Below are positions 1 to 64,000 of a DNA stretch of 64,000 nt, piece by piece. A program made the translations under genes and the position numbers. The DNA comes from Mycobacterium decipiens (GTDB taxonomy: Bacteria > Actinomycetota > Actinomycetes > Mycobacteriales > Mycobacteriaceae): assembly GCF_963853665.1 (NCBI RefSeq), contig NZ_OY970459.1:2170001-2234000 (forward strand). The letters run 5' to 3'. Each line of letters begins with the position of its first letter. Position 1 is the stretch's first letter. Below the pieces are notes generated by a model that was not told the origin of the DNA, ran no database searches, and worked only from the letters and a program-made list of their open reading frames with translations.

Positions 1-86
1 CGCAGCCGGTCCCGCGACAAGTCATCCAGCCACACGGATACCCCCGCGGCACTCAACGCGGCCAGGTTGGGGTTCTGAGCGGTCAT
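1..86 (-). CDS. tal: Transaldolase, N-terminal end only (partial)
   Basis: Only the first 28 codons are in the window; the gene continues off the left edge. The translated start reads [15 protein letters not shown] followed by [13 protein letters not shown], which I recognise as the start of mycobacterial transaldolase. It exchanges dihydroxyacetone units in the non-oxidative pentose phosphate pathway in the cytosol. The ATG lies 17 bases after the tkt stop on the same strand, so tkt and tal look co-transcribed, with a purine-rich stretch in the gap as ribosome-binding site. Identification is strong despite the short length because order and sequence both match the tkt-tal pair of M. tuberculosis. 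Confidence 0.9.
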
Positions 87-102
87 CTCCAATCACCCTT
101 TC

Positions 103-2205
103 TCAGTTGTCCAGTGCGCGTTCCGCCGCCGCGGCCACGGCCTCGGCGGTGAAGCCGTACTCACGGAACAAGGTCTGGTGGTCCGCGGATTCTCCGTAGT
201 GCTCGATCGAGACGATCTCGCCGGTGTCGCCGACCAGCTTGTGCCAGCATTGCGCGACGCCGGCCTCGATGGCCACGCGCGCCGACACCGTCGGGGGCAG
301 CACGGCGTCGCGGTACTCGTACGGCTGGGACTCGAACCACTCAACGCAGGGCATCGACACCACCCGCGCGATGATGTCGTTGTCCGCCAACAACTTCTGG
401 GCCGCGACCGCAAGCTGCACCTCCGAGCCGGTGCCGATCAGAATGACGTCGGGTTCTTCGCCCGGTTCCAGCTCGCCGCCGTCGTCCAGCACGTAGCCAC
501 CCCGGGCAACGCCCTCGGCGTTGGTGCCTTCCAGCACCGGGACACCCTGCCGGGTCAGGATCAACCCCACCGGCCCGCTGCCGTTGCCGCGGGCCAGGAT
601 CGTGCGCCAGGCGTAGGCCGTCTCGTTGGCGTCGGCCGGGCGCACCACCGATAGCCGGGGGATCGCGCGCAGCGCCGAGAGGTGCTCGATCGGCTGATGG
701 GTCGGGCCGTCCTCACCGAGCCCGATCGAGTCGTGGGTCCACACGTAGATGGGGTCGATGTCCATCAGCGACGCCAGCCGCACCGCCGGGCGCATGTAGT
801 CGGAGAACTGTAGGAAGGTGCCCCCGTAGGCCCGGGTCGGGCCGTGTAACACGATGCCGGACAGGATGGCGCCCATCGCGTGTTCGCGAACACCGAAGTG
901 CAGGGTGCGGCCATACCAGTGCGCGTCGTATTCCTTGGTCGAAATCGAGGGCGGGCCAAAGGAGTCGACCCCCTTCATCGTGGTGTTATTGCTGCCCGCC
1001 AGGTCGGCCGAACCACCCCACAACTCAGGCAGTTTCGGTCCTAGCGCGGACAGCACCGCACCTGACGCGGCGCGGGTGGCCAGCGCCTTGGATCCGGGTT
1101 CCCAATGCGGCAAGTCGTCGTCCCAGCCGTCCGGCAGTTGGTGGGCGAGCAACCGGTCCAGCAGCGCCTTGCGGTCGGGTTCGCGCTGCGCCCACGCTTC
1201 GAACTGTGGTTGCCAGCGTTCGTGGGCTTCTTTGCCGCGGGCGACCAATCCGCGGGTGTGGGTGAGGACATCCTCACGGACCTCGAACGTCTTCTCCGGG
1301 TCGAATCCGAGGATCTTCTTGACGGCGGCCACTTCGTCGTCACCGAGGGCGGCACCATGCGCCTTGCCGGTGTCCATCAGGTTCGGCGCGGGATAGCCGA
1401 TGACGGTGCGCAGCGAGATGAACGAGGGCCGATCGGTGACGGCTTTCGCGTTGGCGATGGCCTCCTCGATGCCGACCACGTTCTCGCCGCCCTCCACCTC
1501 CTGCACGTGCCAGCCGTAGGCGCGGTAGCGGGCGGCGGTGTCCTCGCACAGCGCGATGTTGGTGTCGTCCTCGATGGAGATCTGGTTGCGGTCGTAGAAC
1601 ACGATGAGGTTGCCCAGCTGCTGGACCGCGGCCAGCGACGACGCTTCCGAGGTGACGCCTTCCTCGATGTCGCCGTCGGAGGCGATTACATAGATGTAGT
1701 GGTCGAAGGGGCTGGCGCCCGGTTCGGCGTCGGGGTCGAACAACCCGCGCTCGTAGCGCGACGCCATCGCCATCCCGACCGCCGACGCCAGACCCTGGCC
1801 CAGCGGGCCGGTGGTGATCTCGACGCCCCTGGTGTGCCTGAACTCCGGGTGTCCGGGTGTCTTGGATCCCCAGGTGCGCAGCGACTCTATGTCGGACAGT
1901 TCCAGCCCGAAGCCGCCGAGATAGAGCTGGATGTAGAGGGTCAGGCTGCTGTGCCCGGCCGACAGCACGAACCGGTCGCGGCCCAGCCAGTGAGTATCGC
2001 TGGGATCGTGGCGCATGGTGCGCTGAAACAGCGTGTAGGCCAACGGGGCCAGGCTCATCGCGGTTCCGGGGTGACCGTTGCCGACCTTTTGGACGGCATC
2101 GGCGGCCAGCACCCGGATGGTGTCGACCGCAGCCGAATCGATCTCGGTCCAGTCGTCGGGATGGCGCGGTTGGGTAAGTGTGGAGATCTCTTCGAGCGTG
2201 GTCAC
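103..2205 (-). CDS. tkt: Transketolase
   Basis: A 700-residue thiamine-diphosphate enzyme that moves two-carbon ketol units between sugar phosphates in the pentose phosphate pathway. Family landmarks are visible: VGNGHPG near residue 41, GPLGQGLA near 133, the cofactor-binding SDGDIEEG segment with NQISIEDD downstream, and the central pyrimidine domain with FGVREHAMG and [16 protein letters not shown]. Length is normal for bacterial TktA. The start is GTG with AAGGA about eight bases upstream. It is first in a tkt-tal unit and diverges from ctaB across about 314 bases. In M. tuberculosis a PE_PGRS gene (PE_PGRS27) sits in that gap; here there is none. Confidence 0.97.
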
Positions 2206-2519
2206 AGGCTCAGTCCTTGGTCATCGAGATGATCAATCCTCACCCTAGTCTGGCGACGATGCGGGCGGGAACGGCCCGCGTGAGGAGCCGGACACTTCAC
2301 CCTAGTGCGGGCGTGCCGGCTCTTGCAGGGCGGGATTTCGGGTACCCATGGCGGGTCGCTGTGAAGATAGCGTGTCGGGTACTCGTGCTTTGCAATCAGT
2401 CCGCTAATCCCGGAAGAATCGCTGTGAATCGACCCTGCGGCGCATCCGCCGCGGTCACGCCGTCTACCATCGTGTGTAGTAGAAGCTGCGCGCGGCTGCG
2501 ATCCCCGAGGAGTTATTGC
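2206..2519. promoter_or_regulatory. Divergent tkt/ctaB intergenic region
   Basis: About 314 bases without a credible gene. It holds the start signals for both flanking genes. For ctaB, GAGGAG lies eight bases before the GTG start and TACCAT (about 2465-2470) could serve as a -10. On the tkt side the ten-base string TCACCCTAGT occurs twice (about 2238 and 2297), so the minus strand reads ACTAGGGTGA twice; TAGGGT could be a -10 element. I see no trace of PE or PGRS coding sequence. Confidence 0.5.
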
Positions 2520-3446
2520 GTGAGCGTTGGCGGGCGCGTCGCGCCGAGCCGGACACCTGGCCGGGCAGTCGGCGCCGTCTTGGCTTACCTGGCGTTGACT
2601 AAGCCGCGGGTCATTGAGCTGCTGCTGGTCACCGCGATACCGGCGATGCTGTTGGCCGACCGCGGCGCCGTTCATCCGTTGCTCATGCTCAACACGCTCA
2701 TCGGCGGCATGATGGCCGCCGGTGGCGCCAACACGCTCAACTGTGTGGCCGATGCAGATATCGACAAGGTGATGAAGCGCACGGCGCGACGGCCGCTGGC
2801 CCGCGCCGCGGTGCCGAGGCGGAACGCCCTGGTGCTCGGGCTGGTGTTGAGTGTGGGCTCGTTCTTCTGGCTGTGGTGGACCACCAACCTGCTGTCGGGG
2901 CTGCTGGCGCTGGCCACCATCACGTTCTATGTGTTCGTGTACACGCTCCTGCTCAAGCGCCGCACGTCGCAAAACGTGGTGTGGGGTGGGGCGGCCGGGT
3001 GCATGCCGGTGATGATCGGCTGGTCGGCCATCACCGGCACCATTGGGTGGCCGGCGCTGGCGATGTTCGCGATCATCTTCCTGTGGACGCCCCCGCACAC
3101 CTGGGCGTTGGCGATGCGGTACAAGGAGGACTACAAAGCGGCGGGCGTGCCGATGCTGCCGGCGGTGGCCACCGAACGTCAGGTCACCAAGCAAATTCTG
3201 ATCTACACCTGGCTGACGGTGGGGGCGACGCTGGTGCTGGCCGTGGCCACGGGTTGGCTCTACGCGGCGGTGGCCTTCGTGGCCGGGGTGTGGTTCCTCG
3301 CGATGGCTCATCAGCTCTACGCGGGGGTGCGCGCCGGCGAGCCGGTCAAGCCGCTGCGGCTGTTCCTGCAGTCGAACAACTACCTGGCGCTGGTGTTCTG
3401 CGCGTTGGCGGTCGATTCGGTGATCGCGCTGCCCACGTTGCTCTGA
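2520..3446 (+). CDS. ctaB: Protoheme IX farnesyltransferase (heme O synthase)
   Basis: A 308-residue polytopic membrane prenyltransferase that attaches farnesyl to protoheme to make heme O, the precursor of heme A for the aa3-type cytochrome oxidase. The UbiA-family signature [20 protein letters not shown] lies near residue 76, with a second conserved loop ([17 protein letters not shown]) and about eight hydrophobic segments. The start is GTG at 2520 with GAGGAG upstream; this gives the same length as the M. tuberculosis protein. The next step, heme A synthase, is encoded at 9046-10032, so both heme A steps are in this window, as in M. tuberculosis. Confidence 0.96.
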
Positions 3447-3504
3447 TCGAGCGCCAAGCGCCCGGGACCCTCAAACCCGGTGTAGTTGCCAGCGCAGAAC
3501 CAAT

Positions 3505-3609
3505 CTAAAACTGCTGGCCGTGCACGCCAAACAATGCCGCGATCGTTAGCGACACCTCGTCCTCGGCCGCCGCCAGCACCACCTCCGGCACCACGCTCAT
3601 AAACGACAT
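3505..3609 (-). pseudogene. PE-family relic (remnant of a PE or PE_PGRS gene)
   Basis: A 34-codon reading frame beginning MSFMSVVPEVVLAAA and continuing directly with EDEVSLTIAALFGVHGQQF before TAG. Both halves are PE-domain sequence: the first matches the PE start (MSFV..PE...AAA), the second the [15 protein letters not shown] segment normally about 45 residues in. About 30 residues are missing in frame, and the rest of the PE domain and any PGRS repeats are gone. A strong ribosome-binding site (GGGAGG) still precedes the ATG. It lies between ctaB and the Rv1453-like gene, the place of PE_PGRS28 (Rv1452c) in M. tuberculosis, so it is probably the stump of that gene. Confidence 0.75.
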
Positions 3610-3724
3610 CGGAAACCTCCCGGTAAAGCCTTGGCCCATGCCCGGTGACACCTGCCGCCGGAGCATGGTCCCGCCCGCCCCGCGACGATCCAACGTCAAA
3701 ATCCCCATAACCAGCGCGAATTGG

Positions 3725-3741
3725 ATGTGCACAGTGCACAT
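3725..3741. promoter_or_regulatory. 17-bp perfect palindrome between PE relic and regulator gene
   Basis: ATGTGCACAGTGCACAT is a perfect inverted repeat with eight-base arms and one central base. It lies between two divergent units and just upstream of TAGTAT (3748-3753), a good -10 placed seven bases before a GTG at 3761. That is the geometry of an operator for a dimeric repressor or activator, possibly the adjacent PucR-type regulator itself. The sequence is direct observation; the regulatory role is inference. Confidence 0.5.
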
Positions 3742-3760
3742 TTCGCTTAGTATCTGGTTC

Positions 3761-4850
3761 GTGGAGTCGCGGGAACCCTCACCGCGGGCACATGAGCTCC
3801 CGGCGCTCCGGTGCCGCCGAATCTCGGCCCGGAACCGCTGCGCATGGCCCGTGATCTGGTGCGCCTCGGCCTGGATTCGTTGGCCCTCGACGTCTACCGC
3901 ATTGGACAGAACATGGCCTGGCGGCGCTGGACGGATATCGCGTTCGGACTGACCTCCGACCCCCATGAGCTACGCGAGCTACTCGACGTGCCATTTCGGA
4001 CGGCCAACGAGTTCGTCGACACCACCCTCGCGGGCCTCACTAGTCATATGCAATTGGTACGCGATGAGCTCGCTCGCGACTTTCCCGCCGAACGCGCCAA
4101 GATTGTCGAGCTGCTCATCGACGGTGCCCCGATCGGCCGTGAGCACGCCGAATCGCGATTGGGCTACCCACTCGACCGATCCCATAGCGCCGCCATCATT
4201 GGGGCGACCGGCTCCAAGGCGACCACAGCCACCTCGACCGAGTCGCCGAGGCATTCGGCCATGCTGCCGGATGCCCACACCCACTGGTCGTGGTTGCCAG
4301 CGCCGCGACTCGCTGGGTGTGGGTGAAAGACGCCGATTCGTTCGACATCGATCCGATTCACGAGGTGCTCCACCAAGTCCCCGACGCGCGCATCGCCGTC
4401 GGGACCACCGCGCCGGGAATCGACGGATTCCGGCGCAGCCACCGAGATGCACTCACCACCGCTCGCATGTTGATCCGGCTACGATCACCCCACCGAATCG
4501 CGTTCTTCACCGACGTCGAGATGGTCGCGTTGCTCACCGAAAACCCCGACGGTGCAGACGACTTCATCAAAAACACACTCGGAGACCTCGAGTCGGCCAG
4601 CCCGGCCCTGAAAACCATGTTGTTGACGCTCATCAACCAAGGGTGCAACGTCTCTCGCGCCGCGAGACTGCTCTACACCCACCGCAACACGTTGATGAAC
4701 CGGCTCGAGACCGCGCAACGACTCCTGCCCCGACCCCTTACCGACACCACGGTTCACGTTGCCGTCGCACTCGAAGCCCAGCAGTGGCGCGAGAGGCAAA
4801 CCCGCGATACCGCGGCAAAGCCATTGCCGAGCGTTACCACCGCGCCCTAG
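3761..4850 (+). pseudogene. PucR/CdaR-type transcriptional regulator (Rv1453-like), frameshifted
   Basis: Coding similarity runs through three frames. A leaderless-looking GTG at 3761 opens a short frame; from 3811 the frame reads PPNLGPEPLRMARDLVRLGLDS to about 4199; from there the third frame continues as WGDRLQGDHSHLDRVAEAFG to the stop at 4850. Adding one T at the ATTGGGG around 4198 would join the second and third segments. The C-terminus carries the PucR-family helix-turn-helix (NQGCNVSRAARLLYTHRNT, then LMNRLETAQRLL). The combined length is shorter than the 421 residues I recall for Rv1453, so the 5' end may also be damaged. Probably non-functional unless the frameshifts are sequencing errors. 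Confidence 0.7.
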
Positions 4851-4875
4851 CGACAGCACAGCACCGGCTGGCACC

Positions 4876-5865
4876 CTATGGCAGCAGCACGACCGAGCCG
4901 GTCGTCTTGCGGGCCTCCAGGTCCTGGTGGGCACGCGCGGCATCGGCTAGCGGATAGCGTCCGCCGACCGCTACGGTGACCACCCCGCTGCCGATCGCGT
5001 CGAACAGCTCGGCGGCCCGCCAGCTGAACTCCGCACCGGTGCGGATGAAGTGGAACAGCGATGGACGGGTGAGGTACACCGACCCGGCCGCGTTGAGGCG
5101 CTGTGGATCGAGAGGCGGAACGGGACCGCTGGCTGCGCCGAACAGTGCCAGTGTCCCGCGGACGGCCAGGCTGGCCAGGCTGGCGTCGAAGGTGGTGGCG
5201 CCCACACCGTCGTACACGGCTTGCACACCGGCGCCGCCGGTCAGCTCACGAATCTTGCCGGCGAACTGCCAGGTGTCCTCGGGGTAGTCGAGAACCTCGA
5301 TCGCACCGGCATCCCTGGACAGCTTGGCCTTCTCCGGGGTCGAGACGGTGGTGATCACCCGCACCCCAAGGTGAGTGGCCCACTGCGTCAGAATCAGCCC
5401 CACGCCGCCGGCGCCGGCATGCACCAAGACGGAGTCGCCACGCTGCACCTGATACACCGACTTCAGCAGGTAGTGCGCGGTCAGACCCTTCAATAGCGCC
5501 GAAGCCGCCACCTCGGATGTGATGCCATCGGGCACCTTCGCGGTCAAAGATGCTGGTGCAATGCAGAATTCGGCGTAGGAGCCGTTGGCTGACGCGCTGA
5601 CCACTCGGTCGCCCACGACGATGCCGCCGGTGTCGGCTGCCGTGGCTGCTGGGCCGGTGGCTACCACCGTGCCGCACACCTCGGAGCCGATGACGAACGG
5701 CAGTTCGCGCGGATATTGCCCGGAGCGGAAGTAGGTGTCGATGAAGTTGACGCCGATGGCCTCGGCCTCGATCCGCAGGTCGCCGTGGCCGGGTTGGGGT
5801 TGCGGCTTGTCGACGTAGCGCAATACATCAGGGCCGCCGGTTTCATTGACTTCGATCGCGTGCAT
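4876..5865 (-). CDS. qor: Quinone oxidoreductase, zeta-crystallin-like MDR family
   Basis: A 329-residue zinc-free medium-chain dehydrogenase/reductase that reduces quinones or enones with NADPH. The GroES-like N-terminal domain has the NFIDTYFRSGQYPRELPF segment typical of QOR, followed by the nucleotide-binding VLVHAGAGGVGLILTQWA around residue 148. The structural zinc cysteines of alcohol dehydrogenases are absent. The start chosen is ATG at 5865 (MHAIEV), matching the M. tuberculosis form; upstream in-frame codons run into the divergent gene. Only 19 bases separate it from the Rv1455 homologue on the other strand, and those bases contain a palindrome. Confidence 0.93.
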   Translation of the reverse strand: MHAIEVNETGGPDVLRYVDKPQPQPGHGDLRIEAEAIGVNFIDTYFRSGQYPRELPFVIGSEVCGTVVATGPAATAADTGGIVVGDRVVSASANGSYAEFCIAPASLTAKVPDGITSEVAASALLKGLTAHYLLKSVYQVQRGDSVLVHAGAGGVGLILTQWATHLGVRVITTVSTPEKAKLSRDAGAIEVLDYPEDTWQFAGKIRELTGGAGVQAVYDGVGATTFDASLASLAVRGTLALFGAASGPVPPLDPQRLNAAGSVYLTRPSLFHFIRTGAEFSWRAAELFDAIGSGVVTVAVGGRYPLADAARAHQDLEARKTTGSVVLLP

Positions 5866-5872
5866 GTGGCTA

Positions 5873-5888
5873 TCATGCCCGGGCATGA
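5873..5888. promoter_or_regulatory. 16-bp palindrome spanning the Rv1455 start codon
   Basis: TCATGCCCGGGCATGA is a perfect palindrome placed between the divergent qor and Rv1455 starts and covering the ATG at 5885. TATCAT (5871-5876) overlaps its left edge and would be a -10 for a leaderless Rv1455 transcript. A dimeric regulator bound here could control both genes. The symmetry is seen directly; the function is inferred. Confidence 0.45.
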
Positions 5889-6748
5889 AGCTCGCTCGTC
5901 CGGACGTCTTCCATCCGCGCGTCGTTTTGGCCGGCTGGCCGCAGCAGCCCACCGGTGACGGCGACGACGCCGGGCTGGTTAACGCGCTGCGGCACCGTGG
6001 GTTGCACGCCCGTTGGTTGGCTTGGGACGATCCCGAGGTCGTCCACGCGGATCTGGTGATATTGCGAGCGACCCGTGATTACGCCCGGCGGCTCGACGAG
6101 TTCTTGTCCTGGACCACCCGCGTGGCCAATGTGCTCAACGCGCGTTCGGTGGTGGCCTGGAATGTCGACCGACGCTACTTGAGCGACCTGGCTGATCGAG
6201 GGGTGCCGACGGTGCCCGGCGAGGTGTACGCGCCAGGAGAACAGGTTCGGCTGCCACGTAAGGGTCAGGTCTTCGTCGGTCCGACTGTCGGTACCGGGAC
6301 ACGGCGTTGCAACGCCCGGTTCGCAGCGGAGTTCGTCGCGCGGCTGCACGCAGCCGGCCATGCGGTCCTCGTTCAGCCCGGTGGTCCTGCTGTCGAAACC
6401 GTGCTGGTCTTCCTCGGCGGCGAGCCGTCACACGCGTTCATCGAACAGGCTGACACTTTGCGGCCGGCGGAGCCCGACTTCGAAACCTGGGACGTGGGTG
6501 CGGCCGCGCTGGCCGCCGCAACCGCCCAGGTGGGCGTCGATCCCGGCGACGTGCTTTACGCGCGGGCCCACGTGATCGGTGGAAGCCGAGATCCCCGACT
6601 GCTGGAACTGCAATTGGTGGACCCGTCGCTGGGTTGGCAGTGGTTGGACGCCGACACCCGCGATGTCGTCCAGCGCGACTTCGCGCTGTGCGTGGAGTCG
6701 GCGTTGCAGCGGTTGGGACTGGGCCCGCTCTCGCACCGAGGCCCATAA
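5885..6748 (+). CDS. Conserved protein, probable ATP-grasp-like fold (Rv1455 homologue)
   Basis: A 287-residue soluble protein starting MKLARPDVFHPRVVLAGWP. Its architecture resembles small ATP-grasp/RimK-like proteins: an N-terminal region with DLVILRATRDYARRLDEF and WTTRVANVLNARSVVAWN, then a middle segment with GQVFVGPTVGTGTRRCN where ATP-grasp proteins bind nucleotide, and a C-terminal LLELQLVDPSLGW. The reaction is unknown to me. The start at 5885 fits a leaderless transcript from TATCAT. It is divergent from qor and convergent with the PPE gene. Function assignment is tentative; that it is a real gene is well supported by coding character and synteny. Confidence 0.85.
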   Translation: MKLARPDVFHPRVVLAGWPQQPTGDGDDAGLVNALRHRGLHARWLAWDDPEVVHADLVILRATRDYARRLDEFLSWTTRVANVLNARSVVAWNVDRRYLSDLADRGVPTVPGEVYAPGEQVRLPRKGQVFVGPTVGTGTRRCNARFAAEFVARLHAAGHAVLVQPGGPAVETVLVFLGGEPSHAFIEQADTLRPAEPDFETWDVGAAALAAATAQVGVDPGDVLYARAHVIGGSRDPRLLELQLVDPSLGWQWLDADTRDVVQRDFALCVESALQRLGLGPLSHRGP

Positions 6749-6843
6749 CGGGCCCGCCCATAGCGCCGCGAAGCGGTCAAGTGGGTCGCGGCGGTTCGTC
6801 AAGATCACGCCCACCCGCGCATGCCCCGATCTAGGCTGCCGCA

Positions 6844-8190
6844 CTACTTCGCTGCGCTCAGCAAACCCGGATTCCAGGTGGCAGGCAGCACCGGCACATG
6901 TGGGCGATTGCCAAATCCGTGACCGCGTACGGCTGACAGTCCCTTCGGTTGTGTAGCAAAATCCTTCGCCGCCGTTCCAGCAAAACCCGTCATAGCCGAA
7001 CGCTCGAACGACTGCGGCTCTACCACCCGAGCATGCAATGGCTCAGCTGGCGGAGCAGCATCCGGGGCTCCCGTGTCGCTGCTCGGCGCCGATGCCTCGG
7101 CCGCGGGTCCGCTCGAGCAAACGCTTCGCACCAGCACCTCACCACCGCCACTGGTCGGGCTTTGGCCCGTCCGCGACATATGATCGAGCCCCCCGCCGAT
7201 AGAAGTGGGTAGGCCCACTGGCAACGTGATCGAGGCGGCCAGCCCTCCGACCGCCAACGCGCCGGCGCTGGCGACTGGAATCGACACTCCGACCGCCGCC
7301 GCGATGAGCACGATATTGCTCGAGAGTGCGGACAACAAGTCAGACAACAGGGCCAGCAGCGCCGGAATCAGATTTTGGAGTAGTGCGATCAGTGGGATGA
7401 GGACCGCCACTATCGCCTGAAGTATCAGCGAGCCGAGCTGAAACAGTAAGCCACCCAGAAACGTGAGCAGCGGACCGATCGTTACCACGATCGTCTCCCA
7501 GAGCCAGAAGACCCCCTGTAGAAGGTTCACCGTGATCCAGTCGATGATCCAGTAGATCTGCGTGTAGATCCAAAAGATCCAGTCCCATATGCCACCGGGT
7601 GGCGGCGGGGGCGGTGGCGGAGCCGGGCCGAAGACGTTCTGTGGGAGAGGAGTTTTGATGATGGGTGGTGCTGGTGTCGCGGGCCGCGCCGCGGCCGACG
7701 CCGCAGTCGATTCCGCCTGGTAAATGTCCATCACGACGGCGGCTTGTACCCACATCCGAGCATAGTCAGTTTCATTGATGACAATCGGAATGGTGTTGAT
7801 TCCAAAGAAGTTTGTTGCGCACAGCACCTCGTGGACAGCGTGGTTAGTAGCCAGCTCTTCCAGCGTCGGCATGTCGGCAAGTGCACCGACGTAGGCCCCA
7901 GCGGTGACCGAATGGCTAGCGGCCAGTTCGGCGTACCCGCAGCTCGTCTCTATCAGCCATGCGACATACGGCAAATAGGCAGCCGCATAGGCTTCGGCGC
8001 TAGGACCCTGCCACACCCCGGCATGTACCGCATCTAGCAATGCAGTGAGTTCTCCTGCTGCCAAGGCATATTCGACACTCAACGCGGTGCACTGCGACGA
8101 TGCGGCCAACATGGACTCTGCCCCTGGGCCGCCCCTGAGCAACCCCGAGTGAACCTCCGGCGGAAACGCTGCCCACACCGGCATCGTCAT
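6844..8190 (-). CDS. PPE family protein, PPE-PPW-like subgroup
   Basis: A 448-residue protein. Residues 1-175 form a PPE domain: PPE at 10-12, the WQGPSAEAY turn, and the diagnostic NFFGINTIPIVINETDYARMW-type segment. The middle carries a Pro-rich linker (PAPPPPPPPPGG) followed by roughly 150 strongly hydrophobic residues rich in Trp, Ile and Leu. The C-terminus has GFAGT and, about 30 residues later, PHVPVLPATW, resembling the GFxGT and PxxPxxW motifs of the PPE-PPW subgroup. GGAAAGGAGG precedes the ATG at 8190. Such proteins are usually exported by ESX systems with a PE partner, but no intact PE gene is adjacent. H37Rv has no PPE gene at this position, so this is an accessory gene or one lost in the tuberculosis lineage. 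Confidence 0.92.
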   Translation of the reverse strand: MTMPVWAAFPPEVHSGLLRGGPGAESMLAASSQCTALSVEYALAAGELTALLDAVHAGVWQGPSAEAYAAAYLPYVAWLIETSCGYAELAASHSVTAGAYVGALADMPTLEELATNHAVHEVLCATNFFGINTIPIVINETDYARMWVQAAVVMDIYQAESTAASAAARPATPAPPIIKTPLPQNVFGPAPPPPPPPPGGIWDWIFWIYTQIYWIIDWITVNLLQGVFWLWETIVVTIGPLLTFLGGLLFQLGSLILQAIVAVLIPLIALLQNLIPALLALLSDLLSALSSNIVLIAAAVGVSIPVASAGALAVGGLAASITLPVGLPTSIGGGLDHMSRTGQSPTSGGGEVLVRSVCSSGPAAEASAPSSDTGAPDAAPPAEPLHARVVEPQSFERSAMTGFAGTAAKDFATQPKGLSAVRGHGFGNRPHVPVLPATWNPGLLSAAK

Positions 8191-8489
8191 AAACCGATAC
8201 CTCCTTTCCGCGACCAGCCCGCTACGAGCGGGAGGCTTATGCGTGCCTCGAGAGCGAATTTCCTTCAGTGCAACGAATCCGAGCAAGGCCGTACGCATAC
8301 AGCGCCTAGCCAAATCGTGCTGGGCGCTGGTCGCATGAGCCTCGACAGGGCTCCGTTAAGTCAATGGGAGCGGAATGCACCGTCGAAATTGGACTTCCAA
8401 CCTTAGTACCCTACGGGGGTAATCATGTGCAAGTCGCACATTCTGCCACGCTCAGAATGGAACCTGCCGCGTGTCAACAAGTTGGACAT
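8191..8489. other. PPE upstream region without recognisable gene
   Basis: About 300 bases upstream of the PPE start. A small hairpin (CCCGCTACGAGCGGG, about 8219-8233) lies just beyond the PPE ribosome-binding site. Short open frames on the plus strand lack coding character. I see no gene here; it is the quiet part of a decayed block that continues to 8940. Confidence 0.4.
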
Positions 8490-8624
8490 CGGCCATATGG
8501 TACGAAAGTTGCCTCTCACACAACACGATCAGGTTGCCTACTTGTGCTGCACGGAAATCCGACTTCCGCGAAGCCGCACACCAACTCACGCCCTCTCGCC
8601 TCACTGCCATTCGCGTGCATGGGC
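8490..8624 (+). pseudogene. Possible alpha/beta-hydrolase relic (haloalkane dehalogenase-like)
   Basis: In one frame the sequence reads LLVLHGNPTSAK from 8538 and ends ...ACMGNS. HGNPTS followed about 20 residues later by a GMG-like turn is the oxyanion-region pattern of haloalkane dehalogenases and related epoxide-hydrolase-fold enzymes. The flanks are not coherent coding sequence and no nucleophile elbow follows. It may be a short relic of a lost gene or chance resemblance. Confidence 0.3.
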
Positions 8625-8770
8625 AATTCGTGTCAACCGATTAGCGGAGAAAGAGTCTACCTACGGTGACGTAACCGAATATTGCACTAGAAAATGGCCA
8701 ATTTGGGCACCGGAGCATGACTGAGCCAACCGCTGCAAGCGCGGGCCAGCGAAACAGCCGCCGAACGGTT

Positions 8771-8940
8771 TCATTGATCGGGTGCTGAGCTGATCCGTGC
8801 GGCCAGTCTGGCTATGGTGCGCTTGGAGCAGCGCCCGGATCGGGACTTCGACATTGAGTCCGAGTCGGATCCGCACCATGAGCTGGGCGGCTGAAAGCGA
8901 TTTCCGCCCAAGGTGAGCATTCTCGTCTCGCCCATCAAGT
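8771..8940 (-). pseudogene. Relic of an NRPS C-terminal carrier domain
   Basis: On the minus strand one frame reads DENAHLGRKSLSAAQL then MVRIRLGLNVEVPIRALLQA, which is the end of a peptidyl-carrier domain (compare D-x-F-F-x-L-G-G-x-S-L, then a helix ending ALFEA). The Ser that would carry phosphopantetheine survives, but the two glycines before it do not. After a frameshift near 8818 a second frame gives IARLAARISSAPDQ and a TGA at 8771, the usual end of a carrier domain and apparently the native C-terminus of a peptide synthetase. Nothing else of the synthetase is recognisable. This indicates a deleted NRPS gene upstream of the PPE gene. Confidence 0.65.
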
Positions 8941-9045
8941 TTGTCGTTGACGGTTACAGGTCGGCGCATGTTGGCTGGCGCGTGGCTACGGTGGCGCTGA
9001 CAAAGCACGCGCCGATCGCGGATAACTGCTCTGCGGCAGGCGAAT

Positions 9046-10032
9046 TCAGTCGTCAGGTGGGCCGTCAACGTTCGCGCCACCAACGCGGCTGGTACGCGCC
9101 ATCCCGTCGCGCATCGACGCCCATAGCGCCGCGGTAGCCGCCGTACACGCCGCGGCGCCGGCGACGTGAATGGCGACCAGGGCGGCGGGCACGCCGGTGA
9201 AGTATTGCGTGGTGCCGACGGCGGCTTGGGCGAAAACCAGCGCGAGCAACACGGCGAGTCGAACCAGAATCGCCCGGGCGGCGCCGACGGCAAGAAGTCC
9301 GAAGCCCAACCCGACCAAAAGCGCGAGATAGGCGATCAGCAGCGAGGAATGCATGTGCACCAGGGTGGTGACCTCGACTTTCAGCCGTGGCACTGTGCGG
9401 CTGGCGCTCCGGTCACCCGCATGCGGGCCGGCTGCGGTTACCAGCGTGCCCGTCACCAGCACTGCTCCCAGGTTCAGCGCGCTCAATGCCGTCAGCGTCC
9501 GCAGGGGTCGGGCCACCCGCTCGCGCACCACTGAATCGTCGGGCTCACCGATCTTGACGTAGAGCAAGACCGCCAGCCACACCATCGTCATGGATGCCAG
9601 CAGGTGGATGGCTACCGTCCACCACAGCAGCCCGGTGAGCACGGTGATGCCACCGATCACTGCCTGCACCACCGTCGATGCGGGCATCAGCCACGCATAG
9701 ACCAGGACCTCGGCACGTCGGCGCGCCCGGGTGACAGCCAGTACGGCCAGCGCCGCGGTGATGATCACCGCCAAGGTGATCATCCGGTTGCCGAACTCCA
9801 CGGCCTGATGGATTCGCGGCACCTCGGCGACTGCGACCGGGGTGAAGCTGCCCGGAAAGCACTGCGGCCAGGTCGGGCAACCCAATCCCGATGCGGTGAC
9901 GCGGACGATCGCGCCGGTGACGGCGATACCACCCTGGGTGAGGATGACGGCCGCGGCAAGGATCCGCTGGATACGCAGACTGGGGTCGGGGAGCAGGTCC
10001 ACCAACCGCAACAGCGCTCGTCCAACGGGCAT
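9046..10032 (-). CDS. ctaA: Heme A synthase (CtaA/Cox15 family)
   Basis: A polytopic protein of about 328 residues with eight hydrophobic segments in two similar halves. It oxidises the C8 methyl of heme O to formyl, yielding heme A. The actinobacterial signature VTASGLGCPTWPQCFPGSF with its cysteine pair lies in the first periplasmic loop, and the heme-ligand histidines occur in PRIHQAVEFGNRM, in VAIHLLASM, in HMHSSLLIAY and in VAIHVAGAA. Older maps label the orthologue (Rv1456c) an antibiotic-transport membrane protein, but the motifs are those of CtaA. ATG at 10032 is six bases after TACGAT on the minus strand, suggesting leaderless transcription; a GTG at 10050 is the alternative start. 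Confidence 0.93.
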   Translation of the reverse strand: MPVGRALLRLVDLLPDPSLRIQRILAAAVILTQGGIAVTGAIVRVTASGLGCPTWPQCFPGSFTPVAVAEVPRIHQAVEFGNRMITLAVIITAALAVLAVTRARRRAEVLVYAWLMPASTVVQAVIGGITVLTGLLWWTVAIHLLASMTMVWLAVLLYVKIGEPDDSVVRERVARPLRTLTALSALNLGAVLVTGTLVTAAGPHAGDRSASRTVPRLKVEVTTLVHMHSSLLIAYLALLVGLGFGLLAVGAARAILVRLAVLLALVFAQAAVGTTQYFTGVPAALVAIHVAGAAACTAATAALWASMRDGMARTSRVGGANVDGPPDD

Positions 10033-10055
10033 CGCCCGATCGTAAGGCACCGAAA

Positions 10056-10070
10056 ACTACACGTTGTAGT
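10056..10070. promoter_or_regulatory. Inverted repeat ACTACA-N3-TGTAGT upstream of ctaA
   Basis: ACTACACGTTGTAGT is a perfect six-base inverted repeat with a three-base centre. It lies 24 bases upstream of the ctaA ATG, in the -35 zone of the proposed promoter (TACGAT). The surrounding 10071-10152 holds no gene. A MarR/TetR-type repressor site is plausible; the binding protein is unknown. Confidence 0.5.
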
Positions 10071-10152
10071 ACGGTCGCCCGCACTGAAACTGCACCCACG
10101 CACAGATGGCGTGTCTTGTGCTTGATGCGCTGTCGGGGTGCTCGGCGGCCGG

Positions 10153-10938
10153 TTAGGTGAACCGGAACCAGCGCAGCGCCGCCAGCGCGGCCAGCGCTCC
10201 CCAGGCTGCCAGGACGACGACCCCGAACCAGTCCACCGACAAGGTCATGGCCTGTGACAGCGCCTCGGTGAGCGCGCCCGACGGGGTGATCCGCGCTGCC
10301 CACCGGACGACCGTCGGGATCACGTCGGTTTCCAGCGTCAGCGCGCCGAATCCGGCGAACACGAACCACATCAGGTTGGCGACCGCCAGGACGATCTCGG
10401 CCCGCAAGGTGCCCCCAAGTAACAAACCCAGGGCCGCAAAACCCGCGGTGCCCAGCGCGATAATCCCCGCACCCAACGTCAGGGCGGCCAGCGTTGGTCG
10501 CCAGCCGAGTGCAAAGCCGATGGCGCCCAACATGATTGCCTGTAAGAACACCACGGCGACCACTGCAAGCGACTTGCCGGCGATGATTCCCCAAACGGGC
10601 AGTGGGGTAGCCCCGAGTCTTTTGAGTGCGCCGTAGCGGCGATCGAACGCTACCGCGATGGCCTGCCCGGTGAATGCGGTGGAGATCACCGCGAGCGCCA
10701 TGATGACCGGGACGAAGGTGGCGGCTCGGTTGTGGCCGAACGAACCCAGCGGTAGCAGTGTCATCCCGATCAGCAAGGTTATCGGGATGAACATGGTCAA
10801 TAGCAGTTGTTCGCCGTTGCGTAACAGCAGCTTCAATTCCAGGCTGAACTGTGCCGAAAGCATCCGGTGGACGGCACTTGGGCGTGGGTCCGGGCTAAAG
10901 GTGCCGGTGGGGAAGAGGGGCCCGTTGGTTTGTGTCAT
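10153..10938 (-). CDS. ABC exporter permease (ABC-2 type), Rv1457c homologue
   Basis: A 261-residue permease with six predicted membrane segments and an N-terminal cytoplasmic arm, of the DrrB/ABC-2 type. The region MLGAIGFALGWRPTLAALTLG and the GTAGFAALGLLLGGTLRAE segment near the middle are typical of drug-exporter permeases. The ATG at 10938 overlaps the stop of the ATPase gene (ATGA), so the two are translationally coupled, and the Rv1459c-Rv1458c-Rv1457c order forms one unit. The substrate is not evident; proximity to mptB could suggest an envelope precursor, but that is only context. Confidence 0.92.
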   Translation of the reverse strand: MTQTNGPLFPTGTFSPDPRPSAVHRMLSAQFSLELKLLLRNGEQLLLTMFIPITLLIGMTLLPLGSFGHNRAATFVPVIMALAVISTAFTGQAIAVAFDRRYGALKRLGATPLPVWGIIAGKSLAVVAVVFLQAIMLGAIGFALGWRPTLAALTLGAGIIALGTAGFAALGLLLGGTLRAEIVLAVANLMWFVFAGFGALTLETDVIPTVVRWAARITPSGALTEALSQAMTLSVDWFGVVVLAAWGALAALAALRWFRFT

Positions 10939-11885
10939 TGCCGCAACTTCCTGCCGGTGAGATCGAGGAACACATCCTCGAGGCTGCGTTGCTCGACGCG
11001 CATGTCGGTGGCTAGCACGTTGATTTGCGCGCACCACGCGGTGACCGTTGCCAGCACCTGCGGGTCAACCGGGCCTTCGACCAGGTACTCGCCCGGGGCC
11101 ACCTCGGTGGTCTGGTACTCCTCGGGCAGCGCGCAGGCCAACAGGGACAGGTCGAGGCGCGGCGGCGCGGTGAACCGCAACTGGTCTTTGGCGCCGCTGC
11201 GCATCAGTTCCGCAGGCGTCCCCGCGGCCACCGTCACTCCGTGGTCGATGATCACCAACCGATCGGCGAGCTCTTCGGCCTCCTTGAGTTGATGCGTGGT
11301 CAGCACGACGGTCACGCCATCGCGGCGCAGCGCGTCGATCAGCTCCCACACCAGCAGCCGGGCATGGGCATCCATACCCGCGGTCGGTTCGTCGAGAAAC
11401 ACCAGCTCGGGACGCCCGACCAGCGCGCAGGCCAGCGCAAGCCGTTGCTGCTGCCCGCCGGAGAGCCGTCGATAAGTAGTGCGGGCGGCGTCGGTGAGAC
11501 CCAAGGTCTCCAGCAGCCATTGCGGGTCCAGCGGGTCGGCGGCGTAGGAGGCGACCAGGTCCAGCATTTCGCCCGCGCGTGCGGCCGGGTAGCCGCCGCC
11601 ACCTTGCAGCATCACGCCGATGCGTGCGCGCAGGCGTGCGTTATCGGTGACTGGGTCCAGTCCGAGCACCTCGATCGTGCCGGCGTCTGGGCGGACGAAG
11701 CCCTCGCACATCTCGACGGTCGTGGTCTTGCCCGCGCCGTTGGGGCCCAGCAGCGCCAGCACTTCGGCGGCATGCACGTCGAGATCGAGGTTGGAAACGG
11801 CAGTGAGCGACCCGTATCGCTTGCATACTCCGCGTAGCCGCATCACTACGGGGTCTTTGGCGAACACTTTGGCGGCCGAGCTCAC
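10935..11885 (-). CDS. ABC exporter ATP-binding protein, Rv1458c homologue
   Basis: A 316-residue cytoplasmic ATPase partner of the adjacent ABC-2 permease. Walker A (GPNGAGKTT) is near residue 52, the signature LSGGQQQRLALA near 141, Walker B (LVFLDEPTAGMD) near 160 and the switch histidine in TTHQLKEAE. A C-terminal tail of about 85 residues is typical of DrrA-like subunits. GTG at 11885 overlaps the stop of mptB (GTGA), giving three coupled genes. The drug-exporter-like class is clear; the transported compound is unknown. Confidence 0.94.
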   Translation of the reverse strand: MSSAAKVFAKDPVVMRLRGVCKRYGSLTAVSNLDLDVHAAEVLALLGPNGAGKTTTVEMCEGFVRPDAGTIEVLGLDPVTDNARLRARIGVMLQGGGGYPAARAGEMLDLVASYAADPLDPQWLLETLGLTDAARTTYRRLSGGQQQRLALACALVGRPELVFLDEPTAGMDAHARLLVWELIDALRRDGVTVVLTTHQLKEAEELADRLVIIDHGVTVAAGTPAELMRSGAKDQLRFTAPPRLDLSLLACALPEEYQTTEVAPGEYLVEGPVDPQVLATVTAWCAQINVLATDMRVEQRSLEDVFLDLTGRKLRQ

Positions 11886-13618
11886 GTGGAGTCAGCGTAG
11901 GCGTCGGGCGCCGCCTTGCGACTGGGGGTGGCCCGCCGGGTCGCGGGACTCGGTGGGGTCTCGGGGACCGGCGCTACCTCTTTCAGTGGTTGGCCATCTT
12001 CGTCTTGGCCGTCCTCGGCGGGCAGCGGCCGCCAGGCTAACCGGGTGTACGTCAGGGCAATGAGTACCACCACGATGATGGCACTAGCCAAGGTGGCGTC
12101 CACAATCTGGAACAGCGCGAACCGGTCGCCATTGGCAGTCGGCCCGAAGATACCGACAATAAGGGTGACCGCGATTGCCGCCACCCGGAATCCCGGTCGG
12201 GTAGCCCACGCGGCCAACGGAGTGATGGCCCACAGCAGGTACCACGGTTGCACGACGGGAAACAGCAGTACGGTGATGGCCAGCGCGACGCCGAGGCCGC
12301 CGACCGGATGCAGCCGGCCGCGGAGCACGGCTAGTAACAGCCAGCAGACCATCACCATGATGATCAGTACGCCGCTGGCACGGGTCAGCGACAACACGGC
12401 GGTGGTGTGATCACCCAGGCCCAGCAGAATGCCAACTTGCCCGGTGCCCAGGGCCAGCAGTGTTGGCGGTGACATCCAGCTGCGCACCACGTTGGCGGTG
12501 CCCAGCGTGTAGATCCAGCCGAATCCGAGCCCACTTGCCCAGCCGACGATGGCCATCACCGCCAGTGTCAAACCCGTCATCGCGGCACCGGCGAGCAGCA
12601 GCGCTCGTAGGGTACCGCCCCAGCGGTATGCCAGCGCCGTCGTGACGAAGCCCATCGCCAGCAGCGAGGGGAGTTTCACCTGCGACGACAGCGTGATCAG
12701 GATCGAACCCGCCGCCAGCATGCCCAGCGGTTCCCAGCTCGCGTGGGGTCGCCAGGATGTGGGCAGCAGTCGCGGGGCGTTCGCCAAATCAAGGCCACGC
12801 AGCGCGAATTCGACGCCTGTCAGCATCAGTCCGAGCATGACTGCTTCGTTGTGGATGCCGGCGACCAGATGCATGATCAGCAGCGGATTGGCCGCGCCTA
12901 GCCATAGTGCGCTGACCTCGGCGACGCCGCAGCGCTGAGCCAGCCTTGGGGTGGCCCACACGATCAGGGCTACCCCGATCAATACCACAAGCCGGTGGCA
13001 GAGCACGGCAGCGACGATGTTCTCGCCGGTCAGGGATGAGATTCCGCGCCCGATCCACAAGAACAGCGGACCGTAAGGCGCCGGTGTTTCCCGCCACAGG
13101 CTCGGAACCGACAGCGTGAACACGTGGCCCAGACCCAACCCGGACGCCGGACCCACCGTGTACGGGTCGAGCCCCTCTCGTGAGATCTGGCTCTGAGCCA
13201 GGTAAGAGTACACATCCTTGCTGTACATCGGTGGTGCGATTAACAGCGGCAGTATCCACAGCAGCAGGGTGCGGTCCAGCTCGCCGCGCGACATCCGTCT
13301 CTTGCCCAGCGCGAACCGGCCGAGCATCAACCAGGCCAGCGCCATCATGACCGCCCCGGTCGTGGTCATCGTCAGGGACACCGTCTGGATTCGCGACGGC
13401 AGATTGAGCAGCCGCACCCCGAAGGTGGGGTCTTGGACGACGGGTCTGGCCCCGGCACCCAGGGCGCCGATGGCCATCAGGACCGTGCCGGTGGCCCCGA
13501 ACAGGCGGGTGCGCTGAAGTGCGGTGAGTTCGGTAACGTTCAGCGGCGAACCCACCGCCTGCTCGTCGCCGTGCAAGCTGGCGATCGAGGAGCTCAGCGT
13601 GTGGTGGCGGGCTGCCAT
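11882..13618 (-). CDS. mptB: Alpha-(1->6)-mannosyltransferase MptB
   Basis: A 578-residue GT-C-fold membrane glycosyltransferase with about 13 hydrophobic segments, orthologous to Rv1459c, which builds the proximal alpha-1,6-mannan core of lipomannan/lipoarabinomannan from polyprenyl-phosphomannose on the outer face of the membrane. The first extracytoplasmic loop has the acidic motif MYSKDVYSYLAQ expected of GT-C catalytic loops, followed by DPYTVGP and TPAPYGPLF. The C-terminal 50 residues are a charged, proline-rich cytoplasmic tail. It heads a three-gene unit with an ABC exporter and diverges from sufR across a 62-bp tandem repeat. Confidence 0.94.
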   Translation of the reverse strand: MAARHHTLSSSIASLHGDEQAVGSPLNVTELTALQRTRLFGATGTVLMAIGALGAGARPVVQDPTFGVRLLNLPSRIQTVSLTMTTTGAVMMALAWLMLGRFALGKRRMSRGELDRTLLLWILPLLIAPPMYSKDVYSYLAQSQISREGLDPYTVGPASGLGLGHVFTLSVPSLWRETPAPYGPLFLWIGRGISSLTGENIVAAVLCHRLVVLIGVALIVWATPRLAQRCGVAEVSALWLGAANPLLIMHLVAGIHNEAVMLGLMLTGVEFALRGLDLANAPRLLPTSWRPHASWEPLGMLAAGSILITLSSQVKLPSLLAMGFVTTALAYRWGGTLRALLLAGAAMTGLTLAVMAIVGWASGLGFGWIYTLGTANVVRSWMSPPTLLALGTGQVGILLGLGDHTTAVLSLTRASGVLIIMVMVCWLLLAVLRGRLHPVGGLGVALAITVLLFPVVQPWYLLWAITPLAAWATRPGFRVAAIAVTLIVGIFGPTANGDRFALFQIVDATLASAIIVVVLIALTYTRLAWRPLPAEDGQDEDGQPLKEVAPVPETPPSPATRRATPSRKAAPDAYADST

Positions 13619-13632
13619 CAGAGCAGCCTAGC

Positions 13633-13778
13633 CCCGGCGACGAGGCGGGCCGCGGGACGCGGCCCGCCCGAGGAGCGGGGCGGTCGGGTTCGGTCCCGGC
13701 GACGAGGCGGGCCGCGGGACGCGGCCCGCCCGAGGAGCGGGGCGGTCGGGTTCGGTCCCGGCGACGAGGCGGGCCGCG
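13633..13778. repeat. 62-bp tandem repeat with strong internal hairpins (2.35 copies)
   Basis: Two exact 62-base copies begin at 13633 and 13695, and a third begins at 13757 but breaks off after 22 bases. Each full copy contains GCGGGCCGCG and its reverse complement CGCGGCCCGC separated by three bases, so every copy can fold into a ten-pair GC hairpin. The array lies between the divergent mptB and sufR genes, about 80 bases before the sufR start. It is VNTR-like: copy number should vary between strains and could affect either promoter. Copy boundaries are seen directly; functional effects are inferred. Confidence 0.9.
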
Positions 13779-13845
13779 TGGCAGAGTGTGACCAGCGCAA
13801 CCCTGCACAGAGGGCACCCTTGCTAGACCGATTCCCGGAATTGCG

Positions 13846-13862
13846 TCACACTGGTGTTGTGA
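13846..13862. promoter_or_regulatory. Candidate SufR operator over the sufR start
   Basis: TCACACTGGTGTTGTGA is an inverted repeat (TCACA-N7-TGTGA) covering the proposed -10 (CACACT, 13847-13852) and the GTG start at 13859. It fits ACACT-N5-TGTGA, the SufR-binding palindrome I recall being described in M. tuberculosis. A repressor bound here would block transcription of the whole suf operon, consistent with autoregulation by an Fe-S-sensing SufR. Confidence 0.75.
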
Positions 13863-14620
13863 AAATCCCGTCCGAGCTGGGTTCCCGCCCTGCGGTCGCA
13901 GCGGGCCCGGCAGCCGCAGCTGCCGGGTCGGATGGTCACACCCGGCGCGCCATCGTGCGGCTGCTGTTGGAGTCGGGATCGATCACCGCCGGCGAGATTG
14001 GCGATCGGCTGGGCATATCGGCCGCCGGCGTGCGGCGGCATCTCGATGCGCTGAACGAAGCGGGCGACGCCGAATCCGTGGCGGCTGCGACATGGCAGCA
14101 GGTGGGACGCGGGCGGCCGGCAAAGCGGTACCGGTTGACCGCGGCTGGCCGGGCCAAGCTCGACCATTCCTACGACGACTTGGCATCGGCAGCCATGCGG
14201 CAGCTGCGAGAAATCGGCGGTGAGGATGCGGTGCGCACGTTTGCCCGGCGGCGTATCGATTCGATCTTGGCCGGCGTCGAGGCGGCCGACAGTGCCGACG
14301 ATGCGGCGCTCGAGGCGGCCGCCGAACGGATCGCCAGTGCGCTCACGCAAGCGGGCTACGTCGCCACCACTACCCGGGTCGGCGGACCGATCCACGGTGT
14401 GCAAATCTGCCAGCATCATTGCCCGGTATCCCATGTCGCCGAGGAATTCCCAGAGTTGTGCGAGACCGAGCAGCAGGCCATGGCCGCGGTGCTGGGCACC
14501 CACGTCCAGCGGTTGGCGACCATCGTCAACGGAGATTGCGCCTGTACCACCCACGTACCCCTTTCTCCGGCGCCCAGCCCGCGTCCACCCACCACGAGCA
14601 CCAAAGGAGCGTCTCGATGA
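13859..14620 (+). CDS. sufR: Iron-sulfur-sensing repressor SufR
   Basis: A 253-residue regulator at the head of the SUF operon. Residues about 25-90 form a winged helix-turn-helix ([20 protein letters not shown]) followed by the wing sequence [13 protein letters not shown]. The C-terminal half has the cluster-binding cysteines in [19 protein letters not shown] and a fourth in GDCACTTH. Holo-SufR represses suf; loss of its cluster derepresses it. GTG at 13859 is six bases after CACACT, so the message is probably leaderless and the operator overlaps the start. The stop overlaps the sufB ATG (ATGA), so repressor and first assembly gene are translationally coupled. Confidence 0.95.
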
Positions 14621-16062
14621 CACTCACGCCAGAAGCGTCCAAGACCGTCGAATCTTTGACCCAGGAAGAAGCGATCGCTTCGCTGGGCAGGTACGGCTAC
14701 GGTTGGGCGGACTCCGACACCGCAGGCGCCAGCGCGCAGCGCGGGCTCTCCGAGGCGGTGGTGCGCGACATCTCCGCGAAAAAGAATGAGCCCGAGTGGA
14801 TGCTGCAATCTCGGCTGAAAGCGCTGCGCATCTTCGAGCGCAAGCCGATGCCGCGCTGGGGGTCCAACCTCGAGGGCATCGACTTCGACAACATCAAGTA
14901 CTTCGTGCGCTCCACCGAAAAGCAGGCCACGAGCTGGGATGATTTGCCGGATGACATTAGAAATACCTACGACCGACTTGGAATTCCGGAAGCTGAAAAG
15001 CAGCGTCTGGTTGCTGGTGTAGCGGCCCAGTACGAATCCGAAGTGGTTTATCACCAGATCAGGGAGGATCTAGAGGCTCAAGGTGTCATATTCTTAGACA
15101 CTGATACTGGTTTGCGGGAACACGAGGACATATTTAAGCAATATTTCGGAACGGTAATTCCTGCTGGCGACAATAAGTTTTCTGCGTTGAATACAGCAGT
15201 TTGGAGTGGCGGCAGCTTCATATACGTTCCGCCGGGTGTGCACGTCGACATCCCGCTGCAGGCCTACTTCCGGATCAACACCGAGAACATGGGCCAGTTC
15301 GAGCGCACGCTGATCATCGTCGATGAGAACGCCTACGTTCACTATGTGGAGGGCTGCACGGCTCCCATTTACAAGTCGGACTCGCTGCATTCGGCGGTCG
15401 TGGAGATCATCGTAAAGCCGGGCGGCCGTTGCCGTTACACCACGATTCAGAACTGGTCGAACAACGTCTACAACCTGGTTACCAAGCGCGCTCGTGCCGA
15501 AGCCGGCGCCACCATGGAGTGGGTCGACGGCAACATCGGGTCCAAGGTGACCATGAAGTATCCGGCAGTCTGGATGACCGGTGAGCACGCCAAGGGCGAG
15601 GTGCTGTCGGTGGCTTTCGCCGGCGAAGACCAGCACCAGGACACCGGCGCCAAGATGCTGCACCTGGCCCCGAACACGTCGAGCAACATTGTGTCCAAGT
15701 CGGTGGCGCGCGGCGGCGGCCGCACGTCCTACCGCGGGTTGGTGCAGGTGAACAAGGGCGCACACGGGTCGCGTTCGAGTGTGAAGTGCGATGCGTTGTT
15801 GGTCGATACGGTCAGCCGCAGCGACACCTACCCATACGTCGACATCCGTGAGGACGACGTCACCATGGGCCACGAGGCCACCGTGTCGAAGGTCAGTGAG
15901 AACCAGCTGTTCTACCTGATGAGCCGCGGGCTGACCGAGGACGAGGCGATGGCGATGGTGGTGCGCGGCTTTGTCGAGCCGATCGCCAAGGAGCTGCCGA
16001 TGGAGTATGCGCTGGAACTCAACCGGCTGATCGAGCTGCAGATGGAGGGCGCGGTCGGATGA
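14617..16062 (+). CDS. sufB: Fe-S cluster assembly scaffold SufB, intein-free
   Basis: A 481-residue scaffold that, with SufC and SufD, builds Fe-S clusters in the cytosol. The beta-helix core and C-terminal helices are intact (ending near [16 protein letters not shown]). In M. tuberculosis an intein interrupts this protein before the conserved Cys of EGCTAPIY; here that Cys (codon 247, 15355-15357) lies in uninterrupted sequence, so no splicing is needed. Codons about 109-205 are strikingly AT-rich although the protein sequence stays normal. AAAGGAG precedes the ATG, which overlaps the sufR stop. SufB is expected to be essential because SUF is the main Fe-S system in mycobacteria. Confidence 0.97.
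14941..15230 (+). other. Low-GC recoded segment inside sufB
   Basis: By direct count 14941-15240 is about 48% G+C (145 of 300), with 15121-15180 at 40%, inside an operon that is otherwise about 65%. Codons such as TTA, AGA, ATA, AAT, TTT and GTA cluster here and are rare on either side. The change is abrupt at both ends (about 14941 and 15230). The encoded residues ([17 protein letters not shown] to SFIYVPPGV) are the standard conserved SufB sequence, so this is synonymous-style replacement rather than a new domain. It ends about 125 bases before the M. tuberculosis intein insertion codon. Confidence 0.85.
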
Positions 16063-17266
16063 CCTCTGACACAACAACTGTCGAGGGATCCTCACTGACC
16101 GCGCTGAACAAGGGGGAACTGTTCGCCTCCTTCGACGTCGACGCTTTCGAGGTACCGCACGGCCGCGACGAGATTTGGCGGTTCACCCCGCTGCGGCGGT
16201 TGCGTGGCCTGCACGATGGATCCGCACCGGCCACCGGCAGTGCTCAGATCAGCGTCAGCGAGCAGCCTGGGGTGCGGGTCGAGACCGTGCGCCGCGGCGA
16301 CCCGCGGCTAGGAGGGGGCGGTGTTCCCGCTGATCGTGTTGCCGCTCAGGCATTTTCGTCGTTCAACTCCGCGACGCTGGTCAGCGTCGGCCGAGACACC
16401 CAGATCACCGAGCCGGTGAACGTCGCCATCACCGGTCCCGGCGCGGGCGCGGTTGCCTACGGGCACCTGCAGATCCGCGTCGAGGAGCTGGCCGAGGCGG
16501 TCGTAGTCGTCGACAACCGGGGCAGCGGAACCTACGCCGACAATGTCGAATTCATTGTCGACGACGCTGCCCGGCTCACGGTCGTGTGGATCACCGACTG
16601 GGCCGACGACGTGGTCCACCTCAGCGCGCACCACGCCCGGCTCGGCAAGGACGCGGTGCTGCGACACGTCACCGTCACGTTGGGCGGCGAGGTGGTGCGG
16701 ATGTCGGCCAACGTGCGTTTCTCCGGTCCCGGTGGGGATGCCGAACTGCTGGGCCTGTACTTCGCAGATGACGGCCAGCACCTCGAGTCGCGGTTGTTGG
16801 TTGACCACGCTCACCCCGACTGCAAGTCGAACGTGCTGTACAAGGGTGCGCTGCAAGGAGATCCGGCTTCGTCGTTGCCCGACGCACACACGGTCTGGGT
16901 GGGCGACGTCCTAATCCGCGCCGAGGCCACCGGTACCGACACCTTCGAGGTGAACCGCAATCTGGTGCTCACCGATGGTGCGCGTGCCGACTCGGTGCCC
17001 AACCTCGAGATTGAGACCGGTGAGATCGCCGGCGCCGGACATGCCAGCGCCACCGGCCGTTTTGACGACGAGCAATTGTTCTACCTGCGCTCCCGCGGTA
17101 TCCCGGAAGAGCTGGCCCGCCGGCTGGTGGTACGCGGCTTTTTCGGCGAGATCATCGCCAAGATCGCCGTCCCCGAGGTACGCGAGCGCCTGACCGCAGC
17201 CATCGAACACGAACTGGCCATCACGGAAACCAAAACAACGGAAAAGACGGAAAAAACAGCAGCCTC

Positions 17267-17270
<4 letters not shown>
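16059..17270 (+). CDS. sufD: Fe-S cluster assembly protein SufD
   Basis: A 403-residue SufB paralogue that forms the SufBC2D complex and is needed for iron entry or complex stability. The C-terminal beta-helix region is recognisable from [20 protein letters not shown] through [20 protein letters not shown], where the [19 protein letters not shown] motif mirrors the SufB end. The ATG at 16059 overlaps the sufB stop by four bases. The last residues are a Lys/Glu/Thr-rich tail ([12 protein letters not shown]). GC content is normal, unlike the patch in sufB. Confidence 0.95.
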
Positions 17271-19311
<2,041 letters not shown>

Positions 19312-19313
19312 AG

Positions 19314-19805
19314 TTGCGCCTGGAGCAGATCTATCAGGACGTGATCCTTGACCACTACAAGCACCCGCAGCATAGGGGGCTGCGGGAGCCGTACGGCGCG
19401 CAGGTGTACCACGTGAACCCGATCTGCGGTGATGAGATCACCCTGCGGGTCGCGTTATCCGACGACGGTGCGATCGTCGCAGACGTTTCTTATGACGGGC
19501 AAGGTTGTTCGATCAGCCAGGCGTCGACGTCGGTGCTCACCCAGCAGGTGATCGGTCAGAGCGTTCCTGAGGCGCTGAAGACCATCACGGCGTTTACTGA
19601 AATGGTGTCCTCGCGCGGAGCGGTCGAAGGAGACGAAGAAGTCCTGGGTGACGGGGTCGCGTTCGCCGGGGTAGCCAAGTACCCGGCGCGGGTGAAGTGC
19701 GCGCTGCTCGGATGGATGGCGTTTAAGGATGCGCTGGCCCAAGCTAGCGTGGAAAGTGATGCGCTCAGTGCAGGCCAGTCACATCCTCGAGGAGGTCAGG
19801 GATGA
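19314..19805 (+). CDS. sufU: Sulfur-transfer protein SufU
   Basis: A 163-residue zinc-binding sulfurtransferase that accepts sulfur from SufS. The three conserved cysteines lie in HVNPICGDEITL, in DGQGCSISQAS and in ARVKCALLGW, with the Asp of GDE. TTG at 19314 is used as start: it gives RLEQIYQDVILDHYKHP at the N-terminus, matching the family, and follows the sufS stop by two bases. The stop overlaps the sufT ATG. The short spacing after sufS fits their partnership. Confidence 0.94.
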   Translation: MRLEQIYQDVILDHYKHPQHRGLREPYGAQVYHVNPICGDEITLRVALSDDGAIVADVSYDGQGCSISQASTSVLTQQVIGQSVPEALKTITAFTEMVSSRGAVEGDEEVLGDGVAFAGVAKYPARVKCALLGWMAFKDALAQASVESDALSAGQSHPRGGQG

Positions 19806-20149
19806 GCGAAACCACCGCACCGGACGACGAGTTGCTCGCCGATGTCGAGGAGGCGATGCGCGACGTCGTCGACCCGGAGCTCGGGATCAACGTCGTTGAC
19901 CTGGGATTGGTCTACGGTCTAGGCCTGGAAGAAGGCGACGAAGGAACTGTCGCGCTGATCGATATGACGTTGACTTCGGCGGCGTGTCCGCTAACCGATG
20001 TGATCGAGGACCAGTCGCGCAGCGCGTTGGTCGGTAGTGGCCTGGTCAACGAGATACGGATCAATTGGGTGTGGAACCCGCCGTGGGGCCCGGACAAGAT
20101 CACCGAGGATGGGCGCGAGCAACTACGCGCCCTCGGCTTCACCGTCTGA
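19802..20149 (+). CDS. sufT: SufT, MIP18/DUF59-family Fe-S assembly factor
   Basis: A 115-residue DUF59 protein, last gene of the suf operon. It shows the family pattern VVDPELGINVVDLGLVYGL, MTLTSAACPLTDVIEDQ with its conserved Cys, and the C-terminal INWVWNPPWGPDKITEDGRE. DUF59 proteins help insert Fe-S clusters into target enzymes. ATGA overlap with sufU. The gene ends nine bases before the stop of convergent fadE15, leaving little room for a separate terminator. Confidence 0.93.
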   Translation: MSETTAPDDELLADVEEAMRDVVDPELGINVVDLGLVYGLGLEEGDEGTVALIDMTLTSAACPLTDVIEDQSRSALVGSGLVNEIRINWVWNPPWGPDKITEDGREQLRALGFTV

Positions 20150-20158
20150 ACGGCACCG

Positions 20159-21988
20159 TCAGAAGGCGTCTTCGGAGAGACGCATGACCTCGTGGTCAAT
20201 GGATTCGATGACACTGCGGACTCCGGTCAGTTTCGGCAGCATGTTCTTCGCAAAGAATGCGGCGACCGCGATCTTGCCCCGATAGAACGGCTCATCGTTC
20301 TTCGAGGGCCCGTCGGCCAACGCGGCGCGCGCAACGCCGGCTTGGACGAGCAACCGCCAGCCGATGAGCAGGTCGCCGACGGCTAGCAGGTATCGCACGG
20401 ATCCCAGCCCGACTTTGTAGATGTCGTTGGGGTGCTGTGCGGCGGACATCAAGTATCCGCTCAGCGTGCCCGTCATTGTGGTGACATCGTCGAGCGCGGT
20501 TTGCAGTAGCTGGGCGTAGGGCTTCAGCGCCTCGTCAATGTTGTCGATGGTGTCACTGATCTGGCCTGTCACATGGCGCAGGGCTTGTCCGTGGTCGCGC
20601 ACGATCTTGCGGAAGAAGAAGTCCAGGGCCTGGATTGCGGTGGTGCCTTCGTAGAGCGAATCGATCTTGGCATCGCGGATGTACTGCTCGATGGGATAGT
20701 CGACCAGAAAGCCCGAGCCGCCCAGCGTCTGCAGTGACTCGGTCAGGATCTCGTAGGCCCGTTCTGAGCCGACCCCTTTGACGATGGGCAACAGCAGATC
20801 GTCGACGCGGTGCGCCATGTCGTGGTCGGCGCCCGAAACTCGTTGTGCCACATCGTCATCCTGGTGCGCGGCGGCGTAGAGGTACAGCGCCCGTAGGCCT
20901 TCGGCGTAGGCCTTTTGGGTCATCAGGCTGCGGCGCACATCGGGGTGGTGCATGATGGTGACCCGCGGCGCCGTCTTATCCGTCATCTGGGTCAGATCCG
21001 CACCTTGTATCCGCTCCTTGGCATACGCCAGCGCATTGAGATAGCCGGTGGACAACGTGCCAGCGGATTTGATGCCGATTGTCATCCGAGCGTGTTCGAT
21101 AATGGTGAACATCTGGGCGATCCCGTTGTGGGTGCCGCCGACCAGGTAGCCAACGGCGGGCACGTCGGTGCCGCCAAACGTCAATTCGCACGTCGGGGAG
21201 GACTTCAGACCCATCTTGTGTTCCAGCCCGGTGGCGTAAACGCCGTTGCGGGGCCCGAGCTCCAAGGTGTCGGGGTCGAAAAGGTAGTTGGGGACATAGA
21301 ACAGGCTCAACCCCTTGGTGCCTGGTCCCGCTCCTTCCGGCCGGGCCAGCACGAGATGGAAGATGTTCTCGGCGGTATCGCCGACGTCGCCACCGGAGAT
21401 GAACCGCTTGACGCCCTCGATGTGCCAGGTGCCGTCCGGTTGTTGGATGGCCTTGGCGCGGCCCGCGCCGACATCGGAGCCGGCGTCGGGTTCGGTGAGC
21501 ACCATGGTGGCCTGCCAGCCGCGCTCCACACCCATTGCCGCCCATCGCCGCTGTTGTTCGTCGCCCTCGATGTAGAGCGAATTGGCCATCACCGAGCCCA
21601 GGTTGAAGAAGCACGCGGAGGGATTGGCGCACAAGATCATTTCATTGACCGCCCAGGTGAGCGGCGGCGGCGCGGCCATGCCGCCGATCTCCTCGGGCAT
21701 ACCCAGCCGCCACCACTCGGCCTCTTTGATCGCTTGCACCGTCTTTACCAACTCGTCGGACACGCTGATGCTGTGGGTGGCCGGATCGAACACCGGTGGG
21801 TTGCGGTCGGCGTGGGCGAAGGATTCGGCGACTGGACCTTCGGCCAGGCGCGCCACTTCGGCCAGAATCGTGCGGACCGTGTCGGCGTCGAGCTCGCTAT
21901 AGCGTCCGGTACCTAGGACGGCGCCGACGTCAAGGACCTCGAACAGGTTGAACTCGAGATCGCGGACGTTGGCGATGTAGTGCCCCAA
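20159..21988 (-). CDS. fadE15: Acyl-CoA dehydrogenase FadE15
   Basis: About 609 residues, a long-form acyl-CoA dehydrogenase like FadE5 rather than the usual 380-400. FAD and substrate motifs are visible: [18 protein letters not shown] sequence ([14 protein letters not shown]), [12 protein letters not shown], and [20 protein letters not shown] containing the region of the catalytic base. A C-terminal extension of about 120 residues is part of this subfamily. It introduces the trans-2 double bond in beta-oxidation; chain specificity is not evident. TTG at 21988 is preferred because AAGGGA lies six bases upstream; TTG at 22012 (eight residues longer) is the alternative. Convergent with the suf operon. 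Confidence 0.9.
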
Positions 21989-22108
21989 TGCGGTTCCCTT
22001 CACGTCGGCCAATCAGCCCGCGATCGGGCCTCGATCCGGAACAGTCTCTCCGAGTACGGAAAACGTACGCAACCGTAACCAGTGGTATTGCGGGCTGACC
22101 TGCTACTA

Positions 22109-23212
22109 CTAGCCGGGCGCGCCGTCTTGGCCGAACAGCAGTCCGCGCTTGCCGCCGAGGCCGTCGGTGGCACCCAATCCGCCGCCGGTCCCGCCGTTGC
22201 CGCCGTTGCCGATCAGCAGCGCGTTGCCGCCGTTGCCGCCGTTGCCGTCTACCAAGCCACCATCACCACCGGCCCCGCCATTGCCGATCAACCCGGCCTG
22301 GCCGCCGACGCCGCCATTGGCGTTCGACCCGCCGGTGCCACCGGTGCCGCCGTTGCCCAGGAAGAATCCGGCGTTGCCACCACCCCCGGCGTTCCCGTCG
22401 GAACTGGCGCCTCCGCCTGCGCCACCGTCGCCCAGCAAAATGGCCTGGCCACCGTTACCGCCGCTGAAGACACCGTTGCCGCCGGCGCCGCCGTTGCCGT
22501 ACAGAAAGCCACCATTGCCACCGGGACCGGCGACTCCCATGCCGTTAGGGACGCCGCCGCCAGCGCCGCCCGCGCCCAGGAGTAGGGCGGACCCACCGAG
22601 ACCACCGCTGCCGCCTCCGCCGCCGCCGAGACCGCCGGCACCGCCATTGCCGAACAGCCCGCCGGTGCCACCGCTGCCGCCGTTCGCGCCCAGCCCGCCG
22701 GCCCCGCCGGCCCCGCCGTCACCGATCAATCCCGCGGACCCGCCGTTGCCGCCGCCTACCCCGGCGGTGGATGACGAGAAGCCGTTGCCACCGTTGCCGA
22801 GCAGCAGTCCGCCGGCCGCTCCGTTCGGGTTCGCGGCCGTCCCATCGGCGCCGTTGCCGATCAGCGGACGGCCCAACAGCAATTGGGTGGGCGCATTGAT
22901 GGCGTCGAGCACCGGCTGCAACGGGCCGGCGGCGGCGGCCTCTGCGCTGGCGTACGCCGCCGCGCCACCAAGCAGGCTCTGCACGAACTGGTCGTGAAAC
23001 GCCGCGGCCTGGGTGCTCAGCGTCTGATAGCCCCGGCCGTACGAGTCGAACAACGCCGCGATGGCGGCCGACACTTCGTCGGCGCCCGCAGCGACGACGG
23101 CGGTCGTCTGGGCCGCCGCGGCCGAGTTGGCCTCACTAATCGTCGAACCGATCCGCGCCAGATTCCCCGCTGCCCCCGAAACCATCTCCGTGTTAGCGAT
23201 CACGAAAGACAT
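22109..23212 (-). CDS. PE_PGRS family protein (PE_PGRS29-like)
   Basis: A 367-residue protein with a PE domain (residues 1 to about 95, starting [17 protein letters not shown], with [16 protein letters not shown]) and a linker ending [16 protein letters not shown]. The remainder is about 240 residues of GGXGGX glycine-rich PGRS repeats with recurring NGGAGG and LIGNGG blocks, ending [21 protein letters not shown] lies upstream of the ATG. Length is close to the 370 residues I recall for Rv1468c, so this PE_PGRS is intact while the two near ctaB are not. PE domains direct export through ESX-5; the function of the PGRS part is unknown. Repeat-rich sequence makes assembly and indels here worth checking. 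Confidence 0.92.
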
Positions 23213-23550
23213 TTCGCACCTCCCCTGTGAAGCGTCAGTGACGGAAGAATCTTATCGTGATTCGGCAGCTATGTTTGTCCATTCTGCATCCATTTTCAGG
23301 TTGATTTTGCATGCACAGGTTCAGAATTCAATCTGCATCGTTTATGTGCCAGATGTGAACCGAGGTCGACCTAGAAGCGTGAGCGTTTGAGCCGATGGAC
23401 GAGCAGGCGGCGTTGCGGGTTGCCCCGCTTGCCTTGTGCGAGTGACCAATTCAATCGCATACCGAAATGCAATCGAGATTTCGTGGCGATCGCTGCGTCC
23501 CTACACTCGGTTCATCCTGACGAACTCTCAACCTTTGTGAGGCCGCCGGA
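23213..23550. promoter_or_regulatory. Divergent PE_PGRS29/ctpD intergenic region
   Basis: About 340 bases with no gene. The first 150 bases are AT-rich and include TCTGCATC twice (about 23284 and 23331). TACACT at 23502-23507 is a reasonable -10 for ctpD, about 40 bases before its ATG, with GAGG as a possible ribosome-binding site. I recognise no named operator. Confidence 0.4.
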
Positions 23551-25524
23551 ATGACCTTGACCGCTCTCGAAGTGACTGTCGCGGAGGCTTCTTTCGACCG
23601 CGATCCGAACATGGCCAACCGACCTTTGAGCTGGCGGGCGGCGCTTTGGTCGGTGGTATCCGTGCGCTGGGCGGGTGTCGCGCTGCTGCTGTTTTTGGCT
23701 GGTCTGGCAGCGCAACTGAACGGTGCCCCCGAGACTATCTGGTGGACTCTGTATCTGGCCTGTTATCTCACGGGTGGATGGGGCTCGGCATGGGCCGGCG
23801 CACAAGCGTTGCGCAACAAGGCGCTCGATGTGGATCTGTTGATGATCGTTGCGGCGATCGGAGCGGTCGCGATCGGGCAGATCTTCGACGGCGCGCTGCT
23901 CATCGTGATCTTCGCGACCTCCGGTGCGCTGGACGACGTTGCCACCAAACACACCGCGGAATCGGTGAAAGGCCTACTGGACCTGGCGCCGGATCGAGCC
24001 GTGGTGGTTGGGGGCGATGGCAGCGAACGGGTGGTGGCGGCCAGTGAGCTGGTGGTGGGTGACCGGGTGGTGGTACGGCCCGGGGAGCGGATACCCGCAG
24101 ACGGTGCGGTGCTGTCGGGGTCCTCGGAAGTCGACCAATGCTCGATCACCGGTGAATCGATGCCGGTGGCCAAGGCTCGTGCTGACGAGGTCTTCGCCGG
24201 CACCGTGAACGGGTCGGGCGTGCTGCATCTGGTGGTCACCTGTGACCCGTCGGAGACCGTGGTGGCCCGCATTGTCGAACTGGTGGCCGAAGCTTCGGCT
24301 ACGAAGGCCAAAACCCAACTGCTCATTGAGAAAATCGAGCAGCGCTACTCCCTGGGTATGGTTGCGGCCACCCTCGCTCTCATCGTTATTCCGCTGATGC
24401 TGGGCGACCACCTGCGGCCGGTATTGCTGCGGGCCATGACGTTCATGATCGTGGCATCCCCGTGCGCGGTGGTGCTGGCCACGATGCCGCCGCTGCTCTC
24501 GGCGATCGCCAACGCGGGCCGGCACGGAGTACTGGTCAAATCCGCGGTGGTCGTCGAACACCTCGCCGGTACCAGCATCGTTGCGCTGGACAAGACCGGC
24601 ACACTGACCTGCGGCATCCCACAACTAGCTAGCGTCGAACCGCTGCAACCCGACGTGGTCGACGCCCGGCGATTGCTGCAATTGGCAGCTGCCGCAGAAC
24701 AATCCAGCGAGCATCCGCTGGGGCGCGCCATTGTGGCCGAAGCTCGTCGGCGCGGCATCGCCATACCGCCCGCCGACGACTTCCGCGCCTTGCCGGGCCG
24801 CGGCGTCCGGGCCATCGTGGGCGGTGATTTCGTCGAGGTCGCTAGCCCGCAAAGCTATCGGGGCGCACCGCTAGCCGAACTCGCTTCGATCGTGGCGGCC
24901 GGCGCCACTGCCGCCATTGTCCTGGTGGACGGAGTGGCCATCGGCGTGCTCGGACTCACCGATCAGATTCGTCCCGACGCTGTGGCGTCCGTCGCAGCGA
25001 TGACTGCACTGACCTCCGCACCGCCGGTGCTGTTGACAGGTGACAATGGGCGCGCGGCACGACGGGTTGCTCAGCACGCCGGGATCACCGATGTGCGTGC
25101 CGCGTTGCTGCCCGAGCAGAAGGTCGAGGCGGTGCGTGGCCTGCAGGCCAGCGGTCACCGGGTGCTTCTTGTCGGCGACGGTGTCAACGACGCCCCCGCC
25201 ATGGCCGCCGCCCGCACCTCCGTCGCCATGGGCGCCGGCGCCGACCTAACCCTGCAGACCGCCGACGGAGTCACCGTGCGCGACGAACTGCACACCATCC
25301 CGACGATCATCGGGTTGGCCCGGCAGGCGCGCCGGGTGGTCATCGCCAATCTCGCCATCGCGGCCGCCTTCATTGCGGTCCTGGTGCTGTGGGATTTGTT
25401 TGGGCACCTACCGCTGCCGCTGGGTGTGGCCGGTCACGAAGGGTCCACCGTGCTGGTTGCCCTCAACGGCATGCGCTTGTTGACCAACCGGTCCTGGCGG
25501 GCTGCGGCCTCGACCGCGCGCTAG
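23551..25524 (+). CDS. ctpD: P1B4-type metal-exporting ATPase CtpD
   Basis: A 657-residue P-type ATPase of the inner membrane. The metal-site motif is SPC (about residue 303, in IVASPCAVVLA) rather than CPC, and a HEGST motif occurs in the last membrane segment region; this pairing marks P1B4 pumps that export Co2+/Fe2+. Other motifs: TGES in the actuator (CSITGESMPVAK), DKTGTLT with the phosphorylated Asp near residue 347, and GDGVNDAPAMAAA. There is no N-terminal metal-binding domain. In M. tuberculosis CtpD is linked to iron and redox stress resistance; the following thioredoxin genes fit that setting. Confidence 0.95.
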   Translation: MTLTALEVTVAEASFDRDPNMANRPLSWRAALWSVVSVRWAGVALLLFLAGLAAQLNGAPETIWWTLYLACYLTGGWGSAWAGAQALRNKALDVDLLMIVAAIGAVAIGQIFDGALLIVIFATSGALDDVATKHTAESVKGLLDLAPDRAVVVGGDGSERVVAASELVVGDRVVVRPGERIPADGAVLSGSSEVDQCSITGESMPVAKARADEVFAGTVNGSGVLHLVVTCDPSETVVARIVELVAEASATKAKTQLLIEKIEQRYSLGMVAATLALIVIPLMLGDHLRPVLLRAMTFMIVASPCAVVLATMPPLLSAIANAGRHGVLVKSAVVVEHLAGTSIVALDKTGTLTCGIPQLASVEPLQPDVVDARRLLQLAAAAEQSSEHPLGRAIVAEARRRGIAIPPADDFRALPGRGVRAIVGGDFVEVASPQSYRGAPLAELASIVAAGATAAIVLVDGVAIGVLGLTDQIRPDAVASVAAMTALTSAPPVLLTGDNGRAARRVAQHAGITDVRAALLPEQKVEAVRGLQASGHRVLLVGDGVNDAPAMAAARTSVAMGAGADLTLQTADGVTVRDELHTIPTIIGLARQARRVVIANLAIAAAFIAVLVLWDLFGHLPLPLGVAGHEGSTVLVALNGMRLLTNRSWRAAASTAR

Positions 25525-25566
25525 GCTCGAGTCGCCGAACTGACCAGGCCGCGTTAGGGGGCGCGC

Positions 25567-25925
25567 GTGAGCACTCGAGACCTCACTGCCGCGTACTTCC
25601 AGCAGACCATCACCGCCAACACCAACGTGCTGGTCTACTTTGGGCACCGTTGTGCGCTCCCTGTGACCTGTTCACGCCGACCTACGAGGCGTCGTCGCAG
25701 AAGCACTTCGACGTCGTGCATGGCAAGGTCAATTTCGAAACCGAGAAGGATCTGGTCTCGGTCGCTCAGATCAAGTTGTCGCCCACGCTGATGGCGTTCA
25801 AGAAGGGCAAGCTGGTGTTCAAACAAGCTGGTATCGCGAATCCCGCGATAATGGACGACCTGGTCCGGCAACTGTGGGCCTACACATTCGAGTCCGCTGC
25901 GGCCGGCGGGGGTACCACCGCTTGA
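25567..25925 (+). pseudogene. trxA: Thioredoxin TrxA gene with one-base frameshift
   Basis: GTG at 25567 opens STRDLTAAYFQQTITANTNV and LVYF, after which the frame fails. One base later the thioredoxin resumes as WAPLCAPCDLFTPTYEASSQ and runs to the stop at 25925 with the conserved cis-Pro segment SPTLMAFKKGKLV. TTT at 25639-25641 needs one more T to restore YFWAPLCAPC. As written the product stops early and lacks the active site. The redox motif would be CAPC rather than CGPC, as in the M. tuberculosis orthologue Rv1470. The rest of the gene is well conserved, so the lesion is recent or a sequencing error. It lies between ctpD and trxB1 in the same direction. Confidence 0.88.
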
Positions 25926-25982
25926 GCAGGTCGGCGTGCGGCCCCCGGAACAAAGACCCCATGTCGTGGCGTTGAGGCAGGC

Positions 25983-26354
25983 GTGACTACCCAAGACCTC
26001 ACCGCCGCACAGTTCAACGAAACGATAGAGAGCAACGACATGGTGCTCGTCGACTATTGGGCGTCGTGGTGCGGCCCGTGCCGCGCGTTCGCGCCGACGT
26101 TTAAGGAATCGTCGGAGAAACACCCCGATGTGGTGCACGCCAAAGTCGACACCGAAGCCGAACAGGAACTCGCAGCGGCCGCTCAGATCCGGTCTATCCC
26201 CACGATCATGGCCTTCAAGAAGGGCAAATTATTGTTCAACCAGGCTGGCGCGCTGCCGCCGGCAGCGTTGGAGAGCCTGGTGCAGCAGCTCAAGGCCTAC
26301 GAGGTGGAGGCCGTCGACAGCGCCCCCCAAACTGGGCGAGCCGAACAAGCCTGA
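25983..26354 (+). CDS. trxB1: Thioredoxin TrxB1
   Basis: A 123-residue cytosolic thioredoxin. The classical active site WASWCGPC is at residues 28-35 and the cis-Pro loop is SIPTIMAFKKGK. It is closely similar in layout to the broken trxA upstream (the DLTAA.F start is shared), so the two arose by tandem duplication. It reduces protein disulfides with electrons from thioredoxin reductase encoded elsewhere. The GTG start gives a length equal to the M. tuberculosis protein. If trxA is truly dead, this is the surviving member of the pair next to ctpD. Confidence 0.95.
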   Translation: MTTQDLTAAQFNETIESNDMVLVDYWASWCGPCRAFAPTFKESSEKHPDVVHAKVDTEAEQELAAAAQIRSIPTIMAFKKGKLLFNQAGALPPAALESLVQQLKAYEVEAVDSAPQTGRAEQA

Positions 26355-26390
26355 CCGGGCGCGGCTCGGCTCGCCGGGTACTGTTCAACG

Positions 26391-27200
26391 GTGAGTTTGG
26401 TCCTTGTCGAACACCCGCGGCCCGAGATCGCGCAGATCACCCTAAATCGGCCGGAGCGGATGAACTCCATGGCTTTCGATGTCATGGTGCCCCTCAAGGC
26501 GGCCCTTGAGCAGGTCAGTTGCGACAACTCCGTGCGTGTGGTGGTGCTGACCGGCGCGGGTAGGGGGTTTTCCTCAGGTGCCGATCACAAGTCCGCCGGG
26601 GCGGTGCCGCACGTCGAGGACTTGACCCGGCCGACATACGCGCTGCGCTCGATGGAGCTGCTTGACGACGTCATTCTTATGCTGCGGCGGCTGCATCAAC
26701 CGGTGATCGCCGCGGTCAACGGTCCGGCCATCGGCGGTGGGCTGTGCCTGGCACTGGCCGCGGACATCCGGGTGGCCTCGACTAGCGCCTACTTCCGGGC
26801 CGCGGGCATCAACAACGGGCTGACCGCCAGTGAACTGGGGCTCAGCTACCTGCTGCCGCGGGCCATCGGATCGTCACGTGCGTTCGAGATCATGCTGACC
26901 GGCCGCGATGTCAGCGCCGAGGAAGCCGAGCGGATCGGGCTGGTGTCACGCCAGGTACCCGACGAACAGCTGCTGGACAGCTGCTATGCGATCGCCGCGC
27001 GGATGGCGGCGTTCTCGCGACCCGGAATTGAGTTGACCAAACGTACGTTGTGGAGTGGACTGGACGCCGCCAGTCTGGAGGCGCACATGCAGGCCGAAGG
27101 CCTGGGGCAGCTCTTCGTCCGGCTGCTCACCGCCAACTTCGAAGAAGCAGTTGCCGCGCGCGCCGAGAAGCGGGCGCCGGTATTCACCGACGACAAGTAG
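26391..27200 (+). CDS. echA12: Enoyl-CoA hydratase/isomerase family protein EchA12
   Basis: A 269-residue crotonase-fold protein. The oxyanion-hole motifs are GAGRGFSSGADHKSAG near residue 55 and AAVNGPAIGGGLCLALAADI near 110. The catalytic Glu pair of classical hydratases is not clearly preserved around NNGLTASELGLSYLLPRAI, so an isomerase or other acyl-CoA reaction is possible. TACTGT ends six bases before the GTG at 26391, suggesting a leaderless transcript separate from trxB1; the M. tuberculosis annotation I recall starts further upstream. It is followed 21 bases later by the ABC-F gene. Confidence 0.92.
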   Translation: MSLVLVEHPRPEIAQITLNRPERMNSMAFDVMVPLKAALEQVSCDNSVRVVVLTGAGRGFSSGADHKSAGAVPHVEDLTRPTYALRSMELLDDVILMLRRLHQPVIAAVNGPAIGGGLCLALAADIRVASTSAYFRAAGINNGLTASELGLSYLLPRAIGSSRAFEIMLTGRDVSAEEAERIGLVSRQVPDEQLLDSCYAIAARMAAFSRPGIELTKRTLWSGLDAASLEAHMQAEGLGQLFVRLLTANFEEAVAARAEKRAPVFTDDK

Positions 27201-27221
27201 CGACAACCAAGGGGAGCGATC

Positions 27222-28859
27222 GTGATCACGGCCACGGACCTTGAGGTCCGCGCTGGTGCGCGCATCCTGCTCTCACCCGACGGCCCGGACCTGCGTGTGC
27301 AGCCCGGCGATCGAATCGGGCTGGTCGGGCGCAACGGTGCAGGCAAGACCACCACGCTGCGCATTCTGGCGGGGGAGACGGAACCCTATGCCGGGTCGGT
27401 CACCCGCGCTGGCGGAATCGGTTACCTGCCACAGGATCCCAAAGAGGGCGATCTCGACGTGCTGGCCCGCGACCGAGTGCTGTCCGCCCGCGGACTGGAC
27501 GTGCTGCTCACCGATCTGGAAAAGCAGCAGGCGTTGATGGCCGAGGTCGCCGACGAGGACGAGCGTGATCGCGCCATCCGTCGCTACGGCCAGCTCGAGG
27601 AGCGATTCGTCGCACTGGGCGGCTACGGGGCAGAAAGCGAAGCCGGCCGCATCTGCGCCAGTCTCGGCCTGCCCGAACGGGTGCTGACCCAGCCGTTGCG
27701 CACCCTGTCCGGAGGTCAGCGCCGTCGGGTGGAACTGGCCCGCATTCTGTTCGCCGCGTCGGAAGGAGGTGCGGGCGCGTCAGGTTCGTTGACCACGCTG
27801 CTGCTCGACGAGCCGACCAACCACCTGGACGCGGATTCGCTTGGCTGGCTGCGCGATTTCCTGCGAGCCCATACTGGCGGCCTGGTGGTCATCAGCCACA
27901 ACGTCGACCTGGTGGCCGATGTTGTCAATCGGGTGTGGTTCCTGGACGCCGTGCGCGGTGAGATGGACGTGTACAACATGGGCTGGCAGCGCTACCTCGA
28001 CGCCCGCGCCACCGACGAGCAACGGCGCCGCCGCGAACGCACCAACGCCGAACGCAAGGCAGTCGCGCTGCGCACGCAGGCCGCTAAGTTGGGTGCCAAG
28101 GCCACCAAAGCCGTTGCGGCGCAAAACATGTTGCGCCGTGCCGATCGGATGATGGCCGCACTCGACGAGGAGCGGGTCGCCGACAAGGTGGCCCGGATCA
28201 AGTTCCCCACCCCGGCCGCGTGTGGGCGCACACCGCTGGTGGCCAAGGGACTGAGCAAGACGTACGGATCCTTGGAAGTCTTCGCCGGTGTCGATCTGGC
28301 GATCGACCGCGGTTCGCGGGTTGTCATACTGGGACTCAACGGTGCCGGCAAGACCACCCTGTTGCGATTGCTGGCCGGCGTCGAGCAGCCCGATACCGGA
28401 GCGCTTGAACCCGGATACGGTTTGCGGATCGGCTATTTCGCGCAGGAGCACGACACGCTCGACAACGACGCGAACGTCTGGGAGAACATCCGGCACGCCG
28501 CACCCGATTCCGGCGAGCAGGATCTGCGCGGTTTGTTGGGCGCGTTCATGTTCAGTGGTCCGCAACTCGAGCAACCGGCGGGCACGCTGTCCGGAGGTGA
28601 GAAGACCCGGCTCGCGTTGGCCGGATTGGTGGCCTCCACCGCGAACGTGTTGCTGCTCGACGAACCGACCAACAATCTCGATCCGGCCTCGCGTGAGCAG
28701 GTGCTCGACGCGTTACGTAGTTATCGGGGCGCGGTGGTCTTGGTGACGCATGATCCCGGGGCGGCCGAGGCGCTAGTCCCCCAACGTGTCGTGTTGTTGC
28801 CTGACGGCACCGAGGACTACTGGTCCGACGAGTATCGGGATCTCATCGAGCTGGCCTGA
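27222..28859 (+). CDS. ABC-F family ATPase (Rv1473 homologue)
   Basis: A 545-residue soluble protein with two ABC domains in tandem and no membrane segments. Domain 1 has VGRNGAGKTTTLRIL, LSGGQRRRVELARILF and LLLDEPTNHLD; domain 2 has LGLNGAGKTTLLRLL, LSGGEKTRLALAGLV and LLLDEPTNNLD. A charged linker (about residues 255-310, rich in Arg and Lys) separates them. ABC-F proteins act on ribosomes as translation factors or antibiotic-protection proteins; older annotation calls Rv1473 a macrolide transporter, but nothing here spans a membrane. GGGGAG precedes the GTG start. Confidence 0.94.
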   Translation: MITATDLEVRAGARILLSPDGPDLRVQPGDRIGLVGRNGAGKTTTLRILAGETEPYAGSVTRAGGIGYLPQDPKEGDLDVLARDRVLSARGLDVLLTDLEKQQALMAEVADEDERDRAIRRYGQLEERFVALGGYGAESEAGRICASLGLPERVLTQPLRTLSGGQRRRVELARILFAASEGGAGASGSLTTLLLDEPTNHLDADSLGWLRDFLRAHTGGLVVISHNVDLVADVVNRVWFLDAVRGEMDVYNMGWQRYLDARATDEQRRRRERTNAERKAVALRTQAAKLGAKATKAVAAQNMLRRADRMMAALDEERVADKVARIKFPTPAACGRTPLVAKGLSKTYGSLEVFAGVDLAIDRGSRVVILGLNGAGKTTLLRLLAGVEQPDTGALEPGYGLRIGYFAQEHDTLDNDANVWENIRHAAPDSGEQDLRGLLGAFMFSGPQLEQPAGTLSGGEKTRLALAGLVASTANVLLLDEPTNNLDPASREQVLDALRSYRGAVVLVTHDPGAAEALVPQRVVLLPDGTEDYWSDEYRDLIELA

Positions 28860-28968
28860 TTCCGGTTCGGTTTTGGGGCCACAGCGATTTCGGCCAAAGC
28901 GGCCACGTCGCCGGCGATTGCTTTCTACGCTATGTGCTTTGGGATGGTGACGATGCGTGGAGGGCCCC

Positions 28969-29169
28969 GTGAGAAACCCGCGAAAGTCGAGGAAGACGCG
29001 CGAGCAGGTATTGCAGGAGTTGCGTAACGCGTATGAGGGCGGCGCCAGCATCCGCAACCTAGTGGCTTCCACCGGTAGGTCATACGGGACCATTCACAGC
29101 ATGCTGCGTGAGTCTGGTACCACCATGCGCAGCCGCGGCGGCCCCAACCACACTTCCCGGCATTGTTAG
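28969..29169 (+). CDS. Small helix-turn-helix protein (Rv1473A homologue)
   Basis: A 66-residue basic protein starting VRNPRKSRKTREQVLQELRN and containing SIRNLVASTGRSYGTIHSML, which has the spacing of a helix-turn-helix. The tail TTMRSRGGPNHTSRHC is rich in basic residues. GTG at 28969 is chosen because GGAGGG lies four bases upstream; GTG at 28957 would add four residues. It probably binds DNA; target and role are unknown. It stands between the ABC-F gene and the convergent acnR gene. Confidence 0.8.
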   Translation: MRNPRKSRKTREQVLQELRNAYEGGASIRNLVASTGRSYGTIHSMLRESGTTMRSRGGPNHTSRHC

Positions 29170-29214
29170 TCGCCGGATAGGCCGCCGACCGGGAATCCAC
29201 CGACGGCACGCGAT

Positions 29215-29778
29215 CTAGCTGCGCCGGACCGACTTCTCCACCAGGTCGAGGACGGCGGCGAGGCGCTGTGGGTCTTCGCCGGACGCCAGCCGAGCCACCA
29301 ATCCGTCCAGCACCAGGTCCAGGTAGCATTGCAGCACCTCGCTGGGGACGTCGTCGCGCACGATATGGGCCCGCTTCTGCCGGCGCAACCGATCGGTCGT
29401 CGCAGCCGCCAGTTCAGCGGAGCGCTCCGCCCATCCGCGGCTGAACTCGGGGTCATTGCGCAGCTTGCGCGCGATCTCCAACCGGGTGGCCAGCCAGTCG
29501 AACTGGTCCGGTGCGGCAAGCATGTCGCGCATCACCTGGATGAGGCCTTCACGGGACGCGACCGCGGCCATCCGCTCGGCGTCCTCACGCGCCAGCGCGA
29601 AAAACAACGCGTCCTTGTCCCGGAAGTGGTGGAAGATCGCACCGCGCGACAATCCGATCGCCTTTTCCAGGCGCCGGACCGTGGCTTTGTCGTAGCCGTA
29701 CTCGGCGAAACAGCGGCGAGCGCCGTCGAGGATCTGCCGACGGCGAGCCGCCAGATGGTCCTCGCTGACCTTGGGCAC
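29215..29778 (-). CDS. acnR: TetR-family regulator of aconitase, AcnR
   Basis: A 187-residue TetR-type repressor with an N-terminal helix-turn-helix (YDKATVRRLEKAIGLSRGAI followed by FHHFRDKDALF) and an all-helical ligand-binding domain. It is encoded 21 bases downstream of acn on the same strand, the arrangement in which AcnR controls aconitase in Corynebacterium and other actinobacteria. Length equals Rv1474c. GTG start at 29778. The ligand is not apparent from sequence; citrate-type molecules are reported for the corynebacterial homologue. Confidence 0.92.
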   Translation of the reverse strand: MPKVSEDHLAARRRQILDGARRCFAEYGYDKATVRRLEKAIGLSRGAIFHHFRDKDALFFALAREDAERMAAVASREGLIQVMRDMLAAPDQFDWLATRLEIARKLRNDPEFSRGWAERSAELAAATTDRLRRQKRAHIVRDDVPSEVLQCYLDLVLDGLVARLASGEDPQRLAAVLDLVEKSVRRS

Positions 29779-29799
29779 GGGAAGCTGGGCCGGTCCGAG

Positions 29800-32700
<2,901 letters not shown>

Positions 32701-32812
32701 TTAACAGTACGCTTGTCCTGCATTAGATACTCCTACCTGCCAGTCTCGCCGGGTGGGGCGCACGGTGGAACCCCCGAGGTCAGGTCGCCGGGCGTACTCC
32801 GCTCGCCGGCCC

Positions 32813-32872
32813 GCCGAGCGTCACGCTAGGGTGACCGCGGTGGCCGAGCGTCACACCAGCGTGACGGCAATG
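32813..32872. repeat. Two tandem 30-bp units, each with a GTCAC-N6-GTGAC palindrome
   Basis: Units begin at 32813 and 32843 with GCCGAGCGTCAC. Each carries GTCAC, six bases and GTGAC (32820-32835 and 32850-32865), centres exactly 30 bases apart, which is close to three helical turns. They sit between divergent acn and Rv1476, about 50 bases before the latter's start. Two phased operators for one dimeric regulator would look like this; GC-rich palindromes of this type also occur as dispersed intergenic repeats in mycobacteria. Confidence 0.7.
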
Positions 32873-32921
32873 CCGAAGCCGCCCGGGCTTGTTCCCAGCA
32901 CTAGTGGAGGGTTTGGACACG

Positions 32922-33473
32922 ATGACCGGGCACGGTTCTTTCGGGCAACTGCCGCTATACATTCCGCAGGACGTCGACATGCCCGCGGTCAAGGCCGAGG
33001 TCGCCGCGGTCGGTGTCAGTGCGCCACCGGCGGCCATGCCGGGACTGCTCGAGGTGGTCGGGCACGCCCGCGACGAGGGCATCAATCTCAAGATCGTGCT
33101 GCTCGACCACAACCCCCCCAATGACACACCGTTGCGTGATATCGCGACCGTTGTGGGGGCGGACTACTCGAATGCCACGGTCCTAGTGCTCAGTCCGAGC
33201 TTTGTCGGCAGTTACAGCAATCAATACCCCCGCGTGACGCTCGAGGCCGGGGAAGACTACTCCAAGACCGGCAACCCGGTGCAGTCGGCGCAGAACTTTT
33301 TGCATGAGCTGGACACGCCCGAGTTCCCTTGGAGCGCGTTGACCATTGTGTTGCTGATCGGTGTGCTGGCGGCAGCTGTTGGCACTCGGCTCATGCAATT
33401 GCGCGGTAAACGATCAGCAACGCCGGCTGACGCCCCCCAAGCTTCGGATAAGGATCCGAATCAGGGCGTATAG
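32922..33473 (+). CDS. Membrane protein upstream of ripA (Rv1476 homologue)
   Basis: A 183-residue protein with a soluble, largely extracytoplasmic-looking domain of about 135 residues (HGSFGQLPLYIPQDVDMPAV..., LLDHNPPNDTPLRDIATVVG) and a single membrane span near the C-terminus (ALTIVLLIGVLAAAVGTRLM), followed by a basic tail. Rv1476 orthologues always precede ripA-ripB, and the domain resembles the DUF6676 family linked to control of RipA-type hydrolases. The role here is inferred from that linkage. ATG at 32922 is chosen, with GGAGGG upstream; a TTG at 32889 would add 11 residues. Confidence 0.88.
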   Translation: MTGHGSFGQLPLYIPQDVDMPAVKAEVAAVGVSAPPAAMPGLLEVVGHARDEGINLKIVLLDHNPPNDTPLRDIATVVGADYSNATVLVLSPSFVGSYSNQYPRVTLEAGEDYSKTGNPVQSAQNFLHELDTPEFPWSALTIVLLIGVLAAAVGTRLMQLRGKRSATPADAPQASDKDPNQGV

Positions 33474-33531
33474 CCAGGCATTTCTATCGCGGCAAGTAAC
33501 GCAGCGCTGCTGCTGATGGCAAACGCGTCAG

Positions 33532-33547
33532 GTCACCGTTCGGTCAC
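33532..33547 (+). promoter_or_regulatory. Candidate MtrA-binding direct repeat upstream of ripA
   Basis: GTCACCGTTCGGTCAC holds two GTCAC half-sites 11 bases apart, one helical turn, on the same strand. The response regulator MtrA is known to bind tandem GTCAC-type repeats and to regulate ripA in M. tuberculosis. The site lies about 150 bases before the ripA ATG, in a 225-base gap (33474-33698) that has no gene and probably contains the ripA promoter and a long 5' leader. Confidence 0.6.
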
Positions 33548-33698
33548 ATTAATTGCACGTACCGGGGGCAGTTTGTGACTTACGTTTCCATAGCGTCAGA
33601 CGTGACGTACGGTGCAAATGATGCTTGTGATGTCTTTGGCGTTTTCAGTGAAATCTTGCGCTGTTCGGCCGAGTTGAGCCATAGGAGACCTGAGTCGA

Positions 33699-35114
33699 AT
33701 GAGACGGATCCGCCGGGGCTCTGCTTCGCGACCGGCTGCAAGGCTTTTCCGGCCGGCCATTCCGTCGGCCTTGAGTGTGGCCCTGCTGGTATGCACACCG
33801 GGACTGGCAGCAGCCGATCCGGAAACGGCCACCATCGCCGCGCTGATCGCCGACGTTGCCCGGGCCAACCAGCGCCTGGAAGACCTCGGCGCCGAAGTTC
33901 AGACGGAACAGGAAAGCGTCAACAAGGCGATAGTCGACGTGGAGACCGCTCGGGACGGTGCAGCCGTGGCCGAACATGACGTGGGGGTCAGCCAGCAGGC
34001 GGTCAAGGACGCCAACACGGCGATCGCCGCGGCTCAACAACGGTTCGACACCTTCGCAGCGGCCACCTATGTGAATGGTCCCTCGGTCAGCTACCTGAAC
34101 GCGACCAGCCCCGACGAGATCATCGCCACCGTGACCGCCGCTAAGACCCTTACCGCCAGTTCCCAGGCGGTGATGGCCAACCTGCAGCGGGCCCGGACCG
34201 AACAGGTGAACAAGGAGTCGGCGGCGCGGCTGGCTAAGCAGAAGGCGGACGAAGCCGCCGCAGACGCGCAGGCCAGCGAGGATGCCGCGGTGGCCGCGCT
34301 CGCCGAGACCCGGCGAAAGTTCGACGAACAACGCGAGGAGGTCAAACGCCTCGCCGCCGAGCGCGACGCGGCCGAAGCCAAGCTCAAGGCGGCCCGACTT
34401 GTTGCCTGGTCCTCGGCTGGAGGGCAGGGTGCGCCGCCGGGGATGTGGGATCCCGGAGCGGGGCCTGCCGGTGGGCGCCGATGGGATGGCCTGTGGGATC
34501 CCACACTGCCCATGATCCCCAGCGCCAACATTCCCGGTGACCCGATCGCGGTGGTGAACCAGGTGTTGGGGATCTCCGCGACGTCGGCGCAGGTCACCGC
34601 CAATATGGGGCGCAAGTTCCTAGAGCAGCTGGGCATCCTGCAGCCCACCGACACCGGCATCACCAACGCCCCCGCGGGTTCGGCTTCGGGCCGGATTCCT
34701 CGGGTTTACGGGCGGCAGGCCTCCGAGTACGCGATCCGCCGCGGAATGTCTCAGATCGGGGTGCCCTATTCCTGGGGGGGTGGCAATGCCGCGGGCCCAA
34801 GCAAGGGGATCGACTCCGGGGCCGGCACGGTCGGTTTCGACTGTTCGGGCCTGGTCTTGTATTCGTTTGCCGGGGTGGGCATCAAGCTTCCGCATTACTC
34901 GGGTTCGCAGTACAACCTCGGCCGCAAGATCCCGTCCGCGCAGATGCGCCGCGGCGACGTGATCTTCTACGGCCCGAACGGCAGCCAGCACGTGACCATC
35001 TACCTCGGCGACGGCCAAATGCTCGAGGCGCCCGACGTCGGATTGAAGGTGCGGGTTGCGCCCGTGCGCACCAGCGGCATGACCCCTTACGTGGTCAGAT
35101 ATATCGAGTACTAA
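33699..35114 (+). CDS. ripA: Peptidoglycan endopeptidase RipA
   Basis: A 471-residue secreted hydrolase that cleaves the peptide bridges of septal peptidoglycan and is required for daughter-cell separation. A long signal peptide ends near GLAAADPE. Residues about 45-240 are a coiled-coil autoinhibitory segment, then a Gly/Pro linker with the repeated WDPTLPMIPSANIPGDP, and a C-terminal NlpC/P60 domain. Catalytic Cys is at about 382 (TVGFDCSGLV) and His at about 431 (GSQHVTIYLG). Length matches Rv1477. It is followed ten bases later by ripB. Confidence 0.97.
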   Translation: MRRIRRGSASRPAARLFRPAIPSALSVALLVCTPGLAAADPETATIAALIADVARANQRLEDLGAEVQTEQESVNKAIVDVETARDGAAVAEHDVGVSQQAVKDANTAIAAAQQRFDTFAAATYVNGPSVSYLNATSPDEIIATVTAAKTLTASSQAVMANLQRARTEQVNKESAARLAKQKADEAAADAQASEDAAVAALAETRRKFDEQREEVKRLAAERDAAEAKLKAARLVAWSSAGGQGAPPGMWDPGAGPAGGRRWDGLWDPTLPMIPSANIPGDPIAVVNQVLGISATSAQVTANMGRKFLEQLGILQPTDTGITNAPAGSASGRIPRVYGRQASEYAIRRGMSQIGVPYSWGGGNAAGPSKGIDSGAGTVGFDCSGLVLYSFAGVGIKLPHYSGSQYNLGRKIPSAQMRRGDVIFYGPNGSQHVTIYLGDGQMLEAPDVGLKVRVAPVRTSGMTPYVVRYIEY

Positions 35115-35124
35115 TCGAGGACCC

Positions 35125-35850
35125 ATGCGCCACAAGCGTTTTCGACCGATCAAGCTGGCCTGGATCACCGCGCTGGTGAGCGGGCTGGCGGTCGGTGTGG
35201 CGGCGCCGGCCGGTGCCGAGCCAGGGCCATGGGACCCCACACTGCCGGCAATTGTCAGTGCCGGCGCCCCGGGCGATCCGCTCGCCGTAGCCAACGCCTC
35301 GCTGCAGGCCACCGCCCAGGCCACCCAGACCACGCTCGATTTGGGCAAGCAATTCCTTGGTGGGCTGGGAATCAACCTCGGTGGCACCGCTCCAGGCGCG
35401 CCCAGCGCGGCCGCTACCGGGGCGAGCCGGATTCCGCGGGCCAACGCCCGCCAGGCCGTCGAGCACGTGATCCGCCGGGCCGGGTCGCAGATGGGGGTGC
35501 CGTATTCGTGGGGCGGCGGCTCGCTGGAGGGCCCTAGCAAGGGTGTGGACTCCGGCGCCAATACCGTCGGCTTCGACTGCTCGGGCCTGATGCGGTATGC
35601 CTTCGCCGGGGTCGGCGTGTTGATCCCGCGGTTTTCCGGCGACCAGTACAACGCCGGCCGCCACGTTCCTCCCGCCCAAGCCAAGCGCGGCGATCTGATC
35701 TTTTACGGCCCGGGCGGCGGCCAGCACGTGACCATGTATCTGGGCAACGGTCAGATGTTGGAGGCATCCGGAAGCGCCGGCAAAGTCACGGTGAGTCCGG
35801 TGCGCAAGGCCGGAATGACACCGTTCGTGACTAGGATCATCGAGTACTGA
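35125..35850 (+). CDS. ripB: Peptidoglycan endopeptidase RipB
   Basis: A 241-residue short paralogue of RipA without the coiled-coil domain. It has a signal peptide (ending GVAAPAGAEPG), the shared linker motif WDPTLPAIVSAGAPGDPLAV, and an NlpC/P60 domain with Cys at about 152 (VGFDCSGLM) and His at about 201 (GGQHVTMYLG). It cleaves between D-Glu and meso-DAP in stem peptides, outside the membrane. Tandem duplication with ripA is evident from the near-identical catalytic domains. The next 140 bases (35851-35991) contain no gene other than the moxR1 leader. Confidence 0.96.
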   Translation: MRHKRFRPIKLAWITALVSGLAVGVAAPAGAEPGPWDPTLPAIVSAGAPGDPLAVANASLQATAQATQTTLDLGKQFLGGLGINLGGTAPGAPSAAATGASRIPRANARQAVEHVIRRAGSQMGVPYSWGGGSLEGPSKGVDSGANTVGFDCSGLMRYAFAGVGVLIPRFSGDQYNAGRHVPPAQAKRGDLIFYGPGGGQHVTMYLGNGQMLEASGSAGKVTVSPVRKAGMTPFVTRIIEY

Positions 35851-35991
35851 GCCAATGTGGGATTTGCCGGCCGGGTAACCGCGGCGTCGACGTAATCCAG
35901 CAGGCCTGGAATAGTTGAACGAGGGCACGTCGCTGCCCCCGACGTTGGTCGTGTCGGCAGTCGTGTCCGATTGAGCTGTGGAGGGTTGTTC

Positions 35992-37122
35992 ATGACATCA
36001 GCAGGTGGGGCCCCGGGCGCCAGCGGTTACCAGGGTCCGGGTGGGCAATCAGCTCCCGGCGCGCATGAAGCGCCGCCCGGCGGCGCCGATGGGCTGGCCG
36101 CCGAAGTACACACCCTGGAAAGGGCCATCTTTGAGGTCAAGCGGATCATCGTCGGCCAGGACCAGCTGGTGGAGCGGATGCTGGTCGGCCTGCTGTCCAA
36201 GGGGCACGTGTTGCTCGAGGGTGTTCCCGGCGTGGCCAAGACGCTGGCGGTGGAGACCTTCGCGCGCGTGGTCGGCGGGACGTTCGCACGCATCCAGTTC
36301 ACCCCCGACCTGGTGCCTACCGACATCATCGGGACGCGCATCTACCGGCAGGGCCGGGAAGAGTTCGATACCGAGCTGGGGCCGGTGGTGGCCAACTTCC
36401 TGCTCGCCGACGAGATCAACCGTGCTCCGGCAAAGGTGCAGTCGGCGTTGCTGGAAGTCATGCAGGAACGCCATGTGTCCATCGGCGGCAAGACCTTCCC
36501 GATGCCCAACCCGTTCCTCGTGATGGCCACCCAGAACCCGATCGAGCACGAGGGCGTCTATCCGCTGCCGGAGGCGCAGCGGGACCGCTTCCTGTTCAAG
36601 ATCAACGTCGGCTACCCGTCGCCCGAAGAAGAGCGCGAAATCATCTACCGGATGGGTGTCACCCCGCCCCAGGCCAAGCAGATCCTGAACACGGGAGACC
36701 TGCTGCGGCTGCAGGACATCGCGGCCAACAACTTCGTCCATCACGCGCTGGTCGATTATGTCGTCCGAGTCGTCTTCGCCACCCGCAAACCCGAGCAGCT
36801 GGGGATGAACGACGTGAAGAGCTGGATCGCGTTCGGCGCATCCCCGCGTGCCTCGCTGGGCATCATCGCCGCCGCCCGCTCGCTGGCACTGGTCCGGGGC
36901 CGCGACTACGTCATCCCGCAGGACGTCATCGAGGTCATTCCTGATGTGCTGCGGCACCGGTTGGTGCTCACGTATGACGCGCTCGCCGACGAGATCTCAC
37001 CCGAGATCGTCATCAACCGAGTGATGCAGACCGTGGCGTTGCCGCAGGTGAATGCCGTTCCGCAGCAAGGCCATTCGGTGCCGCCGGTGATGCAGGCAGC
37101 GGCTGCGGCTAGCGGCCGGTGA
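35992..37122 (+). CDS. moxR1: MoxR-type AAA+ ATPase
   Basis: A 376-residue AAA+ ATPase. Walker A is modified (EGVPGVAKT) near residue 78, Walker B is LLADEINRAPAK, and sensor 1 lies in MATQNPIEHEGVYPLPEAQ. A Gly/Pro-rich stretch of about 30 residues precedes the AAA domain. MoxR ATPases act as chaperones with DUF58 and VWA proteins, exactly the two products encoded next. ATG at 35992 follows GGAGGG by eight bases; upstream ATG codons lack such a site. Confidence 0.95.
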   Translation: MTSAGGAPGASGYQGPGGQSAPGAHEAPPGGADGLAAEVHTLERAIFEVKRIIVGQDQLVERMLVGLLSKGHVLLEGVPGVAKTLAVETFARVVGGTFARIQFTPDLVPTDIIGTRIYRQGREEFDTELGPVVANFLLADEINRAPAKVQSALLEVMQERHVSIGGKTFPMPNPFLVMATQNPIEHEGVYPLPEAQRDRFLFKINVGYPSPEEEREIIYRMGVTPPQAKQILNTGDLLRLQDIAANNFVHHALVDYVVRVVFATRKPEQLGMNDVKSWIAFGASPRASLGIIAAARSLALVRGRDYVIPQDVIEVIPDVLRHRLVLTYDALADEISPEIVINRVMQTVALPQVNAVPQQGHSVPPVMQAAAAASGR

Positions 37123-38072
37123 CCGAATCCAAAGCGCCGGCGGTCGTCCATCCGCCGTCGATGCTGCGAGGCGACATCGACGACCCGAAGCTGGCGGCGG
37201 CGCTGCGCACTCTCGAGCTGACCGTCAAACAGAAGCTCGACGGTGTCCTGCACGGCGATCACCTCGGCCTGATCCCGGGGCCAGGTTCGGAGCCAGGGGA
37301 GTCGCGGCTATACCAGCCCGGTGACGATGTCCGCCGGATGGACTGGGCGGTCACCGCGCGTACCACCCACCCGCATGTCCGGCAGATGATCGCCGACCGG
37401 GAACTGGAAACCTGGCTGGTGGTCGACATGTCGGCCAGCCTGGACTTTGGCACCGCGTTCTGCGAGAAGCGTGACCTCGCGGTGGCGGCCGCGGCTGCGA
37501 TCACCTTCCTGAACAGTGGCGGCGGCAACCGGCTGGGCGCGCTGATCGCCAACGGCGCCACGATGGCTCGTGTGCCGGCTCGCACCGGGCGCCAGCATCA
37601 GCACACGATGTTGCGCACCATTGCGACCATGCCCAAGGCTCCCACAGGGGTCCGCGGTGACCTGGCGATAGCCATCGATGCGCTGCGCCGGCCCGAGCGT
37701 CGTCGCGGGATGGCGGTCATCATCAGCGATTTCTTGGGCCCGATCAACTGGATGCGTCCACTGCGGGCGATCGCGGCCCGCCATGAGGTGCTGGCCATCG
37801 AAGTGCTCGATCCGCGCGATGTCGAATTGCCGGACGTGGGTGATGTGGTGTTGCAGGACACCGAGTCTGGGGTCGTTCGCGAGTTCACCATCGATCCTGC
37901 GCTGCGCGACGACTTCGCCCGGGCGGCGGCCGCTCACCGGGCCGACGTGGCTCGGACCATACGCGGTTGTGGGGCGCCGCTGCTAACGCTTCGCACCGAC
38001 CGCGACTGGCTCGCCGACATCGTCCGTTTCGTCGCCTCTCGCCGGCGTGGGGCAATGGCGGGGCACCAGTGA
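37119..38072 (+). CDS. DUF58 domain protein (Rv1480 homologue)
   Basis: A 317-residue soluble DUF58 protein with the family signature GPGSEPGESRLYQPGDDVRR, then MDWAVTARTTHPHVRQ and a VWA-like fold around WLVVDMSASLDFG. The GTG start overlaps the moxR1 stop (GTGA), so the two are translationally coupled. DUF58 proteins partner with MoxR ATPases; the substrates of this system are not established. Context next to ripA/ripB suggests an envelope link, which is inference. Confidence 0.93.
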   Translation: MTESKAPAVVHPPSMLRGDIDDPKLAAALRTLELTVKQKLDGVLHGDHLGLIPGPGSEPGESRLYQPGDDVRRMDWAVTARTTHPHVRQMIADRELETWLVVDMSASLDFGTAFCEKRDLAVAAAAAITFLNSGGGNRLGALIANGATMARVPARTGRQHQHTMLRTIATMPKAPTGVRGDLAIAIDALRRPERRRGMAVIISDFLGPINWMRPLRAIAARHEVLAIEVLDPRDVELPDVGDVVLQDTESGVVREFTIDPALRDDFARAAAAHRADVARTIRGCGAPLLTLRTDRDWLADIVRFVASRRRGAMAGHQ

Positions 38073-38124
38073 TACATACGATCCCAGTGACACATTCGCT
38101 CATGCACTCTGAGACGGGTCCGTT

Positions 38125-39132
38125 ATGACGTTGCCGTTGCTCGGGCCGATGACGTTGTCCGGCTTCGCGCACTCCTGGTTCTTCCTATTCCTTTTCCTGG
38201 TTGCCGGGCTGGTTGCGCTATACATCCTGATGCAGCTGGCACGGCAGCGGCGGATGCTGCGGTTCGCCAACATGGAGTTGCTGGAGAGCGTCGCCCCCAA
38301 GCGGCCCTCTCGATTCCGACATGTTCCGGCGATCCTGCTGGTGTTGGCGCTATTGCTGTTCACCGTCGCGATGGCCGGGCCGACGCATGACGTCCGGATT
38401 CCCCGCAACCGTGCGGTGGTGATGTTGGTGATCGACGTGTCGCAGTCGATGCGTGCTACCGATGTCGAACCCAACCGGATGGTCGCCGCGCAGGAGGCCG
38501 CCAAGCAGTTCGCCGATGAGCTGACCCCGGGCATCAATCTCGGATTGATTGCCTATGCGGGCACCGCTACCGTCCTGGTGTCTCCGACGACCAACCGGGA
38601 GGCGACCAAGAATGCGCTGGACAAGTTGCAGTTCGCCGACCGCACGGCTACCGGTGAGGCGATCTTCACCGCGCTGCAGGCCATCGCCACCGTGGGCGCG
38701 GTGATCGGTGGGGGCGACACTCCGCCGCCGGCGCGCATCGTATTGTTCTCCGACGGTAAGGAGACGATGCCGACCAACCCGGACAACCCCAAAGGCGCCT
38801 ACACCGCCGCCCGTACCGCCAAGGATCAGGGCGTGCCGATCTCGACGATCTCGTTCGGCACGCCCTACGGCTTCGTCGAGATCAACGACCAGCGCCAGCC
38901 GGTACCCGTCGACGACGAAACGATGAAGAAGGTCGCCCAGCTTTCCGGCGGAAACGCCTACAACGCCGCGACGCTGGCCGAGCTGAAGGCGGTCTACGCA
39001 TCGCTGCAGCAGCAGATCGGCTACGAGACGATCAAGGGTGACGCCAGCGTCGGCTGGCTGCGCTTAGGTGCGCTGGTGCTGGCGCTGGCCGCGCTGGCCG
39101 CATTGCTGATCAACCGCCGGCTGCCGAACTAG
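38125..39132 (+). CDS. Membrane-anchored VWA (batA-like) protein (Rv1481 homologue)
   Basis: A 335-residue protein with two N-terminal membrane segments ([18 protein letters not shown] and [17 protein letters not shown]), a VWA domain with the metal-site DVSQSM near residue 104, and a C-terminal membrane segment ([18 protein letters not shown]). Topology places the VWA domain between the second and third spans. It completes the MoxR-DUF58-VWA module. The 3' end overlaps the decayed Rv1482c homologue on the opposite strand. Confidence 0.94.
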
Positions 39133-39582
39133 CCGCTCGGCGCGCCCGTGCTTCGGCCACCCGGCGAACAACATCGTCGTGGTGGTCTTCGGCTACCACC
39201 CGGGTCATGATCCACCGGCGACCAAGATGTCCTCCCAGCCCATACCCAAATAGGCCTCCGCCCAACCCCATTCGTTGCGCACCGCGATCTGCGTCTGGGG
39301 ACGCGGAAACCCCGCACCGACCAACAGCGGGCGTAGCCAGGTTTCCCTCGGCGACTGCGCCCCGCCGTCGACTCGACCGATGACTTCGACCTCATCGGCC
39401 TGTATTCGATCTTCCCGGACTTGCACCCCAGCAGCCGGGCGGCGGTTGGTGTCAATAATCGCGGCGGGCAGGTACCCGCCTTGATGCAGCGCAACGCAGC
39501 GACTCCCGAGCTCATCGGGGGTTAATGCGCGCGCGGCCAGGGCTACACTGCCCACGAGGGGGCCCAAGAACAGGTCGGACAT
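39110..39582 (-). pseudogene. Decayed Rv1482c-like DUF559-type gene
   Basis: One frame reads MSDLFLGPLVGSVALAARAL, then an abnormally short middle, then GAQSPRETWLRPLLVGAGFP and AYLGMGWEDILVA before a stop at 39205. In another frame the sequence resumes as RRWIMTRVVAEDHHDDVVRR and [10 protein letters not shown]. These are the N-terminal, pre-catalytic and C-terminal parts of proteins with a DUF559 (very-short-patch-repair-endonuclease-like) domain. The catalytic core, expected near VEYDGEQH, is deleted, and the middle is also reduced: about 155 codons remain against 339 in the M. tuberculosis gene as I recall it. Multiple internal deletions make a functional product unlikely. Confidence 0.75.
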
Positions 39583-39620
39583 GGCGGAAGTGTGCCGAGT
39601 CACACCGACAACTCACGCGA

Positions 39621-39670
39621 GCGTAGCGCCGCTGCGACTATCGGCGCGATTTCTCGCGGTGGCGTTACGC
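39621..39670. repeat. Imperfect palindromic element, copy A
   Basis: GCGTAGCGCCGCTGCGA (39621-39637) is followed after 16 bases by TCGCGGTGGCGTTACGC (39654-39670), which pairs with it with three mismatches. The same arm sequence and spacing recur at 54133-54182. It lies upstream of the fabG1 promoter. It may be a small dispersed repeat or a structure-forming element; a role as terminator for the minus-strand pseudogene is unlikely because it precedes that gene. Confidence 0.5.
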
Positions 39671-39712
39671 CCGCGAGCGCGAGCCGATTTCGGTGTTGTC
39701 GCGGTGAGACGA

Positions 39713-41316
<1,604 letters not shown>

Positions 41317-41321
41317 AACGC

Positions 41322-42368
41322 ATGCAATTTGACGCCGTTCTGCTCTTGTCTTTCGGCGGGCCGGAGGGCCCCGAGCAGGTGCGGCCGTTCCTGGAGAACG
41401 TCACCCGGGGCCGGGGTGTGCCGGCGGAACGGCTCGATGCCGTAGCCGAGCACTACCTGCATTTCGGTGGGGTATCACCGATCAACGCGATCAACCGGGC
41501 GCTGATCACTGAGTTGCGTGCAGCGTTGGACGTGCCGGTATATTTCGGCAACCGCAATTGGGAACCCTACGTCGAAGATACCGTTATAGCGATGCGCGAC
41601 AACGGTGTTCATCGCGCGGCGGTATTCACCACTTCGGCGTGGAGCGGCTATTCCAGCTGCACGCAGTATGTCGAAGACATTGCTCGCGCACGTGTGGCAG
41701 CCGGCCCGGACGCACCCGAGCTGGTCAAACTCCGGCCCTACTTTGACCATCCGATTTTTGTGGAGATGTTCGCCGAGGCCGTCGCCGAGGCCGCCGACAC
41801 CGTACCCGCCGAGCTGCTCGGCAACACGCGCCTGGTGTTCACCGCGCATTCGATCCCGGTGGCGGCCGACCAGCATTGGGGTCCGCATCTCTACAGCCGC
41901 CAAGTCGCTTATGCCGCACGGCTGGTCGCGGCAGCCGCCGGATACAACGATTATGACCTGACCTGGCAGTCGCGATCGGGCCCGGCGCAGGTTGCATGGC
42001 TGGAGCCTGACGTTGCCGACCATCTCGGGAGCCTGACTGGTGCCGGCGTCAAAGCTGTGATCGTGTGTCCGATTGGATTCGTCGCCGACCACATCGAGGT
42101 GGTGTGGGATCTCGATCACGAGCTGCGACTACAGGCGGAGGCAGCGGGCATCGTGTACGCGCGGGCCAGCACACCCAATGCCGACCCGCGGTTCGCCCGG
42201 CTGGCCGCAGGTTTGATCGACGAACTCCGCTACGGCCGTGAAGCTGCCCGGGTACCGGGCCTTGCTGCGGTGCCCGGCTGTGAGTCCAGCATCAACGGCG
42301 AGCCATGTCGTCCGCCGCACTGTGTTGCGCGGGTCAATCCGGCCAGGCCGACTGCAGGATCGCACTGA
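41322..42368 (+). CDS. cpfC: Ferrochelatase (coproporphyrin ferrochelatase type), HemZ
   Basis: A 348-residue enzyme inserting iron into a porphyrin in heme synthesis; actinobacteria use coproporphyrin III, hence CpfC. Family features include [18 protein letters not shown] at the start, [13 protein letters not shown], the metal-site His in [11 protein letters not shown], and [16 protein letters not shown]. Cysteines in SSCTQY and in the C-terminal [16 protein letters not shown] are those expected to ligate the [2Fe-2S] cluster of mycobacterial ferrochelatases. ATG at 41322 lies six bases after the inhA stop. Its 3' end overlaps the convergent Rv1486c gene by 35 bases. Confidence 0.95.
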
Positions 42369-43269
42369 CTGCGGCCATGCGCGCCGAACGCACCACGGCG
42401 GTCAGCGGCCGCAGCGCATCGGTGGCAAGCTGAGCTTCCGACGATGATTGCGTTCCGTTCGGCGTCAGCCCGGCGACGATGCGGTCTGCGGTGGAATCGG
42501 GCAATCGACTTAGGCCGGCACTGACCGCGATGATCGCATCGACGTGCGCGGCGTTCTCCAGCACCCGCAGTGCCCGCGATGGCGCGTGGTCGGGAATACG
42601 GTGTTGCCGTGCGGATTCCAGCAGCTGCTCGACCAGGCGGCGCGGATTGGCAATGTCGGCGGCGGATCCCAGCCCGATGGTGCTCAATGCATCGGCGGCC
42701 GAGCGTACCGCCGAGCGCAGCGCGTACTCGGCATCGCCGAGTTCGTAGTGTTCGAGCGTGGGCACGCCGGGAAGGGAATAGACCATCCAAGACAGCGCAC
42801 ACAATTCGGGTGTGGCCGGCTCGTCCTGCGTGGCTTCGTCGACATCGCCATAGGAGGACTCGGGGACGAGTCCAATGGCGCTGCCGGGAGCGTCTGGGTT
42901 GGCGACGATCACCGCCTCGCCAGCGGCAAGGGCGTCGTGCTCGAACTGCGTCCCCGCCGCCAGCCCGCGCACATCGCCCGGTACCGGCAACACCACATTG
43001 ATCGTGCCGCGCAACCGATGCGACGCCGCTGGTGTGGACACCGTCGGTCGGCCCACCGCGGCGCGCAGCGTTTGTAACAGTGACACCGTCCCGGTGTCCT
43101 GCACATCCGGCCAGGGCAACCCGGTGTGACCCGCGGCGACGGCATCATACGCAGTGACCGATTGCGTTGGCGCCCAAAGTGATAACGCGTCCAGGACGTC
43201 GTCGGGCGCGGCTTTGCCGGCGAGCCAGGCGTTGGCCCACATCGACAGCGAAACACTGGGACACCACAT
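42334..43269 (-). CDS. Conserved actinobacterial protein (Rv1486c homologue)
   Basis: A 311-residue protein starting [20 protein letters not shown]. It has alternating alpha/beta character, no signal peptide and no membrane spans; I recognise no catalytic motif. Recognisable blocks are [20 protein letters not shown] and [20 protein letters not shown]. The product appears about 20 residues longer than the 288 I recall for M. tuberculosis because of insertions near ASHRL and near [19 protein letters not shown] at 43269 matches the M. tuberculosis start. The function is unknown. Confidence 0.85.
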
Positions 43270-43326
43270 GATCTCGCAGTGTAGTTGTTTGACCCGGTCG
43301 AGGCGGATCACGCGTATCCTGAGCCC

Positions 43327-43761
43327 ATGCCCGTCGCTTTGATCTGGCTAATCGCGGCGCTGGTGCTCGTCGGCGCCGAGGCACTGACCGGGGATATGTT
43401 CTTGTTGATGCTGGGCGGCGGTGCGCTCGCCGCCTCCGCAACCAGCTGGCTGCTGGATTGGCCGGTGTGGGCCGACGGGGCGGTGTTCCTTGTCGTCTCG
43501 GTTCTGCTGCTGGTGCTGGTCCGGCCGGCGCTGCGGCGGCGGCTGACCCAGGCCAAGGGAGCGCAGTTGGGCATCAAGGCGCTGGAGGGCAAGAAGGCAC
43601 TGGTGCTCGGCCGGGTCGCCCGAGACGAAGGCCAGGTGAAGCTTGACGGCCAGGTATGGACGGCGCGTCCGCTGAACGAGACCGACGTCTACCAACCCGG
43701 CGAGTCGGTGACCGTCGTGCACATCGACGGTGCCACGGCGGTGGTTTTTAAGAGCGGTTAG
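43327..43761 (+). CDS. NfeD-like membrane protein (Rv1487 homologue)
   Basis: A 144-residue NfeD-family protein: two or three membrane segments in the first 65 residues ([20 protein letters not shown] and [15 protein letters not shown]) and a C-terminal OB-fold domain ([20 protein letters not shown]). NfeD proteins pair with SPFH/stomatin proteins, and the next gene encodes one. ATG at 43327. The pair probably works in membrane-domain organisation or protein quality control; that role is inferred from the families. Confidence 0.92.
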
Positions 43762-43796
43762 TCCATCTGCAGAACGACTGCGAGAAAGGAATCCCG

Positions 43797-44942
43797 GTGC
43801 AAGGAGCGGTTGCTGGTCTGGTTTTTCTGGCTGTACTGGTGATATTCGCCATCGTTGTGGTGGCCAAGTCCGTTGCGTTGATCCCACAGGCCGAGGCGGC
43901 GGTGATCGAACGGCTGGGTCGGTACAGCCGCACCGTTAGTGGGCAGTTGACGTTGTTGGTACCCTTCATCGACCGCATCCGGGCGCGTGTGGACCTGCGC
44001 GAACGGGTGGTGTCGTTCCCGCCACAGCCGGTGATCACCGAGGACAACCTGACCCTCAATATCGACACCGTGGTCTACTTCCAGGTCACCGTTCCGCAGG
44101 CGGCGGTCTATGAAATCAGCAACTACATCGTCGGGGTCGAGCAGCTCGCCACGACCACGCTGCGCAACGTGGTCGGCGGCATGACGCTGGAGCAGACGCT
44201 GACCTCCCGCGACCAGATCAACGCCCAGTTGCGTGGGGTGCTCGACGAAGCGACCGGTCGCTGGGGCCTGCGGGTGGCGCGAGTGGAGCTGAAGGCGATC
44301 GACCCGCCGCCGTCCATTCAGGCGTCAATGGAAAAGCAGATGAAGGCCGACCGGGAGAAACGGGCGATGATTTTGACCGCCGAAGGAACCCGGGAGGCGG
44401 CAATCAAACAGGCCGAAGGCCAGAAGCAGTCGCAGATCCTGGCGGCCGAGGGCGCCAAGCAGGCCGCGATCCTGGCCGCCGAGGCCGATCGGCAGTCTCG
44501 GATGTTGCGCGCGCAGGGTGAGCGTGCAGCGGCCTACCTGCAGGCGCAGGGGCAAGCCAAGGCCATCGAGAAAACGTTCGCCGCTATCAAGGCCGGCCGG
44601 CCCACCCCGGAATTGCTGGCCTACCAGTATCTGCAGACGCTGCCGGAGATGGCGCGCGGTGAGGCCAACAAGGTGTGGGTAGTGCCCAGCGACTTCAACG
44701 CGGCGTTGCAGGGGTTCACCCGACTTCTGGGCAAGCCGGGCGAGGACGGAGTGTTCCGGTTCGAGCCGTCTCCTGCGGAAGATCTGCCCAAGCCTGCGAT
44801 CGCCGCTGACGACGAGGAAGTTGCGGATTGGTTCTCCACCGAAACCGACCCCGCGATCGCTCAGGCGGTGGCCAAGGCCGAGGCGATAGCCCGCAAGCCC
44901 GTGGAGAGTCCGCTTGGGACACCTCCCGGGTTGACTCAATAG
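43797..44942 (+). CDS. SPFH/Band 7 (stomatin, QmcA-like) membrane protein (Rv1488 homologue)
   Basis: A 381-residue protein with one N-terminal membrane anchor (GLVFLAVLVIFAIVVVAKSV), a Band 7 domain (EAAVIERLGRYSRTVSGQLT through RDQINAQLRGVLDEA), and a long helical, Ala/Glu/Gln-rich segment with repeated AAEGAKQAA motifs that would form coiled-coil oligomers. GAAAGGA precedes the GTG. It forms an operon with the NfeD-like gene 35 bases upstream. Such complexes scaffold membrane microdomains and associate with proteases. Confidence 0.94.
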   Translation: MQGAVAGLVFLAVLVIFAIVVVAKSVALIPQAEAAVIERLGRYSRTVSGQLTLLVPFIDRIRARVDLRERVVSFPPQPVITEDNLTLNIDTVVYFQVTVPQAAVYEISNYIVGVEQLATTTLRNVVGGMTLEQTLTSRDQINAQLRGVLDEATGRWGLRVARVELKAIDPPPSIQASMEKQMKADREKRAMILTAEGTREAAIKQAEGQKQSQILAAEGAKQAAILAAEADRQSRMLRAQGERAAAYLQAQGQAKAIEKTFAAIKAGRPTPELLAYQYLQTLPEMARGEANKVWVVPSDFNAALQGFTRLLGKPGEDGVFRFEPSPAEDLPKPAIAADDEEVADWFSTETDPAIAQAVAKAEAIARKPVESPLGTPPGLTQ

Positions 44943-44951
44943 GGTTGCCCG

Positions 44952-45305
44952 ATGCGTCTCACTTCGCCGAAAGCCTACGCGGTACTGGCGGCTTTTCAGG
45001 CCGGCGATGCGGTGGCGTGCGCCATCCCGCTGCCGCCTATCGCCAATGTGTTGGACGACCTGGAAGTTCCGGTCGGCATTCGCCCGGTGCTGCCGATGGT
45101 CAAGGCCGCCTCCGCGATCGGTCTGCTGTTGGGCACCCGGTTCCCGGCCTTGGCGAGGCTGACGACGGCGATGCTGACGCTGTACTTCGTGCTGGCCGTG
45201 GGCGCGCACATCCGGGTACGAGATCGGGTTGTCAATGCGATTCCGGCGGCGTCACTACTGGCGTTGTTCGCGGTAATGACGGTGAAGGGGCCGGAGCACA
45301 GCTAA
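44952..45305 (+). CDS. DoxX-like small membrane protein (Rv1489 homologue)
   Basis: A 117-residue hydrophobic protein with four predicted membrane segments (for example ALARLTTAMLTLYFVLAVGA), of the DoxX-like type. It follows the SPFH gene by nine bases and its stop overlaps the convergent oxidoreductase gene by four bases. The role is unknown; DoxX-like proteins are sometimes tied to redox stress. Confidence 0.85.
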   Translation: MRLTSPKAYAVLAAFQAGDAVACAIPLPPIANVLDDLEVPVGIRPVLPMVKAASAIGLLLGTRFPALARLTTAMLTLYFVLAVGAHIRVRDRVVNAIPAASLLALFAVMTVKGPEHS

Positions 45306-45799
45306 GCCTCGAGGCGCAATTCGACCATCGGTAGCGGCGTGTCGGTATCGGTGATCGCGGTGCCGAGAGTCTCCTCGAGTACCGGCTTGAGCTGTTCGTA
45401 CGCGCGAGGGTGCCGGCCGCGGTACTCGGCCAGCGTGCGGTCGGCCTCCCCTTGGTCGAGGATGCGAGCGGTTGCGGGTGCGGGCGGGCGGCTGCCGGCG
45501 TAGACACGTACCCGCGGGTTGGCCGCAATGTTGCGGAACCACTGAGCTTTTGCGCCAAAGCCGGATGCGACGACGTAGCTGTCGGGCTCGGCGTGAGCGA
45601 CGACTTCCAGCACGGCATGCCGCCGCGCGCCGGTTTTGCGACCGATGTGTTCAAGCATCAGGATGCGTGAGCCGAACAGCGCGCCGGCGCGGGCCTGGTA
45701 GATCCAGACCGGCGCGCGCATCAGACGGCGGGAGCGCAGCACCCGGGCACCGGCCCTGGCAAAAAGGGATGTGGAGTGTGCTTGTGACCTCTTGGACAT
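45302..45799 (-). CDS. Deazaflavin (F420)-dependent nitroreductase family protein
   Basis: A 165-residue protein of the DUF385/Ddn family of split-barrel F420H2-dependent reductases. Family features are PVWIYQARAGALFGSRILML, the LEHIGRKTGARRHAVLEV core, and SGFGAKAQWFRNIAANPRV, which contacts the deazaflavin. Related enzymes reduce quinones or activate nitroimidazole drugs; the substrate here is unknown. GGGGAGG precedes the ATG. H37Rv as I recall has no such gene at this point; Rv1490 would be expected in this interval. It lies 87 bases downstream of the proline-rich membrane protein gene and may be co-transcribed with it. Confidence 0.88.
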   Translation of the reverse strand: MSKRSQAHSTSLFARAGARVLRSRRLMRAPVWIYQARAGALFGSRILMLEHIGRKTGARRHAVLEVVAHAEPDSYVVASGFGAKAQWFRNIAANPRVRVYAGSRPPAPATARILDQGEADRTLAEYRGRHPRAYEQLKPVLEETLGTAITDTDTPLPMVELRLEA

Positions 45800-45886
45800 C
45801 TTTGCCTCCCCGTCCTTTGTATCAGGCGCTGAGAAGGCCCGCCGCGGATGTCTGCGCGGCGGGCCCCAGCCGAGTTCGCAACGGCC

Positions 45887-46390
45887 TTAGGCGTGGGGTC
45901 CAGCCGGTGCGGGTGCGGGTGATGCCGGGCCCCCCGGTGCTTGCCCTGGGGCAGCCGGTGGCGGAGGCCCGGGTGGTAGTCCGGGCGCAGGCGCGCCAGG
46001 CGGTGGGCCAAACCGGAAGGCGTTGCCTCCCGGCGGCGGAGGCAGCTGGGGTGGTCTACCAGCCATGGGCCCCGGCGGGGTGCCCGGTCGCGGCGGAGGC
46101 ACCTGCATCCAACCCGCCGGCCCGGACGACCATGCCGGCGATCCCGGCGGCGGAGGCGGCGCGGCAGGACCAAAGCCGAATGCCCAGATCAGTACGGAGG
46201 CCCCCGCGCTGGCAACCGCGCCGACGACCAAGCCCGCCAGCCCGACACCGACCACCACCCCCGTTGAGTAGCGGCGGTGCGCAGGTCCCGGCGGTGCAAC
46301 GGCCGGTGCGGGAGCGGGAGTGGGCACGGAGCCCTGGTTTGCGGTGTGGGTCCCGATGTTGGGGTTGGTGGCGCTGTCTTCGGTGGTCAT
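45887..46390 (-). CDS. Proline-rich single-pass membrane protein
   Basis: A 167-residue protein: about 45 cytoplasmic residues, one membrane segment (TGVVVGVGLAGLVVGAVASA), and about 100 residues that are mostly Pro, Gly and Ala with blocks such as FGPAAPPPPPGSP and PGLPPGPPPPAAPGQ. GGAG precedes the ATG at 46390. It diverges from a response-regulator gene whose kinase partner also has an extracytoplasmic proline-rich loop, so it may be a target or co-sensor of that system. I do not recognise a named family; disorder and wall-spanning are plausible from composition only. Confidence 0.8.
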   Translation of the reverse strand: MTTEDSATNPNIGTHTANQGSVPTPAPAPAVAPPGPAHRRYSTGVVVGVGLAGLVVGAVASAGASVLIWAFGFGPAAPPPPPGSPAWSSGPAGWMQVPPPRPGTPPGPMAGRPPQLPPPPGGNAFRFGPPPGAPAPGLPPGPPPPAAPGQAPGGPASPAPAPAGPHA

Positions 46391-46442
46391 GCGGATCTCC
46401 ACTTCGTTGGTTGTAGGTAGTCGGGACGGTAGTGACCGAACT

Positions 46443-46458
46443 TGAAGTGGATCTGAAG
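46443..46458 (+). promoter_or_regulatory. TGAAG-N6-TGAAG direct repeat in the divergent promoter
   Basis: TGAAGTGGATCTGAAG contains two TGAAG half-sites 11 bases apart, the spacing typical of OmpR-family regulator boxes. It lies between the proline-rich protein gene and the response-regulator gene. TTAACA (46496-46501) downstream could be a -10 for a leaderless transcript starting at the ATG at 46510. Autoregulation and control of the divergent gene are inferred. Confidence 0.5.
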
Positions 46459-46509
46459 AAATTCGGGTGCTTCAGGCTGATCTCAGAACGGCGCATTAAC
46501 AATGGGGTC

Positions 46510-47253
46510 ATGACCGATCCTTCGCGGGCGGACCGCACCGGCAGCCGTTCGGTCGCTGGCCGGGCCGATCAATTCAGCGTCGGGGTACCGCGGGTGCTGG
46601 TGGTCGAGGATTCCGAGACCATCCGGGAAATGGTCAGTGAGGCGTTGACCGACGTCGGGTACCACACTGACACCCGTTGCGACGGAACCGGATTGGAAGA
46701 CGTTCTGGACGGACTGCGGCCGGACCTGGTGGTGCTCGACGTGATGCTGCCGGGCCGTGACGGGTTCGCACTCATTGACGTCATTCGCGAATGGGGCGAT
46801 ATCGGGATCGTGTTGATCACCGCCCGTGATGGCCTGCCGGACCGATTGCGCGGCCTGGACGGCGGGGCCGACGACTATGTGGTGAAGCCATTCGAACTCG
46901 CCGAACTCGTGTCACGGGTCGGTGCGGTGTTGCGGCGGCGGGGGCGGCTGCCCCAGGTGGTTCAGGTGGGCGACCTGATGTTGGACCTCGATGCCGGTGT
47001 GGCCGCACGCGACGGACACCGGCTGGACCTGACCGCCACCGAGCTGCGGCTGCTGGGCTTCCTGGTGGAGCAACGCGGCCGGATCGTCAGCGCCGGCCAG
47101 ATTCTCAATGCGGTGTGGGGTTATGACGCCTACGACCCCAACCTGGTGCAGGTGCATGTCAGCGGATTGCGGCGCAAACTCGAGGCCCACGGGCCACGAA
47201 TTCTGCACACGGTCCGCGGTATCGGGTATCGACTGCAACCGCTGCGGTCATGA
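46510..47253 (+). CDS. OmpR-family response regulator
   Basis: A 247-residue response regulator. The receiver domain has the acidic pair in LVVEDSET, the phosphorylated Asp at about residue 77 (DLVVLDVMLPGRDGF), the conserved Thr in IVLITARDG and the Lys in YVVKPFELAE. The C-terminal winged helix has LDLTATELRLLGFLVEQRGR, VWGYDAYDPNLVQVHVSGLR and the final TVRGIGYRL. An N-terminal tail of about 30 residues precedes the receiver. ATG at 46510 is preferred over an earlier in-frame codon at 46432. Its stop overlaps the kinase start. I know of no H37Rv two-component pair at this locus. Confidence 0.93.
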   Translation: MTDPSRADRTGSRSVAGRADQFSVGVPRVLVVEDSETIREMVSEALTDVGYHTDTRCDGTGLEDVLDGLRPDLVVLDVMLPGRDGFALIDVIREWGDIGIVLITARDGLPDRLRGLDGGADDYVVKPFELAELVSRVGAVLRRRGRLPQVVQVGDLMLDLDAGVAARDGHRLDLTATELRLLGFLVEQRGRIVSAGQILNAVWGYDAYDPNLVQVHVSGLRRKLEAHGPRILHTVRGIGYRLQPLRS

Positions 47254-48740
47254 CGGCAGTGCCGACGGGGCCGCCGGGCACGGCCGATCCCAGGACGCCA
47301 ACGCCGTCGCTGCAGCGCCGGGTGACCCTGCTGGTGGTGGTGCTGTTGGCGGGGCTGCTGGTGGTGCTGGGAGTCACCATCGACGTGAGCCTGGGTCTGC
47401 TAGCCCACCGAAATTTGCACGACCGCCTGCTCGCTGCCACCGCACGAGCGGACGCGCTGGCGGCCGCGCACACTTCGCCCGATCTGCTCGCCGCCGAACT
47501 CAACGGTGGCGGCGTGCGGGCCCTGCTGGTCAGCGCCGACGGTGGGCGCTACGGTGATCGCGGGATCAACCCGGACACCGCCTCGGGCCCCACCGTCCCC
47601 CCGCCGCCCGGTCCCCCTCCGCCGGGCCCTCATCCAGGACCGCCACCGCCACCTCCTGGCCCGCCGCCTCCGCCGCCGGACGCCACCGCGACAGTCGTGG
47701 TACACCCCTTGCCGGAGGGGGCTCGGCTGATCCTGGTTGCCGACACCACGCAGACCACACAAGTGACCCGCCAGTTGCGTCAGCTGATGATCGGTGCGGG
47801 CCTGGTGACCCTGGTGGTGGCGGCGCTGCTGCTGGTCGTGGTCAGCCGGGCGGCACTGCGGCCGTTGGATCGGCTTACCACGCTGGCCAAACACATCGCC
47901 ACCGGTGACCGCGGCCGGCGGTTGCGCCCCGATCGCACCGACACCGAACTCGGGCGCGCGGCGAGCGCATTCGACGGGATGCTCGACGCGTTGGAAGCCT
48001 CCGAGCTGCGGGCCCAGCGGGCCGCCGCGTCCGCCCAGCGCGCCGAAAGCGCGACCAGGCAATTCCTCGTCGACGCCGCGCATGAGCTGCGCACGCCGAT
48101 CGCCGGTATTCAGGTCGCTGCCGAACAACTCGCCGCCAGCGCCGGCCAGCACGAATCCGACCCCGCCGCACGCGGTCAATACCGCCGCGCCAGCCTGCTG
48201 CAGTCCGATGCCCGCCGGGCCGGGCGGCTGGTGGCCGACATGCTGGATCTGAGCCGTATCGACGCCGGGCTGCCGCTGGATCTGCAAGAGACCGACTTGG
48301 CCGCGATCGTCGTCGCCGAAGCCGACCGGACCGCCATGCTGGCGCCGCAGATCGTGGTTACCCGGACCGGTCTCACCGGGTTGACGGTGGCGGCGGATCC
48401 CACCCGGGTGGCGCAGATCCTGTCCAACCTGCTCGACAACGCCCGCAGGTACACCCCGGCCGGCGGTTCGATCACCATCGATCTGAGCACCGATCGCGGG
48501 ACGGCGGAGTTAACCGTCACCGACACCGGGCCCGGCGTACCCGCCGACGCGCGTGACCGGGTCTTCGAGCGGTTGGTGCGGCTGGATGCCGGACGCGCCC
48601 GCGATCATGGTGGCGCCGGCTTGGGCCTGCCTATCGCGCGGGCGCTGGCCCGAGCTCATGGTGGCGAACTGATATGTCTGCCGCACAAAGGCGGCGCGCA
48701 ATTCCGGCTGAGTCTGCCTTTGGTCGGCCGCCGCAAGTGA
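47250..48740 (+). CDS. Sensor histidine kinase with proline-rich extracytoplasmic loop
   Basis: A 496-residue membrane kinase. First span is VTLLVVVLLAGLLVVLGVTI; the external loop of about 130 residues includes roughly 35 residues that are nearly all Pro and Gly (from about residue 112); second span is GLVTLVVAALLLVVVSRAAL. It then has a HAMP linker, a HisKA box with His at about 278 (FLVDAAHELRTPIAG), and a HATPase domain with NLLDNARRY, TDTGPGVPAD and GGAGLGLPIA. The ATG overlaps the regulator stop (ATGA), so the pair is coupled. The proline loop suggests wall or ligand sensing. Its 3' end abuts a truncated vapC relic. Confidence 0.93.
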   Translation: MTAVPTGPPGTADPRTPTPSLQRRVTLLVVVLLAGLLVVLGVTIDVSLGLLAHRNLHDRLLAATARADALAAAHTSPDLLAAELNGGGVRALLVSADGGRYGDRGINPDTASGPTVPPPPGPPPPGPHPGPPPPPPGPPPPPPDATATVVVHPLPEGARLILVADTTQTTQVTRQLRQLMIGAGLVTLVVAALLLVVVSRAALRPLDRLTTLAKHIATGDRGRRLRPDRTDTELGRAASAFDGMLDALEASELRAQRAAASAQRAESATRQFLVDAAHELRTPIAGIQVAAEQLAASAGQHESDPAARGQYRRASLLQSDARRAGRLVADMLDLSRIDAGLPLDLQETDLAAIVVAEADRTAMLAPQIVVTRTGLTGLTVAADPTRVAQILSNLLDNARRYTPAGGSITIDLSTDRGTAELTVTDTGPGVPADARDRVFERLVRLDAGRARDHGGAGLGLPIARALARAHGGELICLPHKGGAQFRLSLPLVGRRK

Positions 48741-48744
48741 CCCA

Positions 48745-48912
48745 AGTGAAATCGCCATACGCTCGGCTTGGATGATGTCGGAGCACTCAAACGGCAGCAA
48801 TGCCGGTGCAAAGAGATCAGCGCCAGCAATCTGTTGTGCGGCCCACTGACCGTCGCCGCCGGAATCGAGCAAGACGGCCATTACCGCGGATGCGTCGCAG
48901 ACAATGCGCCCC
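48745..48912 (-). pseudogene. Truncated vapC (PIN-domain toxin) relic
   Basis: The minus strand reads RIVCDASAVMAVLLDSGGDG followed by QWAAQQIAGADLFAPALLPF and ECSDIIQAE. This is the first half of a VapC-type PIN domain with the first catalytic Asp (VCDASA) and the Glu of LPFE, but there is no good start codon and the C-terminal half is absent where the kinase gene ends. No intact antitoxin was found. It marks a breakpoint at the edge of the accessory block. Confidence 0.65.
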
Positions 48913-49031
48913 GACGGCTTGGGCGGTCGGCTTGTCCGTGATTGCCACCACAACTGGATATTGGCGTCAGTGCAGGTGTAATGCAGTTATGTTCGCGCGC
49001 CGACCGATTGCGCGAAACGAGCGCCCGATCG

Positions 49032-49793
49032 TCAGTGGGTAATGACCGGCTCTTGGACTGGCTCGTCGAGGTGCAACGCCTTGCGGTGGTGTCGTCGATA
49101 CTGGCGGATCTCGAAGATGAGCCCAGACAGACCCAAGGCGCCCGTGCACACCGACACCAGGATCAGCAGCGGGTTGGGATGACCGGCGAGCGCGTCGCCG
49201 AGGATCACCACGGCGGCTGTGCCGGGGAGCAGACCGCCCAGCGTAGCCAGCGAGTAGGGCAGCACACGCACGGCTGACGCGCCCGCGGCGTAGTTGAGCG
49301 CCGAGAACGGCACGGCGGGAATCAACCGCAGCGACAGGATGGCCAGCCAGCCGCGCTCGCGCAGACGCTCATCCAGCCGCTCGATCCCGCGGTAGCCAAC
49401 GAGGCGGCTGAGCCGCCACCCGGCCGCGCGCACCAGCAGCATCGCGATTACCGCGCTCGTCGTACTGCCGACCGCCGCGATCGACACGCCGAAAACCGGG
49501 CCGAACAGGAGCCCGGCGGCCAGGGTGAAGGCCGTGCGGGGGAGCGGCGCCACCGTCACGACGATGTGTGCCAGCAGGAACGCCAATGGAAACCAGGGGC
49601 CCAACGATGTCGCCCAGTCGCGCAACTGCATCGCCGTGGGCAGCGGAACCAGCAGCGCCACCGCGACCAGCATTGTGATTCCGACCACTGTCCCGACCAC
49701 CCGTGGCAGGGACAACTGACGCGCCGTCGCCACGAGCGCAGCGATGATTCCCCGCAGCGTGGCGCCGGTTTTGCAGATGGCGGCAGCCGTCAC
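49032..49793 (-). CDS. TVP38/TMEM64 (DedA-like) membrane protein (Rv1491c homologue)
   Basis: A 253-residue polytopic protein of the SNARE-associated/VTT family, with about six hydrophobic segments. The family core is visible: FTLAAGLLFGPVFGVSIAAV, GSTTSAVIAMLLVRAAG, and the re-entrant RLIPAVPFSALNYAAGAS. VTT-domain proteins handle lipids or ions at membranes; its specific role is unknown. GTG at 49793 is chosen to match the length of the M. tuberculosis protein; a TTG at 49802 would add three residues. It diverges from mutA across 181 bases. Confidence 0.88.
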   Translation of the reverse strand: MTAAAICKTGATLRGIIAALVATARQLSLPRVVGTVVGITMLVAVALLVPLPTAMQLRDWATSLGPWFPLAFLLAHIVVTVAPLPRTAFTLAAGLLFGPVFGVSIAAVGSTTSAVIAMLLVRAAGWRLSRLVGYRGIERLDERLRERGWLAILSLRLIPAVPFSALNYAAGASAVRVLPYSLATLGGLLPGTAAVVILGDALAGHPNPLLILVSVCTGALGLSGLIFEIRQYRRHHRKALHLDEPVQEPVITH

Positions 49794-49945
49794 GTTTGCC
49801 AAGGTTACGGGGCCAAGATGAATATCTCGTTTCCCCCCGCTGGCGTTTCGTCACACTCCGGCCTCGATCGCCGCCCCTGGGCACTTATGAGACGCTGGCG
49901 ATCAATTAGCCTGATTAGTGAGTCGTTTCCCCGAAGCATCCCGAT

Positions 49946-49963
49946 GCAAAGTTGCCAATTTGC
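49946..49963. promoter_or_regulatory. GCAAA-N8-TTTGC inverted half-sites upstream of mutA
   Basis: GCAAA (49946-49950) and TTTGC (49959-49963) face each other 20-38 bases before the mutA GTG. TTTGCAAA-type sites are known targets of the RamB/PrpR regulators of acetate and propionate metabolism. The spacing here is not the standard contiguous palindrome, so this is a weak candidate. The rest of the 49803-49983 gap shows AGGAG as mutA ribosome-binding site and no gene. Confidence 0.3.
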
Positions 49964-49983
49964 TGCGATAACAGGAGCAGTCG

Positions 49984-51846
49984 GTGTCCGTTGATGTACC
50001 CGAGCTCGCCGACCTAGAACAGGTTCGCGGGCGCTGGCGCCGTGCGGTCGCCGGCGTGCTGTCCAAGAGCACCCGAAGCGACGCGGCCGCGTTGGGGGAC
50101 CAACCCGAGCACCTGCTGGATAACCCGACCTATGACGGGTTTGCAATCCGGGCCCTTTACACCGCGTTCGACGAGCTGCCGGAGCCGCCGCTGCCGGGCC
50201 AGTGGCCCTACGTGCGTGGCGGCGACGCGTTGCGCGACGTCAAAGCGGGCTGGAAGGTTGCCGAGGCGTTTCCCGGGCCTGGCCAGGACTCCGGCGCCCC
50301 CGCCAACGCGGACCTGCTGGCCGCGTTAGCTGACGGGGTCAGCGCGCTGCTGATCCGGGTGGGGAAATCCGGTGTGGCGTCCGCGCAGCTTCAGCGGCTG
50401 CTGTCGGGTGTGTACCTGAACATGGCGCCGGTCATGCTCGACGCGGGGGCCGATTATCTGGCGGCCTGCGACGCCATGCTGGAGCTGGTGGCCCAGCTGG
50501 AGCCCGACCAGCGCACCACGCTGTCGATCGATCTGGGGGGCGACCCGCTGACCGCGTCGCTGAGTGGCCGTGGTGCACCGCCGATCGAGGAGGTCATCGC
50601 GGTTGCCTCGCGGGTGGCCGGCGATCGAGGGGTGCGAGCGATCACCGTCGACGGACCCGCTTTCCACAATCTGGGCGCCACCGCGGCCACCGAACTCGGC
50701 GCCAGCATCGCCGCGGCGGTGGCATACCTTCGGTTGCTGACCGAGTCCGGCCGCTCGGTCGGCGAGGCATTGCGGCAGATCAGCTTCCGGCTCGCCGCCG
50801 ATGACGACCAGTTCATGACGCTGGCCAAGATGCGGGCGGTGCGCCAACTATGGGCCCGGGTGGCCGAGGTCGCCGGTGATCCGGATGGCGGCGCTGCGAC
50901 GATACACGCGGAGACGTCGCTGCCGATGATGACTCAGCGCGATCCGTGGGTGAACATGCTGCGTTGCACGCTGGCCGCCTTCGGCGCGGGAGTCGGCGGT
51001 GCCGACACGGTCCTGGTGTTCCCGTTCGACGTCGCGATTCCCGGTGGCTTTCCCGGGATTGCGCCCAGCTTTGCGCGCCGGATCGCCCGCAATACCCAGC
51101 TGTTGCTCTTGGAAGAGGCACACGTCGGCCGGGTGCTCGACCCGGCCGGTGGGTCCTGGTTCGTCGAGGACCTCACCGAACAGCTGGCACGGCAGGCCTG
51201 GCAGAACTTCCAGGCCATCGAGGGCCACGGCGGATTCGTCGACGCCCACGACTATCTAACGGAGCAGATCGCCGGACTCGCGGCGCGCCGCGCCGACGAT
51301 ATCGCGCATCGCCGCATCGCCATCACCGGCGTCAACGAGTTTCCGAACTTGGGTGAACCTGCTCTGCCACAAGGTGATCCGGCCAGCATCGCTGGGAATG
51401 TGGTGCGCTGCGCCGCCGAGTTCGAAGCACTGCGCGATCGATCGGATGCCTACCTGGCGCGCGCGGGTGCACGTCCGCGGGCGTTGCTGTTGGCGTTGGG
51501 CCCGTTGGCCGAGCACAACATCGCGACGACGTTCGCGGCAAACCTGTTGGCATCGGGCGGCATTGAGGCAATCAACCCGGGCACGGTCGACGCGGCCGGC
51601 GTCGCGCAGGCCGTCCGGGACGCGGGGTCGCCGACGGTCGCGGTCATCTGCGGCACCGACCAGCGCTACTGCGACGAGGCCGCTGACGTTGCTCAGGCGG
51701 CCCGAAGCGCCGGAATAGAGCGGGTGTACCTGGCCGGATCCGAGAAGGCGGCCGCGGACGCTCAAAGCCGGCCCGATGAGTTCCTCACCGCCAAAATCAA
51801 TGCGGTCGAAGCACTGTCAAATCTGCTGACTCGGTTGGGAGCCTAG
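49984..51846 (+). CDS. mutA: Methylmalonyl-CoA mutase small subunit MutA
   Basis: A 620-residue subunit of the adenosylcobalamin-dependent mutase that interconverts methylmalonyl-CoA and succinyl-CoA, linking propionate from cholesterol and odd-chain lipids to the TCA cycle. It keeps the TIM-barrel layout (RQISFRLAADDDQFMTLAKM, SLPMMTQRDPWVNMLRCTLA, DPAGGSWFVEDLTEQLA) and a degenerate cobalamin-like C-terminal domain that lacks the DxHxxG motif, as expected for the non-catalytic subunit. GTG start with AGGAG upstream. mutB begins immediately after its stop. Confidence 0.96.
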   Translation: MSVDVPELADLEQVRGRWRRAVAGVLSKSTRSDAAALGDQPEHLLDNPTYDGFAIRALYTAFDELPEPPLPGQWPYVRGGDALRDVKAGWKVAEAFPGPGQDSGAPANADLLAALADGVSALLIRVGKSGVASAQLQRLLSGVYLNMAPVMLDAGADYLAACDAMLELVAQLEPDQRTTLSIDLGGDPLTASLSGRGAPPIEEVIAVASRVAGDRGVRAITVDGPAFHNLGATAATELGASIAAAVAYLRLLTESGRSVGEALRQISFRLAADDDQFMTLAKMRAVRQLWARVAEVAGDPDGGAATIHAETSLPMMTQRDPWVNMLRCTLAAFGAGVGGADTVLVFPFDVAIPGGFPGIAPSFARRIARNTQLLLLEEAHVGRVLDPAGGSWFVEDLTEQLARQAWQNFQAIEGHGGFVDAHDYLTEQIAGLAARRADDIAHRRIAITGVNEFPNLGEPALPQGDPASIAGNVVRCAAEFEALRDRSDAYLARAGARPRALLLALGPLAEHNIATTFAANLLASGGIEAINPGTVDAAGVAQAVRDAGSPTVAVICGTDQRYCDEAADVAQAARSAGIERVYLAGSEKAAADAQSRPDEFLTAKINAVEALSNLLTRLGA

Positions 51847-54108
<2,262 letters not shown>

Positions 54109-54132
54109 TGGACATCCAACTTTTTCCCGCAA

Positions 54133-54182
54133 GCGTAGCGCCATGGCGAGGTTCGTCTGCCTTTCTCGCCGTGGCGCTCCGC
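54133..54182. repeat. Imperfect palindromic element, copy B
   Basis: GCGTAGCGCCATGGCGAG (54133-54150) and CTCGCCGTGGCGCTCCGC (54165-54182) pair with two mismatches around a 14-base loop. Arm sequence and layout match the element at 39621-39670. It fills most of the 100-base gap between mutB and the MeaB-type GTPase gene, where M. tuberculosis has mazEF4. It might also act as a hairpin terminator for mutAB. Confidence 0.6.
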
Positions 54183-54208
54183 TCGGCACGCTGGACGGGG
54201 CGGGTTAA

Positions 54209-55180
54209 GTGACCACCGAGCTACTGGCTGACGCGATCCGCGGTGGTGACCGTGCGGCCTTGCCGCGGGCCATCACGCTGCTGGAATCCACCCGTGCCGA
54301 CCACCGTGAACAGGCCCAACAGCTGCTGCTGGCTCTGCTGCCGCACGCTGGGAAGGCCCATCGAGTGGGCATAACCGGGGTCCCGGGAGTGGGCAAGTCC
54401 ACCATGATCGAAGCCCTCGGCATGTACTTGATCGACCAGGGGCACCGGGTGGCGGTACTGGCCGTCGACCCGTCGTCGACCCGTACCGGTGGATCGATTC
54501 TGGGAGATAAAACCCGGATGGCTCGACTGGCGATGCACCCCGACGCCTACATCCGGCCGTCGCCAACCTCCGGAACACTGGGTGGGGTGGCCAAGGCCAC
54601 TCGCGAGGCGGTCGTTCTGCTGGAAGCTGCCGGTTTCGATGTGATCTTGATCGAAACCGTCGGGGTCGGCCAGTCAGAGGTGGCGGTGGCAAACATGGTC
54701 GACACGTTCGTGCTGCTCACCCTGGCACGTACCGGCGATCAGTTGCAGGGCATCAAAAAGGGTGTGCTGGAGCTGGCTGACATCGTGGTGGTGAACAAGG
54801 CGGACGGGGAGCACCGGCGCGAAGCGGAGTTAGCGGCTCGGGAGCTGTCCGCGGCGATCAGATTGATCCATCCACGCGAAACGCTTTGGCGGCCACCGGT
54901 TCTCACGATGAGTGCGATTGAGGGGAACGGTTTGACAGGGCTGTGGGAAACCGTCGAGCGGCATTGCACAGTCTTGACCGAAGCGGGAGAGTTCGAGGCT
55001 CGTCGCCGCGACCAGCAAGTCGACTGGACCTGGCAGATGGTCCGCGACTTCGTCCTGGACCGGGTGCTGTCCAATCCAGCCGTGCGCGAAATCCGCGCCG
55101 ACCTAGAGCGTCAGGTCCGGGCGGGGGAGTTGACCCCGGCTCTGGCGGCCCAGCAAATACTGCGTGTCGCATCTTCCTAA
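54209..55180 (+). CDS. MeaB/ArgK-type G3E GTPase, methylmalonyl-CoA mutase chaperone (Rv1496 homologue)
   Basis: A 323-residue GTPase that protects and reloads the cobalamin mutase. Motifs: Walker A GVPGVGKSTMIEAL near residue 56, the Mg2+-site segment VDPSSTRTGGSILGDKTRM, the ETVGVGQSEVAV box, and the guanine-specificity motif VVNKADGEHR. Older annotation calls this family ArgK-like transport kinases, but linkage to mutAB supports MeaB. GTG start at 54209. Confidence 0.95.
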   Translation: MTTELLADAIRGGDRAALPRAITLLESTRADHREQAQQLLLALLPHAGKAHRVGITGVPGVGKSTMIEALGMYLIDQGHRVAVLAVDPSSTRTGGSILGDKTRMARLAMHPDAYIRPSPTSGTLGGVAKATREAVVLLEAAGFDVILIETVGVGQSEVAVANMVDTFVLLTLARTGDQLQGIKKGVLELADIVVVNKADGEHRREAELAARELSAAIRLIHPRETLWRPPVLTMSAIEGNGLTGLWETVERHCTVLTEAGEFEARRRDQQVDWTWQMVRDFVLDRVLSNPAVREIRADLERQVRAGELTPALAAQQILRVASS

Positions 55181-55242
55181 CGGAAAGGTAAATTAATCGT
55201 TGTTTGCCCATGGCCGCTGCGAAACCCAAGTAAATTCAAACC

Positions 55243-56529
55243 GTGCAGGTTGACAACGGAGTCGATCGCCGTGTGGTTCCCCCCCACGATGCCCCTGGCG
55301 TGGGCCATGGGGTGTCCGGTGCGGCGGACCCACGGTTTGCTTGCGTCGTCCGCGCCTTCGCCAGCATGTTCCCCGGGCGCCGGTTCGGCGGCGGGGCGCT
55401 GGCGGTGTATCTCGACGGCCAGCCCGTTGTCGACGTGTGGAAGGGCTGGTCGGACCGGGGGGGCCGGGTGCCGTGGTCGGCGGACACCGCGCCAATGGTG
55501 TTCTCGGCGACCAAGGGCATGGCGTCCACGGTCATCCACCGGCTCACCGATCGGGGGCTGATCGACTACGAGACCCCCGTTGCTGAGTATTGGCCGGAGT
55601 TCGGCGCCAACGGCAAGTCCGATCTCACCGTTGCAGAGGTGATGAGGCACCGTGCTGGCTTGTCGGGTTTGCGAGGCGCCACTTGGGAAGACTTGCTGGA
55701 CCACGTCATCATGGAAGACCGGCTGGCCGCAGCGGCGCCTGGACGCCTGCTGGGCAAACCGGCGTATCACGCACTGACGTACGGCTGGCTGCTGTCCGGG
55801 CTAGCCAGGGCCGTCACCGGAAAGGGGATGCGCGCGCTCATCCGCGAAGAGCTGGCCGAACCGTTGGACACTGATGGCCTCCACCTGGGCCGGCCGCCGG
55901 CGCAAGCGCCAACGCAGGTTGCCGAGATCATCATGCCGCAGAACATCGTCGGCAACCCGATTGTCAACGTTCTCGCGCACAAGGTCGCCCACGAGCTGTC
56001 CGGTGGATACCGCTCCATGTACTTCCCGGGCATCATGGCCGCCGTCCAAGGTGATATTCCGTTGCTGGACGCCGAGATCCCGGCAGCCAACGGGGTGGTG
56101 ACGGCCCGCGCGGTAGCCCGGATGTACGGAGCGATCGCCAACGGCGGCGAGATCGACGGCATTCGGTTCCTATCACGCGAACTGGTCGCGGGCCTGACCG
56201 GCCGCCACAGCCTGCAGCCGGATCGGAACCTCCTGGTGCCGCTGAATTTCCATCTGGGCTATCACAGCGTGCCCATTCCCAATATGATGCCGGGCTTCGG
56301 CCATGCGGGGATGGGCGGTTCGATCGGCTGGGCCGATCCCGCCAGCGGAGTGGCGTTCGCGTTGATGCACAACCGGCTGCTGTCACCATTCGTGATGACT
56401 GATCACGCCGCGTTCGTCGGAATCTACGCCCTGATACGGCAGGCGGCAGATAGGGCCCGCAAGCGCGGCTTCAAGCCGGTAACGGAGTTCGGGGCGCCGT
56501 TCTGCCAGCCGGGCGCCGTCGCCGGCTGA
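55243..56529 (+). CDS. lipL: Beta-lactamase-fold esterase/lipase LipL
   Basis: A 428-residue serine hydrolase of the class C beta-lactamase/family VIII esterase type. The nucleophile motif S-x-x-K is SATK (Ser at about 88), the Tyr motif lies in AYHALTYGWLLSGLARAV, and the C-terminal GFGHAGMGGSIGWADP corresponds to the third box. No clear signal peptide. TAAATT ends six bases before the GTG, suggesting a leaderless transcript. It hydrolyses short-chain esters in M. tuberculosis; the natural substrate is unknown. Confidence 0.95.
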   Translation: MQVDNGVDRRVVPPHDAPGVGHGVSGAADPRFACVVRAFASMFPGRRFGGGALAVYLDGQPVVDVWKGWSDRGGRVPWSADTAPMVFSATKGMASTVIHRLTDRGLIDYETPVAEYWPEFGANGKSDLTVAEVMRHRAGLSGLRGATWEDLLDHVIMEDRLAAAAPGRLLGKPAYHALTYGWLLSGLARAVTGKGMRALIREELAEPLDTDGLHLGRPPAQAPTQVAEIIMPQNIVGNPIVNVLAHKVAHELSGGYRSMYFPGIMAAVQGDIPLLDAEIPAANGVVTARAVARMYGAIANGGEIDGIRFLSRELVAGLTGRHSLQPDRNLLVPLNFHLGYHSVPIPNMMPGFGHAGMGGSIGWADPASGVAFALMHNRLLSPFVMTDHAAFVGIYALIRQAADRARKRGFKPVTEFGAPFCQPGAVAG

Positions 56530-56536
56530 CCCGCCG

Positions 56537-56755
56537 TTAGGACGGCGAATCTTCCAGGCGAAAACCAACTTTCAGTGTCACCTGGAAGTGTGCAACGGCG
56601 CCGTCCACCAGATGGCCGCGAACTGAGTCCACTTCGAACCAGTCCAGGCCGCGCATGGTCTGCGCCGCTCGTGCCAGACCGTTGCGGATAGCCGCATCGA
56701 TACCGTCGGCTGAGGTTCCGACAATCTCGATCACGCGGTAGGTGTGGTTGCTCAT
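56537..56755 (-). CDS. Dodecin
   Basis: A 72-residue dodecin (Rv1498A type), a small protein that assembles into a hollow dodecamer and binds flavins. The family pattern is complete: HTYRVIEIVGTSADGIDAAI, RNGLARAAQTMRGLDWFEV (with the flavin-stacking Trp) and VAHFQVTLKVGFRLE. ATG at 56755. Convergent with lipL, seven bases from its stop. This is the last gene that follows the M. tuberculosis order. Confidence 0.93.
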   Translation of the reverse strand: MSNHTYRVIEIVGTSADGIDAAIRNGLARAAQTMRGLDWFEVDSVRGHLVDGAVAHFQVTLKVGFRLEDSPS

Positions 56756-56956
56756 CGCGTCCCGTACATCCTCTCGTCTAGGTGGCGTCGCAAGGATAGT
56801 CCGCAGCGGCCGCCAAGCGGGGGACTTCGGGGTGTCCTCGGTCGCTCGCAAAGACTTTGAATATTGGGTTGTTAGAAGCGCTACTGGGTTAAACTTCGGG
56901 ACGGCCGGGGTGGGGGCTTGCTCCCTCTACCGTTGCGGAGAACCGGGGAGAACGCA

Positions 56957-58480
56957 GTGAAACGACCCGTAGAGGCAGTTTGGCGTGCCGGGTCGGCGAT
57001 CAGACAGCGACTTGTCGCGGTCGCCAGCCAATCCGAGCGCAGCATCCTGCTCGGCACCGTGTTGCTGGCGACGGCAATCTCGGCGGTGACGGGCTTTATT
57101 CTCGCCCAGTACTACTCGATCGACGTGCTCTCCTCGCTGATTTTCGTCCCGCATGACTGCTACCTCGATTGGGGAATGAACGTCGGTCGGCACTGTTTTA
57201 GCGACTACACGATGCCGGTGACCCTGGGGTTGCGGTCCAATCCGTGGGAGCCTTACCCGGCATTCACCTCAGCCGACCACGTGCCCTTCCAAAACAACTA
57301 CCCACCGGCCGGAATGGTGCCGCACGTGACCTTTGGGCTGCTCGGTCAATGGCTGCACGCGCCGCAAGTCGGGTTGTTCGGTTATCTGCTCGCTTTGGCG
57401 ATCGCAGTGTTCAGTCCTGCACTGTGGGCCGCTCGAGGGGCACATGGTCACGAGCGAGTGGTGGTCTTCTTGGCGTGTGGCATAGCGGCGATTCCGGCCT
57501 GGATGGCAATCGATCGGGGCAACTCGGTGGGGTTCGTGGTGCCCATCGCGCTGGTCTATCTGATAGCGCTATGCCGACGGCGGTGGCGACTCGTGGCGAT
57601 TATGGTCGTCCTGGCGGCGTTGGTGAAACCGCAGTTCGTCCTACTGGCGGTCGCACTCTTGGCGATGCGGCAATGGCGCTGGGGCGTCAATGCGGTGGCG
57701 GGGTCGATTTTCTTCAACCTTGCCGCCTATGCGCTGTGGCCCCACGATCTTCCGCAGACGATCATGCAATCCATCCGTGCCACCCTGGAACCCGGTGCTT
57801 TCCAACGGCTCGCGGGAGCGCTAAACGTGTCGTTTGGGAGGGTGGTCCTACTAATCCCCGATTCCATAGCGGACCTGAAAAACGGCGGCGCGGTTCCGGA
57901 GGGCTTCCTCGACGGCGTGCGCTCGCTCGTCGGGTATATCGTCCTTGTCCTCGTCGTCGTCTTTATGGTCGCTCTCGGGCGCCGGATGTCTCCGGTCATG
58001 GCGGGAATCGTGGTGCTGGCCACTGCATCGCTCTTCCCCGCGCTGAGTCAGCCGTACTATCTGGTGTTCGTGTTGCCGGTGGCCGCGCTGGTGGTCCGGG
58101 ATCCGGATGCCCCACCGGGATGCGGCATTTTCGACCGGCCCGCGACGGTGGGTGGCCGCCGCCGCGCAGCTGGGGTTTTGGTGAGTTTAGCCGCGGCGCT
58201 CAGCATCGCCCAGATCGCGTTGCCAGGCCCGTCTTTTCAATGGCCGGTTGTGGGGCAGCTGGGGCTCCCGGGAATCCCCGTCTATACCCCGCCGCTGGTT
58301 GTCAGCACGCTGTCGTTGGCGCCGGTCTTGTGGTTCATTGCCTGCGTTGCGGTCATGGTCTCCTACCTCCGCAAGCCCGCTTCCACGTACCGGAGTGATC
58401 CGGTGCTGGAGCCTGATAAGTCCCCGGATGCTGCCGCCGACAGCGGGCGGCTCAAAGCCGAGTTGTTGGCCGAGTATTGA
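56957..58480 (+). CDS. GT87-like (DUF2029) polytopic mannosyl/glycosyltransferase
   Basis: A 507-residue integral membrane protein with about ten hydrophobic segments. The first external loop is long and acidic (FVPHDCYLDWGMNVGRHCFS, then QNNYPPAGMVPH) as in GT-C enzymes that use polyprenyl-phosphate sugars. The GT87-type block DRGNSVGFVVPIALVYLIAL plus LAALVKPQFVLLAVALLAM is recognisable. GTG at 56957 is chosen because GGGGAG lies six bases upstream. It probably adds a sugar to a lipid-linked or envelope glycan outside the membrane; donor and acceptor are unknown. It starts a same-strand run of glycan-type genes. Confidence 0.8.
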   Translation: MKRPVEAVWRAGSAIRQRLVAVASQSERSILLGTVLLATAISAVTGFILAQYYSIDVLSSLIFVPHDCYLDWGMNVGRHCFSDYTMPVTLGLRSNPWEPYPAFTSADHVPFQNNYPPAGMVPHVTFGLLGQWLHAPQVGLFGYLLALAIAVFSPALWAARGAHGHERVVVFLACGIAAIPAWMAIDRGNSVGFVVPIALVYLIALCRRRWRLVAIMVVLAALVKPQFVLLAVALLAMRQWRWGVNAVAGSIFFNLAAYALWPHDLPQTIMQSIRATLEPGAFQRLAGALNVSFGRVVLLIPDSIADLKNGGAVPEGFLDGVRSLVGYIVLVLVVVFMVALGRRMSPVMAGIVVLATASLFPALSQPYYLVFVLPVAALVVRDPDAPPGCGIFDRPATVGGRRRAAGVLVSLAAALSIAQIALPGPSFQWPVVGQLGLPGIPVYTPPLVVSTLSLAPVLWFIACVAVMVSYLRKPASTYRSDPVLEPDKSPDAAADSGRLKAELLAEY

Positions 58481-58519
58481 TCTTCATATCGGGCCATCTA
58501 TGTGGATGAAATGTGAAAT

Positions 58520-58575
58520 GCTGTACCGCAAGCTGCCATCGTCACCGGCGCCGCCCGGGGGATCGGCCTTGGTGG
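58520..58575 (+). pseudogene. Relic of a short-chain dehydrogenase N-terminus
   Basis: One frame reads AVPQAAIVTGAARGIGLGG, which contains the TGxxxGIG nucleotide-binding motif that opens SDR proteins. Beyond it the frame loses SDR character and stops. It sits in the 196-base gap between the GT87-like gene and the dehydrogenase gene. The likely source is a deleted SDR gene of this locus. Confidence 0.5.
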
Positions 58576-58676
58576 TACGCGGGAAACGCCGTTTCTTTCA
58601 GCGGCGGTCTCGTACGCTCCAACACGCGGTATCGATGTAGGTAGGGAAATGTCTGTCTGTGGACGTAGGGGATAAC

Positions 58677-59936
58677 GTGGCAACTCAACTCTCAGAGCGC
58701 ATCTGCATTGTCGGCGGCGCGGGACACGTAGGGCTACCGCTGGCACTGGTGTTGGCCGACATCGGTTACACCGTCGACATCCTGGATACGAACACCGAGG
58801 CCCTGAAAACCATCATGGCCGGCAAGATGCCCTTTATCGAAAACGGAGCCGAGGATCTGCTCGAGCGGTTATTGCCCACTGGCCGTATCGCGGCGACCAC
58901 CGATTCATGGGTGGTCCGGAACTCCGACATCGTGATCTGCGTCGTCGGGACGCCGGTCGACGAGTACCTGACTCCGCAGGCGCACACGTTCTTCCGCATC
59001 ATCAACGAAATCAGTCCGTACTTCCACGACGAGCAGACCCTCATTCTCAGGAGCACCGTCTACCCGGGTCTCACCCAGCGCGTTCACGATCTGTTCCAGG
59101 AGCGCGGAATTGGCGTCCATGTGACGTTCTGTCCTGAGCGCATTGCGCAGGGTCATTCGATTCGCGAATTGCGGATGATCCCGCAGATCATCAGCGGATT
59201 CGACGAAGATGGGATTCGGGTGGTTCGCGAGCTTTTCTCGCTGGTGACCAGCGAGATCATTGAGGTCGAGCCACAAGAAGCCGAGCTGGCCAAGCTGTTC
59301 TGCAATAGCTACCGCTACATCCAGTTCGCCGTCGCGAACCAGTTCTACCTGCTTAGCCGTGAGGCTGGTCTCGATTTCAACCGCGTACACCATGCTGCTA
59401 CGTATAAGAACGGGCGCGTCGATAGTCTGCCGAGAGCCGGGTTGGCGGCCGGCCCATGCTTGCTGAAGGACACGATGCAGCTTGCCGCGTTCAGTAACAA
59501 CAACTTCATGTTGGGGCACTCGGCGATGCTGATTAACGAAGGCCAGCCGCAGTTTATCGTCAACATGCTCAAGCGCCGGGTCAATCTGCGCGACAAGACC
59601 GTTGGCATTCTGGGCATGACGTTCAAGGCCGACTGTGACGACACCCGCGACTCGCTGAGTTTCAAGCTCAGGCATCTACTGATGCTGGAGGCCCGAAAAG
59701 TGATGCTGCACGATCCCTTCCTGGAAGGCCCGGACTACTTCCCGCTCGACACGGTGGTAGAGGGGGCGGACGTCCTGGTTATCGGCGTTCCGCACACTGA
59801 CTACCGAGGTCTTCGCATACCGCCAGGCAAGATAGTGGAGGATGTCTGGGGATGCGTGGACGTGAGCGAGCTTGACGACGACGCGGTAAACGGTGCCCAA
59901 CTGGCGACACTAGGGATGGGGGCGGCGGCTCGGTGA
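58677..59936 (+). CDS. Nucleotide-sugar 6-dehydrogenase (UDP-glucose/UDP-ManNAc dehydrogenase family)
   Basis: A 419-residue NAD-dependent dehydrogenase that oxidises the C6 alcohol of a nucleotide sugar to a uronic acid. The Rossmann motif GGAGHVGLPLALVLADIG is at the start, the central segment has FCPERIAQGHSIRELRMIPQ and NSYRYIQFAVANQF, and the catalytic Cys is at about 261 in AGPCLLKDT (normally GPCLPKD). GILGMTFKADCDDTRDS is the standard C-terminal domain motif. The overall pattern is nearer to WecC-like enzymes than to plain UDP-glucose dehydrogenase, but the substrate cannot be read from sequence. GTG at 58677 (AGGGG upstream) is preferred over GTG at 58659. Its stop overlaps the epimerase start. 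Confidence 0.9.
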   Translation: MATQLSERICIVGGAGHVGLPLALVLADIGYTVDILDTNTEALKTIMAGKMPFIENGAEDLLERLLPTGRIAATTDSWVVRNSDIVICVVGTPVDEYLTPQAHTFFRIINEISPYFHDEQTLILRSTVYPGLTQRVHDLFQERGIGVHVTFCPERIAQGHSIRELRMIPQIISGFDEDGIRVVRELFSLVTSEIIEVEPQEAELAKLFCNSYRYIQFAVANQFYLLSREAGLDFNRVHHAATYKNGRVDSLPRAGLAAGPCLLKDTMQLAAFSNNNFMLGHSAMLINEGQPQFIVNMLKRRVNLRDKTVGILGMTFKADCDDTRDSLSFKLRHLLMLEARKVMLHDPFLEGPDYFPLDTVVEGADVLVIGVPHTDYRGLRIPPGKIVEDVWGCVDVSELDDDAVNGAQLATLGMGAAAR

Positions 59937-60952
59937 AGATTCTGGTAACCGGCAGCGCGGGGTTCATCAACGGCTACGTCGTCGACGAGCTGCTGCGGGC
60001 CGGCCACGATGTCGTGGGTATCGACAACTACTCAAAGTACGGCAAGGTCAAGAAAAGCTACGACGACCACCCTCGTTATCACTTCGTCGAGGGCGACGTC
60101 AAAGATGTCGATCTGATGTGCCGGCTGGTCGAGGGTTGCGATCAGATGGTGGCCAGCGCCGCCCGCATCGGCGGCATCACCTACTTCCACGAGTACGCCT
60201 ATGACCTGCTTGCCGAGAACGAACGGATCGCGGCCGCCCACTTTGATGCTGCTATATACGCATACAAGAAGGGGTGGCTCAAGAAGATCAACGTACTCAG
60301 TTCGTCGATGGTGTTCGAGAACGCCTCAGTCTTCCCGACGCCGGAGAAACACATCGCCGAATGCCCACCTCCGACAAGCACTTACGGATTCCAGAAGCTA
60401 GCCTGCGAGTACTTCGCCCATGGCGCATACGAGCAGTACGGTCTCCCGTATACGATCATCCGCCCCTTCAACTGTGTGGGCACCGGAGAGCAGCGGGCGC
60501 TGGGTGGGCGCGAAATTCCAAGCGGCAATGTCAAACTCGCGATGAGTCACGTCGTGCCGGATTTGATCCAGAAAGTGGCGAAGGGCCAGGATCCGTTGCA
60601 CATCCTTGGGGATGGCACGCAGGTGCGCCACTATACGTACGGCGGCGACCTTGCACGCGGCATTCGCACGTGCATGGAGCACCCGGCGGCGTTGAACGGG
60701 GATTTCAACCTGTCCACGCCCGAGGCCACGACCGTTGTCGAACTCGCCGACGTGATCTGGCGCAAGATGCGCCCAGACACACCATTTCGTTACGAAAGCG
60801 ATCCGCCGTTCGAGCATGACGTCCAGCTGCGCTCCCCGGACGTCCACAAGGCCTATGAGGTGCTTGGCTTCTCGGCGACGACCACGCTGGATACCATGCT
60901 GGATGAGGTCATACCCTGGGTTGTGAACGCCGTCGAGGCCGGGACCATTTGA
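59933..60952 (+). CDS. NAD-dependent nucleotide-sugar epimerase/dehydratase
   Basis: A 339-residue extended SDR. The cofactor motif is TGSAGFINGYVVDELL, with Asn replacing the usual final Gly. The active site has SSSMVFE and the YxxxK pair at about 151-155 (STYGFQKLACEYF). RPFNCVGTGEQRALGGREIP and GDGTQVRHYTYGGDLARGI are typical of UDP-sugar 4-epimerases and decarboxylating relatives. GTG at 59933 overlaps the upstream stop, and its own stop overlaps the next gene, so the three genes are translationally coupled. Together with the dehydrogenase it could make an epimerised uronic acid or a derived pentose. Confidence 0.9.
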   Translation: MKILVTGSAGFINGYVVDELLRAGHDVVGIDNYSKYGKVKKSYDDHPRYHFVEGDVKDVDLMCRLVEGCDQMVASAARIGGITYFHEYAYDLLAENERIAAAHFDAAIYAYKKGWLKKINVLSSSMVFENASVFPTPEKHIAECPPPTSTYGFQKLACEYFAHGAYEQYGLPYTIIRPFNCVGTGEQRALGGREIPSGNVKLAMSHVVPDLIQKVAKGQDPLHILGDGTQVRHYTYGGDLARGIRTCMEHPAALNGDFNLSTPEATTVVELADVIWRKMRPDTPFRYESDPPFEHDVQLRSPDVHKAYEVLGFSATTTLDTMLDEVIPWVVNAVEAGTI

Positions 60953-62475
60953 CGTGCGAAGGTCGTTGCCACGAGGACGCCGTGCGCATCACGGGTGACG
61001 CGGATCTTCGGCAGCTTTACCGCAATCGCTTCGGCCACCACCGCGAGTCGAGATCCGCCATCTGGCGTGTACTTGTCGACGACTTCTTTCAGGCGTGGAT
61101 CAAGCGCAGCGATACCGTGGTGGACTTGGGATGCGGCTACGGCGAATTCCTGAACCACGTGAGGGCCGCGCACCGAATCGGTGTGGATCTCAACCCGGAC
61201 AGTGCCAACATGCTCGAACCCGAAGTGGAGTTCCACCAGGGTCGAGCCGACGACCTCGGCTTTCTCGAAGATGAGTCGGTCGATGTCGTCTTCAGCAGCA
61301 ATTTGTTGGAGCATCTGCAAAGCAAGGCCGAAGTGGAGCGCACGATCGCCGAGGTTCGACGGGTGCTCAAGCCCGGCGGGCACTTCATCGCCCTGGGACC
61401 GAACATTCGCTTTCTCTCCGGTGACTATTGGGACTTCTGGGACCACGCGGTGCCGATCAGCGATCGTTCACTGGCCGAGCTGCTGGGCATCCACCACTTC
61501 GAAATCGTGGCGACCTACGATCGTTTTCTGCCGTACACGACGTATTCTCCACTGCCGAAGGCGCCGATCCTGGTGCGGCTGTTTCTGCGATCCAGACTGG
61601 CGTGGCGGGTCTTGGGAAGGCAGTTCCTGGTCCGGGCGCGTAAGTCGCGATCGGAGGCAGACTTTCAGCGCGTGGTCAGTGTCGTCGTCCCGGTGTATAA
61701 CGAGGGCGAAAATATTCAGGTCTGCGTCAGAAGGCTCGCTGAGGCATTAGCGGATACCCCACACGAGCTACTCGTCTGCTACGACTTCGACGCGGACACC
61801 ACGCTGCCGGCACTCGCCGCCATGCCCGACCGCCCCTCCACTGTGCGACTGGTCCGAAACGCGCTCGGCAAGGGTGTGGCCAACGCGCTGATCGCCGGCT
61901 TCGCGGCAGCTCGTGGCGACGTGGTCGTCACCAGCATGGCGGACCTGTCCGACCCACCGTCGGTAATTCCGTTGATGGCGGCCAAGATCCGCGAAGAGGG
62001 GGCCGACATCGTCAGCGGGTCACGCTATATGCCAGGCGGTTCACAGACTGGTGGGCCACGGTTGAAGACCCTCATGTCGCGGACGGCCGGGCTGAGTTTG
62101 CATTATCTGGGTCGCCTGCCGACCCATGATGCCACCACGAACTTCCGTGCTTACAGCCGCCGGTTCCTCGACGATGTTGCAGTGCAGAGTGTGCGCGGAT
62201 TCGAGGTGGGGCTGGAGCTCACGACGAAAGCGCATCTGCTTGGCTATCGGGTCGATGAGGTCCCCAGCAGCTGGACAGACCGAACCGCCGGCACCAGCAA
62301 ATTCGACTTGGTCGGCTGGCTGCCAGCATATCTGCACTGGTACGGGCTGGCCATGCGGCGGCCGATGCTGCTTTGGGCCGGCGGGGGAGTGGCAGTGCTC
62401 CTAGCCACACGGCTCATGCGCCGATGCCGTTTCGGTACACGCGGCGCAGCTGGGCGCGAAAGGCTATGTCACTAA
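60949..62475 (+). CDS. Fusion protein: SAM methyltransferase + GT2 glycosyltransferase
   Basis: A 508-residue two-domain protein. Residues about 20-230 are a class I SAM methyltransferase with VVDLGCGYGEFL (about 57-68), VVFSSNLLEHL and RRVLKPGGHFIALGPN. From about 241 a GT2 domain of the dolichyl-phosphate-mannose-synthase type begins (VSVVVPVYNEGENIQVCV), with ACID-pair Asp at about 332-335 (SMADLSDPP), SGSRYMPGGSQTGG and RGFEVGLELTTKA. One membrane span follows near residue 470-487 (MLLWAGGGVAVLLATRLM). TTG at 60949 overlaps the epimerase stop; GTG at 60982 is an alternative start. It may methylate and then transfer a sugar to polyprenyl phosphate or a glycolipid. Confidence 0.85.
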   Translation: MTCEGRCHEDAVRITGDADLRQLYRNRFGHHRESRSAIWRVLVDDFFQAWIKRSDTVVDLGCGYGEFLNHVRAAHRIGVDLNPDSANMLEPEVEFHQGRADDLGFLEDESVDVVFSSNLLEHLQSKAEVERTIAEVRRVLKPGGHFIALGPNIRFLSGDYWDFWDHAVPISDRSLAELLGIHHFEIVATYDRFLPYTTYSPLPKAPILVRLFLRSRLAWRVLGRQFLVRARKSRSEADFQRVVSVVVPVYNEGENIQVCVRRLAEALADTPHELLVCYDFDADTTLPALAAMPDRPSTVRLVRNALGKGVANALIAGFAAARGDVVVTSMADLSDPPSVIPLMAAKIREEGADIVSGSRYMPGGSQTGGPRLKTLMSRTAGLSLHYLGRLPTHDATTNFRAYSRRFLDDVAVQSVRGFEVGLELTTKAHLLGYRVDEVPSSWTDRTAGTSKFDLVGWLPAYLHWYGLAMRRPMLLWAGGGVAVLLATRLMRRCRFGTRGAAGRERLCH

Positions 62476-62625
62476 GGTGAATTGGTGCTACCGACTAGTC
62501 TGTCCGCCAGTATCACCAAGTGCGTTGGTGGCAGTACTGCTACACGGCTTCGCTCGCCGACTGGCGACCGTTCGCTGCTTGCAAGCCGCCATGTATCGGT
62601 CCTACTCCGGCTACAATCCATCCGC

Positions 62626-63066
62626 ATGAAGCGTGTTGCACTGGTTGCCAGTGTGCTACTGCTGGCGGGGTGCGGGGGCGCCACGCACACCACAGCCTCG
62701 ACCGTGACTATCACGCAAACTGTCACCGCTCAGCCCACCGCCGCTCGAACGGCGGGTCAGCAGCCGCCGCCACCTCCGGCACTCAAGACGGTTATCGACG
62801 CCTACGGCAACCCGCAGAGCGTCATAGACCGCGACGGCGCGTATCTGATTCTTGTCGACGTAATGCCGGGCAGGTATCGCACAGCTGGTGGGACAATGTG
62901 CTATTGGGCGCGGCTCCGCAGCACCAATACAAGGGATATCATCGATAGCCGGAAGAGCAGTGTTCCGCAGATAGTCGAGATAAACGAGAACGACACCGCG
63001 TTCTTGACGCAAAACTGTGGGACCTGGCAGATGGTACACATCTCGACCATCCTGGAGCCCTGGTGA
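62626..63066 (+). CDS. Small secreted lipoprotein
   Basis: A 146-residue protein with a lipoprotein signal (MKRVALVASVLLLAGC, lipobox LAGC with Cys at 16), a Thr-rich then Pro-rich linker (TASTVTITQTVTAQPT, QQPPPPPALK) and a compact domain containing two cysteines (TMCYWARL and QNCGTWQ) that could pair. The domain resembles many actinobacterial secreted proteins with YLILVDVMPGRYRTAG-like strands. The 150 bases upstream (62476-62625) hold no gene. Function unknown; surface location is well supported. Confidence 0.85.
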   Translation: MKRVALVASVLLLAGCGGATHTTASTVTITQTVTAQPTAARTAGQQPPPPPALKTVIDAYGNPQSVIDRDGAYLILVDVMPGRYRTAGGTMCYWARLRSTNTRDIIDSRKSSVPQIVEINENDTAFLTQNCGTWQMVHISTILEPW

Positions 63067-63079
63067 CGATCCATGGTGA

Positions 63080-63310
63080 AATCTGTACGGCAACGCCGAA
63101 ACGGTCGATGTCGCTGATGGATTCAGGCTAAGCGTGCCGGCGCAAGGCATCGACACGTTGGGGTATTGGCCTATCGCCATCGTCGCACAGCTCGGTGAGG
63201 ACTTGCCACCAGCTTTAAAAGAGCGACGGAACTCCTCGGAAATCGTCGTCGCATTGGTGAAAGCTGCCAATTCTATTGGAGTCATTGGTAGTTTGCGGGC
63301 ATGGGGGTAG
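63080..63310 (+). pseudogene. Start-less gene fragment between lipoprotein and membrane protein genes
   Basis: An open frame of 76 codons without a convincing start reads NLYGNAETVDVADGFRLSVP, then AQGIDTLGYWPIAIVAQLGE and DLPPALKERRNSSEIVVALV, ending RAWG. It has balanced, protein-like composition, including codon use unlike random sequence, and resembles the C-terminal end of a globular protein. A stop codon lies just upstream (63077). I do not recognise the family. It overlaps the start of the next gene by ten bases. Confidence 0.4.
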
Positions 63311-64000
63311 TCGCGTTGGTACCGGTGAGAACGTCGGGGAAGGTGAGAACATGGCTCTCGACAACAACATGGGGCTCCGTCCGTTGGCAACGGGGCCTCG
63401 TGGCCGGCATCGCTGGTGTCATGTTCTGGCCGCAGTCGGCGGTCAATCCTAGCGTCGGGCTCGATCCGTCTTGGCAGGCCGGGCTCGCCCTGGCCCGAGT
63501 GCAACACATTGCGTGGGGTAGTGAGCTCGTATTCACCTACGGACCCCTCGGGTTCCTCCGGACCAGCAGCTACTACACGTTTGGTCAATCGGTGCTCGCC
63601 GCGGCCTGCCAGGTGGCTATCATCGCCGCACTGTTCCTCGGCATCGCGGCAGCCCTGCGTCAGCGCCTCCCGCCGATGACATCGCTCGTCGGCGCGTTCA
63701 TCACGACCGGCATTGTCACCTTCCTGTCCGTCGGTCATGGCATTGCTTTCAAAGCGCCTTCTGCCCTGGAAATGATGTACCCCGAGCTGGTGGTTCTCGC
63801 GGCGTTCGTGTGGGCGAGCGTGCCCCTGTTGCAACAGGAGCCACGGCGGTCGACGGTATTCGCCACCTGCCTCGCGCTCGGTGCGGTGGCAGGCTTTCAG
63901 CTGCTGATGAAGTTCAACACCGGCCTCGCGATCGTGGCCGTCGCGCTGGCACTGTCGGTCCTGCTCGACTGGAAAGCGCTCGGCCGGCATTGCGCAACGG
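63301..64000 (+). CDS. Polytopic membrane protein, 5' part (runs off the window)
   Basis: The first 233 codons of a larger gene. At least five hydrophobic segments are visible (for example SVLAAACQVAIIAALFLGIA and GLAIVAVALALSVLLDW). An external-looking loop has LDPSWQAGLALARVQHIAWG and ELVFTYGPLGFLRTSSYYTF, a motif found in large actinobacterial membrane proteins near glycan loci, including what I recall of Rv1508c; it may be a GT-C-type enzyme. ATG at 63301 is tentative because there is no clear ribosome-binding site. Confidence 0.75.
   Translation, partial: MGVVALVPVRTSGKVRTWLSTTTWGSVRWQRGLVAGIAGVMFWPQSAVNPSVGLDPSWQAGLALARVQHIAWGSELVFTYGPLGFLRTSSYYTFGQSVLAAACQVAIIAALFLGIAAALRQRLPPMTSLVGAFITTGIVTFLSVGHGIAFKAPSALEMMYPELVVLAAFVWASVPLLQQEPRRSTVFATCLALGAVAGFQLLMKFNTGLAIVAVALALSVLLDWKALGRHCAT

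Follow-up and report, generated by a model that had tools for sequence, protein, structure and literature searches.

The sufB gene analysed here carries an AT-rich patch that is probably an old allele class, exchanged between species within a hotspot of intein homing. Comparison of alleles across the genus shows that the AT-rich class goes back to shared descent and that classes have replaced one another. According to the model that we propose, two old allele classes would exist for SufB residues 109-207, and the patch would belong to the AT-rich one. This class would have arisen once, in the part of the genus that we take to be the slow growers, and would since, by recombination between species, have taken the place of a GC-rich class or given way to it on many occasions. 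The exchange would fall in codons ~100-280, which hold three intein homing sites, and we infer that homing may have been its driver. The patch is unlikely to be a recent scar left where this genome lost an insert.

An AT-rich segment within sufB

The window is a stretch of 64,000 nucleotides (G000:C1:2170001-2234000) from a genome of 5.30 Mb on one contig. The product of its sufB gene (Table 1) matches the Pfam families SufBD_N at residues 154-215 (3.5e-8) and SUFBD_core at residues 218-452 (6e-89), and these two regions, together with the suf operon setting, place it as the SufB scaffold of the SUF Fe-S system; the ORFs on its 3′ side are presumably sufD, sufC and sufS. Immediately 5′ of the regulator gene that precedes sufB, at window positions 13633-13778, lies a very GC-rich tandem array, possibly a VNTR, in which a 62-bp unit is repeated 2.4 times with 100% matches.

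Table 1. Features of sufB in the window, and the genomes found to carry the full patch
Feature	Position in window	Strand	Description
sufB	14617..16062	+	481 codons, intact, intein-free; ORF frame 14419-16062, ATG at 14617
AT-rich patch	14941..15239	+	sufB codons 109-207; patch-class allele by GC, segmentation and codons common to 15 other carriers
Stretch of raised conflict	14914..15456	+	codons 100-280, against the sufD/sufC/sufS tree; maxima near sites a and c
Intein site a, empty	15036..15037	+	before Ser141, within the patch; occupied in 25/396 genomes
Intein site b, empty	15213..15214	+	before Ser200, within the patch; occupied in 2/396
Intein site c, empty	15354..15355	+	before Cys247, 39 codons 3′ of the patch; occupied in 12/396
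Codons 233-239	15313..15333	+	IIVDENA in the window; all 12 intein-c genes have IIADE[GD] at 233-238
Full carriers of the patch			window, G341, G091, G188, G074, G352, G117, G219, G023, G064, G094, G222, G379, G045, G015, G329

The original prediction had described a fall to about 48% G+C at 14941-15240 and to 40% at 15121-15180, AT-rich codons in a standard SufB, and an empty M. tuberculosis intein site at the Cys codon 15355-15357. Our measurements agree on all of these points. The G+C fraction is 0.480 at 14940-15239, against 0.61-0.67 in sufB windows clear of the patch, and 24 of the 60 bases at 15120-15179 are G or C. GC3 over the patch is 0.46 (0.41-0.57 in individual bins across codons 109-207), compared with 0.8-0.9 around it, while the encoded protein is ordinary and has both Pfam regions. 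The Cys codon is codon 247, without an intein, and site c, which precedes it, is the site of the M. tuberculosis SufB intein; the original prediction was made without knowledge of sites a and b, which fall within the patch. Rare codons such as AGA, TTA, GTA and ATA occur in the patch class. The edges of the patch are sharp: segmentation by GC3 delimited codons 108-197, with support intervals of 106-112 and 195-209, and codons 109-207 served as the working definition.

Such a dip is unusual within this genome, and it is not unique. We surveyed 864 kb (40 stretches of 20 kb plus the window), with ORFs chosen by a rule of our own, and 409 of the 557 ORFs of at least 200 codons had a GC3 of at least 0.8 outside their lowest 99-codon window. 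The lowest window had a GC3 of 0.47 or less in 4 of these 409; sufB ranked second lowest (0.46) and was the only one of the four with a dip away from the ORF start, the others beginning at codons 9, 14 and 52. A low-GC dip was also observed in a 790-codon gene of the same genome that resembles NADH-quinone oxidoreductase chain 5 (L352:3064-5433, minus strand), with GC3 0.34 over 99 codons from ORF codon 52 and 0.86 elsewhere.

Descent and persistence of the AT-rich class

The genus search covered 396 genomes taken from a larger group, and sufB was read codon by codon in 94 of them and in 9 named records (103 rows). The 94 are a non-random set made up of the window genome, the best matches to the patch, every intein carrier found and other fetched genomes. 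The full patch was present in at least 16 of the 396 (Table 1), a lower bound; in one of these, G329, sufB is AT-rich along its whole length. Partial patches were seen in others, for example G026, G320, G060 and G391. At the same codons, 67 sequences of loci L044-L110, mostly from other actinobacterial genera with some Mycolicibacterium and Mycolicibacter, have a mean GC3 of 0.92-0.96 per bin. The situation that would have spoken against an unusual history, a patch inherited vertically by all relatives, was not found: related species differ in whether they have the patch, and it occurs both with and without inteins. A separate AT-rich dip was observed in L264 (genome G350) and L209, at sufB codons ~168-277 with GC3 0.42-0.57 at 181-271; in a genome that carries intein a it runs through the empty site c, with some patch codons in the 5′ part and a 3′ part that lies beyond the usual patch.

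A tree of the sufB flanks together with sufD, sufC and sufS, made with FastTree from 50 sequences, places the carriers in scattered positions next to GC-rich sisters, and in the tree of the patch the carriers group. The comparison of these two trees, which the original prediction had proposed, thus gave different topologies. AU tests agree: for 15 carriers the flank tree is rejected on the patch sequence (p 0.0005), and so is the patch tree on the flank sequence. In the 50-sequence trees, the divergences, the segmentation and the codon-run tables, alignment at the junctions lets intein ends replace some extein codons (239-246 of intein-c genes, and some between 111 and 140 in some intein-a genes); junction-corrected codons were used for the AU tests, the choice of A or T, the conflict scans, the GC3 fits, the association tests, the site-a mismatches, the change counts in close pairs, the codon conservation and the comparisons of patch identity and nearest sequences. 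Over 14 pairs of a carrier and its sister, the flanks differ at 0.13-0.34 of third positions and the patch at 0.49-0.69; for the pair G117/G071 the patch value is 0.606 and the flank value 0.133.

Compositional convergence might also make AT-rich sequences group in a tree, and we reject it because the carriers share the choice between A and T. At fourfold sites, carriers of different clades have the same A or T in 1259 of 1493 comparisons, where 0.54 is expected. Outside the patch the agreement is 348 of 426 (0.59 expected), as vertical descent would give. Among the 15 carriers AGR makes up 46% of the 69 arginine codons in the patch and 2% of those outside it, and TTA 30% of the 106 leucine codons in the patch and 0.3% outside. 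The features of an interspecies mosaic allele are therefore both present, in that sisters differ in the segment far beyond their flanks and distant species share it by descent. Several genes mix the two classes; in G105, for example, patch codons run only through 180-202, in G158 only through 122-135, and in G240 through 129-135. Since the carriers lie scattered beside GC-rich sisters and their codons are common by descent, replacement of one version by the other through recombination has happened repeatedly.

A different history would have the patch ancestral in slow growers and vertically inherited, with the GC-rich species having lost it through recombination with a GC-rich allele. Divergence among carriers is deeper in the patch (0.396) than in the flanks (0.246; 105 pairs), as this history would have it; the averages come from a set of 20 GC-rich sequences and 15 carriers, from which 15 sequences that were partial, ambiguous or bore intein a had been left out. 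Nor was any recent transfer caught among nine carriers, whose patches reach at most 87% identity with that of a carrier from a different clade. The rejection of the flank tree by the patch data argues against ancestral presence; it is not decisive, because the patch has only 297 sites. The patch changes state at least 12 times on the 103-row tree, a number that is compatible with both histories. On balance we consider ancestral presence unlikely and favour exchange between species. Divergence between patches is as deep as that between the species sampled, and the patch therefore looks like an exchanged allele class and not like a fresh scar. The patch of the window is at most 85.5% identical to any other that we read, so that it was not recently acquired from a sampled species.

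The composition of the class appears to be stable. In a two-state, non-stationary likelihood fit to 73 third positions of 15 carriers, the equilibrium GC3 of the patch was 0.45-0.50, with a 2-lnL interval of ~0.33-0.60 on the patch tree and 0.35-0.65 on the flank tree; the flanks, fitted on these two trees, gave 0.85-0.88. Forcing the patch to 0.90 cost 23.6 and 14.3 lnL with midpoint roots. The mutational equilibrium of M. smegmatis is given as AT 0.43, that is GC 0.57 (PMC12725619), and because the fitted interval includes this value the patch behaves as if its composition were set by mutation alone. It would stay AT-rich because the force that lifts GC3 to ~0.88 elsewhere in the gene does not act there. 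Amelioration towards host composition was thus not found in the fit to the 15 carriers. Counts of AT-to-GC versus GC-to-AT changes in the patch of close pairs are few and discordant, with 3 versus 4 for G074/G091 and 5 versus 4 for G341/G188, and 11 versus 3 for the sister pair G023/G064, a counter-case that resembles decay. Parsimony counts were dropped as a measure of bias and replaced by the likelihood fits because they gave 30 versus 201 in the flanks, an artefact of the rare state.

Selection on the nucleic acid itself, through an RNA element, an internal promoter or slow codons, could also keep a segment AT-rich. The third positions of ATT123, GTT132, GCT133, GTA135 and GGT165 are invariant in 14 of 14 compared carriers, and AGA149 is kept in 13 of 14, as such selection would produce. 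Against it, the patch has no Rfam match and no promoter-like site, 4 of 68 predicted pairs covary (covariation term +0.65, nine carriers), and fourfold and sixfold synonymous codons are conserved to no greater extent in the patch (0.64) than in the flanks (0.66). A structured RNA, an Rfam family and an internal promoter were rejected on these scans, and we regard selection of this kind as very doubtful.

A donor closer than the host's own relatives was found neither among the genomes of the order nor among the phages, plasmids and viral contigs searched. The best match beyond the genus is 76% (239 genomes of the order, of which at least 28 lie inside the genus), phages reach 67% over most of the query with one match of 72% over 30% of it, and the best plasmid match is 73%. 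All of these are below the 79% at which GC-rich mycobacterial alleles match the patch. The three best of 44 viral contigs are nearer to GC-rich mycobacterial alleles (0.77) than to the carriers (0.71), in a comparison that covered L100-L110 and three viral loci. Composition alone would speak for a phage, a plasmid or a low-GC organism as a recent source, which we therefore hold to be extremely improbable, and the entry from a lower-GC donor suggested in the original prediction is not supported as a recent event, the patch being at a low-GC equilibrium with no fitted decay. As a separate observation, H3, H4 (Staphylococcus phage phiSP44-1) and many of L273-L305 have a fragment of sufB at the end of the viral contig, often at the same offset, a recurrence that suggests prophages integrating at or near host sufB.

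Intein sites and recombination in sufB

All three intein sites are empty in the window (Table 1). Inteins a and c occur together in four genomes, and the two genomes with intein b (3.3 Mb) are, we assume, M. leprae-like. In one tested example each of intein a and intein c, a LAGLIDADG domain scored above the cut-off. Intein c is present in 7 of the 16 full carriers and in 5 of the 380 other genomes, an association with an uncorrected p of 3e-8; after correction for the tree, about 3 of 6 independent pairs are informative and p is ~0.25. Among the five other intein-c genes, G391 has a partial patch, G105 (inteins a and c) has its run of patch codons as a remnant of the 3′ end, and G236, G167 and G392 (also a and c) have 2, 1 and 1 of the 30 diagnostic patch codons, respectively. 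None of the 16 full carriers has intein a or b and none of the 25 intein-a genes has the full patch, so that the same allele with one of these inteins was not found in relatives. The two intein-b genes, L216 (G115) and L217 (G075), have 5 of the 6 diagnostic codons at 185-202, adjoining site b, and 7 and 3, respectively, of the remaining 24.

An exclusion of intein a from the patch was considered and dropped: the intein is present in 0 of the 16 carriers and in 25 of the 380 other genomes, with a Fisher p of 0.61 and a median p of 0.125 for tree-corrected pairs. Likewise, resistance of the patch to homing at site a is unconvincing: against the 36-position site-a consensus the 16 carriers have on average 7.1 mismatches, the 25 intein-a genes 3.9 and a further 56 genes without an intein 4.2, and the window itself has only 4.

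The original prediction offered, as its main reading, that the patch may be the trace of an intein once present at site c of this genome and later lost, which would have left a 5′ co-conversion tract. The concentration of intein c in full carriers would fit such a loss, as would the partial patch of G391 and the remnant in G105, and a tree conflict of the kind that such a tract would leave is present. Several observations argue against it. A lost intein should leave converted sequence beside its site, and the altered sequence ends 39 codons away. The window lacks the motif found at codons 233-238 of every intein-c gene (Table 1), and no intein-c haplotype was seen next to its empty site in a comparison with these 12 genes; this is a weak test because the motif is non-specific, IIADEG occurring also in the intein-free G237, G026 and G329. 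Over codons 210-280 the six sequences nearest to the window are without intein c (one, G357, has intein a). We hold a footprint of this origin to be distinctly unlikely, with only moderate evidence from these comparisons that no site-c intein was lost in the window genome.

We then consider where along the gene the exchange assumed in the preferred model would have taken place. sufB was scanned against the tree of sufD, sufC and sufS (49 taxa, 99-codon windows, AU test); every window was rejected by the AU test, so that only the sizes of the conflict are informative. The conflict rose from 130 lnL at codons 10-108 and 188.5 at 35-133 to 420-659 across eight windows, the first at 60-158 and the last at 235-333; it was 281 at 260-358 and 94-145 from start 285 on. 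Windows of 60 codons, applied to 35 intein-free taxa, gave maxima of 336 lnL at 110-169 and of 260 at 235-294; for the 26 taxa having neither an intein nor the full patch, these were 138 and 137 lnL. A finer scan of the 26 taxa gave 118 lnL at centres 140-164 and a second maximum at 248-260, with 134 at 260. Sites a and c lie at codons 141 and 247, and site b has no conflict peak in these scans. In the 26-taxon scan no comparable peak was found in sufC (26-59 lnL) or sufS (25-81 lnL). A peak as high as that of sufB was observed in sufD (123 lnL at centre 188, and 148 at 160-219 with 60-codon windows), at codons ~150-225 or window ~16506-16733; we know of no intein in sufD. The peaks near sites a and c are suggestive, not conclusive, as evidence from sequence that homing drove the exchange. 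The interpretation in the original prediction is thus supported in part, by the conflict between patch and flank trees, by the differences among related species and by these peaks near sites a and c.

Intein-linked recombination in sufB is plausible. Intein endonucleases would cut empty alleles, and repair from a foreign, intein-bearing allele may have copied the flanks along with the element. The allele classes would have been swapped together with inteins, or without a lasting gain of one.

Mosaic housekeeping alleles arise by recombination between species, penA of Neisseria being an example. There, as in sufB, foreign segments have been replaced inside an essential gene; in sufB, by contrast, no drug selection is apparent and the protein has hardly changed. 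The co-conversion tracts of homing introns in angiosperm cox1 are like the sufB case in their divergent flank beside a homing site and their tree conflict; the canonical 3′ tract is minimally 3-21 bp, some being extended, and one putative intron loss with the tract retained is reported (PMC3192709). These tracts are short and touch the insertion site, whereas the sufB segment of 300 bp spans two sites, ends short of the third and recurs as an allele class in species without the element. Mobile introns of yeast mitochondria likewise have excess variation near homing sites with no donor found, for which the authors' candidates are co-conversion from outside donors or mutagenic repair (PMC5378118). 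The yeast variation lies within one species and within 70 nt, while the sufB pattern lies between species, over ~180 codons, with a sharply bounded AT-rich allele. Haloarchaeal MCM inteins (PMC10643990) share with sufB several close sites in one gene and converted flanking residues, but the excerpts describe no compositional patch. Mycobacterial SufB intein sites vary between species (PMC5050341, PMC8891592), the M. leprae intein being named SufB-b (PMC5050341); the excerpts of these two papers do not address the DNA composition of intein-free sufB. In the literature entries and extracts covered on sufB/pps1 inteins, homing footprints and mycobacterial intragenic recombination we recognised no description of the patch.

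Three other intein-bearing genes were compared. In dnaB from 40 genomes, the two bins that cover codons 402-441 have the lowest mean GC3 (0.67), the next lowest being 0.77, and the second dnaB intein site, at about codon 403, falls in these bins; in this table 3 of the 40 genomes lack codons 242-401 and the intein flags are incomplete for the second site. Individual AT-rich dips at dnaB codons 382-421 were observed in L397 (G045) and L395 (G352), with GC3 0.25 and 0.40, respectively, at codons 402-421 and the second site empty. In 10 genomes, recA has a shallow dip near its intein site and gyrA has none.

A bolder and, in our judgement, rather improbable extension is that the AT-rich class is a self-maintaining 'shield' allele, so divergent that strand invasion, homing and GC-biased conversion between the classes are suppressed. 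Divergence around sites a and b would then protect the essential sufB from inteins a and b, the segment would have stayed near mutational equilibrium for as long as slow growers have existed, and dnaB, with AT-rich dips at its second intein site, would offer another example.

If the model of exchange at homing sites is true, inteins would mark essential genes durably, with recombination hotspots and divergent allele classes, in species that lost them or never kept them. The patch would be a natural example of a foreign-looking segment that does not ameliorate, which speaks against taking odd composition as a sign of recent transfer. Mycobacterial inteins figure in discussions of drug targets and of stress sensing, and the finding would bear on how they enter and leave sufB.
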